Assembly (NCBI GenBank): GCA_021730285.1
Contig: CP082962.1
Span: 4,039,501 to 4,103,500 of the forward strand
Reading direction: 5' to 3'
Source: Desulfovibrio sp. JY
Lineage (GTDB): Bacteria > Desulfobacterota > Desulfovibrionia > Desulfovibrionales > Desulfovibrionaceae
DNA length: 64,000 bases
Both the position numbers and the translations under genes were made by a program. The notes below the pieces were generated by a model. The model was not told where the DNA came from. It did not search any database and saw nothing but the letters and a program-made list of their open reading frames with translations. Every line of letters begins with the position of its first letter. Positions within the stretch are counted from its first letter, which is position 1. Below are positions 1 through 64,000 of the stretch, in pieces.

Positions 1-1
1 G

Positions 2-1312
2 CATATCCTGCTGCACGCCAACTTCGACTATGCGCTCAAATGCGGCGTCAGGTTCCGCATCAATTCCCAGGTGCTGGACGTGGCCCTTGAGGACGGTGTG
101 TGCCGGGGCGTGGTGGTGCGCGACACCAACACCGGGGAGGTGACCCCGATCAAAGCCAAGGCCGTTGTCCTGGCAACCGGCGGCTACACCCGCATGTTCT
201 GGGCCCGCACCAGCACGCCCTACATCGCCACGGGCGACGGCGTGGGCGTGGCCCTGCGGGCCGGCGTGGCCTTCAAGGACCCGGAAATGGTCCAGTTCCA
301 CCCGACCGGCGTGGCCAACGGCGGCGTGCTCATCACCGAGGCGGCGCGCGGCGAAGGCGGCTACCTGGTCAACGCCGACGGCGAGCGCTTCATGGCCCGC
401 TACGCCCCGGACCGCATGGAGCTGGCCCCGCGGGACATCACCGCCCGGGCCATCGAAACCGAGATCATCGAGGGGCGCGGCTACGGCTCCGGCCTCGGGG
501 CCCACGTGCTGCTCGACCTGCGCCACCTCGGCCGCGAACGCATAATGGAGCGCCTGCCGCAAATCCGCCACGTGGGCCTGCTCTTCGAGAACCTGGACCT
601 GGTGGAGCAGCCCATACCCGTGCGCCCCACGGCCCACTACTCCATGGGCGGCATCGACGTGGTGGATTTCGAGCACATGAAGACGAACGTCCCCGGGCTT
701 TTCGCCGCCGGCGAATGCTCCTGCGTCTCCATCCACGGGGCCAACCGCCTGGGCGGCAACTCCCTGGCCGACGCCATGGTCACGGGCAAGCAGGCCGGCA
801 TCGGCGCGGCCTCCTACGTGCCGGGCAAGTCCCTGGGCGGCGACGGCGCGCTGGAGAAGATTGCCGAAAAATGGCGCGGTCACTTCGCCGAAACCACCGC
901 CCGCAAGGACGGCCCCACCGCGCCCGAGTTGCGTGAAAAGCTGGCCGCCACCCTGTGGGAGGGCATGGGCATCTTCCGCACCGAGGAAAAGCTCGCCGGG
1001 GCCCTGGCCGCCGTGACCGACCTGCAAAAGGAATACGGGACCGCCATGGTCGGCAACGCCAATCCGGTCTGCAACACGGCCTATGCCCACTTCCTGGAGG
1101 TGGGCAACCTGCTCACCCTGGCCCGGTGCGCCCTGGTCGCGGCAACCGCCCGCCAGGAGTCCCGCGGAGCCCATACCCGGGAGGACTATCCCGTCCGCGA
1201 CGACGCGAACTTCCTCAAGCACAGCCTGGTGACCGTCGCGGACGGCGACTACCGCCTCGACTACCGCCCGGTGGCCATCACCCGCCATCAACCGCAGGAG
1301 CGTAAATACTGA
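2..1312 (+). CDS. sdhA: succinate dehydrogenase/fumarate reductase flavoprotein subunit (5' truncated by window)
   Basis: Catalytic FAD subunit that interconverts succinate and fumarate. The frame is open from base 2, so the N-terminus, including the FAD Rossmann motif and any Tat signal, lies outside the window. About 436 residues remain. The FHPTG segment, the [13 protein letters not shown] stretch, the HYSMGGI motif and the [11 protein letters not shown] motif near the C-terminus are typical of FrdA/SdhA. The TGA stop shares one base with the ATG of the Fe-S subunit (TGATG), so the two are translationally coupled. Family is certain. Physiological direction, and whether the active site faces the periplasm (as in methylmenaquinol:fumarate reductases), cannot be told without the N-terminus. 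Confidence 0.95.
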
Positions 1313-2277
1313 TGGATACCCTGGCCTTTCTCATCGACCGGTTCGACGGCAAGGACACCTGGTGCCAGCGCTACACGTTCGCCTACCGGCCCGGCATGAC
1401 GGTGCTCGCCTGCCTGATTCACATCAAGGAGCACCTGGACCCGACGCTCAACTTCACGGCCTCGTGCCGCAGCGCCATCTGCGGGGCCTGCGCCGTGCGG
1501 GTCAACGGCAACGCGGTGCTGGCCTGCGACACCATGGTCGACGACCTGCTCAAAATCTGGGGCGAGGGGGCGCTGCGCATAAGCCCGCTCGGCAACGCCA
1601 AGGTCATAAGCGACCTGGTGGTGGCCTGGGAGGAAAAGATCGAGCACCTGCGTCTGGCCAAGCCGGGCTTGCTGGCCAAGCATGAATTCTCGGCCGAAAA
1701 GGGATGCCGGCAGGCCCCGAAGGAGATGCAGGCCGTGGCCAAGCAGTGGGACTGCATCCTGTGCGGCAGCTGCGCCTCGGAATGCAACAAGCTCTCCGAC
1801 TCCGGAGAGGATTTCCTGGAGCCCTTCGTCTTCACCCACGCCGCCCGCTACGCCGAGGACTCCCGCTCGGCCGACCCCATGCGCCACGTGGAAAGCGTCC
1901 TGGCCCACGGCCTGTGGAAATGCGTCCACTGCATGGAATGCGTCACCAAATGCCCCAAGCACATCCGCCCCGGGGAAGACATCGCCGCCATGCGCCACAT
2001 GGCCGTGGCTTCCGGCCACACCGACGGTCCGGGACCGCGCCACGCCGAGGCCTTCCGCACCGACCTGGAAAAGACCGGCCGGCTCAACGAAGTCCGGCTC
2101 GTCCCCCGCACCGAGGGCATGGCCAGCGCCGCCACCAAGCACCTGCCCTTCACCCTGCGCATGTTCGCCAAGGGCAAGCTCGGCGTCGTGGAAGCGGCCC
2201 GCCTGTTCGTGGCCGACAATCCCCCCGTGGATAACATCGACGACCTGCGCAAGGTCATCGCCCCCGAAAGGAATTAG
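1312..2277 (+). CDS. sdhB: succinate dehydrogenase/fumarate reductase iron-sulfur subunit
   Basis: 321-residue electron-transfer subunit, longer than the roughly 240 residues of E. coli FrdB. The 2Fe-2S ligands are visible at C52, C57, C60 and C72. Two ferredoxin-like sets follow: C148/C151/C154/C158 and C204/C207/C210/C214 (CVHCMECVTKCPKH). The extended C-terminus after the last cluster is usual in the ABE-type complexes that use a CCG-domain partner instead of a cytochrome b anchor. It is coupled to the flavoprotein by a one-base overlap and lies 2 bases before the third subunit gene. It passes electrons between FAD and the CCG subunit. Confidence 0.95.
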   Translation: MDTLAFLIDRFDGKDTWCQRYTFAYRPGMTVLACLIHIKEHLDPTLNFTASCRSAICGACAVRVNGNAVLACDTMVDDLLKIWGEGALRISPLGNAKVISDLVVAWEEKIEHLRLAKPGLLAKHEFSAEKGCRQAPKEMQAVAKQWDCILCGSCASECNKLSDSGEDFLEPFVFTHAARYAEDSRSADPMRHVESVLAHGLWKCVHCMECVTKCPKHIRPGEDIAAMRHMAVASGHTDGPGPRHAEAFRTDLEKTGRLNEVRLVPRTEGMASAATKHLPFTLRMFAKGKLGVVEAARLFVADNPPVDNIDDLRKVIAPERN

Positions 2278-2279
2278 CC

Positions 2280-3155
2280 ATGAAATACGCGTTCTTTCCC
2301 GGTTGTGTCCTCCACGCCGCGGCCAAGGAGGCGCTCGTCTCCACCCTGGCCGTGGCCAAGCGGCTCGGCATGGAACTGGTGGAAATCCCCGGCTGGTCCT
2401 GCTGCGGGGCCAGCCACGTGCAGGACGTCGATCCCGAGGCGGCGCTTCTGGCCAACGCCCGCAACCTGGCCCTGGCCGAAAGCATGGGCCTGCCGGTCGT
2501 CACCGCCTGCAGCACCTGCGCGCTGATGCTGCGCCAGGCCCGGGCCAAGCTGCTGGCCGGGGCCATGGACAAGGCCAACGAGCGGCTGGCCGACATCGGC
2601 CTGCGTTTCCGGGGAACGTCGGAAGTCAGCCACTTCCTGTGGATTCTGGCCGACACCTGCGACGATTGGTCGTCCAAGATCGAAAAACCCTTGGACAACC
2701 TGCGCGTGGCCCCGTTTTACGGCTGCCATTCCGTGCGGCCGCCGGAGATCATGAACTACGAAAGCCACCTCAATCCCCAGAGCCTGGAGCGGATCATCCG
2801 GGCCTGCGGGGCCACTCCCGTGGCCATTCCGGAGCGCCTGCGCTGTTGCGGCTTCCACGCCGTGTTCCCGGCCGAGCACACGGCCATGCGCATGACCGCC
2901 TCGGCCGTGACCAGCGCGGCCAAGGCCGGGGCCCATTGCCTGCTGACGCCGTGCCCGCTGTGCCACATGCAGCTCGACATGTACCAGCCGGACGCGCTCT
3001 CCGCCGCCTGCGGCGAAAAGCCCGTGCCGGTGCTGCATCTGGCCCAGCTTGTCGGGCAGGCCCTGGGGCTCGGCAAAAAGGACATGGCGCTGGGGCGGCA
3101 TATCGTCGACCCCAGGCCGGCCTTGCGTCAGGCGGAAAGCGCCGGCCGGGCCTAG
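2280..3155 (+). CDS. CCG-domain subunit of ABE-type succinate dehydrogenase/fumarate reductase (SdhE/MfrE-like)
   Basis: 291 residues with two CCG domains like those of heterodisulfide reductase subunit B. The first uses C9, C41-C42-G43 and C77/C80; the second uses C149, C189-C190-G191 and C225/C228. In Wolinella, Campylobacter and archaeal ABE-type complexes this subunit takes the place of a haem-containing membrane anchor and handles (methyl)menaquinone. No clear transmembrane helix is seen, so membrane attachment would be monotopic. ATG with an upstream AAAGGA at 2268-2273. Last gene of the operon. Sure of family; quinone specificity is inferred. The name sdhE is avoided because it also denotes an FAD assembly factor. 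Confidence 0.9.
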   Translation: MKYAFFPGCVLHAAAKEALVSTLAVAKRLGMELVEIPGWSCCGASHVQDVDPEAALLANARNLALAESMGLPVVTACSTCALMLRQARAKLLAGAMDKANERLADIGLRFRGTSEVSHFLWILADTCDDWSSKIEKPLDNLRVAPFYGCHSVRPPEIMNYESHLNPQSLERIIRACGATPVAIPERLRCCGFHAVFPAEHTAMRMTASAVTSAAKAGAHCLLTPCPLCHMQLDMYQPDALSAACGEKPVPVLHLAQLVGQALGLGKKDMALGRHIVDPRPALRQAESAGRA

Positions 3156-3216
3156 GGCGCGAAGCGTCGACAGGCGTTTCGGCGCTTGTTTCGGCGGGAT
3201 TTGCCCGTATTCGCAG

Positions 3217-3251
3217 CGGGGCGGCGCAGGCAAACGCCGCCCCGTTTTTTT
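3217..3251 (+). terminator. intrinsic terminator after the sdh/frd operon
   Basis: Perfect 10-bp stem (3217-3226 pairs with 3235-3244, CGGGGCGGCG arm) with an 8-base loop, followed by seven T residues. It lies 62 bases past the stop of the CCG subunit. Confidence 0.9.
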
Positions 3252-3361
3252 AGGCGCCCGCCCCTTGCAAACAGGGAAAGACAGGCCGGGCCTCTCTTCG
3301 TGGAATGCAACCCTGCCGCACCGGACCCGGGTCGATGGGAAACGGACAAAGGAGGTGAGCC

Positions 3362-5500
3362 ATGCGATGCTCCATCAAAGTCAGATTGATCTGCGGCGTC
3401 ATCGCCATCATCATCATGCCTTTTTTGTGCATCCTGGGCATTACCGCCTATGATATCATCGTTTTGTCCTATGACAATTACATTGCCGATTCCAAAAGGG
3501 ATCTTGCCGAAACGAATACGGCCATCGCGCTATTTCTAAGCGAGGCCAAGGCCAATGTGGACAATCTGGCCTCGTATCCGGAACTGCGCGGCATCGATGC
3601 CGGCCTGACCGACTTCCTGTCCGTCACGGGCAAGGTCGCCACCCTGCCGCGCGCGGACGACGTCCTGGGCCGGCAATTGCGGGAGCGCTGCCTCCTTATG
3701 CAAAAGTCCCATCCCAACTACCGCAAGGTCTATCTGGGCAGCCGGTTCGGCGGCTTCGTCAACAGCTCGGACGCCCCTCGCGGCGTCTACGATCCGCGCG
3801 GGCGCGCCTGGTACAAGGCCGCGGCGGCAACGCCGGATACGGCCGTCCTGTCCGCGCCCTTCCGCTCCACCGACGGCCTGGCCTCCATCAGCGCGGCCCG
3901 GGCCTTTGCCGACGCCTCCGGCCAGATCCTGGGTGTGGTCTCGGCCGATATCTCCCTTTCCGTCATCACCGACATGGTGGCGGATATCCGTCCCGGCAAA
4001 ACCGGCTTCGTCATCGTGGCCACCCGCAACGGCACCATCATCGCCGATACCGAGCAACCGCAGCGAAGCCTCAAAAAACTGACGGAACTTGAGGACGCCT
4101 CCCTGCAATCGCTCTTCTCGGGTCCGGCGGGCCAGGTCGAGGTGGCGCTTGGCGGTGAAACCTATGTGGCCAACGTGTTCGATGCGCCGCAAACCGGCTG
4201 GCGCTTCGTCAGCTGCATCGCCAAGCGGGAGCTCATGCAGCCGGCCCGCGCGACCGTAACGACCATCGTCTGGGTGGCGCTGGCCAGCCTGACGCTGGTC
4301 GTCGGCGGCATCTGGCTTTTCATGGACCGGTCGGTGATTCGCCCCTTGTCGCGGGTCGGGGAATTTTTGCAGGCCGTCGGCGCGGGCCGGTACGAAACAC
4401 GCCTGCCGACGCCGCGTTTCAAGGACGAGATCGCGGCCATGTATGCGGCGCTAGGCGCCATGGCGGGCCGGCTTGGCGAAACCATCGCCAGCGTGCGGGC
4501 CAAGAGCCGTGAAGCCGAGGAAAAGGCCCTGGCCTGCCAGGCCGCCACGGACAAGGCCGAGGAAGCCTCGCGCCAGGCCGACCGCGCCAAGGCGGAAGGC
4601 ATGCTGGTGGCCGCCAACCGCCTGGAAGCGGTTGTCGCAGTGGTGTCCTCGGCCGCCCGGACATTGTCGGATCACATCGGGCAGGCATCCGACGGCGCCG
4701 AGGTCCAGGCCCGGCGCGTGGAGGAAACCGCCTCGGCCATGGAGGAAATGAACGCCACGGTGTTCGAGGTGGCCAAAAGCGCCGCCGCCGCGGCCGACAT
4801 TTCCGCCCAGGCCAGGGAAAAGGCCGGGGAAGGCGCTGCCACCATCGGCCAGGTGGCGGCGTCCATGGAGCAGGTCAAGGCCGACGCCTCCAAGGCCCGC
4901 GAGCGCATGACGCAACTCGGCCGGCAGGCGGAGGACATCGGCCGCGTGCTTGGCATCATCTCCGACATCGCCGATCAGACCAATCTGCTGGCGCTCAACG
5001 CGGCCATCGAAGCGGCCCGGGCCGGCGAGGCGGGCCGAGGATTCGCCGTCGTCGCCGACGAGGTCAGAAAGCTGGCCGAAAAGACCATGCACGCCACCAA
5101 GGAAGTGGACAAGGCGATTCGCGATATCCAGGACGGCACGCGCCACAGCAGTGAGGCCGTGGACCACGACGCCGCGACCATCGACAAGACCGTGGCCCTG
5201 GCCGAGGAATCCCGCCGGATTTTGAGCCGGATCGAAACGCTGGCGGATTCCACGGCGGATCAGGTCCACGCCATCGCCACGGCCGCCGAGCAACAATCGG
5301 CCACAAGCGAAGCCATCAACCAAAGCATCGGAGACATCAGCGCCATCTCCGCGGCCACCACCGACGCCATGCATCAATCAAACGACGTGGTCGCCACGGT
5401 GGCCACGCAGGTCGGGGAACTTTCCGCCCTGATCGGAGAGCTGCAACACGACGGCGATGCCGACAAAAGGACGGAGCCGGAGAGACGGCCGTCCCGGTGA
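3362..5500 (+). CDS. methyl-accepting chemotaxis protein with periplasmic Cache sensor
   Basis: 712-residue chemoreceptor. TM1 is at about residues 10-35. A large periplasmic region of about 250 residues with a [11 protein letters not shown] segment is typical of dCache ligand-binding domains. TM2 is at about 297-322, then HAMP, then a long cytoplasmic signalling helix. The highly conserved hairpin tip ([19 protein letters not shown]) is near residue 538. The ATG has a strong GGAGGTG 5 bases upstream. It stands alone, convergent with the eut operon with only 28 bases between stops. The ligand is unknown; the neighbouring ethanolamine and C4-dicarboxylate genes are suggestive only. Confidence 0.93.
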
Positions 5501-5528
5501 CATCCGTATCAGCGCGAATGTTGGCAGA

Positions 5529-6332
5529 TTAAAGCGTGAGGGGAAGTTCCTGACGACCCTCTTCCGTAATCTGCTGTTCATCTTTAAGGTCCACTCCGGA
5601 AAGGCCCAGGGCCAGGGACCTGGCAACGAGATAGTCCAGGGTCCGGGCCGCCCGATCATGGGGCAGTCCCTGGGGCCGGATGTTGGAAATGCAGTTGCGG
5701 CGCTCGTCGGTCAGCCCCAGCTTCGGGGCGTAGGTCAGGTAGACGCCGAGGCTGTCCGGCGAACTGAGTCCCGGCCGCTCGCCAATAAGCACGATGACGA
5801 CGCGCGCCCCCAAAATCTCCCCCACCTCGTCACCCACGGCGACGCGTCCGCCTTCGACCAAAATGATCGGCGAACAGCGAAGTCCCCGGGCCGTAGCCAG
5901 GGGCGAAAAGGCTGCGAGCAAAGGCACGGCCTGACGCTGCACCGCAAAGGACGACAGCCCGTCGGCCACGACCAGGGCGAGGTCCACGGGCGCGATGTTC
6001 GCCTGGCGCAGGGTCGTCGCGCCGGCCTCGGACAGGCGTCGCCCCAGATCCGGCCGGGCCAGATATTCCCGTCGATCCCGGACGCGGCTGGCCAGGGGGG
6101 GCAGGGCCGCAAACCCCTCCTTCGTCAGGTCGTCGAAAAATCCGGGCGTATCCAGGGGATGGTGCACGGCGTCCCGCGCCTTGGCGTGGTCCAGGGTGAA
6201 GCGCAGGTGGGCGGCCGTGGGCAGGCTGACGCCGGCCTGGCCCAGGGCCACCCGGGCGGCGGTAAACTGGCGCAACCGGTCCCAGGGGGCCGGCGTGACG
6301 ATGGCTTTGGAATCGTGTTCAGGCAATGGCAT
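5529..6332 (-). CDS. eutC: ethanolamine ammonia-lyase small subunit
   Basis: 267 residues, normal size for EutC, the light chain of adenosylcobalamin-dependent ethanolamine ammonia-lyase (ethanolamine to acetaldehyde plus ammonia). Recognisable stretches include VVADGLSS, GRVAVGDEVGE and the GERPGLSSPDSLGVYLTY segment. Its start overlaps the end of eutB by 14 bases. Last gene of a three-gene operon (eat-eutB-eutC). No microcompartment, EutA reactivase or acetaldehyde dehydrogenase gene is nearby. Confidence 0.95.
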   Translation of the reverse strand: MPLPEHDSKAIVTPAPWDRLRQFTAARVALGQAGVSLPTAAHLRFTLDHAKARDAVHHPLDTPGFFDDLTKEGFAALPPLASRVRDRREYLARPDLGRRLSEAGATTLRQANIAPVDLALVVADGLSSFAVQRQAVPLLAAFSPLATARGLRCSPIILVEGGRVAVGDEVGEILGARVVIVLIGERPGLSSPDSLGVYLTYAPKLGLTDERRNCISNIRPQGLPHDRAARTLDYLVARSLALGLSGVDLKDEQQITEEGRQELPLTL

Positions 6333-7701
6333 GGGGAAGGCCCAACCTCATGTTCTCCCGGTTCAAGGGCCGTGGCCGCATGTCGCGGTCGAAAAGGCCC
6401 ATGTCCACGAGCCACTTCTCGAACTCGGGCGCGGGGCGAAGCCCCAGGACCCGGCGCAGGTACAGGGCGTCGTGGAAGGAGGTGGTTTGGTAGTTCAGCA
6501 TGATGTCGTCCGAGCCGGGAATGCCCATGATATAGGCGCAGCCGGCCGCACCGAGCAACGTGAGCAACACGTCCATGTCGTCCTGGTCGGCCTCGGCGTG
6601 GTTGGTGTAGCAGACGTCCACGCCCATGGGCAGGCCCAGGAGCTTGCCGCAGAAGTTGTCCTCGAGCCCGGCCCGGATGATCTGCTTGCCGTCCAGGAGG
6701 TACTCCGGGCCGATGAACCCCACAACGGTGTTGACCAAAAACGGGGAAAAAGCCCGCGCCACGGCATAGGCCCGGGCCTCTATGGTCTGCTGGTCCACGT
6801 CGTGGTGGGCGTTCGCCGACAGGGCCGAGCCCTGGCCCGTTTCGAAATACATGACGTTGTTCCCCACCGTTCCACGTCCCAGGGACAGGGCCGCCTGGCG
6901 TCCCTCCTCCAGGAGAGCCAGGTTCACCCCGAAGCTCGCGTTGACGCCCTCGGTGCCGCCGATGGACTGGAACACCAGGTCCACCGGAGCGCCCTTGGCC
7001 ATGGCCGCGATGGTGGTGGTCACGTGGGTGAGCACGCAGCTTTGGGTGGGGATGGCGTAGCTTTGGCGCAGTTCGTCGAGCATGACCAGGAGGCGGATGA
7101 CGCCCTGGAGATTGTCCGTCGCCGGATTGATGCCGATGCAGGCGTCGCCGGAGCCCAGGATCAAACCATCGATGATCGTGGCCAGAATGCCCTTGGGGTC
7201 GTCCGTGGGATGGTTGGGCTGCAACCGGGTGGACAGGCGACCGGGCAGGCCGATGCTGGTTCGGAAGGCCGATTTGGTCCGCGCCTTTGCCGCCACCAGG
7301 ATGAGGTCCTGGTTGCGCATGATTTTGGAGGTGGCCGCCACCATCTCGGGCATAAGCCCCGGGGCCAGAGCCGCCAGGCTGGCCTCGTCGGCCTGGTCCG
7401 AAAGCAGCCATTCGCGGAAAGTTCCGACGCTCAGGTGCCTGACCGGGGAAAAGGCTGCGGCGTCGTGGCTGTCCAGGATGAGCCGGGTGACCTCATCGGC
7501 TTCGTAGGCAATGAGCGGCTCCTCCAGAAAGGCGGCCAACGGCACGTCGGCCAGGAGCATCTGGGCGGCCGCCCGCTCCTCGGCGCTTTGGGCGGCGATG
7601 CCGGCGAGCTGGTCGCCGGAGCGTTCGGGCGTGGCCTTGGCCAACAGCTGGCGCAGCCCGTCAAAGCTGTAGCGGCGAGGGCCGATGGTCAGGGAGTACA
7701 C
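6319..7701 (-). CDS. eutB: ethanolamine ammonia-lyase large subunit
   Basis: 460 residues from a GTG start at 7699-7701; the family is about 453. The open frame runs 50 codons further upstream to 7851, but that part is basic and unlike EutB, and runs into the end of the permease gene. The GTG is preceded by AAGAGGG and begins the EutB-like sequence VYSLTIG. The GRGTVGNNVMYFETGQGSALSA and GSDDIMLNYQTTSFHD regions are EutB signatures around the active site. Forms the catalytic core with EutC and needs B12; no cobalamin riboswitch was recognised upstream. Confidence 0.95.
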   Translation of the reverse strand: MYSLTIGPRRYSFDGLRQLLAKATPERSGDQLAGIAAQSAEERAAAQMLLADVPLAAFLEEPLIAYEADEVTRLILDSHDAAAFSPVRHLSVGTFREWLLSDQADEASLAALAPGLMPEMVAATSKIMRNQDLILVAAKARTKSAFRTSIGLPGRLSTRLQPNHPTDDPKGILATIIDGLILGSGDACIGINPATDNLQGVIRLLVMLDELRQSYAIPTQSCVLTHVTTTIAAMAKGAPVDLVFQSIGGTEGVNASFGVNLALLEEGRQAALSLGRGTVGNNVMYFETGQGSALSANAHHDVDQQTIEARAYAVARAFSPFLVNTVVGFIGPEYLLDGKQIIRAGLEDNFCGKLLGLPMGVDVCYTNHAEADQDDMDVLLTLLGAAGCAYIMGIPGSDDIMLNYQTTSFHDALYLRRVLGLRPAPEFEKWLVDMGLFDRDMRPRPLNRENMRLGLPHAIA

Positions 7702-7733
7702 AGCGGTTGCCCTCTTGGGGTTTGGGTTGCGTC

Positions 7734-7767
7734 CCCCCGCGCGCCTGTTCGGGAAGGCGCGCGGGGG
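7734..7767 (-). repeat. perfect 12-bp hairpin between permease and eutB
   Basis: CCCCCGCGCGCC at 7734-7745 pairs with 7756-7767 around a 10-base loop. No T-run follows in the direction of transcription, so it is more likely an mRNA processing or stability hairpin, or a partial attenuator setting the permease-to-lyase ratio, than a full terminator. Confidence 0.6.
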
Positions 7768-7786
7768 TCGGTTCTCGCGGCGGTCG

Positions 7787-9160
7787 TTATTTATCCTCGA
7801 CGAAGACCGGTTCAAGCACGCCGTCTTCCTGCACCTCTTCTTCCTTGGCATCCTTGGAGAAGATTCTGAAGTAGAGGTAGGAGGCGGACAGAATGGCGAA
7901 GAAGATCACCGCCAGCGAGAGGTTGTAGATGGTCACCGCTACCAGGCACAGCACGGCGATGGCCAGCCCCACGGCCGGGGCCACGGGGTAAAAGGGAGCC
8001 TTGAAGGGCCGGGGCATGTCCGGTTCGTTGCGGCGCAGGGCGAAGTAGGTGATCAGGGAGATGACGTAAAGGGTCAGGGCACCGAACACCGACAGGGTGA
8101 TGATGTCTCCGGTCTTGCCCGAAAGCAAGGCGATGATGCCCACCACCATGTTGGCGATCAGCGCATTGGCCGGCGTCTTGAAACGCTTGCTCACCTTCCC
8201 GAGCACCGGGGCCATGTAGCCCACCCGGCCCATTTCCATCACGGCCCGGCCGGCAGCCAGGATAATGCCGTGGAAGGAGGCGATCAGCCCGAAAAGACCC
8301 ACGAAAATGAGCATGTGGTAGAGCAGATGGCTGTTGCCCACAATGTGGCTCAGGGCCAGAGGCAGGGGGGAGTCCGAGGGCGCCGCGCCCGGGGTGGGGT
8401 AGACAATGGCTTCCCAGCCGGACACACCCACGGAGCAGGCAAAGGTGAGCACGGCCAGGACCACCAGGGTGAGAATGGCCGAGCCGAATCCGATGAGGAT
8501 GTTGCGCTGGGGATTGACCGTTTCCTCGGCCACATTGGCCACGCCCTCGATGGCCAGGAAGAACCAGATGGCGAAGGGGATGGCGGCGAAGGCGCCGCTT
8601 ATGCCGTGAGGAAGGGCATTGGTGGTCAGGTTTTGCCAGTGAAAGCTGGGGGCGGTGACGCCGCAAAACAGCAAGAGTTCGCCCACGGCCAGCACGGTGA
8701 CGAACAGCTCGAACCCGGCGGCGGCCTGAACGCCGTAAATGTTCAGGGCCGTGAACAGGATATAGGCGGCGATAGCGATTTCCGTGGAGGGCACATCGGG
8801 GAAAAACAGATTGAAGTAGGCGCCGATGGCGGCGGCGATGGCCGGTGGCGCGAACACGAATTCAATAACCTGGGCGATGCCCGCCAAAACGCCGATTTTC
8901 TGGCCCAGCCCCCGGGTGGCGTAATCAAACGCCCCACCAGCCTTGGGGATGGCGCAGGCCAGCTCCGTGTAGCAGAAGGTGAAGGTCAGATACATGAGGA
9001 TGATAAATCCGGTGGCAATGGCCAAGCCCAGTGTCCCGCCCTGTTCCAGGCCCAGGTTCCAGCCAAAGTATTCCCCGGAGATCACGTAGCCGACTCCGAG
9101 TCCCCACAGCATCCATGGGCCTAGCTTTCGTTCCAGTTGCGTAGATTTGTCACCACTCAT
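7787..9160 (-). CDS. eat: ethanolamine permease (APC superfamily)
   Basis: 457-residue amino acid/polyamine/organocation-type inner-membrane transporter with about 12 hydrophobic segments. The N-terminal motif GLGVGYVISGEYFGWN is close to known ethanolamine permeases. ATG at 9160 has GGAGG 8 bases upstream; the open frame extends to 9277 but that part is not protein-like. It is the first gene of the eut operon, so uptake is coupled to EutBC. The C-terminus is acidic (EEEVQED). Confidence 0.93.
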   Translation of the reverse strand: MSGDKSTQLERKLGPWMLWGLGVGYVISGEYFGWNLGLEQGGTLGLAIATGFIILMYLTFTFCYTELACAIPKAGGAFDYATRGLGQKIGVLAGIAQVIEFVFAPPAIAAAIGAYFNLFFPDVPSTEIAIAAYILFTALNIYGVQAAAGFELFVTVLAVGELLLFCGVTAPSFHWQNLTTNALPHGISGAFAAIPFAIWFFLAIEGVANVAEETVNPQRNILIGFGSAILTLVVLAVLTFACSVGVSGWEAIVYPTPGAAPSDSPLPLALSHIVGNSHLLYHMLIFVGLFGLIASFHGIILAAGRAVMEMGRVGYMAPVLGKVSKRFKTPANALIANMVVGIIALLSGKTGDIITLSVFGALTLYVISLITYFALRRNEPDMPRPFKAPFYPVAPAVGLAIAVLCLVAVTIYNLSLAVIFFAILSASYLYFRIFSKDAKEEEVQEDGVLEPVFVEDK

Positions 9161-9278
9161 AACTCCGACCTCCAGTAAGATGAAAAAAGGGGTGGACGTC
9201 CCCTCCCTCGGGGGCTGTCCCGGCCGTAAACGTGTTGGGCAAGATTCTGGCCCAGCTTCGCGAAATAACAGGGACAAT

Positions 9279-9296
9279 TTGCATCGGACATGCCAA
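9279..9296 (-). promoter_or_regulatory. sigma54-type promoter for the eut operon
   Basis: Read on the minus strand the site is TTGGCATGTCCGATGCAA, with GG and GC separated by exactly 10 bases as required for RpoN (consensus TGGCAC-N5-TTGC). The expected transcript start is near 9268, giving a leader of about 108 bases before the permease ATG. Use of RpoN would need an AAA+ activator; none is encoded close by. Confidence 0.6.
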
Positions 9297-9394
9297 GGGT
9301 CTGGAGCATGGCCATAAAGACCGTTAAGGACGGTGGCGACGATCCGTAGGCCATGAGTTCGGATAGCGTGCTCTTATTAACAAAAAAGTAGTTA

Positions 9395-9415
9395 TAACAA
9401 GTTATTATCTTGTTA
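9395..9415. promoter_or_regulatory. inverted repeat TAACAAG-N7-CTTGTTA upstream of the eut promoter
   Basis: Perfect 7-bp half-sites with a 7-base spacer in an AT-rich patch, centred about 135 bases upstream of the predicted transcript start. That is a usual position for an enhancer-binding-protein site. The binding protein is unknown. Confidence 0.45.
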
Positions 9416-9536
9416 CGCCAGACTTCGATCCAGAGGGTAAAGGGCTTGGCTGTGCCTGTGGGGAAGTCTGGGAATCCAAGCACGGACGGCGTGGACCAAT
9501 CGATTAAGTCGACAGTTTGCCACCTACCCTCGTACA

Positions 9537-9551
9537 TTATTGTTACAATAA
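9537..9551. promoter_or_regulatory. 15-bp perfect palindrome TTATTGTTACAATAA
   Basis: Seven-base arms around a single T. It shares the TTGTTA core with the inverted repeat at 9395-9415 and lies about 275 bases upstream of the predicted eut start. It could be a second operator for the same activator, or the operator of an unrecognised divergent transcript. Confidence 0.4.
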
Positions 9552-10315
9552 GAAACAAAATTGTCCGACAAAAATGAGGCCAACCCAGCCGGGAGTTTCT
9601 CCGTGGCACAAAAAAGGCCCGACATCTCGCGTGCCGGGGCCACATGGCGAAAGACTGGCCGCCATGACGAAGCCCGGGAGCTGCACCTGCGGAGGCTGGA
9701 CGCGCCGTCCGGTTGCCGCATGCGGGAACTGGTCTTGGCGTCTGTGACCTTGCGGCTGAAAGGGTCCGGGCAGTGCCAGGCCCCTGAAAATGCATACCCA
9801 GAACTCAGAACGAAATTCCAAGCAAATGGACCGGCCGATTCCCGGCATGGCGGCTCCAGATTTTTCACCCACCGGCCGGTTGCCACCTCTCGTGCGGCAA
9901 AATTGGTGGGAACCTCCAGGAAATGTATGCTTGGAGGTCCCCAGCCCCCGGGGCACGGGAAGCAATGCGGACCAATGTTTTGCGCGGGCACGGCAGTAAC
10001 CGGAAAAGCCCGGGAAGCGACTTCTCGGCAACAATGCTCACGTTGGGCTGGCTCGAAAACGATGTGACCTCTCCGGGTTGAAAACAAAGCAGAGAGATTT
10101 TCATCTGTCCTGAAACAGGACCCGACAAGAGGTGCGACCTACGGTGTCTCGGCAATGAAACGGCACACAACTATTCGGTGACAAATACTGGCCGACATGA
10201 TAACCACCGACCGAACTGCTCGTGTGGTCGTAATAGAATCCTCTGTCCACAGGCGTAGTTCATACAATACTGCCGAGCAGTATTTTTTCAGATGTTCTTC
10301 ACGAGGTTATTGAAA
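9552..10315. other. gene-poor stretch in the degenerate island
   Basis: About 760 bases. Open frames up to 187 codons occur on both strands, but none has a convincing ribosome binding site, recognisable domain or hydrophobic pattern. I see no gene I would support. It may hold decayed mobile DNA. Confidence 0.4.
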
Positions 10316-10690
10316 GTGAATACTTGCGCACCCTATTTATTTAAGACTGTTTTTTCATTTACTATCATATCCATCATCGTATTATCTATCAGCATTTCTA
10401 CTGTTCAAGCAATGTCCCTTCCAATCCACGGTGCAGTGAAAAACAGCACCGAGACGTTCACCGGAACGGCGACAGTGCATCTCAACGGCGAAGGGAATTT
10501 AAAGCTCGCGACAAGTAAGGGTATCGCCTGTATGGGCAATTTTGCCTTTGAAAGCTGGAGTAAAGGCAGCGGCAAAGTGCAGTGCGAAGACGGGCGGCTG
10601 GGCACATTCGCCTTTGTCACTGGTGGTTTCTCCGGTTCTGGTTCTGGGAAAATTGCCGACGAAAGCTTTGATTTCATTATTGGAAAATGA
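10316..10690 (+). CDS. small exported protein, glycine/serine-rich beta domain
   Basis: 124 residues from GTG at 10316, which has GAGG 9 bases upstream; an ATG 24 bases earlier (10292) lacks one. A long hydrophobic signal peptide ends at VQA before MSLPIHG. The mature part has ETFTGTATVHLNG, two cysteines (IACMG and VQCEDGR) and repeated glycine turns ending in FDFIIGK. This resembles a widespread family of short periplasmic proteins of the form TFTGTATG...C.G.F...C.DGR.G.F; function unknown. The signal region is AT-rich compared with the flanking chromosome. It sits in the degenerate island. Confidence 0.65.
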   Translation: MNTCAPYLFKTVFSFTIISIIVLSISISTVQAMSLPIHGAVKNSTETFTGTATVHLNGEGNLKLATSKGIACMGNFAFESWSKGSGKVQCEDGRLGTFAFVTGGFSGSGSGKIADESFDFIIGK

Positions 10691-11455
10691 CCTAGCCTCT
10701 TCTCGCGCCTGGGATGCCTGGTTTTTACAGGTCCACATGCGTCGCCAGCGCCGAGCACAATTTTTCGCGGAAAGCGGTCCAGCCACCTGCAGGCGCTCCC
10801 ATATTTTCTCGCGTCCAACATCACGACCGGCGGCCCTCGTTTTTCCGAGTAGTCGCCCCCATCAGAGAAGCCGTCGAGGTGGTTCTTTGTGCGGTCCGTC
10901 CCTGTGGTCGACACCTTGGGCTGTTGTGACCGCCACGGGGCAAGGGACGTGACCGAACCAGGTGGGAACGCCCAGGAAGCCGCATGGATAACCGCTTTCC
11001 GAGCGAGCTCTTGCCATTCACCATTTTTCACCCGCGCCTCGCCGAAAGCTGCGACTCCATGCATCCGCCCCAGGACCTTGGCGGTGTGTCCCCTCGCTCC
11101 AGACCCTGACCAGCTTGGCCGGGCCACAACCTCGAAGGTATTCGCATCTTCGGTGGTCTGGGCCTCGACAGCGGATTTTTCATCCTGCCGTGCTTTGCCC
11201 CGGGCTGCTTCCCCTACCCTCGCCCCTCACCACCACCGCATCCGATTTTCGCACACGGCGAACACGCCGTCGTTCAGGTCCGCGCCACGGATTGCCGATA
11301 TTTCGTCAATTCATATTATGGTCTATGCTTGACCAATTTTCAGGCGTAATCATTCGGTCCTCTTTGATCTCTACTTAAAAGCAAGCTGCACCGTTGCCAG
11401 CGAACAATTTTCCAGAACTAGCTGAATCAATAGGGCCTGTGCTTAAGGAAAATGC
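10691..11455. other. gene-poor stretch in the degenerate island
   Basis: About 765 bases with mixed composition, turning AT-rich after 11330. Frames up to 240 codons exist on the minus strand, but I recognise no domain. Part of 10850-11130 reads like decayed coding sequence shifting between frames, which I cannot assign. Confidence 0.35.
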
Positions 11456-12136
11456 ATGATATACAAGATGGGACCGGGCGAGCTTGCACGAAGATATTCG
11501 TTTTTACTGGTGGGCCTTTTTATTTTGTCTATTGGCGTTGCATTTTCTATAAAATGTAACCTTGGAACAAGTCCCATTTCAAGTCCACCGTACGTTATTA
11601 GCTTGTTTTCATCATTGACTGTTGGAAATACTACAATTATTATGCATTGTATTTTTGTTGCTATGCAAGTTGCGATTTATCGCAAAAACTTTCGCCTGCA
11701 ACAACTTCTACAAATACCAATTGGATTTATATTTGGTTACTTAATTGATTTCTCTTTATGGATTACGAGTCCAATAACAGCTGATAATTATTTTACACGA
11801 TGTATATTATGTATTATTGGCATATTACTTGTTGGTATCGGTGTTGGCGTTGAAGTTCTTTCTAGAGTTGCAATTCTTGCAGGTGATGGATTAGTCTTGG
11901 CAATATATCATGGTGTTTTAAAAGATAAATTAGATTTTAAACGTGTAAAAATATTTTTTGACATAAGTTTAGTCCTCATTGCCTGCATTATTTCACTCAT
12001 ATTTCTTCATAAATTGGCAGGAGTACGTGAAGGTACAGTAGCTGCCGCTCTTTTTGTCGGTGCTGTTGCGCGCCCAACAATCAAGTTGCTAATGCCTCTT
12101 GAACGGAAATATTTGAGATGCTCCCACTCAGATTAG
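11456..12136 (+). CDS. YczE/YitT-like integral membrane protein, AT-rich
   Basis: 226 residues with five or six hydrophobic helices. The N-terminal motif GVAFSIKCNLGTSPISSPPYV and a QLLQIPIGFIFGYLIDFSLW segment match the YczE group of small membrane proteins, whose substrates are unknown. ATG has AAGGA 6 bases upstream. Codon use is strikingly AT-rich: bases 11761-11820 contain only 17 G or C, against roughly two-thirds G+C in neighbouring core genes. This is strong evidence of transfer from a low-GC donor. No partner gene adjoins it. Confidence 0.75.
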   Translation: MIYKMGPGELARRYSFLLVGLFILSIGVAFSIKCNLGTSPISSPPYVISLFSSLTVGNTTIIMHCIFVAMQVAIYRKNFRLQQLLQIPIGFIFGYLIDFSLWITSPITADNYFTRCILCIIGILLVGIGVGVEVLSRVAILAGDGLVLAIYHGVLKDKLDFKRVKIFFDISLVLIACIISLIFLHKLAGVREGTVAAALFVGAVARPTIKLLMPLERKYLRCSHSD

Positions 12137-12306
12137 GGCACGTTGGGCGTAATGACTTCCAGCTTCACGCGAGTAGCCGCGCCGACCTTCTTCAGGCGTC
12201 AGCCCGTTGTCAGCAGCCGATCTTTTCAGGTGTAACCGCAGTGTAAACTCCAACTCTTTTAGGTGTCCACTTCCTGTCCGCAGTAGACCACTTGCGCCTC
12301 GACCTG
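12137..12306. other. short non-coding or decayed segment between the membrane protein and the integrase fragment
   Basis: A 69-codon frame on the minus strand (12128-12337) overlaps here, including a GLTPEEGRRGYSREAG stretch. It could be decayed coding sequence but I cannot name a parent. Confidence 0.3.
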
Positions 12307-12616
12307 CTACCTGCCCGCCATGGCCAAACCCTCGCATCTCGGACGGGCCACTTCTTGGGGCACCAGAGCGCGGGCAGCATCAGGCCGTTGGCGGGCCATC
12401 TTCAAGCCCACGTCGGGCCACTTGCCAAAGCGCCAACAACTTTTCCTTGCCGTCGAAGAGGTACTTGAACCGCCAGAGCTTGCCGCTGGTCGGGGAAACC
12501 TGGAGAAGCAGGCCGGCACCGTCGAACAGCTTCACCGGCTTGTCGGCGGCCTTGGCATTTCGGATGACCACGTCGGTTAGAGCATCATCTTTTTCGGCAG
12601 GGGTATTTCCGCACAT
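12307..12616 (-). pseudogene. tyrosine-recombinase integrase, N-terminal fragment with frameshift
   Basis: The minus strand encodes ALTDVVIRNAK...KLFDGAGLLLQV...KLWRFKYLFDGKEKLLAL, the typical N-terminal (DUF4102) domain of P4-type phage/island integrases. Near 12421-12433 a one-base insertion shifts the frame. Sequence then continues in the next frame as GKWPDVGLKMARQRPDAARAL, matching the usual ALGxYPDVxLKxAR region. The catalytic domain is missing. It is transcribed away from tRNA-Leu, whose 3' end is 420 bases off, as expected for an integrase of an element inserted at that tRNA. Confidence 0.8.
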
Positions 12617-12990
12617 CGAAATATGAAGTCGCCAGCGGAATTGAGGTGAAATACCCCCAACAACTCATCCGAATTTCAGCATGCCCAACGCGACCACGAT
12701 AGACCGTGGGAAAAGCATAGCGAGAATAGAAGAGATTGCCTTTGAGCTCAAGATAGCTGGGCGAGGAGCGCCCAGGGACAGTCCCTTCCGATCCATTTTT
12801 GTTGGAGAGGACTCTGTGGGGACGACCGTGGGGGTGAAAGTACTCCCTTCGGCCTGGGAGCGATTGGCAGGCTGGTGACATGGCTATGGTCCACGCCGGC
12901 GTCCGGCATGTTTGCCCCAGTATTTTGACCTTTTTTGCTACTTTGGCAAAATTACAGGGCTTTTTGAAGCCTTGCCGTAACCCTGAAGAC
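12617..12990. other. gene-poor stretch between integrase remnant and tRNA-Leu terminator
   Basis: About 370 bases. A 135-codon minus-strand frame and a 65-codon plus-strand frame cross it; neither has a recognisable domain. It probably contains the remains of the element's attachment end. Confidence 0.35.
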
Positions 12991-13030
12991 AAAAAAATAA
13001 GGGGTTACAGTTTGTTAGCTGTAACCCCTT
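12991..13030 (-). terminator. intrinsic terminator after tRNA-Leu
   Basis: A 12-bp perfect stem (12999-13010 with 13019-13030, AAGGGGTTACAG arm) with an 8-base loop, followed in minus-strand direction by ATTTTTTT. It starts 6 bases beyond the tRNA 3' end. Confidence 0.9.
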
Positions 13031-13035
13031 TTAGA

Positions 13036-13121
13036 TGGTGCCGAAGGGGGGACTCGAACCCCCACGGGCATGGCCCACCACCCCCTCAAGATGGCGTGTC
13101 TACCAGTTCCACCACTTCGGC
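13036..13121 (-). tRNA. tRNA-Leu (anticodon GAG)
   Basis: 86 bases including encoded CCA. The acceptor stem GCCGAAG pairs with CTTCGGC. The anticodon stem-loop CCATC-TTGAGGG-GGTGG gives anticodon GAG. A long variable arm (class II) and the GGTTCGAGTCC T-arm are present. It follows secG by 14 bases and so is probably processed from the pgk-tpiA-secG transcript. Its 3' end borders a degenerate island, making it the likely integration site. Confidence 0.95.
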
Positions 13122-13135
13122 AAATATCGACTCGA

Positions 13136-13528
13136 CTACTTCGTGCCAGTCTCCGGCGCTTTCGGAGCCTGCTTGGCCGGGGCGTCCTCGAAGGTCACGC
13201 CCTTTTTCGGCTGCGTATCCTTGGTCGCCTCGGGAGCAACTCCCGCCGGGGGGGCGATGGGCGTGCCGCTGGCGTCGATCATGACCGACTTTGCGCCACG
13301 GTGGTGCGACCCCGTATAGACGTTATAGACAAGCGAAGTAATGAGAAAGATCGCTCCAAAAAGCGCCGTCAGCTTGACAAGCAATCCGCCGGCACCCGTG
13401 CTGCCGAAAACCGATTGGCTGCCGCCACCGAAGATGACCCCCATCCCTTCCTTGCCCGACTGGAGCAGAACCAGGACGATCACCGCGACGCAGGCGAGTA
13501 CATGTACCGTAATTATGAGCGTTGTCAA
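13136..13528 (-). CDS. secG: preprotein translocase subunit SecG
   Basis: 130 residues. Two transmembrane helices surround the conserved VLLQSGKEGMG...GGGSQSVFGSTGAG motif of SecG, followed by an Ala/Pro/Lys-rich cytoplasmic tail typical of this group. The start is TTG at 13526-13528; no upstream ATG or GTG is in frame and the Shine-Dalgarno is weak, so expression may be kept low. It lies between tpiA and tRNA-Leu on the same strand. Confidence 0.93.
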   Translation of the reverse strand: MTTLIITVHVLACVAVIVLVLLQSGKEGMGVIFGGGSQSVFGSTGAGGLLVKLTALFGAIFLITSLVYNVYTGSHHRGAKSVMIDASGTPIAPPAGVAPEATKDTQPKKGVTFEDAPAKQAPKAPETGTK

Positions 13529-13570
13529 CTGAATTTTCCCGTTATTTTCGCGGAGATGGCCCCGCGTTCA

Positions 13571-14329
13571 TCAAGCCGTCACAATAGCCGCGAAGCTTTC
13601 AGCCTCAAGGCTCGCGCCACCTACCAGCACTCCATCCACATTGTCAATCCCCAAAAGCGATCCGGCGTTGCCCGGCTTCACGCTGCCGCCATAAAGAATG
13701 CGCACGCAAGGCCCGGTTTGCGGCCCAAAGCGCTCGATCAGCCAGGCGCGAATCATGGCATGGGCTTCTTCAACTTCCTTGGGACCGGCGGTCAGTCCCG
13801 TGCCAATGGCCCACACCGGCTCGTAGGCAACCGCCAGGGCTTCGGGGGACACATCGGACGGCACATCGGCCAAACCGGCGGCCATCTGACGCGTCACGAC
13901 CGCCTCGAGCTGGCCAGCTTTGCGCTCCTCCACCTTCTCGCCCACGCACAGGATGACCGACAGCCCGGCGGCCAGGCCAAAGGCCGTCTTTTTGCCGACA
14001 AAGGCGTCGTCCTCGCCCAGAACATGCCGTCGCTCGGAATGGCCTGTCAGCACATAGCGACAGCCGGCGTCGAGCAGCATATCCGGTGCGATCTCGCCAG
14101 TAAAGGCCCCTTCCTTGGCCGGATAGAGATCCTGTCCGCCAAGCGACAACCCGGCCTTGCCGGCAAAAGCCCCGCCCACGGCCCAAAGCGCGGTAAAAGG
14201 CGGGATCACCAGCACCTCGCGGTCTTCCGGCAGCCTGCCGTCCAGACGCGCGGCCAGATCCGAAGCCGTGGCCTCGGCCTCGGCCCGCATCTTGTACATC
14301 TTCCAGTTGGCGGCCATGAGCTTTTTCAT
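13571..14329 (-). CDS. tpiA: triosephosphate isomerase
   Basis: 252 residues, normal length. N-terminal MAANWKM, electrophilic His region TGHSERR, catalytic Glu in AYEPVWAIGTG and phosphate-binding YGGSVKPGN with VGGASL are all present. ATG at 14327-14329 overlaps the pgk stop by 4 bases (ATGA). The open frame runs on upstream in-frame to 15376 but that is an out-of-frame reading of pgk. Glycolysis/gluconeogenesis, coupled to phosphoglycerate kinase. Confidence 0.97.
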   Translation of the reverse strand: MKKLMAANWKMYKMRAEAEATASDLAARLDGRLPEDREVLVIPPFTALWAVGGAFAGKAGLSLGGQDLYPAKEGAFTGEIAPDMLLDAGCRYVLTGHSERRHVLGEDDAFVGKKTAFGLAAGLSVILCVGEKVEERKAGQLEAVVTRQMAAGLADVPSDVSPEALAVAYEPVWAIGTGLTAGPKEVEEAHAMIRAWLIERFGPQTGPCVRILYGGSVKPGNAGSLLGIDNVDGVLVGGASLEAESFAAIVTA

Positions 14330-15528
14330 GACTGACACTCCATAAGCGCCGCAAAGGCCGGCAGTTGCTTGCCTTCGAGGAATTCCAGGGACGCCCCGCC
14401 GCCCGTGGAGATAAACGTCATCTTCTCGGCCAGCCCGGCCTGGTGCACCACCACGTCGGTATCCCCGCCGCCGACGATGCTCACCGCCGGCGCGCCGGCG
14501 ATGATGTGGGCCACGGTAAACGAGCCCTGGGCAAAGGCCTGGTTCTCGAACGCGCCCATGGGGCCGTTCCAGACGATGGTCTTGGCCGGCTCGATGGCCA
14601 GGGCGTAGAGCCCGGCCGTCACCGGGCCGATGTCGAGCACCACAGCGTCGTCCGGGATGGCGGCGAAAGGCACCTGCCCGGCCGGACGCATCTCGGCGAT
14701 GGGCTTGCCCGCATCGCGGGAGATGATGCAGTCGACCGGCAGATAAAAGCCCACGTTTCGCTCCCGGGCCTCCTTGAGGATGCCGAGCGCCGCGTCGAAG
14801 AGGTCGGGCTCCACCAGCGACTTGCCGACCTTGTAGCCCTGAGCGGCCAGAAAGGTGTTGGCCATGGCCCCGCCGATGATCATGGCGTCGACCTTGGTCA
14901 GCAGGTTTTTGAGCACCCCGAGCTTGGAGGACACCTTGGCCCCGCCGGATACGGCCACGAACGGCCGGGTCGGGTTGCGCACCGCCTCGCCCAGAAACTG
15001 CCATTCCTTCATGAGCAGAAAGCCGGCGCAGCATTTCTTGGCCACGGCCGGAAAGCCGACCATGGAGGCATGGGGCCGGTGGGCCGTGCCGAAGGCGTCG
15101 TTGACGTAGACCTCGGCCATGGACATGACTTCCTTGGCGAAGTCCATGTCGCCGGCCGTCTCGCCGGGATGGAAGCGCAGGTTTTCCAGCATGAGGATGT
15201 CGCCGGGGGCCAGGGCGTCGGCCATGGCCTTGGTGGCGTCGCCCAGGCAGTCCGGGGCCATGCGCACCTCGCGGCCGAGCAGTTCGGACAGGCGCTTGGC
15301 GGCCGGGGCCAGCGACAGCTTGGGATCGGGAGCGCCCTTGGGCTTGCCCAGGTGCGAACACAAAATCAGCGAGCACTTCTGGGACAGGGCATACTCCAAT
15401 GTAGGCAGGCTCGCCCGGATGCGCAGATCGTCCGTGATGACGCCGCCTTGCAGCGGCACATTGTAATCCACGCGAATAAGAAGCTTCTTGCCGGCGACGT
15501 CGACTTGGTCAATGCGAAGAAGGGCCAT
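14326..15528 (-). CDS. pgk: phosphoglycerate kinase
   Basis: 400 residues. N-terminal [10 protein letters not shown] motif, substrate-binding HLGKPKG, and the C-terminal nucleotide site with NGPMGAFE and VGGGDT are typical. AAGGAGC stands 5 bases before the ATG. Second gene of rimI-pgk-tpiA-secG; makes 3-phosphoglycerate and ATP in the cytoplasm. Confidence 0.97.
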
Positions 15529-15554
15529 GCGTGCTCCTTGGCGCTTGAGCGTTT

Positions 15555-16031
15555 TTATGCAGAGGCGTTCCCGGCCTGTCCGGTTTCGCGGACCATGACC
15601 AGGGCATCCTCCCCGTTGTCGGGATAATACCGTTTGCGCGCGCCGGCCACGGTAAATCCGTGCCGGGCATAAAGCCGTCTGGCCGGGACATTGCCCGCGC
15701 GAACTTCCAAGTACCCTCGGTTCATGCCCATTTTATCGGTTCGTTGCAAGACGTGAGCGAAAAGCGCGGTGGCCAGCCCACGGCCTCGCATGGCCGGGTC
15801 CACGGCGATGTTGATGACCTCGAACTCGTCGCCAAGGAAATGGAACGTGGCATAGGCGACAAGCCCCTCCCCGGCCGGGATGCCGAAGGCGGCGAAGGCC
15901 GGGCGGGCGAAGGCGGCCGCAAACGCAGCCTCGTCCCAGGGATCGGGAAACGTGCGTCCCTCCAGCTCGGCCAGGGCCCGGGCATGTTCAGGCCCCAGGC
16001 GCATGGGGGGAGCGGCGTCCGGCGTTTTCAT
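15555..16031 (-). CDS. rimI: ribosomal-protein-alanine N-acetyltransferase-like GNAT enzyme
   Basis: 158 residues of GNAT fold. The acetyl-CoA site is visible as VDPAMRGRGLATAL, and the C-terminal LEVRAGNVPARRLYARHGF with YYPDNGEDALVM is characteristic of RimI, which acetylates the N-terminus of S18. First gene of the pgk operon, 26 bases upstream of pgk, and divergent from the NUDIX gene. RimI assignment is strong, but the exact substrate is inferred. Confidence 0.85.
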   Translation of the reverse strand: MKTPDAAPPMRLGPEHARALAELEGRTFPDPWDEAAFAAAFARPAFAAFGIPAGEGLVAYATFHFLGDEFEVINIAVDPAMRGRGLATALFAHVLQRTDKMGMNRGYLEVRAGNVPARRLYARHGFTVAGARKRYYPDNGEDALVMVRETGQAGNASA

Positions 16032-16080
16032 TTCACGCGTCCTGTGGCATGTTCATTGCGGCTTTACGGCCAAAAGACAA

Positions 16081-16617
16081 ATGGCGAAAAAAAAATCCCC
16101 CGCTCCCGCGCCCGAACTCGTGGACATCGTGGACGCCCGCGACCGCCCACTGCTCGTCATGTCCAAGGCCGAGGCGCACCGCCAATCGCTTTTTCACCGC
16201 TCGGTGATGGTGCTCGTCTACAACGCCCAAGGCAAGCTCTACCTGCAAAAACGCGGGGCCAACAAGGACCTCTATCCCGGCCGGTTCGACCTTTCGGCCA
16301 CAGGGCACGTCCGGGCCGGGGAAGCCCGCCGCGACGCCGCCCTCAGGGAACTCTACGAAGAGCTCGGGCTGCGGGCCAAGACGCTCACCGTGATCGACAC
16401 CCTCCCGGCATCCCAGGAAACGGCCAACGAATTCGTGACGCTCTATTCCGCCGGCCGCATCACGGAAACGCCCCGCCCCAATCCCGAGGAGGTCGCGGGC
16501 GGCATGTTCGTGGACGCCGGAGAACTGGCCGCCCTGACCCGCAGCTACCGCGATATGCTCACCCCGGCCGTGGTGCGCTTTTTCGAGGAAAAAGCCCTGT
16601 TCAGCCCGACAGAGTAG
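16081..16617 (+). CDS. NUDIX hydrolase
   Basis: 178 residues with a complete Nudix box: G75, E81, R89-E90 and E93-E94 (GHVRAGE...RELYEELG). The N-terminal part (ELVDIVDARDRPL...HRSVMVLVYN) and LQKRGANKDLYPGRFDLSATGHV are like the YfcD/isopentenyl-diphosphate-isomerase-like Nudix group; the substrate is unknown. ATG at 16081 has no clear Shine-Dalgarno, but the homologous part begins just after it and earlier codons overlap the rimI control region. Confidence 0.88.
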   Translation: MAKKKSPAPAPELVDIVDARDRPLLVMSKAEAHRQSLFHRSVMVLVYNAQGKLYLQKRGANKDLYPGRFDLSATGHVRAGEARRDAALRELYEELGLRAKTLTVIDTLPASQETANEFVTLYSAGRITETPRPNPEEVAGGMFVDAGELAALTRSYRDMLTPAVVRFFEEKALFSPTE

Positions 16618-16646
16618 GAAAGGGAGGGGGAGAGAGAGAAGAGGGT

Positions 16647-16688
16647 GCGAGAGGGGAAACCCTTTTGCAAAGGGTTCTCCCCTCTCGC
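16647..16688. repeat. dispersed hairpin repeat, type B, copy 1
   Basis: Long near-perfect hairpin with GCGAGAGGGG arm, in reverse orientation to the copies at 25454, 45777 and 56986. The flank CTCTCCCCTTCCTAAACTTTTTAACG (to about 16715) is shared too. It lies between convergent NUDIX and IMPase genes and probably acts as a terminator. Confidence 0.8.
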
Positions 16689-16773
16689 GCTCTCCCCTTC
16701 CTAAACTTTTTAACGGTTACGGGCGAAGCACCATCAACGCATTGTAATCATTAAGAGTCTTTGGAAAGGGGGT

Positions 16774-16811
16774 CCGGGGGGAAACTTTTCTACAGAAAAG
16801 TTTCCCCCCGG
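16774..16811. repeat. dispersed hairpin repeat, type A, copy 1
   Basis: 17-bp perfect stem, CCGGGGGGAAACTTTTC (16774-16790) with its complement at 16795-16811, loop TACA. Followed by TTCTTTATT. Shared flank TCTTTGGAAAGGGGGTCC. It is the likely terminator of the IMPase/NUDIX convergent pair. Confidence 0.85.
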
Positions 16812-16829
16812 TTCTTTATTACACTCGGT

Positions 16830-17615
16830 CTACTCACCCAACAGTGTGCGCATGGCGTCGTGCAGGCGGGTGTTGCTGGCCAGGATGCGGAAATCGCCCA
16901 GGGAGTAAGGGCGGGACGGCCGGTAGGAGCCGATCGTGCCGCCGGCCTCGGTCACGAGCAGTGCTCCGGCGGCCACGTCCCAGGGATTGAGCGCCATTTC
17001 GTAGAAGGCGTCGACCCGACCGCAGGCCACGTAGGCGAGGTCCAACGCGGCCGAACCGGGCCGGCGGATGCCCTGGGTCTCGGCCAGCATGCGGCGCAAA
17101 TCGGCCATGATTTCGTCGAGGTTCTCGCGGATGGCGTAGGGAAAGCCGGTGGCGACCAAGGCCTCTATGGGGTCGGCAATGCCGGAAACATGGATGCGCT
17201 TGTCGTTGCAGTAGGCGCCAAGTCCCCGCCCGGCCCAGAAGAATTGGCCCAGGATGGGAGCGTTCACGCAGCCGGCCAGGGCGGTCGGGCCGTCGTAGAG
17301 CGCCACGGACGTGCAGACAAAGGGAAATCCGTGAGCGAAGTTGGTGGTGCCGTCCACTGGGTCGATGATCCAGGTCAGCCCCGACACGTCGGCCGCGGAT
17401 GCCGTCTCCTCGGCCAGAAAGGACGCCTCCGGAAGGATGCCCGCCAGGCGTTCCTTGAGCATGGCCTCCACGGCCAGATCCGTGGCCGTGACCAGATCGA
17501 TGCGGCCCTTGTGGCGCACATCGGCCGGATCGGCGAAATCGGCCCGGATGCGTTCCCCGGCCGCGGCCACGGCCGCGCGCATGGGAGCGAGAATTTCCGC
17601 GATATCCAGGTCCAT
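16830..17615 (-). CDS. suhB: inositol-1-monophosphatase family protein
   Basis: 261 residues of the lithium-sensitive Mg2+-dependent phosphatase fold. Metal ligands lie in LAEE, the WIIDPVDGTTNFAHG motif and the C-terminal NPWDVAAGALLVTEAGG. Length is normal for bacterial SuhB-type enzymes. Only 16 bases separate its start from the stop of mreB upstream on the same strand, so they are probably cotranscribed. Symbol by family; substrate could be inositol or another sugar phosphate. Confidence 0.88.
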   Translation of the reverse strand: MDLDIAEILAPMRAAVAAAGERIRADFADPADVRHKGRIDLVTATDLAVEAMLKERLAGILPEASFLAEETASAADVSGLTWIIDPVDGTTNFAHGFPFVCTSVALYDGPTALAGCVNAPILGQFFWAGRGLGAYCNDKRIHVSGIADPIEALVATGFPYAIRENLDEIMADLRRMLAETQGIRRPGSAALDLAYVACGRVDAFYEMALNPWDVAAGALLVTEAGGTIGSYRPSRPYSLGDFRILASNTRLHDAMRTLLGE

Positions 17616-17631
17616 AGGCCCCGCAACGTCT

Positions 17632-18663
17632 TTAGTTGATGAACACGTCCCGGTAGCGCAGCCGGTCTTCCATGGCCCGGCCCGTGCCGCGCACGACCGT
17701 GGTCAGCGGCGCGTCGTCGAGCATCACCGACAGGTTGCTCACCTGGCTGATGCGGGCATCGAGTCCTTTCAAGAGCGCCCCGCCGCCGGCCAAAAGCAGG
17801 CCGTTTCGGGAAATGTCCGTGACCAGTTCGGGCGGAGTCTTCTCCAGGGCCTTCATCACCGCGTTGACGATGATGTTGACGGGCTCGCGGATGGCCTCGC
17901 GCACATGCTCGTCGGTGACGGTGACCGTGGCGGGCGTGCCGTCGATCAGCGACTTGCCGGCCACTTCCATGGACAGAGGCTCGGGCTGGGGCATGGCGGA
18001 GCCGATGGTGATCTTGATCTCCTCGGCCATATTTTCGCCGATGAGGATCTGAAATTCGTCCTGGATGAAACGCTGAATGGTCTCGTTGAGCTCGTCGCCG
18101 GCCACGCGTACCGATTCGGCGTAGGCGATGGCGGAAAGGGAGACCACGGCCACTTCGGTGGTGCCGCCGCCGATATCCACGACCATGTTGCCCGTGGGCT
18201 TCTCGATGGGCAGCCCGGCTCCGATGGCGGCGGCCATGGGTTCTTCCACCAGCTTGACCTCGCGGGCTCCGGCCATCTGGGCCGACTCGATCACCGCCCG
18301 CTTCTCCACCTGGGTGATGCCCGTGGGCACGCAGATGACGATTTTGGGCTTGGCGAAGCGCATCCCCTTGATCACCTTGCGGACGAAGTAGGCGATCATG
18401 GCCCGGGTCACCTCGAAGTCGGCGATGACGCCGTCCTTCATGGGTCGGATGGTCCGGATGCGGTCCGGGGTGCGGCCCAGGTACTCCTTGGCTTCGGCAC
18501 CGACGGCCAGCAGTTCGCCGCTACGGATGTCGATGGCCACCACCGAGGGCTCGTTTAAAACAATGCCCTCGTTGGCCGTATAGAGGAGGGTATTGGCCGT
18601 CCCCAGGTCCATGGCCAGGTCTTTCCCGAGAAAATTGAAAATTTTGCTAAAAAACATGCCCAT
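17632..18663 (-). CDS. mreB: rod-shape determining protein MreB
   Basis: 343 residues from ATG at 18661-18663; an ATG two codons later (18657) is equally possible. The open frame runs to 18711 but the extra residues are not MreB-like. Actin-family signatures: DLGTANTLLY (phosphate 1), VCVPTGITQVEKRAV, VDIGGGTTEVAVVSL (phosphate 2) and LLLAGGGALLKGLD (adenosine). Polymerises under the membrane to guide lateral wall synthesis. mreC/mreD are not adjacent, so the gene is separated from the usual mre cluster. Confidence 0.93.
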   Translation of the reverse strand: MGMFFSKIFNFLGKDLAMDLGTANTLLYTANEGIVLNEPSVVAIDIRSGELLAVGAEAKEYLGRTPDRIRTIRPMKDGVIADFEVTRAMIAYFVRKVIKGMRFAKPKIVICVPTGITQVEKRAVIESAQMAGAREVKLVEEPMAAAIGAGLPIEKPTGNMVVDIGGGTTEVAVVSLSAIAYAESVRVAGDELNETIQRFIQDEFQILIGENMAEEIKITIGSAMPQPEPLSMEVAGKSLIDGTPATVTVTDEHVREAIREPVNIIVNAVMKALEKTPPELVTDISRNGLLLAGGGALLKGLDARISQVSNLSVMLDDAPLTTVVRGTGRAMEDRLRYRDVFIN

Positions 18664-18746
18664 GCTCGAGTTGGTGTTCGGGATCCCGGGGTCTGGGCCC
18701 CACGTCGCCACAATTGCGGCATCGTAGATGGTGGGACCCGAAAAGT

Positions 18747-19718
18747 CTATGCCGAAGGCTGATCAACACGGGCGCGCAGATGCAGATTCTCCAGAAAAAG
18801 GGCAAGATTTTCCGCCACCATGGCCACGAAGGCCTTGAGTTCCTCGGTGACGGGCAGGGGACGCGGGTCGGCCAGGGTGAGGACCCCCCGGGTCTTCTTG
18901 GAAAAACGGATGGGCAGACACAGCACGCTTTTGTAATCCCCGCCCGGGGCGTCCAGGCCGAAAAGCGGCAGCCGCGCCGCGCCGGCCTCGTCGCCGTCGC
19001 CGGAAAAAACCGGAGTCTGGTTCTTGAAAACCCAGCCCACCAGCCCCTGCCCCACCGGGAATCGCCTGGCCGCGTCGCGCCCGCCGGGAAACGGGCTTTC
19101 ATTGGCCCCTTCCAGAAAATACGAGCGCCCGGATTCGTCGCGCACGGTCAGGATGCAGTAGCGGTAGCCCGTGGTGCTGGCCAAAAGTTCCAACAGCCCG
19201 GAACGAAAGGCCGTCCATTTGGGATGGCTTTTGTGCAAGGTGGCGATAAGGCGCAGGCATTGGTAGAAACGGTGCTCGCCGAGACTCGTTTCCACCTCGC
19301 GGGATTTGGCCAGATGATAGCCGGCCAGGTTGGCGAACTGGGAGAGAATTTTGAGGTCTTTGTCGCCGAAGGTGTAGGTCTTGCGGCTGTCCAGGCAAAG
19401 CGCTCCGCCGGTTGCGGCCACGGGATAGCCCATAAAAGCCCGGATGCGCTCCTCTTCCCCGCCCCGGTAATAGCCGAGTACCCCCCGGCGCTGGTCGAAA
19501 TTGCTGATGAGAAGCGGCTTGCCTTCGCGCAAGATCCAGCCCACCAGCCCCATGCCCGGCGCGACCGCCGCCTCGCGATCAAGGTTGTCGCTGAGGCTGA
19601 AGAAGGCCTGGATGCGGCACTCCTCGCCGCTCGGACCGGGCAGAAACAGCACGGCCGAATAAGCGTCGAAGACGTTGCCGACAATGGCCAGGAGCTGGTC
19701 GTAAAACGGTGCGTCCAT
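18747..19718 (-). CDS. tandem GAF-domain protein
   Basis: 323 residues made of two GAF-like modules: about 5-140 (with GMGLVGWILREGKPLLISNF) and about 165-310 (with VGQGLVGWVFKNQTPVFSG). The repeated G.GLVGWV motif shows an internal duplication. No kinase, GGDEF or DNA-binding output domain follows, so it may be a stand-alone sensor or scaffold. It lies about 80 bases upstream of mreB on the same strand and could be cotranscribed. Ligand unknown. Confidence 0.75.
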   Translation of the reverse strand: MDAPFYDQLLAIVGNVFDAYSAVLFLPGPSGEECRIQAFFSLSDNLDREAAVAPGMGLVGWILREGKPLLISNFDQRRGVLGYYRGGEEERIRAFMGYPVAATGGALCLDSRKTYTFGDKDLKILSQFANLAGYHLAKSREVETSLGEHRFYQCLRLIATLHKSHPKWTAFRSGLLELLASTTGYRYCILTVRDESGRSYFLEGANESPFPGGRDAARRFPVGQGLVGWVFKNQTPVFSGDGDEAGAARLPLFGLDAPGGDYKSVLCLPIRFSKKTRGVLTLADPRPLPVTEELKAFVAMVAENLALFLENLHLRARVDQPSA

Positions 19719-20087
19719 TATGTCGCTTCAGGCGTTCCCGCCGGCAATGCCCGCTGGGGAAAACGGGGCGGTTTCCTTCACGTGGGGCGCGGTAGCAACC
19801 GCTGGCCCGGGGCGGCCCGCCTGAAAGTGGCGCAACCGACCGCGAATCATGTGCTTTTCGTTTCCCGGCCGACCCCCAGCCCGACCGCACCATGTCCCGC
19901 CACCATACGAGGCGCGCCCTGCCGCGTCAAATTTTGCAGTCTCCCGTAAGCGCACCCCACGGGAGGCTCTTTATAAAAATTCCGAAGTGGGTTATCCAAA
20001 TATTTTATCCTGGTCTGGCACCCTTGCCTCCGTCGAGGGACGGCCGGCCGGGATGGCAAAAAGACCCCAGCAACACGCGGGACAGAT
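19719..20087. other. divergent intergenic region
   Basis: Separates the minus-strand GAF/mreB genes from the plus-strand 585-residue gene. A short AT-rich patch lies at 19970-20010, but I see no clear sigma70 or sigma54 promoter, hairpin or small gene. Confidence 0.4.
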
Positions 20088-21845
20088 ATGAGCTTCGATT
20101 GGACCAAGGCATTCAGCCAGGTGGCCGAGGCACCCTTCTTTCAGGACGACCCGCGCCCGAAGGAAGGGGATATCCTGCGTGTCCAATCCCTGCCCGACCT
20201 CAAGCGCTTTCTCGACTGGGTCCACATCAAACTGTGCCTGCTCAAGCCCTATTGCGAACACGACAACTACCCGGTGGTGGATTTCCGCGAACTTTTGCCC
20301 TCCTTCGAGGCCGACGCCTTCGAATACAAGGAGCTGCCCGGCTTTTCCATGGTGGCGCTCGGTCGGCCGCTCAAATATTTCCAGGAAATTTTCCAATACG
20401 ACATCCTGCACTGCCTGCTCGACTACGCCGACGAGACCTACCGGGACCAGTGCCCGCTGGAATCCTCCATCTTCGCCCAGAACACCCGGGCCTTCTGCGC
20501 CCACCTGCCCAAGTCGGCCCAGGACCAGTTCCGCAAGGAATTCACCGACGTGGACGTCACGAGCCTGGAGAACTACGCCGCACTTTTGCCCACCGTCCTC
20601 CAGATGGACCGGGCCCACGTCATGTCCCTCGACAGCCAGAACGACTTCTACCTCTCCGGCGTCTACTGCTCGTTCCCGTCCTACCTCGATACGGAACTCA
20701 AACGCTTCGGGCTCAACATCAAGAAATTCCTGGTCGGCGACGACCGGCGCTACGAGCGGCACCGCAATTTCGTCTACCAGTTCCTCATGGAGCTTTACGG
20801 CTTCCCCATCGTGTCCGAGCGCCGCACCTCCTCGGCCCTTTTCGCCCGGCGTCTTTTCCGCATGGGCGAGAAGTTCATGGTGCGGGTGCTCGGCCAGACC
20901 GACCGGACCATCACCTCGCTCTACTCCCATCCCGAGGCCCGGTTTTATCCCCGCGTGGAAAAAATCGCCCTGGTCGGCGTGGACAAGACCCAGACCGAGG
21001 CCATCAAGGCCCTTGGCGAGGGCGGCTATTTCATCGATCCCGACCGGCGGGTGGTCATCGTGCGGGTGCTCTACCGCCAGCACAAATACGACCCCAACAA
21101 CGTCCGCCAGGACCGGGCCTTGTCCGTGGCCGCCCAGGAAATCATCCATCCCATTACCGGACAAGCCTTCTCCAAGCTCAACCTCGTCAAGGACACCTAC
21201 AGCCTCTTTCTGCGCCTAAACGACATCGTGCGCGGTGAATACAACGGCCGCATCGTCTACAAGCGCAACGAGATCGTGGAAAACACCGACACCCACGAAA
21301 AAAAGCTCAAGTTCCTCTACTCCTGGCTGTCCAAGCACCAGCGTCGCATCATCGGCTATTCCGACGAATTCTATTCCAATGTCGTCAAGGTGCTCGACAA
21401 TTACATGCTCAATGCCGACCATTATGATGATTTCAACGCCGTGCGGGAACTCTACCAGGAGGTCTGGTCAAAATATAGCTACATCCAGCAGGCCCGCAAG
21501 GTGAAGATGCTCGAGGATCTCCAGGACCGCAACTACAAGGGTGAAAACCTCACCTACCAGCGCATGCTCTCGCTTTTTACCGAGATACTGAATGATCTCA
21601 AGTTCGAGATCGTCAACTACTTCGATTCCCTTGTGGAGCGCGTGCTTTCCCTGGGCGACATGATCCTCAACGATCGCTACCTGCTGCGCCATTACATCCG
21701 CAAGAAGGACACGGAGCTGACCGCTTATGGCCAGTCCGTGAAAAAGACCTATGGCCGTCTGGTGGCCCTGCTCGATGAGTTCCGGGCCATCCGCAAGACC
21801 AAAAAGGAACAGGGCATCGTCGTCCCCCTGCTGGCGCAAAGCTGA
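20088..21845 (+). CDS. conserved protein of unknown function, 585 residues
   Basis: I do not recognise this protein. It is soluble-looking, with no signal peptide or transmembrane helix, rich in aromatic and charged residues, and mostly helical, especially in the C-terminal third. ATG at 20088 has only a weak GGGA upstream. It has the base composition of core genes, so it is probably a lineage-specific core gene. The next gene, gcvT, starts 39 bases downstream on the same strand. Confidence 0.75.
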   Translation: MSFDWTKAFSQVAEAPFFQDDPRPKEGDILRVQSLPDLKRFLDWVHIKLCLLKPYCEHDNYPVVDFRELLPSFEADAFEYKELPGFSMVALGRPLKYFQEIFQYDILHCLLDYADETYRDQCPLESSIFAQNTRAFCAHLPKSAQDQFRKEFTDVDVTSLENYAALLPTVLQMDRAHVMSLDSQNDFYLSGVYCSFPSYLDTELKRFGLNIKKFLVGDDRRYERHRNFVYQFLMELYGFPIVSERRTSSALFARRLFRMGEKFMVRVLGQTDRTITSLYSHPEARFYPRVEKIALVGVDKTQTEAIKALGEGGYFIDPDRRVVIVRVLYRQHKYDPNNVRQDRALSVAAQEIIHPITGQAFSKLNLVKDTYSLFLRLNDIVRGEYNGRIVYKRNEIVENTDTHEKKLKFLYSWLSKHQRRIIGYSDEFYSNVVKVLDNYMLNADHYDDFNAVRELYQEVWSKYSYIQQARKVKMLEDLQDRNYKGENLTYQRMLSLFTEILNDLKFEIVNYFDSLVERVLSLGDMILNDRYLLRHYIRKKDTELTAYGQSVKKTYGRLVALLDEFRAIRKTKKEQGIVVPLLAQS

Positions 21846-21884
21846 CGTCTCGCGCATATTGCAACCCACAAGCGGAGCATTTTC

Positions 21885-22973
21885 GTGCAACATCTCGTAA
21901 AAACACCCCTTTCGGACTGGAACCACGACCATGGGGCCAAGATGGTTCCCTTCGCCGGCTTCGACATGCCCGTGCAGTACGCCTCCATCCTGGCCGAGCA
22001 CGAGCAGACCCGCCAAAAAGCCGCTGTTTTCGACATCTGCCACATGGGCGAATTCTACCTCTCCGGCCAGGGCGCGGCGGCGGCCCTTGGGTTGGCCGTC
22101 ACCCACGACCTGGAGACCCTGGCCCCGGGCAAATGCCGCTACGGCTTTTTGCTCAACGATGCCGGCGGCGTGGTCGACGACCTCATCATCTATTGCCTGG
22201 ACGCCGACAGCTACATGCTCGTGGTCAACGGCGCGCGCATCGATGTGGATTTCGAAACCGTCAAATCGCGGTTGCCGGCAGGGCTCACCTTCACCGACGC
22301 CTCGGCCGAAACGGCCAAGATCGACCTGCAGGGACCGCTGGCCTTCGATGTGCTCAAGGACCGCGTGCCGGGCGATTTTTCGGGACTCAAATACTTCAAC
22401 TTCGCCTGGACGGACTTCGAGGGACAAAAGCTCATGGTCAGCCGCACCGGCTACACGGGCGAACTCGGCTACGAACTGTTTCTGCCGGCCGGCAAGGCCG
22501 TGGCACTGTGGGAGGCGCTTTTGGCCGATCCCCGGGTGGCCCCGGCCGGACTCGGCGCGCGCGACACCCTGCGCCTGGAAATGGGCTATCCCCTCTACGG
22601 CCAGGATCTCGACGAAGACCATACCCCGGCCGAGGCCGGCTACGGCTGGCTGCTCACCTCCCCCGCCGAGTACGCGGGCAAAAAGGGGGCGGGGACCCTC
22701 CGTCAAAAGCTCATCGCTTTGGAAATCCCCGGACGGCGCAGCGCCCGCCACGGCGACGCGGTTATGGACAAGGCCGGCAAGACCGTGGGCGTGGTAACAA
22801 GCGCCTCCTTCGCCCCAAGCCTGTCCCATGCCATCGCCCTGGCCTACGTCGCCGCCGACGCGGCCGAGGCCAAAAGCTTCACGATCGCGGCGGCCCGGGC
22901 CGAACTGCCGGCCATTCGCCACGCCCTGCCCTTCTACAAGTCCGGCACCGCCCGCAAGAGCGTGGCGGGGTAG
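21885..22973 (+). CDS. gcvT: aminomethyltransferase (glycine cleavage system T protein)
   Basis: 362 residues, usual length. N-terminal VPFAGFDMPVQYASILAEH and AAVFDICHMGEFYLSG, SRTGYTGELGYELF and the GARDTLRLEMGYPLYG motif are diagnostic of GcvT, which transfers the aminomethyl group to tetrahydrofolate. GTG start at 21885 with GGAG upstream. gcvH and gcvP are not in the window. Confidence 0.92.
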   Translation: MQHLVKTPLSDWNHDHGAKMVPFAGFDMPVQYASILAEHEQTRQKAAVFDICHMGEFYLSGQGAAAALGLAVTHDLETLAPGKCRYGFLLNDAGGVVDDLIIYCLDADSYMLVVNGARIDVDFETVKSRLPAGLTFTDASAETAKIDLQGPLAFDVLKDRVPGDFSGLKYFNFAWTDFEGQKLMVSRTGYTGELGYELFLPAGKAVALWEALLADPRVAPAGLGARDTLRLEMGYPLYGQDLDEDHTPAEAGYGWLLTSPAEYAGKKGAGTLRQKLIALEIPGRRSARHGDAVMDKAGKTVGVVTSASFAPSLSHAIALAYVAADAAEAKSFTIAAARAELPAIRHALPFYKSGTARKSVAG

Positions 22974-23002
22974 GAAGAAAGAAGAAGAAAGGCCTCCGGC
23001 GG

Positions 23003-23038
23003 CCAGGGGGAAACTTTTTGAAAAAAGTTTCCCCCTGG
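23003..23038. repeat. dispersed hairpin repeat, type A, copy 2
   Basis: 17-bp perfect stem CCAGGGGGAAACTTTTT (23003-23019) with 23022-23038, then GACCCCCTTCAAAAACTT. It follows gcvT by 29 bases and lies just before rsmE on the same strand. No type B partner is present here. Confidence 0.85.
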
Positions 23039-23079
23039 ACCCCCTTCAAAAACTTCTAAAGGGGTTGTGAAGCCTGGCC

Positions 23080-23826
23080 ATGGGCAGACCCGACGCATTT
23101 TACATTCCCCCCGAGGCCTTCGGGGAACCCTACGTCCTGACCGGCGGAGAGGCGGCGCATTGCGCCAAAGTGCTGCGCAAGAAAACCGGGGAAATCATCC
23201 GGGCCTTCGACGGCGAAGGGCATGAGGGCCTTTTTCGCATCACCACCGTGTCCCGGGACCGCGTCGATCTGGAAGTGCAGTCCCTGGCCGAAGTGCCTCT
23301 TCCGGCGACGCGTCTTTTCCTCGCCGCCGGATTTTCCCGCTCCACCCGGCGTGATTTCTTCCTGGAAAAAGCCGTGGAACTGGGCGCGGCCGGCATCCGT
23401 TTCTGGCAGGCCGCCCACAGCCAGGGCCGCATGCCGGATGCCCCCAAGGACTCCTGGAACGCGACGCTCGTTGCCGCAGCCAAACAGTGCGGCGCGGCCC
23501 GGTTGCCCGAACTGGACGTGGTCCCGGGCGGCGCCGCCGGCCTCGTGGCCGCTTGTTCCCACCGCTTCGACCGCCGCTATCTCCTGTGGGAAGCGCCGGG
23601 ACTCGATCGCCGTATCCGTCTGGACGACGTCGGCGCGCCGGGCGAGGCTCTCTTCGTGCTCGGGCCCGAAGGCGGGCTTACGGACGCCGAAGCCCGGACC
23701 TTCCAGGACGCCGGCTACGCGCCCGTAAGCCTTGGCGAGCGAGTACTGCGCTTTGAGACGGCAGCCCTGGCCGTCCTGGCCCTGGGGCTGGCCGCCCCCC
23801 CGCTCCCCGCCCCATCCCAGGGTTGA
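23080..23826 (+). CDS. rsmE: 16S rRNA (uracil-1498-N3)-methyltransferase
   Basis: 248 residues. SPOUT-fold RsmE signatures: HCAKVLRKKTGE near the N-terminus, FFLEKAVELGAAGI, and the knot motif VLGPEGGLTDAEA followed by SLGERVLRFETAALAVLA. Modifies U1498 of 16S rRNA using S-adenosylmethionine. It follows gcvT after a type A hairpin. Confidence 0.95.
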   Translation: MGRPDAFYIPPEAFGEPYVLTGGEAAHCAKVLRKKTGEIIRAFDGEGHEGLFRITTVSRDRVDLEVQSLAEVPLPATRLFLAAGFSRSTRRDFFLEKAVELGAAGIRFWQAAHSQGRMPDAPKDSWNATLVAAAKQCGAARLPELDVVPGGAAGLVAACSHRFDRRYLLWEAPGLDRRIRLDDVGAPGEALFVLGPEGGLTDAEARTFQDAGYAPVSLGERVLRFETAALAVLALGLAAPPLPAPSQG

Positions 23827-23932
23827 TTCCGGCTTTATCAAACCGCCCAAACCCGCTATGAAGAGGGAGTCGCACGTTTGTCGGGCGACGCGCCAAACCG
23901 CCGGGAAGCCCCGCCCGGTACCGAGGAGCCGC

Positions 23933-24310
23933 ATGGGAGAGGACAAACGCCGGCGCAGCCGGGTCTGCGCCCACTTCGACGCCTACGTCTACATAGACGG
24001 CGAAAAAATACCGGTCAGCACCGAGAACATCAGCATGAAAGGCGCCCTGTTCCGTCCGGAGCCCCGGCTGGCCGAAGGACGCGAGTGCACCCTCGTCTTC
24101 AGTCTGGCCAAGGACATCAAGGTCCGGCTCAAAGGCCAGATCGTACGCGCCAACGACGAGGGGCTGGCCATCGATTTCGAGAGCATGGACGAAAACGCCT
24201 TTTTCCATCTGCGCAACATGGTGCGCTACTCGGCCGACGACGCGGACAAGATCGACGAGGAACTGCAGGTTCCGGCCTTCGAGCCTGGGCGCGACGGAGA
24301 CGACCGATGA
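23933..24310 (+). CDS. PilZ-domain protein
   Basis: 125 residues. The RRRSRV segment near the N-terminus and the STENISMKGALF segment match the RxxxR...(D/N)xSxxG c-di-GMP-binding motif of PilZ; the first Asp position is Asn here. ATG at 23933 has GAGGAG 5 bases upstream. The stop overlaps the start of the TPR gene by 4 bases. Likely a c-di-GMP effector. Confidence 0.8.
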   Translation: MGEDKRRRSRVCAHFDAYVYIDGEKIPVSTENISMKGALFRPEPRLAEGRECTLVFSLAKDIKVRLKGQIVRANDEGLAIDFESMDENAFFHLRNMVRYSADDADKIDEELQVPAFEPGRDGDDR

Positions 24311-24930
24311 TGCGCCCACTCCGTCTGCTCGCCGCCGTCTGTGCCGTGGCCGCCCTGGCCGTCACCCTGCCGCAAGCGGTCCCGGCCGGCGGCCTGGACC
24401 AGGCCAAAGCGGGGCTTAACGCCCTGGCAAAAGGCAATTACTCCAAAGCGATAACCAACCTGACCGAAGCCATCGATTCCAACGAGTTGCCCGAGGAGAA
24501 AGCCTACCTGTTCTATACGGCCCGGGGAAATGCCCGCAAGGCCGACGGTGACACGCTTGCGGCCATCGAGGACTATTCCGCCGCGCTCCAAAAAAATCCT
24601 CACTACGCGCCGGCGGCCTTCAACCGGGGCAACGCCCAGTTCGCCCTGCGCCATTACGACAAGGCCATCGCGGATTATTCCCTGGCCCTGGACATCGACG
24701 TGGCCAACGCCAAGGCGCTCAACAACCGGGGCGCGGCCTGGTTCAAAAAGGGCAATCTGCAAAGCGCCCTGGCCAACTATACCCTGGCCATCGCCATCAA
24801 CGGCGACGACCCGGATATCTATCTCAACCGGGGCAAGGTCTACGAGGCCATGGGGGAACCGGAAAAAGCCCGCGAGGACTTTCTCCAGGTCAAAAAGATC
24901 GATCCTTCGGCCAAGACGCCCCTCGATTGA
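24307..24930 (+). CDS. exported tetratricopeptide repeat protein
   Basis: 207 residues. Signal peptide at 1-27 (LLAAVCAVAALAVTLPQAVPA) and about five TPR units with the pattern A..NRG.A....G....A..DY..A...., which indicates a periplasmic protein-interaction scaffold. Starts in an ATGATG at the PilZ stop, so the two are translationally coupled. Confidence 0.85.
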   Translation: MMRPLRLLAAVCAVAALAVTLPQAVPAGGLDQAKAGLNALAKGNYSKAITNLTEAIDSNELPEEKAYLFYTARGNARKADGDTLAAIEDYSAALQKNPHYAPAAFNRGNAQFALRHYDKAIADYSLALDIDVANAKALNNRGAAWFKKGNLQSALANYTLAIAINGDDPDIYLNRGKVYEAMGEPEKAREDFLQVKKIDPSAKTPLD

Positions 24931-25065
24931 GGCCGCCGGCCGGCCTCCCGCGCCCGGGCATCGGCTGAAGGGTATTTTGTCACGCCCCGCACCACGCCCT
25001 TGACGCATGATCGGCTCCGTGGTTTCATCCCCATGCTGCGATAAACTCCCAACAAGAGGTGCACC

Positions 25066-25374
25066 ATGGGCCTTCGAACCACCACACTCCTGGCAGGCGT
25101 GTTTTTCCTTTTCCTGTTTGCCTTTGCCATGGCCACGCCGGCAACCGCCGGTGACATCCTCCTGGCGCAAGGCCCCCCCATGCAAGGCCAGTCCGGTCGC
25201 CCCATGGGCGGAGGCGGCCAGGGCGGCGGCCAAAACAGCTGCATGCAGAGCTACCAGCGTTGCGTCATGATCTGCGCCGGCGTGGCCAACTGCATCAACA
25301 ACTGCAACGTGGGTTATGCCATGTGCACCAAGCAGGGCGGCGGCCAGGGCGGCGGCCCGAGACCGGGTAAGTAA
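25066..25374 (+). CDS. small exported six-cysteine protein with twin CX3C
   Basis: 102 residues. A signal peptide is cleaved near TATA-GD (residue 28). The mature part has Gly/Gln-rich flanks around six cysteines at C59, C66, C70, C76, C80 and C87, giving the mirror-symmetric pattern CX6CX3CX5CX3CX6C. AAGAGGTG precedes the ATG. No family recognised; could bind metal or form a disulfide-bonded helical hairpin. Confidence 0.75.
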   Translation: MGLRTTTLLAGVFFLFLFAFAMATPATAGDILLAQGPPMQGQSGRPMGGGGQGGGQNSCMQSYQRCVMICAGVANCINNCNVGYAMCTKQGGGQGGGPRPGK

Positions 25375-25391
25375 CTTCGCGCCAGGAAGCC

Positions 25392-25428
25392 CGGGGGAGA
25401 ACCTTTTTGAAAAAAGGTTCCTCCCCCG
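25392..25428. repeat. dispersed hairpin repeat, type A, copy 3
   Basis: Stem CGGGGGAGAACCTTTTT with 25411-25428, one G bulged. It sits 17 bases past the six-cysteine gene and directly before a type B unit. Confidence 0.8.
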
Positions 25429-25453
25429 TTGAAAAGTTTAGGAAAGGGAGAGC

Positions 25454-25494
25454 GCGAGAGGGGAGAACCCTTTTTAAAGGGTTTCCCCTCTCGC
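25454..25494. repeat. dispersed hairpin repeat, type B, copy 3
   Basis: GCGAGAGGGGAGAACCCTTT arm with AAAGGGTTTCCCCTCTCGC (25476-25494). The leading flank AAAGTTTAGGAAAGGGAGAGC (25434-25453) is shared with the other copies. It lies between convergent ends of the six-cysteine gene and nadB. Confidence 0.85.
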
Positions 25495-25520
25495 CCTTTT
25501 CTTTTCCGAACTCCTTCCCT

Positions 25521-27101
25521 CTAATCGATACGGTAGTGGCAGCCCAGGGAACGGCGATTTTGCATGGCCGCGATGGTGATGGTGTAGGCGGCCTGGCAGC
25601 CGTGGAAGAGGTCCACGATGGCTTTGGACAGGGGCGTTTCGCGGTAGAAGTCGTGGATGTGCTTGTTGAGTTCGCGCAGGTCCTCAAAGGCCCGCTTGAG
25701 CCGTGAGCTCGACCGGTTGATGCCCACGTAGTTCCACATGGTGTTGCGGATGGTGGCCCAGTCCTGGGCAATGAGCGCCGGGTCCTCGTTGCGGTTGGAG
25801 CCGGGGCTGACCCAGTCCGGGATGCTGTCCACCAGCCGGCGGCCGAGCGACGTCTTGTGTCCGGCCCGCTTGCCGATGTCGTGGCCGACGCTGTAGCCCC
25901 ACAGCAGGCACTCGAGCAGCGAGGTGCTGGCCAGCCGGTTGGCCCCGTGGATGCCGGTGCAGCCGCATTCGCCGGCGGCGTAGAGCCGTTCCAGGGTGGT
26001 GCGGCCGGCATTGTCGGTTAGCACGCCGCCGCAGAAGTAGTGGGCGGCCGGTACGACGGGAATGGGCTGCTTGGTGATGTCGATGCCGAGCTGGAGGCAG
26101 CCCTTGTACACGGTGGGGAAGTGCGTCTCCAGGCCTTTGACGTAGCTGGCCACGTCCAGATAGACGCAATCGTGGTCGGTTTTGAGCATCTCGGCCAGGA
26201 TGGCCCGGGTCACGATGTCGCGCGGGGCCAGGTCCGCCCTCGGGTCGTAGCGCTGCATGAAGGGCTCGCCCTTGTCGTTGACGAGCCGCGCCCCTTCGCC
26301 GCGAAGGGCCTCGGTGACCAGCAGCCGGCGTTCCGCCCGATGGAAAAGCGTGGTCGGATGGAACTGGACGTACTCCACGTTCATGACCTTGGCGAAGGCG
26401 CGCGAGGCCATGGCCAGAGCCGAACCTATGGAGGACCGAGTGTTGGAGGTATGCAGGAAAAGCCGGCCGCAACCGCCGGTGGCCAAAACCGTGTAGTCGG
26501 CCAGGATGGTTTCCACCTGCCCCGAGACCTCGTTTAGGACGTAGGCCCCCAGGCACTGGTTGAGCAGCTGGTACTTGAATTCCAGAAGCGTGGCGTGGTG
26601 GTGGGAGGTGAGCAGGTCCACGGCCGTGCGCCGGGCCAGGACCTTGATGGCCGGATTGGCCTTCACCGCCGCCATGAGCCCTTCCATGATGGCCCGGCCG
26701 GTGCGGTCGGCCATGTGGAGGATACGGGCCACGCTATGGCCGCCTTCCTTGCCCAGATGGTAACCGCCGCCCTCGCCCTTGCGGTCGAACGGCAGCTGCA
26801 AGCGGTCGATGAGCAGTTCCTGGACCACCTGCGGACCGCGTTTGGCCAGGTATTTGACGGCGCGCGGGTAGTTGTGCCGCCAGCCGCAGGTCAGCATGTC
26901 GCGTTCCAGAAGCTGGGGCGAATCCTCCTCCCCGCGAAAGACGATACCGCCCTGGGCCAGGGCGCTGTTGCCGTCGTCGAGGTCGTCCCCCGACGTCAGC
27001 AGAATCACTTCCAGGCCGGCGTCGGCCAGCGTCAGCGCCGCCGTGAGTCCGGCCACCCCTGATCCGACGACCAGGGCATTGGCGTGCATACGGTAGACCA
27101 T
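25521..27101 (-). CDS. nadB: L-aspartate oxidase
   Basis: 526 residues, within the NadB range. FAD-binding VVGSGVAGLTAAL at the N-terminus, NSALAQGGI, the RGEGARLVNDKGEPFM active-site region and GECGCTGIHGANRLASTSLLECL are diagnostic. Oxidises aspartate to iminoaspartate for quinolinate synthase. ATG at 27101 with GGAGAGG upstream. Last gene of the nadC-nadA-nadB operon. Fumarate can serve as electron acceptor in anaerobes. Confidence 0.97.
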   Translation of the reverse strand: MVYRMHANALVVGSGVAGLTAALTLADAGLEVILLTSGDDLDDGNSALAQGGIVFRGEEDSPQLLERDMLTCGWRHNYPRAVKYLAKRGPQVVQELLIDRLQLPFDRKGEGGGYHLGKEGGHSVARILHMADRTGRAIMEGLMAAVKANPAIKVLARRTAVDLLTSHHHATLLEFKYQLLNQCLGAYVLNEVSGQVETILADYTVLATGGCGRLFLHTSNTRSSIGSALAMASRAFAKVMNVEYVQFHPTTLFHRAERRLLVTEALRGEGARLVNDKGEPFMQRYDPRADLAPRDIVTRAILAEMLKTDHDCVYLDVASYVKGLETHFPTVYKGCLQLGIDITKQPIPVVPAAHYFCGGVLTDNAGRTTLERLYAAGECGCTGIHGANRLASTSLLECLLWGYSVGHDIGKRAGHKTSLGRRLVDSIPDWVSPGSNRNEDPALIAQDWATIRNTMWNYVGINRSSSRLKRAFEDLRELNKHIHDFYRETPLSKAIVDLFHGCQAAYTITIAAMQNRRSLGCHYRID

Positions 27102-27127
27102 GCGTCCTCTCCCATGCGGCCCGCGCG

Positions 27128-28159
27128 TCAGGCCGAAACTTCGAGCATTCGCGTCACGGCGGCGGTGGCCGGCACGCGGACGTCATCCGAAACGGTCACA
27201 GGCGCGGCCGCGTCCAGCCCTTCAAGCAGGGCGAGCAGGTTTTCCTCGGTCCCCTTGGCCATGTTCGAACAACTCGAGACGCAAAGGGGGCGAATCGTCT
27301 TTTCGCCCTGGTAGCGCCGGGCCAGCCGGGACACCAGATTGATCTCCGTGCCGATGACGATCTCCGCGCCCTGGGGAGCCTCGGCCACGTATTTGATGAT
27401 AAAGGAGGTGGAACCGGCGGCGTCGGCGGCCTGCACGGTTTCCGGGGCGCACTCGGGATGGACCACCACCTTGACTCCGGGGTGCGCCTTGCGCACGGCG
27501 GCGATGTCCCGGGCCTTGAACCGCGAATGGATCACGCACTGCCCGGGCCACAAAAGGACTTCGGCCTCCCCGGCCGCCTGTAAATCCAGGTGCGCGCCGC
27601 CGCCCCGGATATCGAGAATATGCCGGAGTTCGGGAGCCACGCCCAGGGCGTCGCAGGTATTTTGTCCGAGCATCTTGTCCGGCAGGAAAAGCACGCCCCG
27701 GCCCTGGTCCAGCGCCCAGCGCAGCATTTTCCCGGCATTGGCCGAGGTGCACACCGACCCGCCGCGCGCGCCGACGACCGCCTTCACCGCGGCCGAGGAG
27801 TTGACGTAGGTGAGCGGCAGCACGTCGCGGCCGGCGGCGCTTAGGCGGTCGAGCACCGTGGCCACCAGCGACGCCGGGGCCATCTCGGACATGACGCAGG
27901 CGGCGTCCGGGGCCGGGATGAGCACGCGCTGGCCCTCTTTGGCCAGCATGGCCGCGGTTTCGGCCATGAAAAACACGCCGCAAAAGACGATGTCCCGGGC
28001 GGTGAGTCCGGCCACCTTGCGGGAAAGTTCGAGGGAGTCGCCCAGGATGTCGGCATGGGCCACCACCGCGTCGCGCTGGTAGTGGTGGGCCAGGATGGCC
28101 AGGGACTCGCCCCGGCTGCGGCGAATCGCCGTAATCCGCTCGGCAAGGGAAGGGTTCAT
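27128..28159 (-). CDS. nadA: quinolinate synthase
   Basis: 343 residues. NadA condenses iminoaspartate with dihydroxyacetone phosphate on a 4Fe-4S cluster. The three ligand cysteines are in SVCTSANAG, PECAPETV and SSCSNMAKGT; the LAHHYQRDAV and CGVFFMAETAAML motifs are conserved. GGAGC, immediately after the nadC stop, is the ribosome binding site. Confidence 0.96.
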   Translation of the reverse strand: MNPSLAERITAIRRSRGESLAILAHHYQRDAVVAHADILGDSLELSRKVAGLTARDIVFCGVFFMAETAAMLAKEGQRVLIPAPDAACVMSEMAPASLVATVLDRLSAAGRDVLPLTYVNSSAAVKAVVGARGGSVCTSANAGKMLRWALDQGRGVLFLPDKMLGQNTCDALGVAPELRHILDIRGGGAHLDLQAAGEAEVLLWPGQCVIHSRFKARDIAAVRKAHPGVKVVVHPECAPETVQAADAAGSTSFIIKYVAEAPQGAEIVIGTEINLVSRLARRYQGEKTIRPLCVSSCSNMAKGTEENLLALLEGLDAAAPVTVSDDVRVPATAAVTRMLEVSA

Positions 28160-28168
28160 GGGGGCTCC

Positions 28169-29044
28169 TTACAGCAGCATGCTGAAATCGGCGCTTGGGG
28201 CGGAATGGGTGATGCGCCCCACGGACACGAAATCCGCGCCGAGCGCGCCGATGGCGGCCAGGGCGGAAAGGTCCACCCCGCCGCTGACCTCGGTTTCGAT
28301 GCCGGCCGGGACGAGCTTCAAGGCCTGGCGCATGACGTCCGGGCCCATGTTGTCGAGCATGAGCCGCGCCGGCCGCTCGACCACGGCCTGCTTCACCTCG
28401 TCCAGGTTGCGGCACTCGATTTCCACCGGCGGCATGGCGGCCGGATCGTCCTTGTAGGCGCGACGCACGGCGGCCATGGCCTGCGGGATGCCGCCGGCCC
28501 GGTCGACGTGGTTGTCCTTGAGCATGATCATGGCGGCCAGATCCAGGCGATGGTTGACCCCGCCGCCGACCACGACGGCGTATTTCTCTGGATAGCGCAG
28601 CCCGGGCAGGGTCTTGCGGGTGTCGAGCAGCCGCGTCCTGCTGCCGGCCAGGGCGGCCACGCCCCTGGCCACCATGTTGGCGATGCCCGAGAGGTGGCAC
28701 AGAAAATTGAGCATGACCCGCTCGGCCTTGAGCAAGGTCACGGCTGGGCCGTCGATGACCGCGACCACGGTGCGATCCGGAACCTTGTCCCCGTCGGCGA
28801 CCTTGAGGTCGGTCTGGCAGCGGGCCGTCTGCCCCATGCGGTCGAGGACCAGGGGCAGGATGGGCAGGCCGGCGACCAGCGTATCCTCCTTGGCCACAAT
28901 GGTGGCGCGCAGACGGTCGTCGGGGGCGAAAACGGCCATGGACGTGCGGTCTTCTCCGTCTTCCTCCAGGGCGAGGTCGATGGCGCGCACCAGGAACTGC
29001 CGGGCCGGGCCGGCGAAAAACGCCTCGAATCGGGAATCTGTCAT
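28169..29044 (-). CDS. nadC: nicotinate-nucleotide pyrophosphorylase (carboxylating)
   Basis: 291 residues from ATG at 29042-29044; the frame is open to 29224 but that upstream part is not NadC-like and contains a terminator hairpin. LNFLCHLSGIA, DTRKTLPGLR...KYAVVVGGGVNHRLDL and MLKDNH are characteristic. Converts quinolinate and PRPP to nicotinate mononucleotide. First gene of the nad operon, 9 bases before nadA. Confidence 0.95.
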   Translation of the reverse strand: MTDSRFEAFFAGPARQFLVRAIDLALEEDGEDRTSMAVFAPDDRLRATIVAKEDTLVAGLPILPLVLDRMGQTARCQTDLKVADGDKVPDRTVVAVIDGPAVTLLKAERVMLNFLCHLSGIANMVARGVAALAGSRTRLLDTRKTLPGLRYPEKYAVVVGGGVNHRLDLAAMIMLKDNHVDRAGGIPQAMAAVRRAYKDDPAAMPPVEIECRNLDEVKQAVVERPARLMLDNMGPDVMRQALKLVPAGIETEVSGGVDLSALAAIGALGADFVSVGRITHSAPSADFSMLL

Positions 29045-29141
29045 GGGCGCATCCGCTGGTAGGGGCCGAAGGACTCCATTGCCCCCGGCCGGGTGGAGGG
29101 AACGCCCCGGACGCCACGACACGCCAAGGAAACCTTCCCCG

Positions 29142-29166
29142 AAAAACCACCGGCCGTAAGACCGGT
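29142..29166 (-). terminator. probable terminator after rarA
   Basis: Seven-bp stem (29149-29155 with 29160-29166, one G-T pair), GTAA loop on the plus strand, followed in minus-strand direction by GGTTTTT. It would end rarA transcription before nadC. Confidence 0.6.
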
Positions 29167-29277
29167 CGCTGCGAAAAAAATAGCTTTTTTGCCCCCCCCG
29201 GGCAAGGGAAGGGGCTGGCGACATTTGTCCTTTTTACCGTCCGCAGCGGGACGCCTTTACCCAGGCGGCCCCGCCCG

Positions 29278-30504
29278 TCACCCCTGCCGCTTGCGTAGCC
29301 GCGCCAGCCGGGCGGCCAAGCGCGGCTCCTGGCCCTGGTCCTTGGCCTGGTAGAACTGCCGGCCGGCCAGTTCCTCGGGCAGATAGTCCTGGTCCACCCA
29401 GGCCTCGGGGTAGGCGTGGGGATACTTGTAGCCCTTGCCGAAACCCCACTCCCGCTGGAGTCTGGTGGAGGGGTTTCGCAGGTGCAGCGGCACGGGCTTG
29501 AGCCCCGCCTGCATGATCTCCTTTTTGACGGCAAGGTAGGCGGCGTAGGTGCTGTTGCTTTTGGGCGCAAGCGCCAGATAGACGGCGGTCTGAGCCAGGG
29601 GAATGAACCCCTCGGGCATGCCGATGCGTTCCACGGCCTCGGTGGCGGAAACGGCCAGGGGCAAGGCCATGGGGTCGGCCAGGCCGATGTCCTCGGAAGC
29701 GGAAATCATGAGCCGCCGGCAGCAAAAGCGCGGGTCCTCGCCGGATTCGAGCAGGCAGGCCAGGTAATAGAGGGCCGCGTCCGGATCGCTGCCCCGAATG
29801 GATTTGATCATGGCCGAGGCCAGCTCGTAGTGGGAATCGCCGTCGCGGTCGCCCCGGGCCAGCGCCTCGGGCAGCTGTTTTTTGAGCTCCTCCGGGGCGC
29901 GCTTTTCCTCGGGCAGGGCGGCGGTGAATTCAATCAGGTTCAAAAGCGTGCGCCCGTCGCCGGAGGACAGCATGGCCACGGCCTCCAGGCTCTCCGGCAC
30001 AAGCTCCATGCCGGCCTCCCGGGCCCCCCGCTCGGCCAGGACCAGCAGTTCGGCCTGGGACAGGGGCCGCAGCCGAAAGACGTGCAGCCGGGAAAGGAGC
30101 TGGCGCGTCACGGAAAACGACGGGTTTTCCGTGGTGGTGGCCAGCAGCACGATCTCGCCGGTTTCGAGCAGCGGCAGAAAAAAATCCTGTTGGGCCTTGG
30201 AAAACCGGTGCAGCTCGTCGAGGATCAGGATTTCCTTGCCCTTGATCAGTTCGCGCAGCGCGGCCAGCCCCGCTTCCGGGGCGCTGACCCGCACATACGG
30301 GCGTCCCTTGGCCCGGGCCAGGATCAGGGCCAGGGTGGACTTGCCGCAACCCGGCGGACCGAAAAAAAGCAGGCTCGGCAGGCGCGGCGCGGCCAGCATG
30401 GTCTCAAGCCTGGAAATCACGTGGGTCTGGCCGACGAAGCCGTCGAGGGCCGTGGGGCGGATACGTTCGGCCAGGGGCCGTTTTTCATTGCCGAGCAGGT
30501 CCAT
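29278..30504 (-). CDS. rarA: replication-associated recombination protein A (AAA+ ATPase)
   Basis: 408 residues. Walker A GPPGCGKST near residue 50, Walker B ILILDELHR, sensor 1 LLATTTENPSF, and the C-terminal region SNSTYAAYLAVKKEI...PLHLRNPSTRLQREWGFGKGYKYPH typical of the MgsA/RarA/WRNIP1 family acting at stalled forks. The usual second AAA sensor (DGRTLLNLIE) is intact. Confidence 0.95.
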   Translation of the reverse strand: MDLLGNEKRPLAERIRPTALDGFVGQTHVISRLETMLAAPRLPSLLFFGPPGCGKSTLALILARAKGRPYVRVSAPEAGLAALRELIKGKEILILDELHRFSKAQQDFFLPLLETGEIVLLATTTENPSFSVTRQLLSRLHVFRLRPLSQAELLVLAERGAREAGMELVPESLEAVAMLSSGDGRTLLNLIEFTAALPEEKRAPEELKKQLPEALARGDRDGDSHYELASAMIKSIRGSDPDAALYYLACLLESGEDPRFCCRRLMISASEDIGLADPMALPLAVSATEAVERIGMPEGFIPLAQTAVYLALAPKSNSTYAAYLAVKKEIMQAGLKPVPLHLRNPSTRLQREWGFGKGYKYPHAYPEAWVDQDYLPEELAGRQFYQAKDQGQEPRLAARLARLRKRQG

Positions 30505-30539
30505 GGAATCCTTTTATCTTTTGGCGACCCAAGAGACGC

Positions 30540-31055
30540 CTATCTGTCCGGGGAGGCCTCCCCGCCGGACATGTCCTTCGCTCGCCCGGTCGCGGCGGCC
30601 ACCTGATCGGCCGTCGGACGATAGCGCAGCATGAACCGGGCCGGCGAATGCCCCGGAGCTTCCAGCACGGCGTCCACCGCGCCCATGCGCCACAGGCAAA
30701 TTGCCATCTTGGCCGCGTCGCGGCAATAGGGCGCGCCGTAAGCCGCGCTCAGGCGTTCACGCAGCGTCGCCGCGTCCCCGGACGAGCCCAGCCGGGCGGA
30801 AACCGAGAAGAACCGGCCCCGGTAAAAGGCCAACGCAGGCGCGGGCAACCGCACGCCGTAAAATGCCGCGTCCCCCGTCGGCAGGGTGTAAAAACGCAGG
30901 TCCCCGGCCACTGCGGAGGGTAGCGGCACCCGCTCGGGCACGGTGGTCGGCGGCGGCGGATCGCCAAAGGCCAGCCCGGCGAACCCCGAAGGCGGTTCGG
31001 GAGCCGAGGAACAGGCGGCCAGGACCAGCAGCCCGGCCAGGAGCAGACGGCCCAT
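30540..31055 (-). CDS. putative lipoprotein of unknown function
   Basis: 171 residues from ATG at 31053-31055. The frame is open upstream to 31247, but the lipoprotein signal (RLLLAGLLVLAAC, lipobox Cys15) fixes this start. The mature part has SGFAGLAFGDPPP, a DLRFYTLPTGDAAFYGVRLPA segment and two further cysteines (YCRDAAKMAICLWR). The order resembles small exported proteins that begin GxxGLxFG, but I cannot assign a function. It starts 35 bases after... the rarA start region, on the same strand and upstream of it, so the two may be cotranscribed. Confidence 0.7.
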   Translation of the reverse strand: MGRLLLAGLLVLAACSSAPEPPSGFAGLAFGDPPPPTTVPERVPLPSAVAGDLRFYTLPTGDAAFYGVRLPAPALAFYRGRFFSVSARLGSSGDAATLRERLSAAYGAPYCRDAAKMAICLWRMGAVDAVLEAPGHSPARFMLRYRPTADQVAAATGRAKDMSGGEASPDR

Positions 31056-31426
31056 CCCCGGGAAAAGCGGTCCCGGGGTGGCCGGTTTCGGGCTTGCCGG
31101 ACCGGCGGGCGCGGCCGACGGGGAGGACGGTGAATGTGGCCGTCGTCGCAGGGGCTGTCCCGATTGCATCAGTCCAGCCAGCCAAAGCAACACGGATGTT
31201 ACACTGCAATAAAAAAATTTTGCATCATGTAATGATATTTTTACCATAGTTTTCTTTCCATATTATATAAAGCAAATATGGTTTTTCTGTCTTTCACGAA
31301 AAAAAGATACATTTCTACTGTCGATACTCCACAAAAATTCATCACCTTGACCTGATTTTTTGAGATGATAATCTCATCACGATCAGCACATGTTTTTCTC
31401 TTTTTTCACTTGTACCCAGGATACGC
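31056..31426. other. AT-rich control region upstream of proVWX
   Basis: About 370 bases, strongly AT-rich from 31200 on. A possible sigma70 promoter is TTACCA (31244-31249) with a TATATA box 17 bases on. A perfect inverted repeat TGAGAT-GATA-ATCTCA lies at 31361-31376, about 50 bases before the proV ATG. The assignments are weak, but the composition fits an osmotically regulated promoter. Confidence 0.4.
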
Positions 31427-32629
31427 ATGGAAAAAATAATCATACAAAATTTAGTAAAGATTTTCGGTGACAAACCGGAAAAAGCCCTCTCCCTGCTACG
31501 CCAGGGCCACTCCAAAAAAGACATCATGGCCGCCACAGGGCAGGCCGTGGGCGTGGCCGACGTCTCCTTCACCGTGGACGAAGGCGAGATCATGGTCATC
31601 ATGGGCCTTTCCGGCAGCGGCAAATCCACCCTCGTACGCTTGATCAACCGCCTCATCGAGCCCACCAGCGGCAAGGTCGTCATCGACGGCCAGGACGTGG
31701 GCGCCCTTTCGGAAAGCGAACTCACGGAATTTCGGCGCACCAAGTTCGGCATGGTCTTTCAGAATTTCGCCCTCCTCCCCCATCGCACCGTGGCCGCCAA
31801 TGTGGAATTCGGCCTGGAGATCAAGGGCATGCCGCCAATCGAAAGACAGGGCCGGGCCATGGACGCGCTGAAGCAGGTGGGACTTTCCGGTTGGGAAGAC
31901 CGCAAGCCCGCCGAACTTTCCGGCGGCATGCAGCAGCGCGTGGGCCTGGCCCGGGCCCTGGCGCTGGACCCGGACATCCTGCTCATGGACGAGGCCTTCT
32001 CCGCCCTGGACCCGCTTATCCGCCGCGACATGCAAGACGAACTGCTGTCCCTCCAGGACACCGTCAAAAAGACCATTCTCTTTATTACCCACGACCTCGA
32101 CGAGGCTGTCAAGCTCGGCGACCACATCGTGCTCATGAAAGACGGGGCCGTCGTCCAGACCGGCACGGCCGAGGACATCCTGACCAACCCGGCCAGCCGC
32201 TACGTCGAACGTTTCGTGGAAGACGTGGACTTTTCCAAGGTGCTCTCCGCCCGCTCGGTCATGCTGCCCCCGGCCGTGACCGCCCTGGCCCGCCACGACG
32301 GCCCCCGGCTCGCCCTGCACAAGATGGCCGAGGCCGGCATTTCCAGCCTTTTCGTCATCGGCCGTGACAAGCGCCTGGAAGGCATGGTCACGGCCATGGA
32401 CGCCTCCGACGCCGTCAGACGCGGCGAGCGCAGCCTGGACGGCGTCGTGCGCCAGGTGGACAAGCGCGTCTCTCCCGATGCTTCGGTCCAGGAGGTCATG
32501 CCGCTTCTGGCCGCGGACCGCGACCCCGTGGCCGTGGTCGACGAGGCCAATAAACTGCTCGGCATCATCGTCCAAGGGTCGCTTCTGGCCGGACTGGCCG
32601 ACAAAGGGAGGGGCGAAAATGGCATATGA
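31427..32629 (+). CDS. proV: glycine betaine/proline ABC transporter, ATP-binding protein
   Basis: 400 residues. Walker A GLSGSGKST, signature LSGGMQQRVGLARAL, Walker B ILLMDEAFSALDP and H-loop ITHD. The N-terminal KALSLLRQGHSKKDI stretch and two C-terminal CBS domains (about 275-395) are typical of ProV/OpuAA and couple transport to ionic strength or nucleotide. Overlaps proW by 11 bases. Confidence 0.96.
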   Translation: MEKIIIQNLVKIFGDKPEKALSLLRQGHSKKDIMAATGQAVGVADVSFTVDEGEIMVIMGLSGSGKSTLVRLINRLIEPTSGKVVIDGQDVGALSESELTEFRRTKFGMVFQNFALLPHRTVAANVEFGLEIKGMPPIERQGRAMDALKQVGLSGWEDRKPAELSGGMQQRVGLARALALDPDILLMDEAFSALDPLIRRDMQDELLSLQDTVKKTILFITHDLDEAVKLGDHIVLMKDGAVVQTGTAEDILTNPASRYVERFVEDVDFSKVLSARSVMLPPAVTALARHDGPRLALHKMAEAGISSLFVIGRDKRLEGMVTAMDASDAVRRGERSLDGVVRQVDKRVSPDASVQEVMPLLAADRDPVAVVDEANKLLGIIVQGSLLAGLADKGRGENGI

Positions 32630-33455
32630 ACTGCCGCGCATTCCCCTTGGCCAGGGCATCGAAATCAGCATCGATTTTCTCTCCGACCATCTGGCTCCGC
32701 TGACCAAATCCATTTCCCTGGTCCTGGAGACCGCCATCGACGCCATGGGCGCGGCGCTCATGGCCGTGCCGCCCTGGATGCTCATCATCGCCATCGCCAT
32801 TCTGGCCTGGCGGCTGGGCTCCCGGCGCATCGGCCTGCTGGCGCTCTTCGGTCTGACGCTGGTCTGGGACCTGGGGCTGTGGGAGCCCACGATCTCCACC
32901 ATCATTCTGGTCCTTTTCTCCACGGTCATCGCCACGTCCATCGGCGTGCCGCTTGGCATCCTGGCCGCCATGCGACCAGGGTGGGGCCGCATCATCATGC
33001 CGCTGCTCGACTTCATGCAGACCATGCCGGCCTTCGTCTACCTCATTCCGGCCATCCCCTTTTTCGGCCTGGGGCCGGTGTCGGCCATCTTTTCCACGGT
33101 CATCTTCGCCATGCCGCCGTCCATAAGGCTCACCTGCCTGGGCATCCGGCAGGTGCCGGAATCCCTGACCGAGGCCGCCGACGCCTTCGGGGCCACGCGC
33201 ATGCAACGCCTGCGCAAGGTCGAACTGCCGCTGGCCCTGCCCACCCTCATGGCCGGCATCAACCAGACCATCATGCTGTCGCTGTCCATGGTGGTCATCG
33301 CGGCCATGATCGGCGCCCGCGGCCTTGGCGGCGAGGTCTGGAAGGCCATCCAGCGTCTGGAGCCGGGACTCGGCTTCGAGGCCGGTCTGGCCGTGGTCAT
33401 CGTCGCTGTCATCCTCGACCGGGTGACGCAGAAACTCGGTTCGAAAAACGTCTGA
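32619..33455 (+). CDS. proW: glycine betaine/proline ABC transporter, permease
   Basis: 278 residues from ATG at 32619 with GGGAGGGG upstream. Seven or so transmembrane helices; the EAADAFGATRMQRLRKVELPLALPTLMAGINQ loop is the EAA motif that contacts ProV. FMQTMPAFVYLIPAIPFFGLG is characteristic of ProW/OpuAB. Cotranscribed with proV and proX. Confidence 0.95.
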   Translation: MAYELPRIPLGQGIEISIDFLSDHLAPLTKSISLVLETAIDAMGAALMAVPPWMLIIAIAILAWRLGSRRIGLLALFGLTLVWDLGLWEPTISTIILVLFSTVIATSIGVPLGILAAMRPGWGRIIMPLLDFMQTMPAFVYLIPAIPFFGLGPVSAIFSTVIFAMPPSIRLTCLGIRQVPESLTEAADAFGATRMQRLRKVELPLALPTLMAGINQTIMLSLSMVVIAAMIGARGLGGEVWKAIQRLEPGLGFEAGLAVVIVAVILDRVTQKLGSKNV

Positions 33456-33484
33456 AACCCGGAACCAACAACCAAGGAGGCCCT

Positions 33485-34342
33485 GTGAAAAAGACCGCCT
33501 GGTACGTCATTGCCGCCACCATCGTTTCCCTGACCGCCGTGCTGTGGGGGACGCCCGCGCCGGCCGCTTCGAAGAACACCGTGAAGATCGCCTATGTGGA
33601 ATGGGCCTGCGCCACGGCTTCCACCAATCTGGTCAAAGCCGTGCTCGAGGAAAAGTTGCACAAGAAAGTCGAGATCCTGCCCGTCTCGGCCGCCGCCATG
33701 TGGCAGGCCGTGGCCTCGGGCGACGTGGACGGCATGGTCACCGCCTGGCTGCCCGTCACCCACGGCAATTACCTCAAAAAGGTCAAGGACAAGGTCGTCA
33801 ACCTCGGCGTCATCATTCCCGGCGCGAAAATCGGACTCGTGGTTCCGGATTACGTGACCATCGACTCCATCGCCGATCTTGAAGGCGCCAAGGCCAAATT
33901 CAGCGGCAAGATCATCGGCATCGATCCGGGCGCGGGCATCATGAGCAAGGCCGAAGCGGCCATCAAGGACTACGGCCTGACCGGCTACAAGCTGGTGGAA
34001 GGCTCCGACGCCACCATGACCGCCGCCCTGGCCGACGCCGTGAAGCACAAGGAATGGGTCGTCATCACCGGCTGGACCCCGCACTGGATGTTCGGGCGCT
34101 TCCATCTCAAGTATCTGAAGGACCCCAAGGGCGTCTTCGGCGGCGACGAGACCATCAACGCCATCGTCCGCAAGGGGCTCAAGGAAGACAAGCCCGAGGT
34201 CTACGCCTTCCTGTCCAGGTACAAGCTGCCCATGTCCGACTTGCAGGCGCTCATGGCCGCCAACAAGGAAAACGGCAAACCCTACGCAAACGCCAAGAAG
34301 TTCATCGCCGAGCACCAAAAGCTCGTGGACTCCTGGCTGTAA
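33485..34342 (+). CDS. proX: glycine betaine/proline ABC transporter, substrate-binding protein
   Basis: 285 residues. GTG start with perfect AAGGAGG 4 bases upstream. Signal peptide to about residue 27 (TPAPAAS). OpuAC/ProX-like features include AYVEWACATASTNLVKAVLE and a TGWTPHWMFGRFHLKYL region with aromatic residues likely to cage the trimethylammonium group. Last gene of proVWX, followed by a strong terminator. Confidence 0.95.
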   Translation: MKKTAWYVIAATIVSLTAVLWGTPAPAASKNTVKIAYVEWACATASTNLVKAVLEEKLHKKVEILPVSAAAMWQAVASGDVDGMVTAWLPVTHGNYLKKVKDKVVNLGVIIPGAKIGLVVPDYVTIDSIADLEGAKAKFSGKIIGIDPGAGIMSKAEAAIKDYGLTGYKLVEGSDATMTAALADAVKHKEWVVITGWTPHWMFGRFHLKYLKDPKGVFGGDETINAIVRKGLKEDKPEVYAFLSRYKLPMSDLQALMAANKENGKPYANAKKFIAEHQKLVDSWL

Positions 34343-34355
34343 GCGTCACACGCAG

Positions 34356-34402
34356 CCGGCCGCGCCGCCGCCCGACCACGGACGACGGCGCGGCCGGTTT
34401 TT
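34356..34402 (+). terminator. intrinsic terminator after proVWX
   Basis: 12-bp perfect GC-rich stem (34356-34367 with 34386-34397, CCGGCCGCGCCG) and TTTTT immediately after. Confidence 0.9.
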
Positions 34403-34435
34403 CCGCAAAACACCCAACCATCCCGCGAGAGACGC

Positions 34436-35791
34436 ATGCGGCATTTTTTCATGCGCCAAGGCAGTTCCCGGACGTTTTTCAAACCCCAAAACAGCCGTGC
34501 CCGCCTGGTCCTTCTCCTGATCCTTGCCATGGGAGCCGGGGCCGCCGCCCTGGCCTTTCTGCGTAACGCCGATCCCAGGGCGTCCGTCCCCCTCGTCGAC
34601 GCCTGCCCGCCCTGGGCCGGGCAGTACTGCGACCCCAGAGGCAACCTTTTCGCGCGCACCGAGGAAGATCCCCCCGAAGACGTGCTCGAGGGCTCGGTCA
34701 AACCCGGCCAGACCCTCGGCGGCATTCTCGGAGACTATGTCGATGCGGCCGCCCTGGCCGGCCTCGACAACCCCGACGATTTCTCCTTCGCCAGCATCCA
34801 GTCCGGCCAGCCCTACCGGCTCACCCTGCGCGACAAGGAGCTCGTGGCCTTCGAATACGACATCAGCCCCACCGAGACCCTGGTTATCGACAGCGAAAAA
34901 GGCGACTTGCAAGCCCACGTCGAAACCAAGCAGTGCGAAATCCGCACCGGCGTCATGGCCGGCACGGTGGACTCCAGTCTTTTCAAGGCCGTGGAGGACG
35001 CCGGCGGCGACGCCCAGACCGCCGTGGCCCTGGCGGACGTGTTTGCCAGCGACATCGACTTCTGCCGCGACGTGCAGCCCGGCGACACCTTCTATGCGGT
35101 GGTGGAAAAACGCTACGCCGAAGGGAAACGCATCGGCATCGGCCGGGTGCTGGCTGCCCGCTACGTCAATGAGGGAAAAACCTACGAAGGGTTCGCCCTG
35201 CTCGACCGGAAAGGCAAGCCCGAGTATTTCGACGCCGACGGCCGGCCGCTGCGCAAGGCCTTTCTGCGCGCCCCGCTGTCGTTTCTGCGCATCACCTCGC
35301 GGTTTTCCGGCTCGCGCCTGCACCCCATCTTAAAGATCCGCAAACCGCACTACGGGGTGGACTACGCCGCCCCCACCGGCACGCCGGTCTGGAGCGTGGG
35401 GGCCGGGGTGGTGGTCGAACGCGGCCGCAACCGGGCTGCCGGCAACTACGTCACCGTGCGCCACAGCCGCACCTGGGTCACGCGCTACAACCACTTCAGC
35501 CGCTTCGCCAAGGGAATCCACAAAGGGTCCAAAGTCTCCCAGGGGCAGATCATCGGCTACGTCGGCCAGACCGGCTTCGCCACCGGCCCCCACCTGGACT
35601 TCCGCATCTATAAGGACGGCAAGCCGGTCAACGCCCTGGCCAACCCCCAGATGCGGGCCGATCCGCTGCCGGCCGCCAAACTGGCCCGGTTCAAGCGGCA
35701 GGCCGTCCGGCTGGAAGCCCTCATGGACCGGGCCGTGCCGGCCAAGGACCTGGCCGCGCGCGACACTCCCGACACAAAGGGCCTTCAGTAG
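34436..35791 (+). CDS. M23-family (LytM) peptidoglycan endopeptidase, MepM/YebA-like
   Basis: 451 residues. N-terminal membrane anchor (about 22-42), an OapA/LysM-like region with SVKPGQTLGGIL, then the LytM domain from about 300. Zn ligands are H and D in KPHYGVDYAAPTGTP and H in TGPHLDF; the last motif is HLD rather than HLH, as in many YebA-type homologues. SRFSGSRLHPILK is typical of the group. Cuts cross-links for wall growth in the periplasm. Converges with hemW with a 7-base overlap. Confidence 0.9.
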   Translation: MRHFFMRQGSSRTFFKPQNSRARLVLLLILAMGAGAAALAFLRNADPRASVPLVDACPPWAGQYCDPRGNLFARTEEDPPEDVLEGSVKPGQTLGGILGDYVDAAALAGLDNPDDFSFASIQSGQPYRLTLRDKELVAFEYDISPTETLVIDSEKGDLQAHVETKQCEIRTGVMAGTVDSSLFKAVEDAGGDAQTAVALADVFASDIDFCRDVQPGDTFYAVVEKRYAEGKRIGIGRVLAARYVNEGKTYEGFALLDRKGKPEYFDADGRPLRKAFLRAPLSFLRITSRFSGSRLHPILKIRKPHYGVDYAAPTGTPVWSVGAGVVVERGRNRAAGNYVTVRHSRTWVTRYNHFSRFAKGIHKGSKVSQGQIIGYVGQTGFATGPHLDFRIYKDGKPVNALANPQMRADPLPAAKLARFKRQAVRLEALMDRAVPAKDLAARDTPDTKGLQ

Positions 35792-36912
35792 GTGAGACGC
35801 TCCAAAATGACGTTGCTGACCAAAAAGCCGTTTTTGGTCAGCCGCAGATGGCCGGCGCTGATGCGGATGAGTTCGTTTTGCCGCAGCGCCGTGACGAGGC
35901 CTTCGTTGTCCTTGATGAAATCCCGGCCCGTGGCCTGACGATAGGCGGCCAGGCGCAAGCCCTTGGCCGTGCGTAGCGACAGCATCACCATCTCCCGGGC
36001 CTTTTCCACAGCGGTCAAGGCCACGCCGCCCTGGCCGCACTTGCCGGCCCGCACAAGCGCACCCCACTCCCGCAGATCGGACGGGTTCTCATGGCGCACG
36101 CCCTCAAGCGTGGAAACCGCCGCCGGGCCGAGCCCAAGATAGTCCTTGCCTTCCCAATAGCCGCTGTTGTGACGGCTCATAAACCCCATGCGGGCGAAAT
36201 TCGAAATCTCGTATTGCAGGTAGCCCGCTTCCTCCAGGAACTCGGCCCCGCGCACATACATCCGCCCCTGCTCGTTCTCGCCCGGCAACTCCACGCCTCC
36301 CGCCGCCACGTCCTCGGCCAGGGGCGTGCCCGCCTCCACCGTCAGCCCGTAACAGGACAGGTGCTCCGGCCGCAGCTTGACCGCCGCCTTGAGCTGCTCC
36401 AGCCACACGGCCTCACGCTGGCCCGGCAGGCCCCAGATGAAATCCAGGCTGATGTTTTTAAACCCCACCCGCCGGGCCAGCCCATAGGCGGCGAGCGCCT
36501 GCCCCGCGTCATGGGGTCGGCCGAGAAACCGCAAATCCGTGTCGGACAGGCTCTGCACGCCGAGGCTCAGCCGGTTGACGCCATACTTCAAGAGCGACTT
36601 TAAATACGGCCCGTCCACGGCCGAATCCGGATTGGCCTCGAACGTCCACTCGACCACATCGTCCAGATCGAACTGCCGCCGCAACTCCGGCATGACCCGC
36701 GCAAGCGCCCACGGCGGCAGCAGGCTCGGCGTGCCGCCCCCGAAATAGATCGTCTCCAGCTTCGGCCGTGAAAGCTTGCGCCCCCAATGCCGGATCTCCA
36801 GAAGCAACGCGGCCACGTAGGCCTCGGCCTGCCCCATGTCGAACGGCCGCGACACGAACGAACAATACCGGCACTTGCCCCGGCAAAACGGTACGTGGAT
36901 GTAGAGCAACAT
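35785..36912 (-). CDS. hemW: radical SAM haem chaperone / coproporphyrinogen oxidase-like protein HemW
   Basis: 375 residues from ATG at 36910-36912; a TTG at 36951 would add 13 basic residues and is less likely. The radical SAM cluster is C10, C14 and C17 (CRGKCRYC), with GGGTPS, FEANPDS, VNRLSLGVQS and a GLPGQ segment. The CX3CX2C plus CSF pattern and the C-terminal HemN_C domain mark HemW rather than true HemN. It ends inside the tail of the convergent peptidase gene. Confidence 0.92.
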   Translation of the reverse strand: MLLYIHVPFCRGKCRYCSFVSRPFDMGQAEAYVAALLLEIRHWGRKLSRPKLETIYFGGGTPSLLPPWALARVMPELRRQFDLDDVVEWTFEANPDSAVDGPYLKSLLKYGVNRLSLGVQSLSDTDLRFLGRPHDAGQALAAYGLARRVGFKNISLDFIWGLPGQREAVWLEQLKAAVKLRPEHLSCYGLTVEAGTPLAEDVAAGGVELPGENEQGRMYVRGAEFLEEAGYLQYEISNFARMGFMSRHNSGYWEGKDYLGLGPAAVSTLEGVRHENPSDLREWGALVRAGKCGQGGVALTAVEKAREMVMLSLRTAKGLRLAAYRQATGRDFIKDNEGLVTALRQNELIRISAGHLRLTKNGFLVSNVILERLTY

Positions 36913-36999
36913 GGCGGGCCGGACGATACGGCCCTTGCGCGCGCCCCGCAACTGTGGGGGTGCAGCGGAGCCCCGCTCTCCTTCTCCCTCGCCTACGCT

Positions 37000-37470
37000 C
37001 TATTTGCCATCCAGCTCGCCAACACAACGAAGCGCCTCGTAGAGCACGATCGAGGCGGCATTGGCGAGGTTGAGGCTGCGCACCTGGCCCCAGATGGGGA
37101 TACGCAGGCGCACGGGGGCGGCGTCGAGAAGCGATTCGGGCAATCCCCGGCTTTCGGTGCCGAAGACGAGGGAATCGTCCGCGGTGTAGGTCAGGGTGTG
37201 GTAGGGAGCCGCCATGTGCCCCCGGTTGCCGGCGGTGGTGGCGACGAGGCGATTGTTAGGCCTGGCGGCCAGGTAGTCGTCGAAGCGGTCCCACACGGTA
37301 AGGTTGACGTGGGGCCAGTAGTCGAGGCCGGCGCGCTTGAGGTAGCGGTCCTCGAGAGAGAATCCCAGCGGTTTGATGAGGTGCAGGGGCGTTTTGGTCG
37401 CGGCGCAAAGTCTGGCCACGCTGCCGGTATTCTGGGGGATTTCCGGCTCGTAGAGAACGACTTCGATCAC
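37000..37470 (-). CDS. trmL: tRNA (cytidine/uridine-34-2'-O)-methyltransferase
   Basis: 156 residues, the usual TrmL length. SPOUT signatures are EPEIPQNTGSVARLCAAT near the N-terminus, LVFGTESRGLP, and the knot IPIWGQVRSLNLANAASIVLYEALR. GTG start at 37468-37470 with AAGGAG 6 bases upstream, overlapping the thioesterase stop by 4 bases (GTGA). Confidence 0.94.
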   Translation of the reverse strand: MIEVVLYEPEIPQNTGSVARLCAATKTPLHLIKPLGFSLEDRYLKRAGLDYWPHVNLTVWDRFDDYLAARPNNRLVATTAGNRGHMAAPYHTLTYTADDSLVFGTESRGLPESLLDAAPVRLRIPIWGQVRSLNLANAASIVLYEALRCVGELDGK

Positions 37471-37871
37471 GCCGTCTCCTTGGTGTAGGGCGTATTCTTG
37501 CGGTAGACGGTACCCTGGAAGGCGGCGATGGCCTCGTCGGCGTCGTTGCTGATGGTGACGGCGTAGGTGGCCATTTTGTTGCCGCAGGAAATTTCGCGGG
37601 CTTCGGCGTAGAGGGTCTTGCCGGTGCCGGGTTTGATGTAGGAGATGGTGGCGGAGACGGCCAGACACAGCTTGCCGTAGCTGTTGGAGGCGACGGCCAG
37701 GGCCAGGTCGGCCAGGGAGAAGATGGCGCCGCCGTGGGCGATGCCCGCGCCGTTTTTGAGGTTGTCGGTCAGGTCCATGGCCGCTTTCGCATAGCCGGGT
37801 TCGGCGTCAAGGAGTCGGATACCGAGGTGGGCGGCCAGGGCGTCACGTTCGACAAACCACTGCATATCCAT
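37467..37871 (-). CDS. PaaI-type hotdog thioesterase
   Basis: 134 residues with the hotdog-fold core GAGIAHGGAIFSLADLALAVASNS, which holds the catalytic HGG and helix typical of PaaI acyl-CoA thioesterases. ATG with AAGGAAG upstream. Translationally coupled to trmL. Substrate not known. Confidence 0.9.
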   Translation of the reverse strand: MDMQWFVERDALAAHLGIRLLDAEPGYAKAAMDLTDNLKNGAGIAHGGAIFSLADLALAVASNSYGKLCLAVSATISYIKPGTGKTLYAEAREISCGNKMATYAVTISNDADEAIAAFQGTVYRKNTPYTKETA

Positions 37872-38000
37872 GAAGAACTTCCTTTGTCATTTGGGAGAGT
37901 GTCGTGAAATTTCGGGATGGAACGCCAGGCGTGGTTGTTTGTCAAGCCGGGGGATTGCGGGTATACGGGGACGTCGCCGTTGCCGACGGGGGGGGTCAGG

Positions 38001-38327
38001 ATGCCGAGGACCGTGTGTGCCTTCGTGCTTGCTTTTGCCATGCTGACAGGCGCGGTCGGCGTTTGTCCGGCCGCCCCGCCGAGTCCGGCCGATCTCATGC
38101 GTTCCATCGAAACGGCCCGCAAGGCCATTGCCGAAAACGAAAATATCCTGACTGCTTATGGCAACGAGTTGCGGACCCTGGCGGGCAATGACCCGGCCTC
38201 GGCCAAGCGTCGTGAGGAAATCCGCATCCTCAAGCAGTATTATGTCCATGCGATCGAAGACTACCGGGCCAAGATCACGGACGATTACCGCAAGATCCAG
38301 GAGTACAAGGCTCGTGGCGTCCAGTGA
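38001..38327 (+). CDS. small exported helical protein
   Basis: 108 residues from ATG at 38001, chosen because it begins a clear signal peptide (CAFVLAFAMLTGAVGVCPAA). The mature part (about 80 residues) is a predicted long helix, highly charged, with regular hydrophobic spacing (RSIETARKAIAENENILTAY, YVHAIEDYRAKITDDYRKIQEY). No family recognised. It is divergent from the thioesterase-trmL pair and is followed by a bidirectional terminator shared with tRNA-Val. Confidence 0.65.
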   Translation: MPRTVCAFVLAFAMLTGAVGVCPAAPPSPADLMRSIETARKAIAENENILTAYGNELRTLAGNDPASAKRREEIRILKQYYVHAIEDYRAKITDDYRKIQEYKARGVQ

Positions 38328-38351
38328 AAACCATTCCGTTTTCCCAAATAA

Positions 38352-38376
38352 AAACGCCTCGCGTTGCGAGGCGTTT
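38352..38376. terminator. bidirectional terminator between exported helical protein and tRNA-Val
   Basis: 11-bp perfect stem (AAACGCCTCGC, 38352-38362 with 38366-38376). It is followed by TTTATTT on the minus strand and preceded by matching A residues, so it can serve both convergent transcripts. Confidence 0.8.
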
Positions 38377-38389
38377 CATTTCCTGTCGG

Positions 38390-38465
<76 letters not shown>

Positions 38466-38501
38466 GTCGAAGAAAGTATGCTGACCGACCTGAATTGGCA
38501 A

Positions 38502-38531
38502 GACTTTTTTTGAGAATCGGGTAAAAAAGTC
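38502..38531. repeat. inverted repeat GACTTTTTT-N12-AAAAAAGTC upstream of rfbB
   Basis: Nine-base arms around a 12-base spacer in the short region between tRNA-Val and rfbB. It could be an operator or an mRNA leader hairpin of rfbB; no protein can be assigned. Confidence 0.35.
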
Positions 38532-38587
38532 CTCGGGCGACGTGCCCAGGTAACGACAACACCTCATCATAAAAGGATAAAACATCG

Positions 38588-39610
38588 ATGCGACTGCTCG
38601 TGACCGGCGGATGCGGCTTTATCGGCTCCAACTTCATCCGCGACATGCTGGACCGCCATGACGACCTGACCATCGTCAATCTCGACGCCCTGACCTATGC
38701 CGGCAACCGCCAAAGCCTGTCCGACGTGGAAGCGGCCCATGGCGGTTCCCGTTATTTCTTCGCCCGGGGCGACATCGCCAACAGCGAGCTGGCGCTGCAC
38801 CTGTTCGAGGAACACCGGATCGAGGCCGTGGTCAATTTCGCGGCCGAGACCCACGTGGACCGCTCCATAAACGACGCCTCGCCTTTCATCCGCACCAACG
38901 TGGCCGGCACCCAGAGCCTGCTCGACGCGGCCCGGCTCTTCGGCATCGAGCGCTTCGTCCACGTCTCCACCGACGAAGTCTACGGCACGCTGGGCCCGGA
39001 CGGAAAATTCTCCGAGGAAACGCCGCTTGCCCCCAACAGCCCCTACTCGGCCAGCAAGGCCGGGGCGGACATGCTGGTGCGGGCGGCCCACGAGACCTAC
39101 GGCATGGACACGGTCATCACCCGCTGCTCCAACAACTACGGCCCGTTCCAGTTCCCGGAGAAGCTCATTCCCCTCATGTTCTCCCGGGCCATGGCCGACG
39201 AACCGCTGCCGGTCTACGGCGACGGGAAAAACGTGCGCGACTGGATCTACGTCACGGACCATTGCCGGGGCGTGGAGTTGGCCCTGGTCAAGGGCCGGGC
39301 CGGCGAGGTCTACAATTTCGGCGGCGACGCGGAAAAGCCCAACCTCGAGGTAGTGCGGACCATCCTTGCCACCCTGGGCAAGCCCGAAAGCCTCATCCGG
39401 TTCGTCACCGACCGGCCCGGCCACGACCGCCGCTACGCCATGGACTTCACCAAGGCGGCGCGGGAGCTGGGCTTTGCGCCCGAGTACGATTTCAAGCGCG
39501 GCATCGCGGCCACCATGGACTGGTACCGCCAGAACGGGGAGTGGCTCAAAAGCGTGGAAAGCGGCGCCTACCGCCAGTTCATGGACAAATGGTACGGAGG
39601 ACGGGCATGA
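38588..39610 (+). CDS. rfbB: dTDP-glucose 4,6-dehydratase
   Basis: 340 residues, extended SDR. NAD-binding TGGCGFIGSNF at the N-terminus, NFAAETHVDRSI, the STDEVYG triad segment, YSASKAG with the catalytic Tyr/Lys, and RCSNNYGPFQFPEKLIP and GDGKNVRDWIYV define RmlB. AAAGGA is upstream of the ATG. Coupled to rfbD (ATGA); rfbA and rfbC are not adjacent. Makes dTDP-4-keto-6-deoxyglucose for rhamnose in surface polysaccharide. Confidence 0.96.
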   Translation: MRLLVTGGCGFIGSNFIRDMLDRHDDLTIVNLDALTYAGNRQSLSDVEAAHGGSRYFFARGDIANSELALHLFEEHRIEAVVNFAAETHVDRSINDASPFIRTNVAGTQSLLDAARLFGIERFVHVSTDEVYGTLGPDGKFSEETPLAPNSPYSASKAGADMLVRAAHETYGMDTVITRCSNNYGPFQFPEKLIPLMFSRAMADEPLPVYGDGKNVRDWIYVTDHCRGVELALVKGRAGEVYNFGGDAEKPNLEVVRTILATLGKPESLIRFVTDRPGHDRRYAMDFTKAARELGFAPEYDFKRGIAATMDWYRQNGEWLKSVESGAYRQFMDKWYGGRA

Positions 39611-40488
39611 CCGAAAAAAAAGAGACCGGGCGGGCCATTATCCTGGGCGGCAAGACGGGCCTGCTCGGCCGGCCGCTCACGCAGGCCCTGGCGGACGCGG
39701 GGTTCGCCGTGCTGCCCACCACCCGCAGCGCGCTGGATCCGTTCGACGCGGCGGCCGTGGACAAGGCGCTGGCCGATTTCGGGGCCACGCACCTCTTTAA
39801 CACCGTGGCCTACACGGCCGTGGACGCGGCCGAGGACGACGTGTCCGGCGCCTACCGGCTCAACCGGGACCTGCCCGCCCGGCTGGCCCGCGCCTGCGGC
39901 GCGGCCAAAGCCATGCTCGTGCACTACAGCACGGATTTCGTCTTCAGCGGCGACGCGGACGCGCCGTATACCGAGGAGGACGCGACCGGCCCCCGCTCGG
40001 TCTACGGCGCGAGCAAACTGGCGGGCGAAAAGGCCATCCTGGATTCCGGGCTTCTGGAGTACCAGATTTTGCGCACGGCCTGGCTGTTCGGCCCGGGCAA
40101 GAAGAACTTCGTGGCCACCATCCTGGGCCTGGCCAGGGAGCGCGAGGAGTTGCGGGTCGTGGGGGATCAGGTGGGTTCGCCCACCTACACCCTGGATCTG
40201 GCCGGCTGGTCGGCGGATCTGGCGTTAAAGGGGCCGGTGGGGATTTTCCATGCCGTGGGCACCGGGCATGGCAGCTGGTGCGAACTGGCGGCCGAAGCCG
40301 TGGCCGCCGCCGGCCTGTCGTGCCGGGTGGTGTCCATCCCGTCGTCGGAATATCCGCAAAAGGCGTACCGGCCGCGCTATTCGGTGCTCAGCACCGCCAA
40401 GTTGGCCGAGGCCATCGGCCGCGCGCCCCGGCCGTGGGTACAGACGGTGCGGGAATACGTCTATTCGCAGATGCACACGGAAGACTGA
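39607..40488 (+). CDS. rfbD: dTDP-4-dehydrorhamnose reductase
   Basis: 293 residues from ATG at 39607, overlapping the rfbB stop by 4 bases. SDR motifs: GGKTGLLGRPL at the nucleotide site, NTVAYTAVDAAED, HYSTDFVFSGD, YGASKLAGE and RTAWLFGPGKKNFV. Final step of dTDP-L-rhamnose synthesis. The stop overlaps the 3' end of a convergent kinase gene by 28 bases. Confidence 0.94.
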   Translation: MTEKKETGRAIILGGKTGLLGRPLTQALADAGFAVLPTTRSALDPFDAAAVDKALADFGATHLFNTVAYTAVDAAEDDVSGAYRLNRDLPARLARACGAAKAMLVHYSTDFVFSGDADAPYTEEDATGPRSVYGASKLAGEKAILDSGLLEYQILRTAWLFGPGKKNFVATILGLAREREELRVVGDQVGSPTYTLDLAGWSADLALKGPVGIFHAVGTGHGSWCELAAEAVAAAGLSCRVVSIPSSEYPQKAYRPRYSVLSTAKLAEAIGRAPRPWVQTVREYVYSQMHTED

Positions 40489-41951
40489 TCGGCCACATTG
40501 CCAAGGGGCAGGGCGAAGCAGAAGCTCGCGCCCTGCCCCGGCAGGCTTTCCACCCAGATGCGGCCGCCATGGGCGGCGACGATGCCCTCGGCAATGGCCA
40601 GCCCCAGGCCAAGGCTCTTCTCGCCGGCGGTGGGCTTGGCCGAAAGGCGTTCGAAGGGCTTGAAGAGCCGGGCGCGTTCCTCGGGCAGGATGCCCGGCCC
40701 CTGGTCGCGCACCCGCACCACCGCCTCCTGGGCCGCCGCGTCCATCTCCACGCGCACGACGGAGCGCATCGGCGAAAACTTGACCGCGTTGGACAGCACG
40801 TTGTCGAGCAGCCGGGCCACCAGATCGGCGTCGATCTCCATGGGGGGCAGCGGCCGGGTCGCGATCTCCAGCCGGATGCCCTTGCCGGAGGCGGTGGCTT
40901 CGGCCAGCCTGACCCGCTCCACGATCAGGGAATCCAGGCAGGTGGGGGCCAGCACGGGCTCCAGACGCCCGGTTTCCAGGCGGGTCAGGTCCTGCATGTT
41001 GGAAGCGAGCGTGCACAGCCGACGCCCGGCCTGGCTGATGACGGCGGCCATCTCCCGCACCTCGCCGCCGACCTGGCCGCAGATGCCGTCCAGGATGAGG
41101 TTGGCCGCGCCAACGATGCCGCCGGCCGGACTTTTGAGGTCGTGGGCCAACATGGACAAAAACATCCGGCGCAGCCGCTCCAGCCGCTTGATCTCCAGTA
41201 TGCGCTCCACGGCCACCACGCCGTGCAGCACCCGGCTGTAGAGTTCCTCGCGTTCGAAGGGCTTGTGCAGGTAGTCGTCGCCGCCGTTTTTGAGAAATTC
41301 GGCCGAGATGGAACGGGGGGCCTTGCCCGAGACGCCGATGAGGCAGATTTCCCGGTGGCGGAAGTGCCGTCTGATGGTGCGGGTCAGCTCCACGCCGTTT
41401 TGATCCGGCATGTCGTAATCGATGATCACGGCCATGACGTCGGGCCGCTGCTCCAGGATGCGCATGCCCATGCCGGGGGTGGCGGCCATGTGCACCCGGA
41501 ACTGGTAGCGCCGCAGTTGCCGGCGCAGGTGGGCCCGCATGAAGGCCGAGTCCTCCACCACCAGGATGCGCACCAGCCGGTTGCGCAACAGGCGCTCGGC
41601 AAACCTTGCCACAGCCTGGCTGTCCTCGGCGTCGGCCACAACGTAATCGATGGCGTCGAGGGTTTCGGCCCGCTTGCGCAAGTCCGGCGTATACCGGTCG
41701 CCTACGGCCAGCCAGGGGATGCTGTGGCGCACCGAGGCCGCGGCCAGGCGCTCCACTTCGGCCTGGGGCAGGGCCATATCCACCACGCACAGCACGATAC
41801 CCTGCGCGCCCGCTTCGGCCAGGGCGGCAGTGGCGGCATCGGAATTGTCGGTGCGGATGGCCCGCAGCCCGGAGGCAGCACTACAATGGCCAACAAGATT
41901 GGCAGCCAGGGCGGCGTTGTCTGAGGCGAGCAAAATACGCGGGTCGGACAT
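40461..41951 (-). CDS. hybrid sensor: two receiver domains then histidine kinase
   Basis: 496 residues from ATG at 41949-41951. An N-terminal receiver-like domain (about 5-120) keeps a candidate Asp (CVVDMALP) but lacks a clear conserved Lys. A second, complete receiver (about 125-245) has LVVEDSAFM, IIDYDMPDQNG and YLHKPFERE. HisKA follows with MLAHDLKSPAGG, then HATPase with NVLSNAVKFS, GPGILPEERARLFKPF and GLGLAIAEGIV. No transmembrane segment, so it is cytosolic. The REC-REC-HK order means the kinase is probably controlled by phosphorylation from another kinase. Confidence 0.88.
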   Translation of the reverse strand: MSDPRILLASDNAALAANLVGHCSAASGLRAIRTDNSDAATAALAEAGAQGIVLCVVDMALPQAEVERLAAASVRHSIPWLAVGDRYTPDLRKRAETLDAIDYVVADAEDSQAVARFAERLLRNRLVRILVVEDSAFMRAHLRRQLRRYQFRVHMAATPGMGMRILEQRPDVMAVIIDYDMPDQNGVELTRTIRRHFRHREICLIGVSGKAPRSISAEFLKNGGDDYLHKPFEREELYSRVLHGVVAVERILEIKRLERLRRMFLSMLAHDLKSPAGGIVGAANLILDGICGQVGGEVREMAAVISQAGRRLCTLASNMQDLTRLETGRLEPVLAPTCLDSLIVERVRLAEATASGKGIRLEIATRPLPPMEIDADLVARLLDNVLSNAVKFSPMRSVVRVEMDAAAQEAVVRVRDQGPGILPEERARLFKPFERLSAKPTAGEKSLGLGLAIAEGIVAAHGGRIWVESLPGQGASFCFALPLGNVADQSSVCICE

Positions 41952-42254
41952 GGAATGCGGTGTCTCCCCGGTAGAATTCGCGCAGACTAGCAAAGGACAT
42001 TTGACAGATCAATGGCGACGGGCATGAAATCGAAAACAGAATCCCCACATGGCCCACGCGCCGCGCAGACGCGAATCGATCCCCCGCCATCCCGAGCCCT
42101 TTGTCATGTCGGGGCCGCTTCGCTCTTCCCCCCCGCCTGACCGGATACGCCCCCCAGATCACAAGGCCAGGTTGCTTTTGCCGTGGAAGTCCCGTAATCC
42201 GTGAGATATGGCTCACCGTTATACGGTGCGCCTACTCGCCAACCGGAGATCGCC

Positions 42255-45200
42255 ATGCCCTGGATGCGGCTGCAAAGTCTGCGCACGCGTCTTTTCCTGC
42301 TTGTTTTCCTGGCCCTGCTCCCCGCCATTGTGCTCCATGTCGCCTCGACGTTGGAGAAGCGCAATACGGCGCGCCAGGCGGCCAAGGAAGGCCTTACGAC
42401 CACCGCGCAACTCGCCGCGGCCAATCTGCATTCCGTCCTCAAGAGCGCCGGCGAAGCCCTCCAAGGGCTGTCCACTCTGCCCGAAATCGTCTCCATGCAG
42501 CCGCTCCCGGCCGAAAAACTCCTGATCAAGGTCAAAGAGTACTTCTCCGATTTCGCAACACTCGCCCTGCTGTCTCCCGACGGGACCATCGTCGCCTCCA
42601 ACCTCCCCGGTGGGCGGGAGATCAACTACAGCGGCCGTCCCTGGGTGCGCCGCGCCCTGACCGGCGAGGCACTGGCCATCGGCAGAGTCACCGTCGGGTC
42701 CCGCACCGGCCTGCCCGACATGGCCCTGGCCAGCCCGGTGCGGGACCCAACCGGCAAAATCATCGGCGTATGCACGCTCAGCCTGCGCCTCAGCTGGTTC
42801 TCAAAGGTCTTTTCCGACAACGCCATGCCGCCCGAGGCCGCGGCCTGTCTGCTCGACGCCCGGGGCACGGTCCTGGCCGCCTGGCCCGAAGGCTCCCGCC
42901 CCATCGGCCACCCCCTGCCCGATGCCGCCACGATCATGGCCGACCATGCCCACGCGCCAAAGACGGTTCGAACCGGCGCCGGCCCCGACGGCTCCGCCTC
43001 GTTCGAGACGCTCGTACCGGTCATGGTCGATGGCCGCGATTCCTTGTATCTCCAACTGGGCCTGCCGGTAAAAACCGTCGTCGCGTCCCTTGAGAGGACC
43101 ATGCTCAGGGATCTGGGATTTCTCGCCATAAGCCTGACGCTGGCCCTTTTGGCCGCCCTTGTCTTCAGCAACACCACCCTGCTGCGGCCCACCCGGCAGC
43201 TTGTCCGGGTGGCCACGGCCATGGCGCGCGGGGAACTCTCGAGCCGCCTGGACATCGGACCGGGCTACGGCGAGCTTTCGGAACTGGGCCGGGCCCTGGA
43301 GGCCATGGCCGACGGCCTGCGCGAACGCATCCGTTTCACCCAGGAAATCATCGACGCCATTCCGGCGCCCGTGTTCTACAAGGGTCTCGACGGCCGCTAT
43401 ATGGGCTGCAACAAGGCCTACGAAACCATGATGGCGCGCCCCCTGGGCAACATCTTGGGCAAACTCTCCCGGGAGATCCACACGCCGGAGATCGCGCGGC
43501 AATGCGAAGAGACGGATCGGGAGGTCCTGACCACGCGGCGGCGGACCATCCAGTTCGAGATGGACGCGCGTCTGGCGGACGGCGCCTGGCACGACCTGCT
43601 GGTGACCAAATCCAGTTTCGAAAACGCCTCGGGCGTCACGGCCGGTATCGTTGGCGTGACGCTGGACATCACCACCCTGCGGCGTTCCGAGATGGCGCTT
43701 TACGATTCGGAAGCGAAATACCGGACACTCCTCGCCTCCATGCGCGACGGCTTCGTGGTGGTCGGCAAGGACAACCGCATCGTGGAGTCCAACCCGGCCT
43801 TTCGGGAAATGCTCGGCTACAGCCTCGAGGAACTGAACCGGCTGTCCTACCCGGACATCACGCCGGAGATTTGGCACGCGCCCGAGGAGGCCGTGCTGCG
43901 CACCGTCGTCGACACCCACGGCTTTTCCGGCATTTTCGAAAAAGAATACCGGCGCAAGGACGGCAGCATCTTTCCCGCAGCCCTGCGCCTGCAACGCTAC
44001 CCCTCCCGGGGCGACGACGAGCGGCGCTATTTCGCCATCGTGCGCGACGTCACCGAGGACAAGGCTATCGAAGCCGACCTGCGCGCCGCCAAGGAGGCGG
44101 CGGAAACGGCCAACCGGGCCAAAAGCGATTTTCTGGCCAAAATGAGCCACGACATCCGCACGCCGCTCAATGCCGTCATCGGCATGACCGAGCTGACCCT
44201 CGGCACGTCGCTGTCCCCCCAGCAGCGGGACGCCTTGGAAACCGCCCGCGAATCCGCCGCCAGCTTGCTGGCGCTTATCAACGACATTCTCGACATCTCC
44301 AAGATCGAGGCCCGCAAGCTGGAGCTTGCAAGCGAGCCCTTCGACCTGCGCCGCACCTTGGCCGGGATCACACGGTCCATGCGCGCCCAGGCGAAAGGCA
44401 AGGAACTGCACCTGGTCCTGGCCATCGCCCCCGAAACGCCCCGCTATGTCACGGGAGATGCGATGCGCCTGCGCCAGATTCTGCTCAACCTCGTCGGCAA
44501 CGGGATCAAATTCACCAACCAGGGCAGCGTGTCCCTGACCGTCGGCCCGGACACGCGGCAAACCGAATCGGACGGCCGCCCGGCCATCACCTTCACCGTG
44601 TCGGACACCGGCATCGGCATCGCACCCGAAAAGCTCGAAGGCATTTTCGACATGTTCGCCCAGGCTGACACCTCCATCAACAGACAATACGGCGGCACGG
44701 GCCTCGGGCTGGCCATCTGCCGCGAACTGGTGCGGCTGATGGGCGGTTCCATCGTTGCCGAAAGCACGCCGGGAGCCGGAAGCCGCTTTCGCATCACCCT
44801 GCCCCTGCCGCCGGCATCGCCGCCGGCAACGACCGAGAAGCCCGCGACCAACACCACGACGGACCCGGCCGCCCCCCACCCGGAGCCGCGGAGCCTGCGC
44901 GTCCTTCTGGTCGAGGACAACCCGGTCAACGTGAAGGTGGCACGCACCTATCTGTCCAGGCGGGGGTACGCCTTCCTGGTGGCGGAAGACGGGGGCAAGG
45001 CGCTGGCGATACTGGAAACCGCCCCGATCGACGTGGTGCTCATGGATGTCGAGATGCCGGGCATGGACGGCCTGGAGGCGACCCGCCGGCTTCGGGCGGG
45101 GCTGGCCGGTCCCGTCAACCAGAATGTGCCGGTGGTGGCCATGACCGCCCACGCCTTAAGCGACGTCAGGAAGCGCTGTCTGGAGGCGGGCATGAACGAT

Positions 45201-45674
45201 TATCTCACCAAGCCGCTGGATTTTCATGCCCTGGACGCCCTTCTGGACGGAATCCCCCGGCGGGACCACACGCCGGGCGTCCGCGAAGTCCGGCCAGACG
45301 ATACGCCCCTGGCCCTGGACACGCAGGAGGCCCTGTCACGCCTGGACGGGGACATGGAGCTGCTGCGGGAACTGCAAGGCGACTTTCTGCGGCAATATCC
45401 ACGCAAGTTGCGCTTGATCGACCTGTGCATGGACAACGAGAACTGGGACGAAGCCACCCTGGCCGCCCATTCGCTTAAAAACATCGCCGGCGCGGTCGGG
45501 GCCGAGGCCTCGCGCCAGGGAGCCGGACGCCTTGAAACACACCTGCGTCAGGCCGACTACGACGCCGCTTCCGACGCCCTCGCCACCATCAAAGCCCTGC
45601 TGCGCCAAGCCGCCGAGGCCCTCCAGGCGGAGAGGGAGAGGGAGGGGGAAGAGACTGGGGGGAAACCTTTCTGA
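42255..45674 (+). CDS. membrane hybrid histidine kinase (Cache-HAMP-PAS-PAS-HisKA-HATPase-REC-HPt)
   Basis: 1139 residues from ATG at 42255 with GGAG 8 bases upstream. TM1 about 12-32, periplasmic Cache domain about 45-275, TM2 about 288-310, HAMP, and two PAS domains (about 365-480 and 490-620). HisKA has MSHDIRTPLNAV; the ATPase domain has GNGIKFTN, DTGIGI and GGTGLGLAI. The receiver has LLVEDNPVN, VLMDVEMPGMDG and YLTKPLD. The C-terminal HPt has AHSLKNIAGA. A full phosphorelay in one chain. The last residues (GGKPF) and the stop are encoded inside a type A hairpin repeat. Confidence 0.92.
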   Translation: MPWMRLQSLRTRLFLLVFLALLPAIVLHVASTLEKRNTARQAAKEGLTTTAQLAAANLHSVLKSAGEALQGLSTLPEIVSMQPLPAEKLLIKVKEYFSDFATLALLSPDGTIVASNLPGGREINYSGRPWVRRALTGEALAIGRVTVGSRTGLPDMALASPVRDPTGKIIGVCTLSLRLSWFSKVFSDNAMPPEAAACLLDARGTVLAAWPEGSRPIGHPLPDAATIMADHAHAPKTVRTGAGPDGSASFETLVPVMVDGRDSLYLQLGLPVKTVVASLERTMLRDLGFLAISLTLALLAALVFSNTTLLRPTRQLVRVATAMARGELSSRLDIGPGYGELSELGRALEAMADGLRERIRFTQEIIDAIPAPVFYKGLDGRYMGCNKAYETMMARPLGNILGKLSREIHTPEIARQCEETDREVLTTRRRTIQFEMDARLADGAWHDLLVTKSSFENASGVTAGIVGVTLDITTLRRSEMALYDSEAKYRTLLASMRDGFVVVGKDNRIVESNPAFREMLGYSLEELNRLSYPDITPEIWHAPEEAVLRTVVDTHGFSGIFEKEYRRKDGSIFPAALRLQRYPSRGDDERRYFAIVRDVTEDKAIEADLRAAKEAAETANRAKSDFLAKMSHDIRTPLNAVIGMTELTLGTSLSPQQRDALETARESAASLLALINDILDISKIEARKLELASEPFDLRRTLAGITRSMRAQAKGKELHLVLAIAPETPRYVTGDAMRLRQILLNLVGNGIKFTNQGSVSLTVGPDTRQTESDGRPAITFTVSDTGIGIAPEKLEGIFDMFAQADTSINRQYGGTGLGLAICRELVRLMGGSIVAESTPGAGSRFRITLPLPPASPPATTEKPATNTTTDPAAPHPEPRSLRVLLVEDNPVNVKVARTYLSRRGYAFLVAEDGGKALAILETAPIDVVLMDVEMPGMDGLEATRRLRAGLAGPVNQNVPVVAMTAHALSDVRKRCLEAGMNDYLTKPLDFHALDALLDGIPRRDHTPGVREVRPDDTPLALDTQEALSRLDGDMELLRELQGDFLRQYPRKLRLIDLCMDNENWDEATLAAHSLKNIAGAVGAEASRQGAGRLETHLRQADYDAASDALATIKALLRQAAEALQAEREREGEETGGKPF

Positions 45675-45690
45675 AGAAAGGTTTCCCCCC
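45657..45690. repeat. dispersed hairpin repeat, type A, copy 4 (includes the kinase stop codon)
   Basis: 15-bp perfect stem GGGGGGAAACCTTTC (45657-45671) with 45676-45690 and loop TGAA. The TGA stop of the kinase spans the stem-loop junction (45672-45674). The shared flank AGGCCCCCCTTCCAAAGACTTTTGACGG follows. Confidence 0.85.
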
Positions 45691-45776
45691 AGGCCCCCCT
45701 TCCAAAGACTTTTGACGGTAACGAATAAATACTCGTTACTTATTTATATTATTAAAAAATTTAGGAAGGGGAGAGC

Positions 45777-45817
45777 GCGAGAGGGGAGAACCCTTTTTAA
45801 AGGGTTTCCCCTCTCGC
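45777..45817. repeat. dispersed hairpin repeat, type B, copy 4
   Basis: GCGAGAGGGGAGAACCCTTT arm with AAAGGGTTTCCCCTCTCGC, preceded by the shared flank TTTAGGAAGGGGAGAGC. It lies between convergent ends of the kinase and pit genes. Confidence 0.85.
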
Positions 45818-45846
45818 ACCTCTTTTCATCCTCGATTCTTCCCGCA

Positions 45847-47292
45847 TCACGCCAGCATGGCGAACAGGAAAAAAAGGCCGGCGCCGAGGAACATGGCGGC
45901 CGGCAGGGTAAAGATCCAGGCCATGGCGATGGAGCGCAGGGTGCTCATCTGCAACCCGCTTTTTCCGGCGGCCATGGTGCCGGCCACGCCCGAGGACAGG
46001 ACGTGGGTGGTCGAAACCGGCAGCCCCATGCCGTCGGCCAGGCCGATGGTGGCCATGGCCACCACCTGGGCCGCCGCCCCCTGGGCGTAGGACAGCTTGG
46101 TCTTGCCGATCTTTTCGCCGATGGTGACCACGATGCGCTTCCAGCCGACCATGGTGCCGACGCCGAGGGCCATGGACACCGCGAGCAGCACCCAATCCGG
46201 GGCGTATTCCGTGGGGCGGCGCAATATCTCGCGCCACCGCTGGATTTTTTCCCGCTGCGCCGGCGGCGCATCGTCCGCCATGAGGCGCGAGGCGTCGTCA
46301 AGGCACAGGATGTCGGTCCGGACGTTCCAACGGTCGGCGGGCGGCAGGGCGGCGATGCTGCCGGCCTGGGCCAGGCTCACCTGAATGGCCTCGGCGGCCG
46401 CAACCGCCCCGCGCGGCCCGCAGGAGGCGGTCGGCGAATTCTTGGCCGGCTCCCGGTACTTGCCCGAGGTATAGGCTTTTTCGATCTCCAGGCGATGGGC
46501 GTTGAAGTAGTCGGTAAACTGGGCCGCCACCTCGCGCACGGCCAGGACGTCCCGGCTCGGCGTATCGACGTCCAGGGCGTAGACGCCAGGCAGAATGCCG
46601 ATAAGGATGAGCATGATGAGCCCCACGCCCTTCTGCCCGTCGTTGGAGCCGTGGGCCAGGCTCACCCCGAGACCCGAGAGGATAAGCGCCACGCGCATGC
46701 CGAGCGGCGGCGGCGCGTCACCCTCCGGCGGCGCGTGCAGGGTCTTGTTTTTCAGGTAATGCCGCAGCAAAAGCAGCACGGCTCCGGCCAGGACAAAGCC
46801 TATGACCGGGGAAATCAGCAGCGACAGCCCCACCTCGACGGCCTTGTGCCAGTTGACGCCGGAACCGGCCGGCAGGCCCTCGCGCACCGCGTTTGCCAGC
46901 CCGACCCCCAGGATGGCTCCGATCAGCGTGTGCGAGCTCGAAGCCGGCAGCCCCAGGTACCAGGTGCCGAAATTCCACAGAATGGCCGAGACCAGCAGGG
47001 AAAAGACCATGGCCAGGCCAAGGTTGGTGTTGACCGAGACGAGCAGGTCCACGGGAAGCAGGTGGACAATGGAATAGGCGACGGCGATGCCGCCCATGTG
47101 CACGCCGACGAAGTTGCAAACTCCCGAGAGCACGACGGCCGTGCGGGCGCGCAGGGATTTGGTGTAGATGACCGTGGCCACGGCATTGGCCGTGTCGTGA
47201 AAGCCGTTGACGAACTCGAAGGAGAGAGCGATTCCGAGAGATGCCACCAGGAGAAATATGGTGTGGCCATCGAGGCCGAAGAGGATGTGCAT
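45847..47292 (-). CDS. pit: inorganic phosphate transporter, PiT family
   Basis: 481 residues from ATG at 47290-47292 with GGAG 6 bases upstream. The repeated PiT signatures are GFHDTANAVATVIYT near the N-terminus and SLAHGSNDGQKGVG midway; SSSHTLIGAILGVGLAN and LPVSTTHVLSSGVAGTM are the paired cores. About ten transmembrane helices with a long hydrophilic loop (about 270-370). Probably symports metal-phosphate with H+ or Na+. Same strand as the Nif11-like gene upstream and near a PhoU-domain gene, so phosphate control is plausible. Confidence 0.93.
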   Translation of the reverse strand: MHILFGLDGHTIFLLVASLGIALSFEFVNGFHDTANAVATVIYTKSLRARTAVVLSGVCNFVGVHMGGIAVAYSIVHLLPVDLLVSVNTNLGLAMVFSLLVSAILWNFGTWYLGLPASSSHTLIGAILGVGLANAVREGLPAGSGVNWHKAVEVGLSLLISPVIGFVLAGAVLLLLRHYLKNKTLHAPPEGDAPPPLGMRVALILSGLGVSLAHGSNDGQKGVGLIMLILIGILPGVYALDVDTPSRDVLAVREVAAQFTDYFNAHRLEIEKAYTSGKYREPAKNSPTASCGPRGAVAAAEAIQVSLAQAGSIAALPPADRWNVRTDILCLDDASRLMADDAPPAQREKIQRWREILRRPTEYAPDWVLLAVSMALGVGTMVGWKRIVVTIGEKIGKTKLSYAQGAAAQVVAMATIGLADGMGLPVSTTHVLSSGVAGTMAAGKSGLQMSTLRSIAMAWIFTLPAAMFLGAGLFFLFAMLA

Positions 47293-47395
47293 GCCGTACT
47301 CCGCGCGCGTTTCCAGTCGGGGAATGCCGACCGGGCGAAGCCGGCCGAGGGGGATTGTGACCTGGGGTGACGGGGACCTGGGAAGTTCCGTCGCA

Positions 47396-47578
47396 TCATG
47401 TTCCTTCCACGAGATGCACGAGCGCCTGTCTGGCCTTGAGTTCCTCGGCGGTAAAGAAGAAACCGTGCTTGCCGGCATATTCGATCAGTTCGTCGAGCGG
47501 CATGCCGCTGACCATGATCAGGTCGTCCTTGTTTCCACGCAGGTATTCGATAAAGCGATCGATGGCATCCTGGCTCAT
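47396..47578 (-). CDS. Nif11-like small protein
   Basis: 60 residues from ATG at 47576-47578, with GGAGG 5 bases upstream; the frame is open to 47722 but this start is clearly best. The sequence SQDAIDRFIEYLRGNKDDLI...ELIEYAGKHGFFFTAEEL matches the Nif11/leader-peptide-like fold (helix, AxxxGFxFxxEEL). There is no Gly-Gly leader cleavage site or Cys/Ser/Thr core, and no lanthipeptide or radical-SAM maturase is nearby. A natural-product precursor is therefore unlikely. Upstream of pit on the same strand and divergent from the amphi-Trp operon. Confidence 0.75.
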   Translation of the reverse strand: MSQDAIDRFIEYLRGNKDDLIMVSGMPLDELIEYAGKHGFFFTAEELKARQALVHLVEGT

Positions 47579-47817
47579 GCGTACCTCCGGTTGACGTTGC
47601 GAAACATGGCTACGAAGGTTTAGGCGCGCGGATATGGAGGGAATGTCAACACCCCGTGGCAATTGGGTGTTTCCGGCGTCCCCGGTTTGGCAAAATCCGT
47701 CCTTTCGTGCAATCAACGTCAATTTGCGGCCCGGACTTCATCTTTTCTTCATAATCGGGTGGTATCAACCCCACTGCCGCGCGGCGCCCGCGCCGCGAAC
47801 GGACGAAAGGAGGCACT

Positions 47818-48105
47818 GTGGCGAACAAGATTTTCAAGTACGAAGGGCTTCAGGAGCCGGACGTTATCGCCGAATACCTGGAGGCTGTGCGGGACGGTTT
47901 CGCCAAAGGGGCCGTCACGCTCACCCAGGGTGAACAGATCATGGAACTTTTGCCCAAGGGATTGGTGGCGGTCACCATCGAAGGCAAGCTCAAGGGCGAG
48001 GACCGCAAGCTCAAGATGACGTTTCGCTGGAAGGAGCGGGAAGACGAATGCGACCTTCTCGACGCCCCCCTGCTGATCACGCCCCAGGACCCCAGCGATG
48101 CATGA
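47818..48105 (+). CDS. amphi-Trp domain protein (GAK-like system)
   Basis: 95 residues, GTG start with AAAGGAGG upstream (47808-47815). The pattern fits the curated amphi-Trp domain: an amphipathic helix (PDVIAEYLEAVRDGFAKG), then short strands, ending in LKMTFRWKE with the conserved Trp. The domain is known mainly from GAK clusters and its function is unknown. It overlaps the PhoU-APH gene by 8 bases, so it is expressed with it. Confidence 0.75.
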   Translation: MANKIFKYEGLQEPDVIAEYLEAVRDGFAKGAVTLTQGEQIMELLPKGLVAVTIEGKLKGEDRKLKMTFRWKEREDECDLLDAPLLITPQDPSDA

Positions 48106-49732
48106 GATCGAAACGAACTTCAAATTCCTCCTGGTCGAAGTCGAACGGCAGATCGAGGCGACACTGTCCGTCGTGGAAAACCACGACGAACGCGCCATCG
48201 CCAAGATCGAGGCCCGCGACGATTATATCGACAACCTCAAAAGCGTCATCGAAAACGCCTGCTTCGCCACCCTGCATGGCGAAAAACGACCGAGCGCGGC
48301 CGAAGTGGCCTACATCCGCTCGTTTAACATCATCGGCAACAACCTGGAGCGGGTGGGCGACCATGCCGTCAACATCGTGCGCCAGACAAGGCACTACGAC
48401 GACCCCGAATGCATCAAGCGCTACGCCTATAAACCGTTCTTCGACGAGGTAAAACACGCCTTCGACTGGATGCCGCGAGCGGTGCTCGAACGCAACATGT
48501 CGGCAGCGCTCAAGATATGCCGTTGCGAGCTACATCTGGACCGCCTGTACAAGGAGCAGTTCGACCGCATCCGCGACGAATTGTGCACCGGCTACCAGAC
48601 CGGCGACCTTTTAACCACGCTTTTTATCTTCCGCTACCTGGAACGCATGGGCGATGCGCTCTTAAACATCGGCGAGGCGGCCATCTTCGGCATCACCGGC
48701 GACAAATTCAAAATTCACCAGTTCACGGCCTTAAAGGACATCCTGGCCGAAAGCGGCCACGAACTGCCCTTGTCCGAACTGGAATTCGAATCCATCTGGG
48801 GCACCCGCTCCGGCTGCCGCATCGGGCGCATCGCCGACCCGGCCCCGGGCGAGGACCTCGCCCGCCGCGACGTCATCTTCAAGGACGGCGACACGGCCAA
48901 GCTGCGCAAGGAAGCGGCCAACATCGCCCATTGGGAGTCGCTCCTGCCCGGCCTGCCGCCCCGGGTCGAGGCCTTCCGGGAAGGCAAGAAATCGAGCTCC
49001 ATGCTGGTGGAACTGCTGCCCGGGCAGACCATCCAGGACCTGGCCGTGGCCGGCGACCTGGATCTTTTGCGTCGGGCCCTGACCGCCCAGTGCCTGACCG
49101 CCGCGACGCTTTGGCAAAAGACCCTGGCGCGCGAGCCCATCGCGGCCGGGTGCATGCCCCAGTTGCGGGCCAGGCTCGGCGAGGTGCTGACCGTGCACCC
49201 CAATTTCGACGCTCCGCCCCGGTCCATCGGCGCCCTGCCCCTGCCGCGTCTGGAAACGGCCATCGCCGCGGCCGAGACAGTGGAGGAGAAGCTGTCCGCG
49301 CCGTTTACGATCTACATCCACGGCGATTACAACAGCAACAACATCCTCTACGACCCGGCCGCCGACCGCATCCACTACATCGACCTGCACCGCTCGGCCG
49401 ACGCCGATCTGGCCCAGGACGTATCGGTCTTCATGATCTCCAATTTCCGGCTGCCGATCTTCGACGCCGAACGCCGGCGGGTGCTCAACACCGTCATTGT
49501 CGAGTTCTTCAACTTCGCCCGGGCGTTCGCCGCCAAACACGGCGACACGTCCTTCGAAATCCGGGTGGCGCTGGGGCTGGCCCGGTCGCTTATCACCTCG
49601 ACCCGCTTCGAACTGAGCGAACGCTTTTCCAGACAGATGCTTTCCCGCGGCATCTACCTGCTCTCGCGGGTGGCCGGCCACGGCGGCGACCCGGCCGGCT
49701 TCCGGCTGCCCGTGGCCGCGGTCTGCTACTAA
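48098..49732 (+). CDS. PhoU domain fused to an aminoglycoside phosphotransferase-like kinase
   Basis: 544 residues. Residues 1-215 are PhoU-like helical bundles with two repeats containing IGNNLERVGDHAVNI and RYLERMGDALLNIGE, the (E/D)RxxD metal-binding motifs of PhoU. Residues about 250-535 resemble APH/choline-kinase-like phosphotransferases: HGDYNSNN catalytic loop near residue 408, and HYIDLHRS where IDxD is usual. This suggests a phosphate- or metal-responsive small-molecule kinase. Second gene of the amphi-Trp/ATP-grasp/HprK-like operon; 32 bases separate it from the next gene. Substrate unknown. Confidence 0.85.
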   Translation: MHEIETNFKFLLVEVERQIEATLSVVENHDERAIAKIEARDDYIDNLKSVIENACFATLHGEKRPSAAEVAYIRSFNIIGNNLERVGDHAVNIVRQTRHYDDPECIKRYAYKPFFDEVKHAFDWMPRAVLERNMSAALKICRCELHLDRLYKEQFDRIRDELCTGYQTGDLLTTLFIFRYLERMGDALLNIGEAAIFGITGDKFKIHQFTALKDILAESGHELPLSELEFESIWGTRSGCRIGRIADPAPGEDLARRDVIFKDGDTAKLRKEAANIAHWESLLPGLPPRVEAFREGKKSSSMLVELLPGQTIQDLAVAGDLDLLRRALTAQCLTAATLWQKTLAREPIAAGCMPQLRARLGEVLTVHPNFDAPPRSIGALPLPRLETAIAAAETVEEKLSAPFTIYIHGDYNSNNILYDPAADRIHYIDLHRSADADLAQDVSVFMISNFRLPIFDAERRRVLNTVIVEFFNFARAFAAKHGDTSFEIRVALGLARSLITSTRFELSERFSRQMLSRGIYLLSRVAGHGGDPAGFRLPVAAVCY

Positions 49733-49764
49733 CCTGCACACAAGCCTGACCAAGGGAGGATAGA

Positions 49765-50649
49765 ATGAAGAGAATCGGCGTGGTGGGCATCCCCAAGGGA
49801 TGGTCCACCCTGCGGCTCCTGGATACCCTGGAACTGAAGACCGGGTTTCGCCTGTGCATCGACATGGCCGAGGTACGCCTCGACCTGGAAACGGGCAAGG
49901 CGTTTTGCCAGGGGACCGACCTGACCGAACTCGACGCCATCATCGTCAAGAAGATCGCGCCGAGCTATTCCCCCGACGCCCTGGACCGCATGGAAATCCT
50001 GCGCTTTCTGCACGCCGGGGGCGTACCTGTCTTCTCCAATCCGGACAGCATGTTTCGCCTGATCGACCGCCTAAGCGGCACGGCGACCCTGCGCCTTGGC
50101 GGCATCCCCATGCCGCCGACGGTCATCACCGAGGACATCGAGGAGGCGGCCGCCACCGTCACCCGCTTCGGCAAGGCCGTGTTCAAGCCGCTTTACAGCT
50201 CCAAGGCCCGGGGCATGACCGTCATCGAGGACACCCCCGAGGCCCGCGAGGAGATCGCCGACTACAAGGCGGCCGGCAACCAGGTCATGTACATCCAGAA
50301 GATGGTCTCCCATGCCGGAGGCCACCTGGACCTCGGCGTCTCCTTTCTGGGCGGCAAATACCTGGCCACCTACGCCCGGCAGGGCAGCGGCACGTCCTGG
50401 GACACCACCACCCGCACCGGTGGCCATTACGTGCCCCACTCCCCGTCCGACGCCATCATCGCCCTGGCCCACAAGGCCCAGTCGCTTTTTCCGGACATGG
50501 CCTTTACCTGCGTGGACGTGGTGGAAACCCCGGACGGGGCGGCCATTTACGAAGTCTCCGCTTTCGGCGGCTTCCGGGGGCTGCTTGACGCCTGCGGCAT
50601 CGACGCGGCCGAGGCCTATGCCGACTACGTACTGGAGAAAATCGCATGA
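49765..50649 (+). CDS. ATP-grasp enzyme of a GAK-like system
   Basis: 294 residues. N-terminal Rossmann-like IGVVGIPKGWSTLRLLD, then VFKPLYSSKARGM (ATP-grasp Lys region), VMYIQKMV, and a C-terminal VDVVETPDGAAIYEVSAFGGFRG where RimK-like enzymes carry the Mg2+-binding E...N. It fits the curated 'GAK system ATP-grasp' family; reaction unknown, presumably ligation of an amine to an acyl phosphate. AGGGAGGA is upstream of the ATG. Overlaps the next gene by 4 bases. Confidence 0.85.
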   Translation: MKRIGVVGIPKGWSTLRLLDTLELKTGFRLCIDMAEVRLDLETGKAFCQGTDLTELDAIIVKKIAPSYSPDALDRMEILRFLHAGGVPVFSNPDSMFRLIDRLSGTATLRLGGIPMPPTVITEDIEEAAATVTRFGKAVFKPLYSSKARGMTVIEDTPEAREEIADYKAAGNQVMYIQKMVSHAGGHLDLGVSFLGGKYLATYARQGSGTSWDTTTRTGGHYVPHSPSDAIIALAHKAQSLFPDMAFTCVDVVETPDGAAIYEVSAFGGFRGLLDACGIDAAEAYADYVLEKIA

Positions 50650-51734
50650 CAGCCCTGCCCACCATTGCCGGCATCATGGCCCCGATTCTCGAGGAATCAC
50701 CCATCACCCACCGACTGGAGATCACCTTCGACGCGGTGACCGTGATCGTCTCCGCCAATTCCAAGGCACTCATCGACAAGCTCGCCAACTACTACCGCGA
50801 CTTCATCGGCGGCGGCGGGTCGGTCACCATTCCGGTCACGGCCATCGAGGCCGGTCCCCCGGATTTCGACCTGCCCTTCGCCATCAAGCAGCGCGAACCC
50901 GGCAAGACCAAGCTCAAGGAGGCCTTCATCGACGTGCCGGACGGCCGTGCAGTCAAAAAGCTCCTGACCGGGCTGGTCTTTCTTTTCGGCCGTGGCGACA
51001 ACTATGCCGTGGGCCCCTGCATCGAAAACGACAACCAGGTCGTCAATTTCATCAACAACCGCTTCATCGAGCACTGCCTCAAGGCCGGGGCCCTGCTCTT
51101 TCACGCCGCCGGCGTGGCCGAAAAGAATTCCGGGCTGGTCATCTCCGGTTTTTCCGGGGCCGGCAAGTCCACCCTGGCCCTGGAAATCATGCGCCACGGC
51201 ACCACGTTCATCAGCAACGACCGGGTGATGGTCTCCAAAAACGGCGACGGGTCCCTGACCATGACCGGCGTGGCCAAGATGCCCCGGGTCAACCCGGGCA
51301 CGGTGCTCAACAACCCGAGCCTGGCACCGGTCATGGACGAGGCTGACCGCAAGCGCTTCTCCGCCCTGCCCGACGCCGAGCTGTGGGACCTGGAGCACAA
51401 GTACGACGCGTTTATCGACGAGTGCTTTGGCCCGGGCCGGTTCAAACTGGCCTGCCCCATGACCGGGCTTGTGGTCCTGCGTTGGAAGCGGGACACCTCG
51501 CCCATGACCGCTAACCGCGTCGACCTGCGCCAGCGCCGCGACCTCATGGCCGCGTTCATGAAGGATGTGGGCCTTTTTTACGAATTCGAGGACGCGTCCG
51601 AACCCTCCATCGCCAGCCAGAACGCCTACCTCGATCTTTTGGGCGACCTGCCCGTACTCGAAATCGACGGCGGCGTTGATTTCCACAAGGCGGCCGAGGC
51701 CTGCCTCGCTTTTTTAAAAGAAACACAGTCCTAG
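50646..51734 (+). CDS. HprK-related kinase (type B) of a GAK-like system
   Basis: 362 residues. P-loop GFSGAGKST near residue 168 followed by LALEIMRHGTTFISNDRVMV, the arrangement of HPr kinase/phosphorylase C-terminal domains. GVAKMPRVNPGT lies where HprK has its signature. The N-terminal 150 residues are unlike HprK. Cotranscribed with the ATP-grasp enzyme (ATGA overlap). It could phosphorylate a protein or a small molecule; no HPr gene is nearby. Confidence 0.85.
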   Translation: MTALPTIAGIMAPILEESPITHRLEITFDAVTVIVSANSKALIDKLANYYRDFIGGGGSVTIPVTAIEAGPPDFDLPFAIKQREPGKTKLKEAFIDVPDGRAVKKLLTGLVFLFGRGDNYAVGPCIENDNQVVNFINNRFIEHCLKAGALLFHAAGVAEKNSGLVISGFSGAGKSTLALEIMRHGTTFISNDRVMVSKNGDGSLTMTGVAKMPRVNPGTVLNNPSLAPVMDEADRKRFSALPDAELWDLEHKYDAFIDECFGPGRFKLACPMTGLVVLRWKRDTSPMTANRVDLRQRRDLMAAFMKDVGLFYEFEDASEPSIASQNAYLDLLGDLPVLEIDGGVDFHKAAEACLAFLKETQS

Positions 51735-51740
51735 AACGGT

Positions 51741-51776
51741 CTCGCGGGGGATGTGCCGCTACGCATCCCCCGCGAG
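51741..51776 (+). terminator. hairpin between the GAK-like genes and the P-type ATPase
   Basis: 13-bp perfect stem CTCGCGGGGGATG (51741-51753) with 51764-51776, 10-base loop, 7 bases past the HprK-like stop. No T-run follows, so termination may be partial. Confidence 0.55.
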
Positions 51777-51855
51777 GCCAGCCCGGTGCATAACGGCCTT
51801 CCGGCATCGCCTTTCCCCGCCGCCCGGCTGTCTTTCCTAACGACGCGGAGCCCCT

Positions 51856-54636
51856 ATGACCGATCCCAAATTCCCGGCCGATGCCGTCCGGGAGCCCCTT
51901 GCCGGCCCGTCCGGACAGGCCGGCCTCAGCCTTGGCCCCGAAGAAGAATTCATCAAGAACCTCGAACACTTCGTGCAAAAGGCCCACGCCTTCGGCGGGC
52001 TGGCCCACCAGAAAAAGATTACCGCCTACGACGCCTACAAGCACCTGGAAGGCTTGTGGTTGCAGGTCTCGGCCCTGGGCGCGCACCTAAACGAACCCGA
52101 GCCCGAGCCCAAGTCCGCCATGGCCGGACTCACCGCCCAGGAAGCCGCCGAACGCCTCCGCCAGTACGGCCCCAACCAGGCCGCCACGGCCAAGCGCATC
52201 ACGCTTTTCGACCGCATTTTCGACGCGGTCAAAAATCCGCTGGTGCTGCTGCTGCTCGTGCTCGGGGCCATATCCTACGCCACCGACGACGTCCGTTCGG
52301 CCGTGGTCATCATCGGCATGGCCCTCATGGGCGTGGTGCTCAAGGTCATCCAGGAGGCCAAGGCCGACACCGCCGCGGCGGAACTCAAAAAGATGGTCCA
52401 TACCACGGCCACGGTGCTGCGCGACGGCAAGCAATGTGAGATCGCCCTGGCCGGCGTGGTGCCCGGGGACATCGTGCTGTTGGCCGCCGGCGACATGGTG
52501 CCGGCCGACGTCCAGCTCTTGCGGGCCAAGGACCTGCACATCAACCAGGCCATGCTGACAGGCGAGGCCCTGCCCGTGGAGAAATCCGCCCGGCCGGCCG
52601 ACCAGCCGCCCCCGGACGGGGAAAGCGGCCTCGGCGACCCGGCCATGTGCTTCATGGGCACCAACGTCGTGTCCGGCTCGGCGGCGGCGGTGGTCACGGC
52701 CACCGGGGCCAAGACCTATTTCGGCGGCATCGCGGCCAAGCTGTCGCAAAAGCGCGTCGAAACCGATTTCGATCGCGGCATCAAGGGCTTCACCACGCTG
52801 ATGCTGCGCTTCATGCTGGTCATGGTGCCCTTCGTCTTCGTGGTAAACGGCGCGACCACCGGCAACTGGATGGGGGCGTTCATGTTCGCCCTGGCCGTGG
52901 CCGTGGGGCTGACCCCGGAAATGCTGCCCATGGTGGTGACGGTGTGCCTGTCCAAGGGGGCGCTGGCCATGTCCAAACACAAGGTCATCGTCAAACGCCT
53001 GGACGCCATCCAGAACTTCGGGGCCATCGACGTCCTGTGCACGGACAAGACCGGCACCTTGACCCAGGACAAGATCATCCTGGAGAAATATCTGGACATC
53101 AAAGGCGAGGAGGACTGCTCGGTCCTGGAATACGCCTACATCAACAGCAAGCTGCAAACCGGGCTTCGAAACGCCCTGGACCTGGCTGTCATCGATACCG
53201 GCGACGAAGCGGGCAGCACCATCGACCCGTCCCAGTACGAACTGCTCGACGAGATACCCTTCGATTTCATGCGCCGGCGCTTGAGCGTCATCGTGCGCGA
53301 CAAGCGCACCGACAAGGCGGTGCTCATCTGCAAGGGCGCGGCCGAGGAAGTCTTCGCCCACAGCCGCACCTACCTCAAAAGGGGCGTCATCAAGCCCCTG
53401 GAAGGAACCCATCTGGAAACGCGGCAGAAACTCGTCCACGACCTCAACGACGACGGTTTCCGCGTGGTGGCCCTGGCCTACAAGGAAGTGGACGGCTCGC
53501 GCCGCGACTTCGCCGTGGCCGATGAGTGCGACATGACGCTCATGGGCTACCTGGCCTTCCTCGACCCGCCCAAGGACACGGCAGCCGACGCCCTGGCCGC
53601 CATGGTCGCCCACGGCATCAAGCCCAAGATTTTAACCGGCGACAACGCCGTCATCACGGCCAAGATCTGCCGGGAAGTCCGCTTCGACGCCGGCGAACAC
53701 CTGGTCACCGGCGACCAGGTGGCGAAAATGTCCGAAGAGGAACTCCACGAGGCGGTCACGACCTGCCACGTATTCGCCAAGCTCGATCCCATGCAAAAGG
53801 AGCAGATCGTCACGGCCCTGCGCCAGACCGGCCACGTGGTCGGGTTCATGGGCGACGGCATCAACGACGCTCCGGCCCTGCGCGCGGCCGACGTCGGCAT
53901 CTCCGTGGACTCGGCCGTGGACGTGGCCAAGGAATCGGCGGACATCATCCTGCTGGAAAAAAGCCTGCACGTGCTCGAACACGGCGTGCTGGAAGGCCGC
54001 AAGATCTTCTTCAACATCACCAAGTACATCCGCATGGGGGCCAGCTCCAACTTCGGCAACATGTTCAGCGTGCTCGGGGCCAGCGCCTTCCTGCCGTTTC
54101 TGCCCATGCTGCCGATCCAGATTCTGGTCAACAACCTCATGTACGACTTCTCCCAGACCGCCATCCCCACCGACAACGTGGATGCCGACATCTTAAGCAA
54201 GCCACGGCGCTGGCGCATCGACGACATCCGGCGCTACATCCTTTTCCTCGGCCCGGTCAGCTCGCTTTTCGACTACGTCACCTTCTTCATCATGATCCAC
54301 TTCTTCGGGGCCTGGCACAACGCGGCGCTTTTCCAGACCGGCTGGTTCATCGAATCGCTTTTGTCCCAAACCATCATCGTCCACGTGATCCGCACGGACA
54401 GCATCCCGTTTCTGCAAAGCTGGTCGAGCGTGCCGCTGGGGCTTACGACCATCTGCATCTGCATCGTCGGCATCTGGCTGCCGTTTTCCCCCTTGGCCGG
54501 CACCTTCGGCTTGGTCGTGCCGCCGACAAGCTACTGGGGATTTATCGCCTGCGTCATCTTCGGCTACATGTGCCTGGCCCAGGTGGTGAAATCCTGGGTG
54601 GTGCGGCGCATCCAGTCGCGCTGCGCCACGGCCTAG
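51856..54636 (+). CDS. mgtA: magnesium-translocating P-type ATPase (MgtA/MgtB-like)
   Basis: 926 residues, P3-type. Phosphorylation motif CTDKTGTLT with Asp near residue 396, hinge GDGINDAPAL, and YDFSQTAIPTDNV in the C-terminal helices are typical of MgtA. The actuator loop reads LTGEALPVEK where LTGES is usual. A predicted helical N-terminal extension of about 85 residues (EEEFIKNLEHFVQKAHAFGG...) precedes the standard TAQEAAERLRQYGPN start and is longer than in E. coli. It follows the HprK-like gene by 121 bases, with a hairpin between. Mg2+ import is inferred by family. Confidence 0.9.
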   Translation: MTDPKFPADAVREPLAGPSGQAGLSLGPEEEFIKNLEHFVQKAHAFGGLAHQKKITAYDAYKHLEGLWLQVSALGAHLNEPEPEPKSAMAGLTAQEAAERLRQYGPNQAATAKRITLFDRIFDAVKNPLVLLLLVLGAISYATDDVRSAVVIIGMALMGVVLKVIQEAKADTAAAELKKMVHTTATVLRDGKQCEIALAGVVPGDIVLLAAGDMVPADVQLLRAKDLHINQAMLTGEALPVEKSARPADQPPPDGESGLGDPAMCFMGTNVVSGSAAAVVTATGAKTYFGGIAAKLSQKRVETDFDRGIKGFTTLMLRFMLVMVPFVFVVNGATTGNWMGAFMFALAVAVGLTPEMLPMVVTVCLSKGALAMSKHKVIVKRLDAIQNFGAIDVLCTDKTGTLTQDKIILEKYLDIKGEEDCSVLEYAYINSKLQTGLRNALDLAVIDTGDEAGSTIDPSQYELLDEIPFDFMRRRLSVIVRDKRTDKAVLICKGAAEEVFAHSRTYLKRGVIKPLEGTHLETRQKLVHDLNDDGFRVVALAYKEVDGSRRDFAVADECDMTLMGYLAFLDPPKDTAADALAAMVAHGIKPKILTGDNAVITAKICREVRFDAGEHLVTGDQVAKMSEEELHEAVTTCHVFAKLDPMQKEQIVTALRQTGHVVGFMGDGINDAPALRAADVGISVDSAVDVAKESADIILLEKSLHVLEHGVLEGRKIFFNITKYIRMGASSNFGNMFSVLGASAFLPFLPMLPIQILVNNLMYDFSQTAIPTDNVDADILSKPRRWRIDDIRRYILFLGPVSSLFDYVTFFIMIHFFGAWHNAALFQTGWFIESLLSQTIIVHVIRTDSIPFLQSWSSVPLGLTTICICIVGIWLPFSPLAGTFGLVVPPTSYWGFIACVIFGYMCLAQVVKSWVVRRIQSRCATA

Positions 54637-54787
54637 AGCGGCATTCGCCAAAAACAGGTATGGTTTTTTGTAAAATCAAGGAATAAACCTACCGTGTCGC
54701 GCCAAGATAAAACAAGGGAAGGACCGTGCCGACCGCAATATCCGCCCTGTGTCCTCGCAGGCCGCCGGACGCGGCAACCATCGCGTC

Positions 54788-55615
54788 ATGAAGATACTGG
54801 TGACCTGCCCCGACTTGGCGGGCGACCTCTTTTACGCCCTCCCCTGCATCATGCAGCTTGGCCGCCACCTGGATGCGTCCATCGACCTCCAGGCGGCGGC
54901 CCGGCCCGCCTTGCCGCTGCTGCGGCGACAGCCCTACCTGCACCGGGCCTTCGGCCCGACCAACCAGCCAGGAGAAGACGGCCGCCCCTTCGCTTCCCCG
55001 CCCTGGCGCATCCCTTCCGGACAGGCCTATGACGCGGTCTACCATCTCGGCGTCTATCACGAGCTTTGTCCGAACGAAATTTTCGCCATGCACATCGGCG
55101 AACTGTATTTCCGCAACCTGGAACGCGGCTACGGGTTGACACTGCCGCGCAATCCCGGGGAACGCTGCCTGTTCGCGCCGGAGCAAGCCCCGGAGGAATT
55201 CATCGTCTTCCATGGGTTGGGCGGGACGTTCCAGCGCTATGCCGGAGCGGAATTGCTGCAGGCGCTTCCCATGTTCTGGGCGGCCTTGTTCGCTCGCGCC
55301 CCACTGCCGGTGGTGGCCGTGTGCGGGCCGGGCGAAGGAGCGCTTTACGACTGGTTTCAAGGGCCGGTGGTGGAATCGCCGGACATGCTGGCCACGGCCG
55401 GGCTCATGCTGCGGGCGCGATGTTTCGTGGGTGTGGAGAGTTCCCCGGCGGCCCTGGCCAACGGGCTCAAGACGCCGCGCCTGGTGCTGTCCTATTTCGG
55501 CAACGCCTCCCCGACCGGAGAGCGGGGGGCCTCGTTTTGTCTGGATGAACCCATGGCGGCCATCGAGGCCAAGCTGCGCGGTCTTCTGGCCCGGCCCACG
55601 CCAGCGGAAGCCTAG
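54788..55615 (+). CDS. glycosyltransferase family 9-like (heptosyltransferase-like) protein
   Basis: 275 residues from ATG at 54788; a GTG at 54749 is possible. N-terminal MKILVTCPDLAGDLFYALPCIMQL resembles the ADP-heptose glycosyltransferase start, and the C-terminal CFVGVESSPAALANGLKTPRLVLSYFG matches the GT9 donor-site motif. It is shorter than usual (about 320-350), so it may be divergent. Not adjacent to other polysaccharide genes. Acceptor and donor unknown. Confidence 0.65.
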   Translation: MKILVTCPDLAGDLFYALPCIMQLGRHLDASIDLQAAARPALPLLRRQPYLHRAFGPTNQPGEDGRPFASPPWRIPSGQAYDAVYHLGVYHELCPNEIFAMHIGELYFRNLERGYGLTLPRNPGERCLFAPEQAPEEFIVFHGLGGTFQRYAGAELLQALPMFWAALFARAPLPVVAVCGPGEGALYDWFQGPVVESPDMLATAGLMLRARCFVGVESSPAALANGLKTPRLVLSYFGNASPTGERGASFCLDEPMAAIEAKLRGLLARPTPAEA

Positions 55616-55859
55616 CGGCGTAGCCCAAGAGTCGACCAGAGGGATGACGCAACCACATTGGCTCCTGTGTGCGCCGACGCCTGCGCCGCAGGCTCCGGGC
55701 CGGGCCACCCTCTTGCAGCCCTTCCACGGCCCGCGTACTTTCTCGGCCCAGCGTCAATACCGCCGCGCAGACGCCGGCACTATCCCCCATACGCGGCGGC
55801 AAGCCCACCATGCGCATGCCGCGACTGCCCGCAAGACCGTGTGAGGAGCACACGCATCC

Positions 55860-56816
55860 ATGAAAAAATTCTCACAGCTCAGCGAGCCGGAAATCCTGGC
55901 CCTGGCCATCTCCCTGGAAGAGGGGGACGAGCGCATCTATGCCGAATTCGCCAACCGCCTGCGCGACACCTATCCGGCCACGGCGGCCGTGTTCGACGGC
56001 ATGCAGGCCGAGGAATCCACGCACCGGCGACGACTGACCGACCTGTTCAAGGCGAAATTCGGCGAGCACATCCCGCTGATCCGCCGCCAGGACGTCAAGG
56101 GATTCATCCAGCGCAAGCCCATCTGGCTCGCGCCCGAACTCAAGCTCGAAGCCGTGCGCAACTTCTCCGCCGATATGGAAGGGGAAACGCTGCTTTTCTA
56201 CGAGAAGGCGGCGGCCAGAAGCCAGGATGTCGATATCCGCCGGCTCCTCGACGATCTGGCCCAGGCCGAGCGCAAGCACGAGGCAAGCGCCGAGCGGCTG
56301 ACCGAAACCAACCTGAACGCGACAGCCCGGGAAACCGAGGCCGCCACCCAGCGCCGCCTGTTCGTGCTGCAAGTCGTCCAGCCCGGTCTGGCCGGACTCA
56401 TGGACGGCAGCGTGTCCACCCTGGCCCCGGTCTTTGCCGCGGCCATGGCCACCCAGGACAGCTGGCAGGCGTTTCTGGTCGGTTTGGCCGCCTCCCTCGG
56501 CGCGGGCATCAGCATGGGATTCGCCGAGGCCCTTTCCGACGACGGCAGCATGACCGGACGGGGGCATCCCTGGCTGCGGGGCGTCGTCTGCGGCCTCATG
56601 ACCACCCTTGGCGGCATCGGCCACACCCTGCCCTTTCTCATCCCCCACTACGGCATGGCCATGACCGTCGCCTTCGCCGTGGTGGCCCTGGAACTGGCCG
56701 CCATCACCTGGATTCGGACCAAATACATGGACACGCCGGCCTTCTCCGCCGCCGTGCAAGTCGGCCTCGGCGGCGCGCTGGTCTTCGCCACCGGCATGTT
56801 GATTGGAAGTGCCTAG
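55860..56816 (+). CDS. mbfA: membrane-bound ferritin-like protein, rubrerythrin-VIT1 fusion (MbfA family)
   Basis: 318 residues. Residues 1-150 are a ferritin-like four-helix domain with ligands in [26 protein letters not shown] and AERKHEAS. Residues about 170-318 are five membrane helices of the VIT1/CCC1 type ([30 protein letters not shown]). Homologues in rhizobia export iron and protect against peroxide. GAGGAG 11 bases upstream of the ATG. Stands alone, ending at a type A repeat. Regulation not visible; the 240 bases upstream show no clear operator. Confidence 0.88.
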
Positions 56817-56843
56817 GGGGGAGATAGGGGGAGGAGAAGGCAT

Positions 56844-56883
56844 CCGGGGGAGGGAACTTTTTGAAAAAAGTTCCCTCCCCCGG
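56844..56883. repeat. dispersed hairpin repeat, type A, copy 5
   Basis: 19-bp perfect stem CCGGGGGAGGGAACTTTTT (56844-56862) with 56865-56883, then CCCCCCACCCTCAAAAACTTTC. It lies 28 bases past the MbfA-like gene. Confidence 0.85.
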
Positions 56884-56985
56884 CCCCCCACCCTCAAAAA
56901 CTTTCAAAAGGTGAAAATACGGCGTTTCACCCAACTTAAGAATATATCCGACTACAATCGTTAAAAAGTTTAGGAAGGGGAGAGC

Positions 56986-57026
56986 GCGAGAGGGGAGAAC
57001 CCTTTGCAAAGGGTTTCCCCTCTCGC
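56986..57026. repeat. dispersed hairpin repeat, type B, copy 5
   Basis: GCGAGAGGGGAGAACCCTTT arm with AAAGGGTTTCCCCTCTCGC and loop GC, preceded by the shared flank GTTAAAAAGTTTAGGAAGGGGAGAGC (56960-56985). Between convergent MbfA-like and transporter genes. Confidence 0.85.
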
Positions 57027-57040
57027 ACTTTTCTCCTTCT

Positions 57041-58231
57041 TTAAATTCTTATCCATTCCCGGCGTAAGGCGGTGTCCAGGATGACGCCGACGACGAAGGC
57101 CACGCCCATGTGCCACATGGCGAATCCGGCCACCACGATCATCACGTAGAATTCGGACTTTTTCGTGCCGATGTCGCGCACGGTCACGGCCAGTTCGGCT
57201 CCGGCCAGGAACAGGATCACCCCGAGCACCGCCGGCGGGAACATCTTGAAGATGACGGCCACGGACTGGCTGAAAAAAAGCGCGATGACGATGACGATGG
57301 TGCCGAGGATCACCAGCGACCCGCCGGTGCGTGCGCCGAAACGCACGTGGCCGGCCATGCCGCCCGCGCCGTGGCACATGGGCACGCCGCCAAACATCGG
57401 GGAGACGAGGTTCATGACGCCCTGGCTTATGCACATGGTGCGCTCGGTGACGGGCCGATCCGGAAACAGGTCGTTGTTCTCGGCCGTGATGGCCACCACC
57501 GCGTTGCCGAGCGTCAGCGGAATCTGGGGCAGGGTAAAAAGGAGCGTCCCGGTGACGATGTCGTCCCAGCGTATCTGGTGCAAGCCGAACTGGGGCAGCC
57601 GAAAGCCGATGCTGACTTGCCCCAGCTCACTCAGAAGCGCCGGATTGGAGACGACAGCGGCCACGACGCCGAGCACCAGCAGCGCGAACATGGCCGGGAT
57701 CTTCGGGTTGGACAGCAGCACGAAGGTCATGGTCAGGGCGATGCCGGCCAGCCACGGCGAGCCCACCATGCGGTGGATGCCCTCGACCACGAAGGTCATG
57801 CCAAGCCCGAGCATGATGCCGCGCACCACGGGCTTGGTGGCAAGGCGCGCCACGTATTTGATGGTTCCGGTGAGGCCGATGAGCAGCCAGAAAAGTCCGG
57901 TGGTCAGCCCCGAGGCGAAAAGCGCCGCCGGGGAGATGCCGCCGGCCACGGCCGCCGCGCCGATGGCCTTCATGGGCTGGATGGGAATGGGAGTTTTGTA
58001 GAACAGTCCGGCGGCTATCTTGGACACACCGAACATGAAAAGGAGCCCCAGGGGATCGACGCCGAGGATGGTGATGTAGGCCACCACGAAGGGAATGAGC
58101 GTGCCGATGTCGCCGAAAGCGCCGGCCCACTCCATGGCGTCGTAGCGGTTGGGCGTCTTGCCGCCGTGCACCAATATGCCTTCCGTTGCCGATCGCGTGC
58201 CGTCATGCGCGGAACCATCCGTCTGGAACAT
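57041..58231 (-). CDS. MOT1-family molybdate/sulfate transporter
   Basis: 396 residues from ATG at 58229-58231 with AAGGAGG 6 bases upstream. About ten to twelve helices. GAFGDIGTLIPFVVAY near the N-terminus and FGGVPMCHGAGGMAGH are the two signatures of the SulP-related MOT1 family that imports molybdate in plants and algae. In this sulfate-reducer context the anion could be molybdate, tungstate or sulfate. Controlled by a promoter with an overlapping palindrome (58297-58331), downstream of an ArsR-type gene. Confidence 0.88.
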   Translation of the reverse strand: MFQTDGSAHDGTRSATEGILVHGGKTPNRYDAMEWAGAFGDIGTLIPFVVAYITILGVDPLGLLFMFGVSKIAAGLFYKTPIPIQPMKAIGAAAVAGGISPAALFASGLTTGLFWLLIGLTGTIKYVARLATKPVVRGIMLGLGMTFVVEGIHRMVGSPWLAGIALTMTFVLLSNPKIPAMFALLVLGVVAAVVSNPALLSELGQVSIGFRLPQFGLHQIRWDDIVTGTLLFTLPQIPLTLGNAVVAITAENNDLFPDRPVTERTMCISQGVMNLVSPMFGGVPMCHGAGGMAGHVRFGARTGGSLVILGTIVIVIALFFSQSVAVIFKMFPPAVLGVILFLAGAELAVTVRDIGTKKSEFYVMIVVAGFAMWHMGVAFVVGVILDTALRREWIRI

Positions 58232-58296
58232 GGCGCCTCCTTCGCCCGGGCGCATAATTTAACGGACAGGCGCCGGGCCTTTTACGGCGTTTGATG

Positions 58297-58320
58297 ACAC
58301 GGATTTTAGAAAATTCGTGT
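58297..58320. promoter_or_regulatory. palindromic operator ACACGGATTTT-AG-AAAATTCGTGT
   Basis: Eleven-base arms with one mismatch around AG. It covers the predicted -10 box of the MOT1-type gene, ideal for repression. The adjacent ArsR-type protein is the best candidate to bind it. Confidence 0.65.
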
Positions 58321-58331
58321 GACTAAGGCAA
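58303..58331 (-). promoter_or_regulatory. sigma70 promoter of the MOT1-type transporter
   Basis: Minus-strand TTGCCT (58326-58331), a 17-base spacer and TAAAAT (58303-58308). Predicted start near 58296, about 65 bases before the ATG. Confidence 0.65.
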
Positions 58332-58348
58332 GCAAAAAAGGCGGTCGC

Positions 58349-58690
58349 TCAGGACCGCACCTGTTTGCGCAAGTCTTCGAGATACAAGAACTGTTCCTCG
58401 ACCTGCTGGTCGAAAAAGCGGCGCACGCAGGAGAGAAAGGAGGACACGCACTGCATCCGTAGGGAATAGTAGATATTGGTGCCGCGCCGGGAATCGGTGA
58501 CGATGCCGGCTTCCTTAAGAACGCTCAGGTGCTTGGAAACGGTCGAGATATCGGAGCCGACCAGTTCGCGCAGTTCGCACACGCATTTTTCGCCCGAGCC
58601 CAGGGCTTCGACCATGAGCAGGCGGCTGGGATGCCCCAGGGCCTTGAACACTTTGGCCCGCTGGGCCAGCTGGATCTGGTTTGGCTGCAT
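58349..58690 (-). CDS. ArsR/SmtB-family metal-sensing repressor
   Basis: 113 residues from ATG at 58688-58690 with AGGGA upstream; the frame is open to 58861 but the family start is here. Winged helix with VFKALGHPSRLLMVEAL and the recognition helix SDISTVSKHLSVLKEAGIV. The CVC pair (C36, C38 in EKCVCEL) is the alpha3 thiolate motif of ArsR/CadC-type sensors; a further Cys occurs at MQCVSSFLSCVRR. It precedes the MOT1-type gene on the same strand. Confidence 0.88.
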   Translation of the reverse strand: MQPNQIQLAQRAKVFKALGHPSRLLMVEALGSGEKCVCELRELVGSDISTVSKHLSVLKEAGIVTDSRRGTNIYYSLRMQCVSSFLSCVRRFFDQQVEEQFLYLEDLRKQVRS

Positions 58691-58888
58691 GGTTCCCTGT
58701 AGCGTATCGGCGCGACGTTGCCAATACAGGCGATCGAATGCGTTGATTCCAAAGCGGAAAGCGCAAAACTCAGTCCGTGACGGAAGATATCGAACGACAG
58801 CAAGGAAAGGCTGGCGGTGAGGCGAGCCTGTGCCCACGCGATGCGAAAGCCCGGGCCGCAAAGGATGCGGTGGGCCATCCCGGGGAGG

Positions 58889-59248
58889 CTATAACAGCGT
58901 CTGCAAAAGCCCCATGGGCGTGCCGGAGGGCAACGGCAGGCGCTTTTCCGGCAGGATGCGTTCGGCGAGCAGCGTCAGCCACTGGCGGGAAAAGGCGATG
59001 TCGTCGTAGGTGAGAAAGCCGCGCCCGGAGCCGTCGGTCGCCAGCCCGTAGCCGAAGACCGTCACCCGGATGGGTTCGGTCTCGCCCACGGGCAGCACTT
59101 CGACCGTGATGGTGCGGGCAGCCGTATCGACCCGCAGGTCGCGGACCTCGCCGTATTCGTGGAGGTACTGCCGGGCCGAGGAGAGAAGCAGCTTGGACAG
59201 CGACTTGTCCTTGGCCCCGGAGAGATCGAGATTGAGATTGAACCCCAT
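58889..59248 (-). CDS. conserved small protein of unknown function
   Basis: 119 residues, no signal peptide or membrane helix. Mixed alpha/beta pattern (FNLNLDLSGAKDKSLSKLLL, VRDLRVDTAARTITVEVLPVGE). Only 6 bases after the purF stop on the same strand, so it is in the carB-purF operon. The core looks like a domain that would pack strands against helices, but I do not recognise it. Confidence 0.75.
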   Translation of the reverse strand: MGFNLNLDLSGAKDKSLSKLLLSSARQYLHEYGEVRDLRVDTAARTITVEVLPVGETEPIRVTVFGYGLATDGSGRGFLTYDDIAFSRQWLTLLAERILPEKRLPLPSGTPMGLLQTLL

Positions 59249-59254
59249 GCCGTC

Positions 59255-60670
59255 CTACCAGGAAAGGGCCACGTTCACGTCGTCCAGGCAGTTCTTGAGC
59301 CCCTCGCCGCACGGCGGGATCATATAGTCGCCGTCGAAGCAGGCCAGACAGTACGGCGGCTTCTCGCTATTGCCCCGCACCGATTCCAGCAGCCCCTCGA
59401 TGCTTAAGTAATGCAGCGAGTCGAGGCCGATGAACTTGGCGATCTCGTCCACGGTCTGGTGGGCGGCGATCAGCTCGCCCTTGGAAGAGAAGTCGATGCC
59501 GTAAAAGCACGGGAAGCGGATGGGCGGACAGGATACGCGCATGTGGATCTCGCGCGCGCCGAGTTCCCGCAGGCGCTTGACCCTGGTGCGGATGGTGGTG
59601 CCGCGCACGATGGAATCCTCGACGATGAGGATGCGCTTGCCCTTGATCATGCTCTTGACCGGATTGAGCTTCACCCGAACGCTGAAATCGCGCATGTCCT
59701 GGGAGGGCTGGATGAAGGTGCGGCCCACGTAGTGGTTGCGCACCATGCTCATCTCGAAGGGCAGGCCCGAGGCCTGGGAATAGCCGATGGCGGCGTAAAA
59801 GCCGGAATCGGGAAACGGCATGACGTAGTCGGCGTCGACCGGCGCTTCGTGGGCCAGCGTCGCGCCCATCTGCTTGCGCCGCTCGTAGACCACCTCGCCG
59901 AAGACTTCCGAGTCCGGGCGGGCGAAATAGACCAGCTCGAACACGCACTGCTTGACCGGCTGCGGGTCGCAGATGCGGTAGGACTGGAGCCGCTTGTCCT
60001 GGATGACCAGCATCTCGCCCGGGGCCACCGACCGGATGGCCTCGGCCTCCATGAGGTCGAAGGCGCAGGTCTCGGAAGCGATCACGTAGGCGTCGCCCAT
60101 GCGCCCGAGCATGAGCGGCCGCACGCCATGGGGGTCACGCACGGCAATGATCTTGTCGTTGACCAGAAGCAATATGGAATACGCGCCCTTGACCTTGTTG
60201 CAGGCCTTGATGACCGCCTCTTCCAGGGAACACGAGCCCAGGAACTTGGCGATCAGGTGCACGAACACCTCGGAGTCGATGGTGGTCTGGAAGATGGACC
60301 CCGTGGCCTCAAGCTCCTGACGCAACTCCAGGGTGTTGACCAGGTTGCCGTTGTGGGCAATGGCCATGTGGTAGTCGCCGAAGCGCACCAGAAAGGGCTG
60401 ACAGTTGCGCAAAAGCGAGGCGCCGGTGGTGGAATAGCGGATATGCCCCACCGCCACCGTGCCCTTGAGCTCCTTGCCCAGATGCCGCTCGGAGAAGACA
60501 TCGGCCACGAGCCCCATGCCGCGCTGTTCGCGGATACGGGTGCCGTCCCAGGTCACGATGCCGGCCGATTCCTGCCCCCGGTGCTGGAGGGCGTAGAGGC
60601 CGAAATAGGTCATCCGCGCGGCCTCGGGATGGCCGTAGATGCCGAACAGTCCGCAGTATTCCTTTTTCAT
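59255..60670 (-). CDS. purF: amidophosphoribosyltransferase
   Basis: 471 residues. The propeptide MKKEY is removed to expose catalytic Cys6 (CGLFGIYGHPEA). The glutaminase domain has RGQESAG, HIRYSTTG and AHNGNLVN; the PRPP loop is ILIVEDSIVRGTTIR. Cysteines in KQCVFELVYFARPDS, CFYGIDF and YCLACFDG are the 4Fe-4S ligands of the Bacillus-type enzyme, which is oxygen-sensitive. First step of purine synthesis. 18 bases downstream of carB. Confidence 0.97.
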   Translation of the reverse strand: MKKEYCGLFGIYGHPEAARMTYFGLYALQHRGQESAGIVTWDGTRIREQRGMGLVADVFSERHLGKELKGTVAVGHIRYSTTGASLLRNCQPFLVRFGDYHMAIAHNGNLVNTLELRQELEATGSIFQTTIDSEVFVHLIAKFLGSCSLEEAVIKACNKVKGAYSILLLVNDKIIAVRDPHGVRPLMLGRMGDAYVIASETCAFDLMEAEAIRSVAPGEMLVIQDKRLQSYRICDPQPVKQCVFELVYFARPDSEVFGEVVYERRKQMGATLAHEAPVDADYVMPFPDSGFYAAIGYSQASGLPFEMSMVRNHYVGRTFIQPSQDMRDFSVRVKLNPVKSMIKGKRILIVEDSIVRGTTIRTRVKRLRELGAREIHMRVSCPPIRFPCFYGIDFSSKGELIAAHQTVDEIAKFIGLDSLHYLSIEGLLESVRGNSEKPPYCLACFDGDYMIPPCGEGLKNCLDDVNVALSW

Positions 60671-60688
60671 GATGCGCCGTGGTCGGGA

Positions 60689-63928
<3,240 letters not shown>

Positions 63929-64000
63929 GAGTGTATTTTTTGTAGAGGGTGGAACGAAAAAAGCGGAACCGGCAACAAGTAAGCCACTTCGGCCCGATGG

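Follow-up and report, generated by a model that had tools for sequence, protein, structure and literature searches.

What does a gene cluster that lies between a phosphate transporter gene and a magnesium pump gene do, and which of its neighbours belong to it? Both questions are raised by the window, that is, the whole stretch of 64,000 nucleotides of Desulfovibrio sp. JY analysed here. On its plus strand, genes of the GAK set for an amphi-Trp protein, a PhoU-APH fusion, an ATP-grasp enzyme (grasp_GAK) and HprK-related kinase B (HprK_B) are followed by a gene for an MgtA-type pump. A PiT gene and a Nif11-like ORF lie on the opposite strand.

The GAK cluster of the window and its core parts

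The features, with their profile scores, are as follows.

45847..47292 (about), minus strand: PiT-type phosphate transporter (PHO4, PF01384, 296.5 bits, cut-off 33.7; start from my own gene caller)
47396..47578, minus strand: Nif11-like ORF of 60 amino acids (PF07862, 22.9 bits, cut-off 23.8)
47579..47817, no strand: divergent promoter region, carrying TCTTCATA
47818..48105, plus strand: amphi-Trp protein (TIGR04354, 58.6 bits, cut-off 31; PF20068, 31.3 bits)
48098..49732, plus strand: PhoU-APH fusion, ORF of 544 amino acids (PF01895 and PF01636)
49765..50649, plus strand: GAK ATP-grasp enzyme (grasp_GAK, TIGR04356, 425 bits, cut-off 300)
50646..51734, plus strand: HprK-related kinase B (HprK_rel_B, TIGR04355, 549.5 bits, cut-off 200)
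51856..54636, plus strand: MgtA-type Mg2+ P-type ATPase (Mg-translocating ATPase, TIGR01524, 1095 bits, cut-off 611)

The amphi-Trp and PhoU-APH genes overlap by 8 bases, and a 32-base gap precedes the grasp gene, which overlaps the HprK gene by 4 bases; a 121-base gap separates the latter from mgtA. The PiT gene lies just to the left of position 47396, where an earlier note on this DNA had begun the cluster. That note had named these genes and their strands, and NCBIfam and Pfam profiles found all of them as described, with the Nif11-like ORF alone below its cut-off. The profile search that it had proposed, with the amphi-Trp, GAK ATP-grasp and HprK-related models, gave matches to all three above the curated cut-offs, which bears out the identity of the GAK set.

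The note was also right that the CofD-like member is missing from the window, but a genome profile search found CofD_rel_GAK elsewhere, at C1:3753465-3754568 (538 bits, cut-off 340). An XXXCH-domain protein, also outside the window, is encoded at C1:858060-858659 (110 bits, cut-off 40). Locus A of the genome has the order XXXCH-PHP-amphi-Trp-PhoU/APH, about 7 kb from pstSCA, while locus C has the order pstB-phoU-HprK_B-CofD. The window is one piece of a GAK set that is split over three loci of the genome, and its grasp_GAK gene is the sole match in the genome. All five models of the NCBIfam GAK set (TIGR04354, 04355, 04356, 04357 and 04358) score over the cut-off in this genome, three of them within the window. 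PhoU-APH and a PHP phosphoesterase have no NCBIfam GAK model, yet both are core here.

Is the PhoU-APH fusion conserved among the relatives? The best 80 of at least 524 loci were kept, so the sample consists of the nearest relatives of the window and is not a random one. Genes in the loci were called with my own script, and since an antisense call had displaced the anchor ORF in 8 loci, a recount was made by tblastn. Many of the flanks do not reach 10 kb, and the 51 loci that have 5 kb or more on each side are called well-flanked. In this recount of the best 80 loci, PhoU-APH lies within 6 kb of grasp in 49 of the 51 well-flanked loci and in 77/81 of all loci. In the same sample of best loci, HprK_B is near grasp in 49/51 and amphi-Trp in 47/51 of the well-flanked loci. 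The fusion, which the earlier note had counted as a GAK member, is a core GAK part, new here.

The second addition is a PHP-fold protein, found among 149 relatives in 80/80 genomes with grasp_GAK over the cut-off and in 2 others. It gave no Pfam or NCBIfam match, and a PDB sequence search returned nothing; matches came from fold comparison alone. The model of one member (L048, pLDDT 90) matches PHP phosphoesterases (3o0f, Z 16.5, rmsd 3.3, 243 aligned). By this model the protein is a predicted PHP-fold phosphoesterase, and it is a core GAK part, new here. Four loci (L078, L082, L093 and L109) lack the PHP gene and have calcineurin-type and histidine phosphatase genes, and L109 has Nudix domains as well. 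Neither a PHP gene nor these substitutes were found nearby in L059, L091 and L105. A phosphoglucomutase-type gene follows GAK in L078, L089 and L092; two of these three loci belong to one group, with Nitrospina-type records, and the gene of L092 falls below the PgmG cut-off (491 vs 600).

The transporter genes behave differently from these core parts. Among the best 80 of at least 524 loci, the neighbourhood survey proposed in the note showed the PhoU fusion to be conserved (49/51) and the transporters not: PiT and the Nif11-like ORF are each near GAK in 7/81 loci, all Solidesulfovibrio-type, and MgtA in 10/81, including L042, L094 and L098. The association with PiT and Nif11 is limited to Solidesulfovibrio-type loci; that with MgtA reaches slightly further, but MgtA is still not core. 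On these counts (7/81 and 10/81 in the best-80 sample), PiT and MgtA were rejected as core GAK parts, and the Mg2+ link suggested earlier is weak. The cluster could be a local Mg2+ and phosphate homeostasis unit, in which PhoU-APH controls the adjoining PiT and MgtA and GAK has no wider meaning. The flanking pit and mgtA genes of Solidesulfovibrio-type loci, and MgtA in the three other loci named, agree with this reading, but I consider it very improbable, as the best-80 sample has no PiT near GAK in 74/81 loci and no MgtA in 71/81.

A relative of the 60-residue Nif11-like ORF is present in all seven loci with the pit arrangement. The ORF itself is under the curated cut-offs (PF07862, 22.9 vs 23.8; TIGR03798, 22.3 vs 32.3), and no core peptide was found behind the domain, where the sequence ends. 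The peptide product considered in the earlier note is thus unsupported; a RiPP or other peptide was rejected on the sub-cut-off score of the ORF and its confinement to a single lineage. Anti-phage defence was likewise rejected (PADLOC models, searched with 6 GAK proteins at E 0.001, gave 0 matches).

Linkage to the Pho regulon

GAK occurs widely in bacteria and accompanies genes for phosphate uptake. In D. gigas a single strand carries, in this order, phoB-HK-pstB-phoU-XXXCH-PHP-amphi-Trp-PhoU/APH-grasp-HprK-CofD, and a Pho box of 14.3 bits precedes phoB by 66 nt. The promoter region of locus A has a pair of Pho-box-like sites spaced 22 bp apart; at locus C the intergenic stretch ahead of pstB holds no site of 10.5 bits or more. 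In the divergent promoter of the window, TCTTCATA is conserved in 7/7 aligned loci and is preceded by TTCAY in 6/7; the Pho-box match there is weak (5.2 bits). Pho-box matches also occur by chance: the highest-scoring one in the 20 kb surrounding locus A (17.8 bits) falls within an unrelated gene, and the histidine kinase gene of D. gigas contains one of 15.7 bits. Among the best 80 of at least 524 loci, pst or phoU genes occur in the flanks of 11, phoU in 7 of them, and the available flank of the other 69 has no such gene. This stricter count was used because a laxer one (15/81) may have taken in PhoU halves of the fusion.

Within the best 80 of at least 524 loci, regions upstream of GAK are enriched in Pho boxes (13/49 vs 16/365, Fisher 3e-6), at a threshold of 11 bits that was fixed after seeing a first scan. 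None of 200 column-permuted motifs did as well, and 36/49 GAK upstream regions have no strong Pho box. A threshold-free test gave a Mann-Whitney p of 5e-4, with 2/200 permuted motifs as good. The matrix is of the E. coli type and was composed for this analysis. The PhoB half-sites of D. vulgaris (PMC3333781) are also enriched (10/49 vs 17/365) at an 11-bp period, that is, with 5 bases between the 6-mers; no enrichment was found at the 4-base spacing, which is the spacer given for the 6-bp PhoB repeat in that paper. For both counts, 62 core-to-core intergenic regions were set aside and 16 loci close to others were dropped (L037-L040, L044, L055, L066, L080, L083, L088, L094, L100, L103, L104, L108 and L113).

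The evidence for a phosphate link comes not from pit but from adjacency to pst, phoU and phoB, in this genome and in other lineages, and from the Pho boxes. On the same grounds the phosphate theme of the earlier note holds, and GAK very probably belongs to Pho-linked phosphate metabolism. In D. gigas, in this genome and at several loci, GAK is located within or next to the Pst-PhoU-PhoBR regulon, in part with Pho boxes, and to that regulon it adds a kinase-ligase-phosphatase set.

Enzyme features and a possible product

In the fusion, PhoU takes up roughly residues 1-217 (PF01895, 83.2 bits over two stretches), and the APH half (PF01636, 27.0 bits, cut-off 23.2) about residues 258-461 and a C-terminal part. 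In 33 aligned sequences, both ExxxD motifs (E84/D88 and E182/D186) are invariant, as are K262, E272, H408-G409-D410, N415 and D429 of the APH half. The Lys/Glu pair, HGDxxxxN and the Asp are presumably the active-site residues of APH-type kinases. PhoU-APH keeps these positions of APH-type small-molecule kinases, but its APH domain sits behind a PhoU domain in 33/33 aligned sequences. HprK_B, whose PDB match is HPr kinase/phosphorylase, has invariant Walker A residues and an invariant SNDR (24 sequences). The GAK ATP-grasp belongs to the same sequence family as the RimK, LysX and MptN ligases, but EVS, invariant in 20 aligned sequences, replaces the EVN of RimK (5zct), which was absent from all 20. 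I take EVN to be a metal-site motif of RimK-type ligases. Judged from these alignments, the catalytic residues of GAK are intact.

What might these enzymes make? I tentatively favour a Pho-linked pathway that makes and breaks down a small phosphorylated storage compound, not a signal or cofactor. PhoB would control the GAK genes, and the PhoU half of PhoU-APH would read a metal-phosphate or Pst signal and gate its own kinase half. The APH-type kinase and HprK_B may phosphorylate hydroxyls of a small acceptor, at a first guess a sugar phosphate, to which the CofD-like protein and the RimK-like ATP-grasp would join further groups. The PHP phosphoesterase, or the calcineurin-type and histidine phosphatases of four loci with Nudix in one, would remove phosphate. 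The amphi-Trp and XXXCH proteins may be small adaptors or coat proteins, and in Solidesulfovibrio the adjoining PiT and MgtA would supply phosphate and Mg2+. A phosphorylated product is favoured by the other-family phosphatases in L078, L082, L093 and L109, by the Nudix domains in L109 and by the phosphoglucomutase-type genes.

HPr kinase and RimK act on proteins. GAK could thus modify proteins, with HprK_B and PhoU-APH phosphorylating, and the RimK-like enzyme adding residues to, amphi-Trp or XXXCH proteins serving as carriers (like LysW) or switches. The nearest solved ATP-grasps, enzymes of S6 modification and lysine biosynthesis, agree with this, as do the ISSxEP-like motifs often found in the tails of amphi-Trp proteins away from PhoU-APH. 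I regard it as improbable, because W71 is the sole invariant residue in 53 aligned amphi-Trp sequences, leaving no obvious acceptor, and partners of the PHP, Nudix and phosphoglucomutase types point to a small molecule. The amphi-Trp protein of the window belongs to the type whose gene directly precedes PhoU-APH; its predicted structure (pLDDT 87) has one helix and four strands and drew no match from Foldseek at E 0.001 or better (best VIA Z 2.7). Its sequence-profile matches to designed proteins and fatty-acid-binding proteins were taken as chance.

Membrane remodelling in phosphate shortage, in which GAK would help to make or recycle head groups of phosphorus-free lipids, was also considered. 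In phosphate-limited D. alaskensis, phospholipids are replaced by glycolipids and ornithine lipids (PMC5193443), and a PHP-glycosyltransferase fusion lies beside the pstB/CofD locus of this genome. This reading seems quite improbable, since only 5/80 loci (the best 80 of at least 524) have the fusion near GAK, and glycosyltransferase profiles matched none of the GAK parts.

It is possible, though doubtful, that the GAK product is a phosphorylated and perhaps glutamylated compound that serves as a signal or cofactor and reports phosphate status, a bacterial counterpart of an inositol-pyrophosphate signal or an F420-like compound. The ATP-grasp is nearest to MptN, RimK and LysX; CofD_rel_GAK is of the CofD family, its nearest solved relatives being of the UPF0052/YvcK type; a PhoU domain is fused to a kinase; and the set is Pho-linked. 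The several small proteins per system and the lack of a PPK match in 80 GAK genomes fit a store better, but they are not decisive. Points against the storage compound include these: the similarity of the ATP-grasp to amino-acid ligases (RimK, LysX, MptN) suggests an activity that a pure phosphate store does not call for, and starvation-type control is not an obvious pattern for making a store.

Polyphosphate kinase and phosphate granules

Among 149 relatives, none of the 80 GAK genomes matched PPK1 or PPK2; this genome has no PPK1 match at E 1e-10 and no PPK2 match at E 1e-20. GAK and polyphosphate kinase never co-occur in the genomes searched, although 58/69 of the GAK-free relatives also lack PPK1. 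Outside Desulfovibrionales the exclusion is weak (0/24 vs 40/395, p 0.07); these tests make no correction for shared descent, and some genomes belong to both the 149- and the 395-genome set.

Glucose pentakis(diphosphate) was reportedly found in D. gigas by Hensgens et al. in 1996; a literature search found nothing naming this compound. PMC5134017 describes large polyphosphate granules in D. gigas and Fe-P granules in RS-1; in each of these two genomes GAK is present and a PPK match absent. These two species, with the 80 PPK-less GAK genomes, are why a store is favoured. A point against a store is that in PMC9764997 the dense granules of a close relative, D. carbinolicus, were considered likely to be glycogen. 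With PPK1/PPK2 systems GAK shares the proposed role of a Pho-linked phosphate store only; its enzymes are of other families.

A more specific and rather unlikely proposal is that GAK makes the phosphate granules of PPK-less Desulfovibrio and other carriers, as a second store route besides PPK. A sugar would be loaded with phosphate and diphosphate, in D. gigas giving the glucose pentakis(diphosphate) mentioned above, within Mg- or Fe-rich granules coated by amphi-Trp, and PhoU-APH would be the phosphate-gated first kinase.

The GAK parts have so far been curated names, and a literature search on amphi-Trp, the HprK-related kinase and the GAK ATP-grasp found no paper; here they are tied to phosphate genes in several lineages, and two core enzymes are added. 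The granule proposal addresses an old puzzle, namely phosphate-rich granules in Desulfovibrio without a recognisable polyphosphate kinase. If true, it would bear on the Fe-P granules of a magnetotactic species, and GAK would be a second bacterial phosphate-storage route that matters for phosphorus cycling in anoxic sediments.

Conserved members of the GAK cluster

It was found by profile search that the forward strand carries, in order, genes for an amphi-Trp protein, the PhoU-APH fusion, the GAK ATP-grasp enzyme, an HprK-related kinase (HprK_B) and an MgtA-type Mg2+ ATPase, as the earlier note had called them. A PiT transporter and a 60-residue Nif11-like ORF, which scored below the curated cut-offs, lie on the reverse strand. 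Neighbouring genes overlap by 8 and 4 bases or are separated by 32 and 121 bases, a spacing consistent with a putative four-gene operon followed by mgtA. Two further transporter genes were found:

55860-56816, + strand: MbfA-type iron exporter, downstream of mgtA (NF045676, 504 bits, above cut-off); a 16.5-bit Pho-box-like match lies at the gene start on the opposite strand
57041-58255, - strand: MOT1-type molybdate transporter (PF16983)

Named genomes were scanned with an ATP-grasp alignment, and the best 80 of at least 524 loci were used. These span Desulfovibrionales, Desulfobacteraceae, Myxococcota, Planctomycetota, Nitrospinota, Zixibacteria, Atribacteria and others; the closest to the window cluster among them are from Solidesulfovibrio and Desulfovibrio. 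Clustering of neighbours gave the usual order XXXCH, a 388-residue protein, amphi-Trp, PhoU-APH, ATP-grasp, HprK_B, CofD, amphi-Trp. In a tblastn recount of the window plus these 80 (81 loci, 51 with 5 kb on either side), 77 loci have PhoU-APH no more than 6 kb from the ATP-grasp gene, including 49 of the 51 well-flanked ones, where HprK_B was counted in 49, amphi-Trp in 47, the 388-residue protein in 36, CofD in 34 and XXXCH in 23. MgtA (10), PiT (7) and Nif11 (7) are infrequent among the 81. Thus, PhoU-APH, the fusion highlighted in the earlier note, is a core GAK part, and the PiT and MgtA transporters are not. An approximately 800-residue protein recurs near GAK in L056, L063, L089 and L092, in some with LGT-like or decarboxylase-like neighbours; neither Pfam nor NCBIfam matched its L063 member.

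An alignment of 33 PhoU-APH sequences shows no variation in the two PhoU ExxxD motifs or at K262, E272, H408-G-D410, N415 and D429 (window numbering), the presumed catalytic residues of APH. Among solved structures, the N-terminal part comes closest to PhoU proteins and the C-terminal part to APH(3'), and both halves look active from sequence. RimK, LysX and MptN are the closest relatives of the ATP-grasp enzyme, whose invariant EVS replaces the EVN of RimK. HprK_B retains Walker A and the Asp of its SNDR segment, which can be aligned to HPr kinase, and the solved structures closest to CofD_rel_GAK are UPF0052 proteins. The amphi-Trp model (pLDDT 87) has four strands and one helix, with no clear match in structure comparison. 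Amphi-Trp proteins encoded elsewhere than before PhoU-APH often have an acidic tail with an ISSxEP-like motif, possibly a modification site, for example:

L068:5156-5548
L089:12034-12363
L061:5057-5416

Dispersed GAK genes and the PHP protein

The genome is one contig of 4.69 Mb, and its grasp_GAK match lies in the window only. The CofD-like member is indeed absent from the window, as had been noted, yet it is present at 3.753 Mb (locus C), immediately after a second HprK_B gene, in a single-strand pstB-phoU-HprK_B-CofD set whose PstB and PhoU exceed the cut-offs. Locus A (0.857 Mb) encodes an XXXCH protein (110 bits versus 40), a 401-residue protein, an amphi-Trp protein and another PhoU-APH, which shares 47% identity with the window copy; a pstS-C-A set (three genes above cut-off) lies about 7 kb away, with other genes intervening. 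There are five amphi-Trp genes: the window and locus A hold one each, a third lies about 10 kb from CofD, and the other two are elsewhere. Loci A and C are probably pieces of a single canonical operon that was split, with the window as an additional partial copy, the source of the ATP-grasp gene. Three PhoU_div (PF01865) matches were also found, two on opposite strands about 1.2 kb apart:

C1:134906-135499
C1:136717-137328
C1:210277-210651

The 388-residue protein (401 residues here) is, by its modelled fold, a PHP phosphoesterase. NCBIfam gave no match for its L076 and own-genome members, nor did Pfam for the L076 member or PDB sequences for the family profile. The L048 member, modelled with AlphaFold2 (pLDDT 90), matched enzymes of the PHP family, namely 3o0f (Z 16.5, rmsd 3.3, 243 aligned), RNase AM 9etk (Z 15.7) and 2yb1 (Z 15.2), and the alignment has invariant His/Asp/Glu positions. 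Among 149 relatives, all 80 genomes with grasp_GAK above cut-off have the PHP protein; two others have it as well, G135, in which a piece of grasp lies at the edge of a contig, and G067, an 87% complete genome that gave no grasp match. A place for PHP in the GAK core is well supported. The PHP gene is missing from L078, L082, L093 and L109, whose clusters have histidine-phosphatase-type and calcineurin-type phosphoesterase genes; L109, a gammaproteobacterial MAG locus with rearranged GAK order (L109:9995-19249), additionally encodes a Nudix protein and a fusion of histidine phosphatase and Nudix domains. L059, L091 and L105 have neither PHP nor these substitutes. A phosphoglucomutase/phosphomannomutase-type gene is next in L078, L089 and L092. 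Given PHP and these partners, the GAK product would be a phosphorylated, perhaps diphosphorylated, sugar-like compound.

Pho genes and Pho boxes

One genome (G028) is that of Desulfovibrio gigas: the rubredoxin it encodes shows 100% identity to the D. gigas sequence, whereas four other genomes reach 67-73% at best. Here phoB, a histidine kinase gene, pstB, phoU, XXXCH, PHP, amphi-Trp, PhoU-APH, grasp, HprK_B and CofD follow on one strand, so that the GAK set ends a run started by phoB. PstB, PhoU, grasp and XXXCH exceed the NCBIfam cut-offs; the regulator's best family is PhoB, at a score below that cut-off. Against an E. coli-type matrix, a 14.3-bit Pho box lies 66 nt upstream of phoB. Locus A has sites of 16.9 and 12.4 bits, 22 bp apart, within 147 bases upstream of its XXXCH gene, and pstS of the same genome has a 14.9-bit site upstream; no site of 10.5 bits or more precedes pstB of locus C. 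Strong sites are not confined to promoters: one of 17.8 bits near locus A and one of 15.7 bits in D. gigas fall within genes.

In several lineages, pst or phoU genes lie in the retrieved flank (11 of the best 80 of at least 524 loci). Upstream of the first GAK gene, 13 of 49 regions contain a Pho box of at least 11 bits; upstream of the other genes in these loci the count is 16 of 365 (Fisher 3e-6; Mann-Whitney 5e-4). Among 200 column-permuted motifs, none reached the Fisher value and two the Mann-Whitney value. With the published D. vulgaris PhoB half-site (PMC3333781), the counts were 10 of 49 versus 17 of 365 at an 11-bp period, while a 10-bp period gave no enrichment in these regions. The window promoter has a weak match (5.2 bits). 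It contains TCTTCATA, kept in all seven Solidesulfovibrio-type loci and preceded by TTCAY in six. A PHP-glycosyltransferase fusion, perhaps a glycolipid synthase of phosphate-limited cells, recurs beside pst/GAK loci in L056, L063, L076, L084 and L112:

C1:3757995-3760463, + strand (L148, own genome): PHP-glycosyltransferase fusion

GAK and phosphate storage

Among the 149 relatives, polyphosphate kinases PPK1 and PPK2 match in 11 and 6, and neither matches in any of the 80 GAK-bearing ones. With shared descent ignored throughout, the exclusion of GAK and PPK1 gave a Fisher value of 1.3e-4 in these relatives, p 0.002 by genus (n=59; GAK 33, PPK1 7, both 0) and p 0.07 in 395 genomes of the phylum (GAK 24, PPK1 40, both 0). 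GAK-free relatives are likewise mostly without PPK1 (58 of 69). D. gigas and G004, presumably D. magneticus RS-1, have GAK and no PPK match. Both are nevertheless reported to form granules, large polyphosphate ones in D. gigas and Fe-P ones akin to ferrous polyphosphate in RS-1 (PMC5134017). Phosphate-limited D. alaskensis G20 lacks its polyphosphate granules, according to PMC5193443. The dense granules of D. carbinolicus, of unassigned composition, are likely glycogen according to their authors (PMC9764997), which counts against a GAK-granule link. The boldest reading, that the GAK product is the granule phosphate of PPK-less Desulfovibrio, seems unlikely.

A storage metabolite in the broader sense is a possible, tentatively held identity. 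The strongest point against a pure phosphate store is the kinship of the ATP-grasp enzyme to amino-acid ligases; this kinship also keeps alive the alternative that the product is a signal or cofactor. The reading of GAK as a phosphate system linked to Pho, with PhoU-APH and PHP among its core parts, is well supported.
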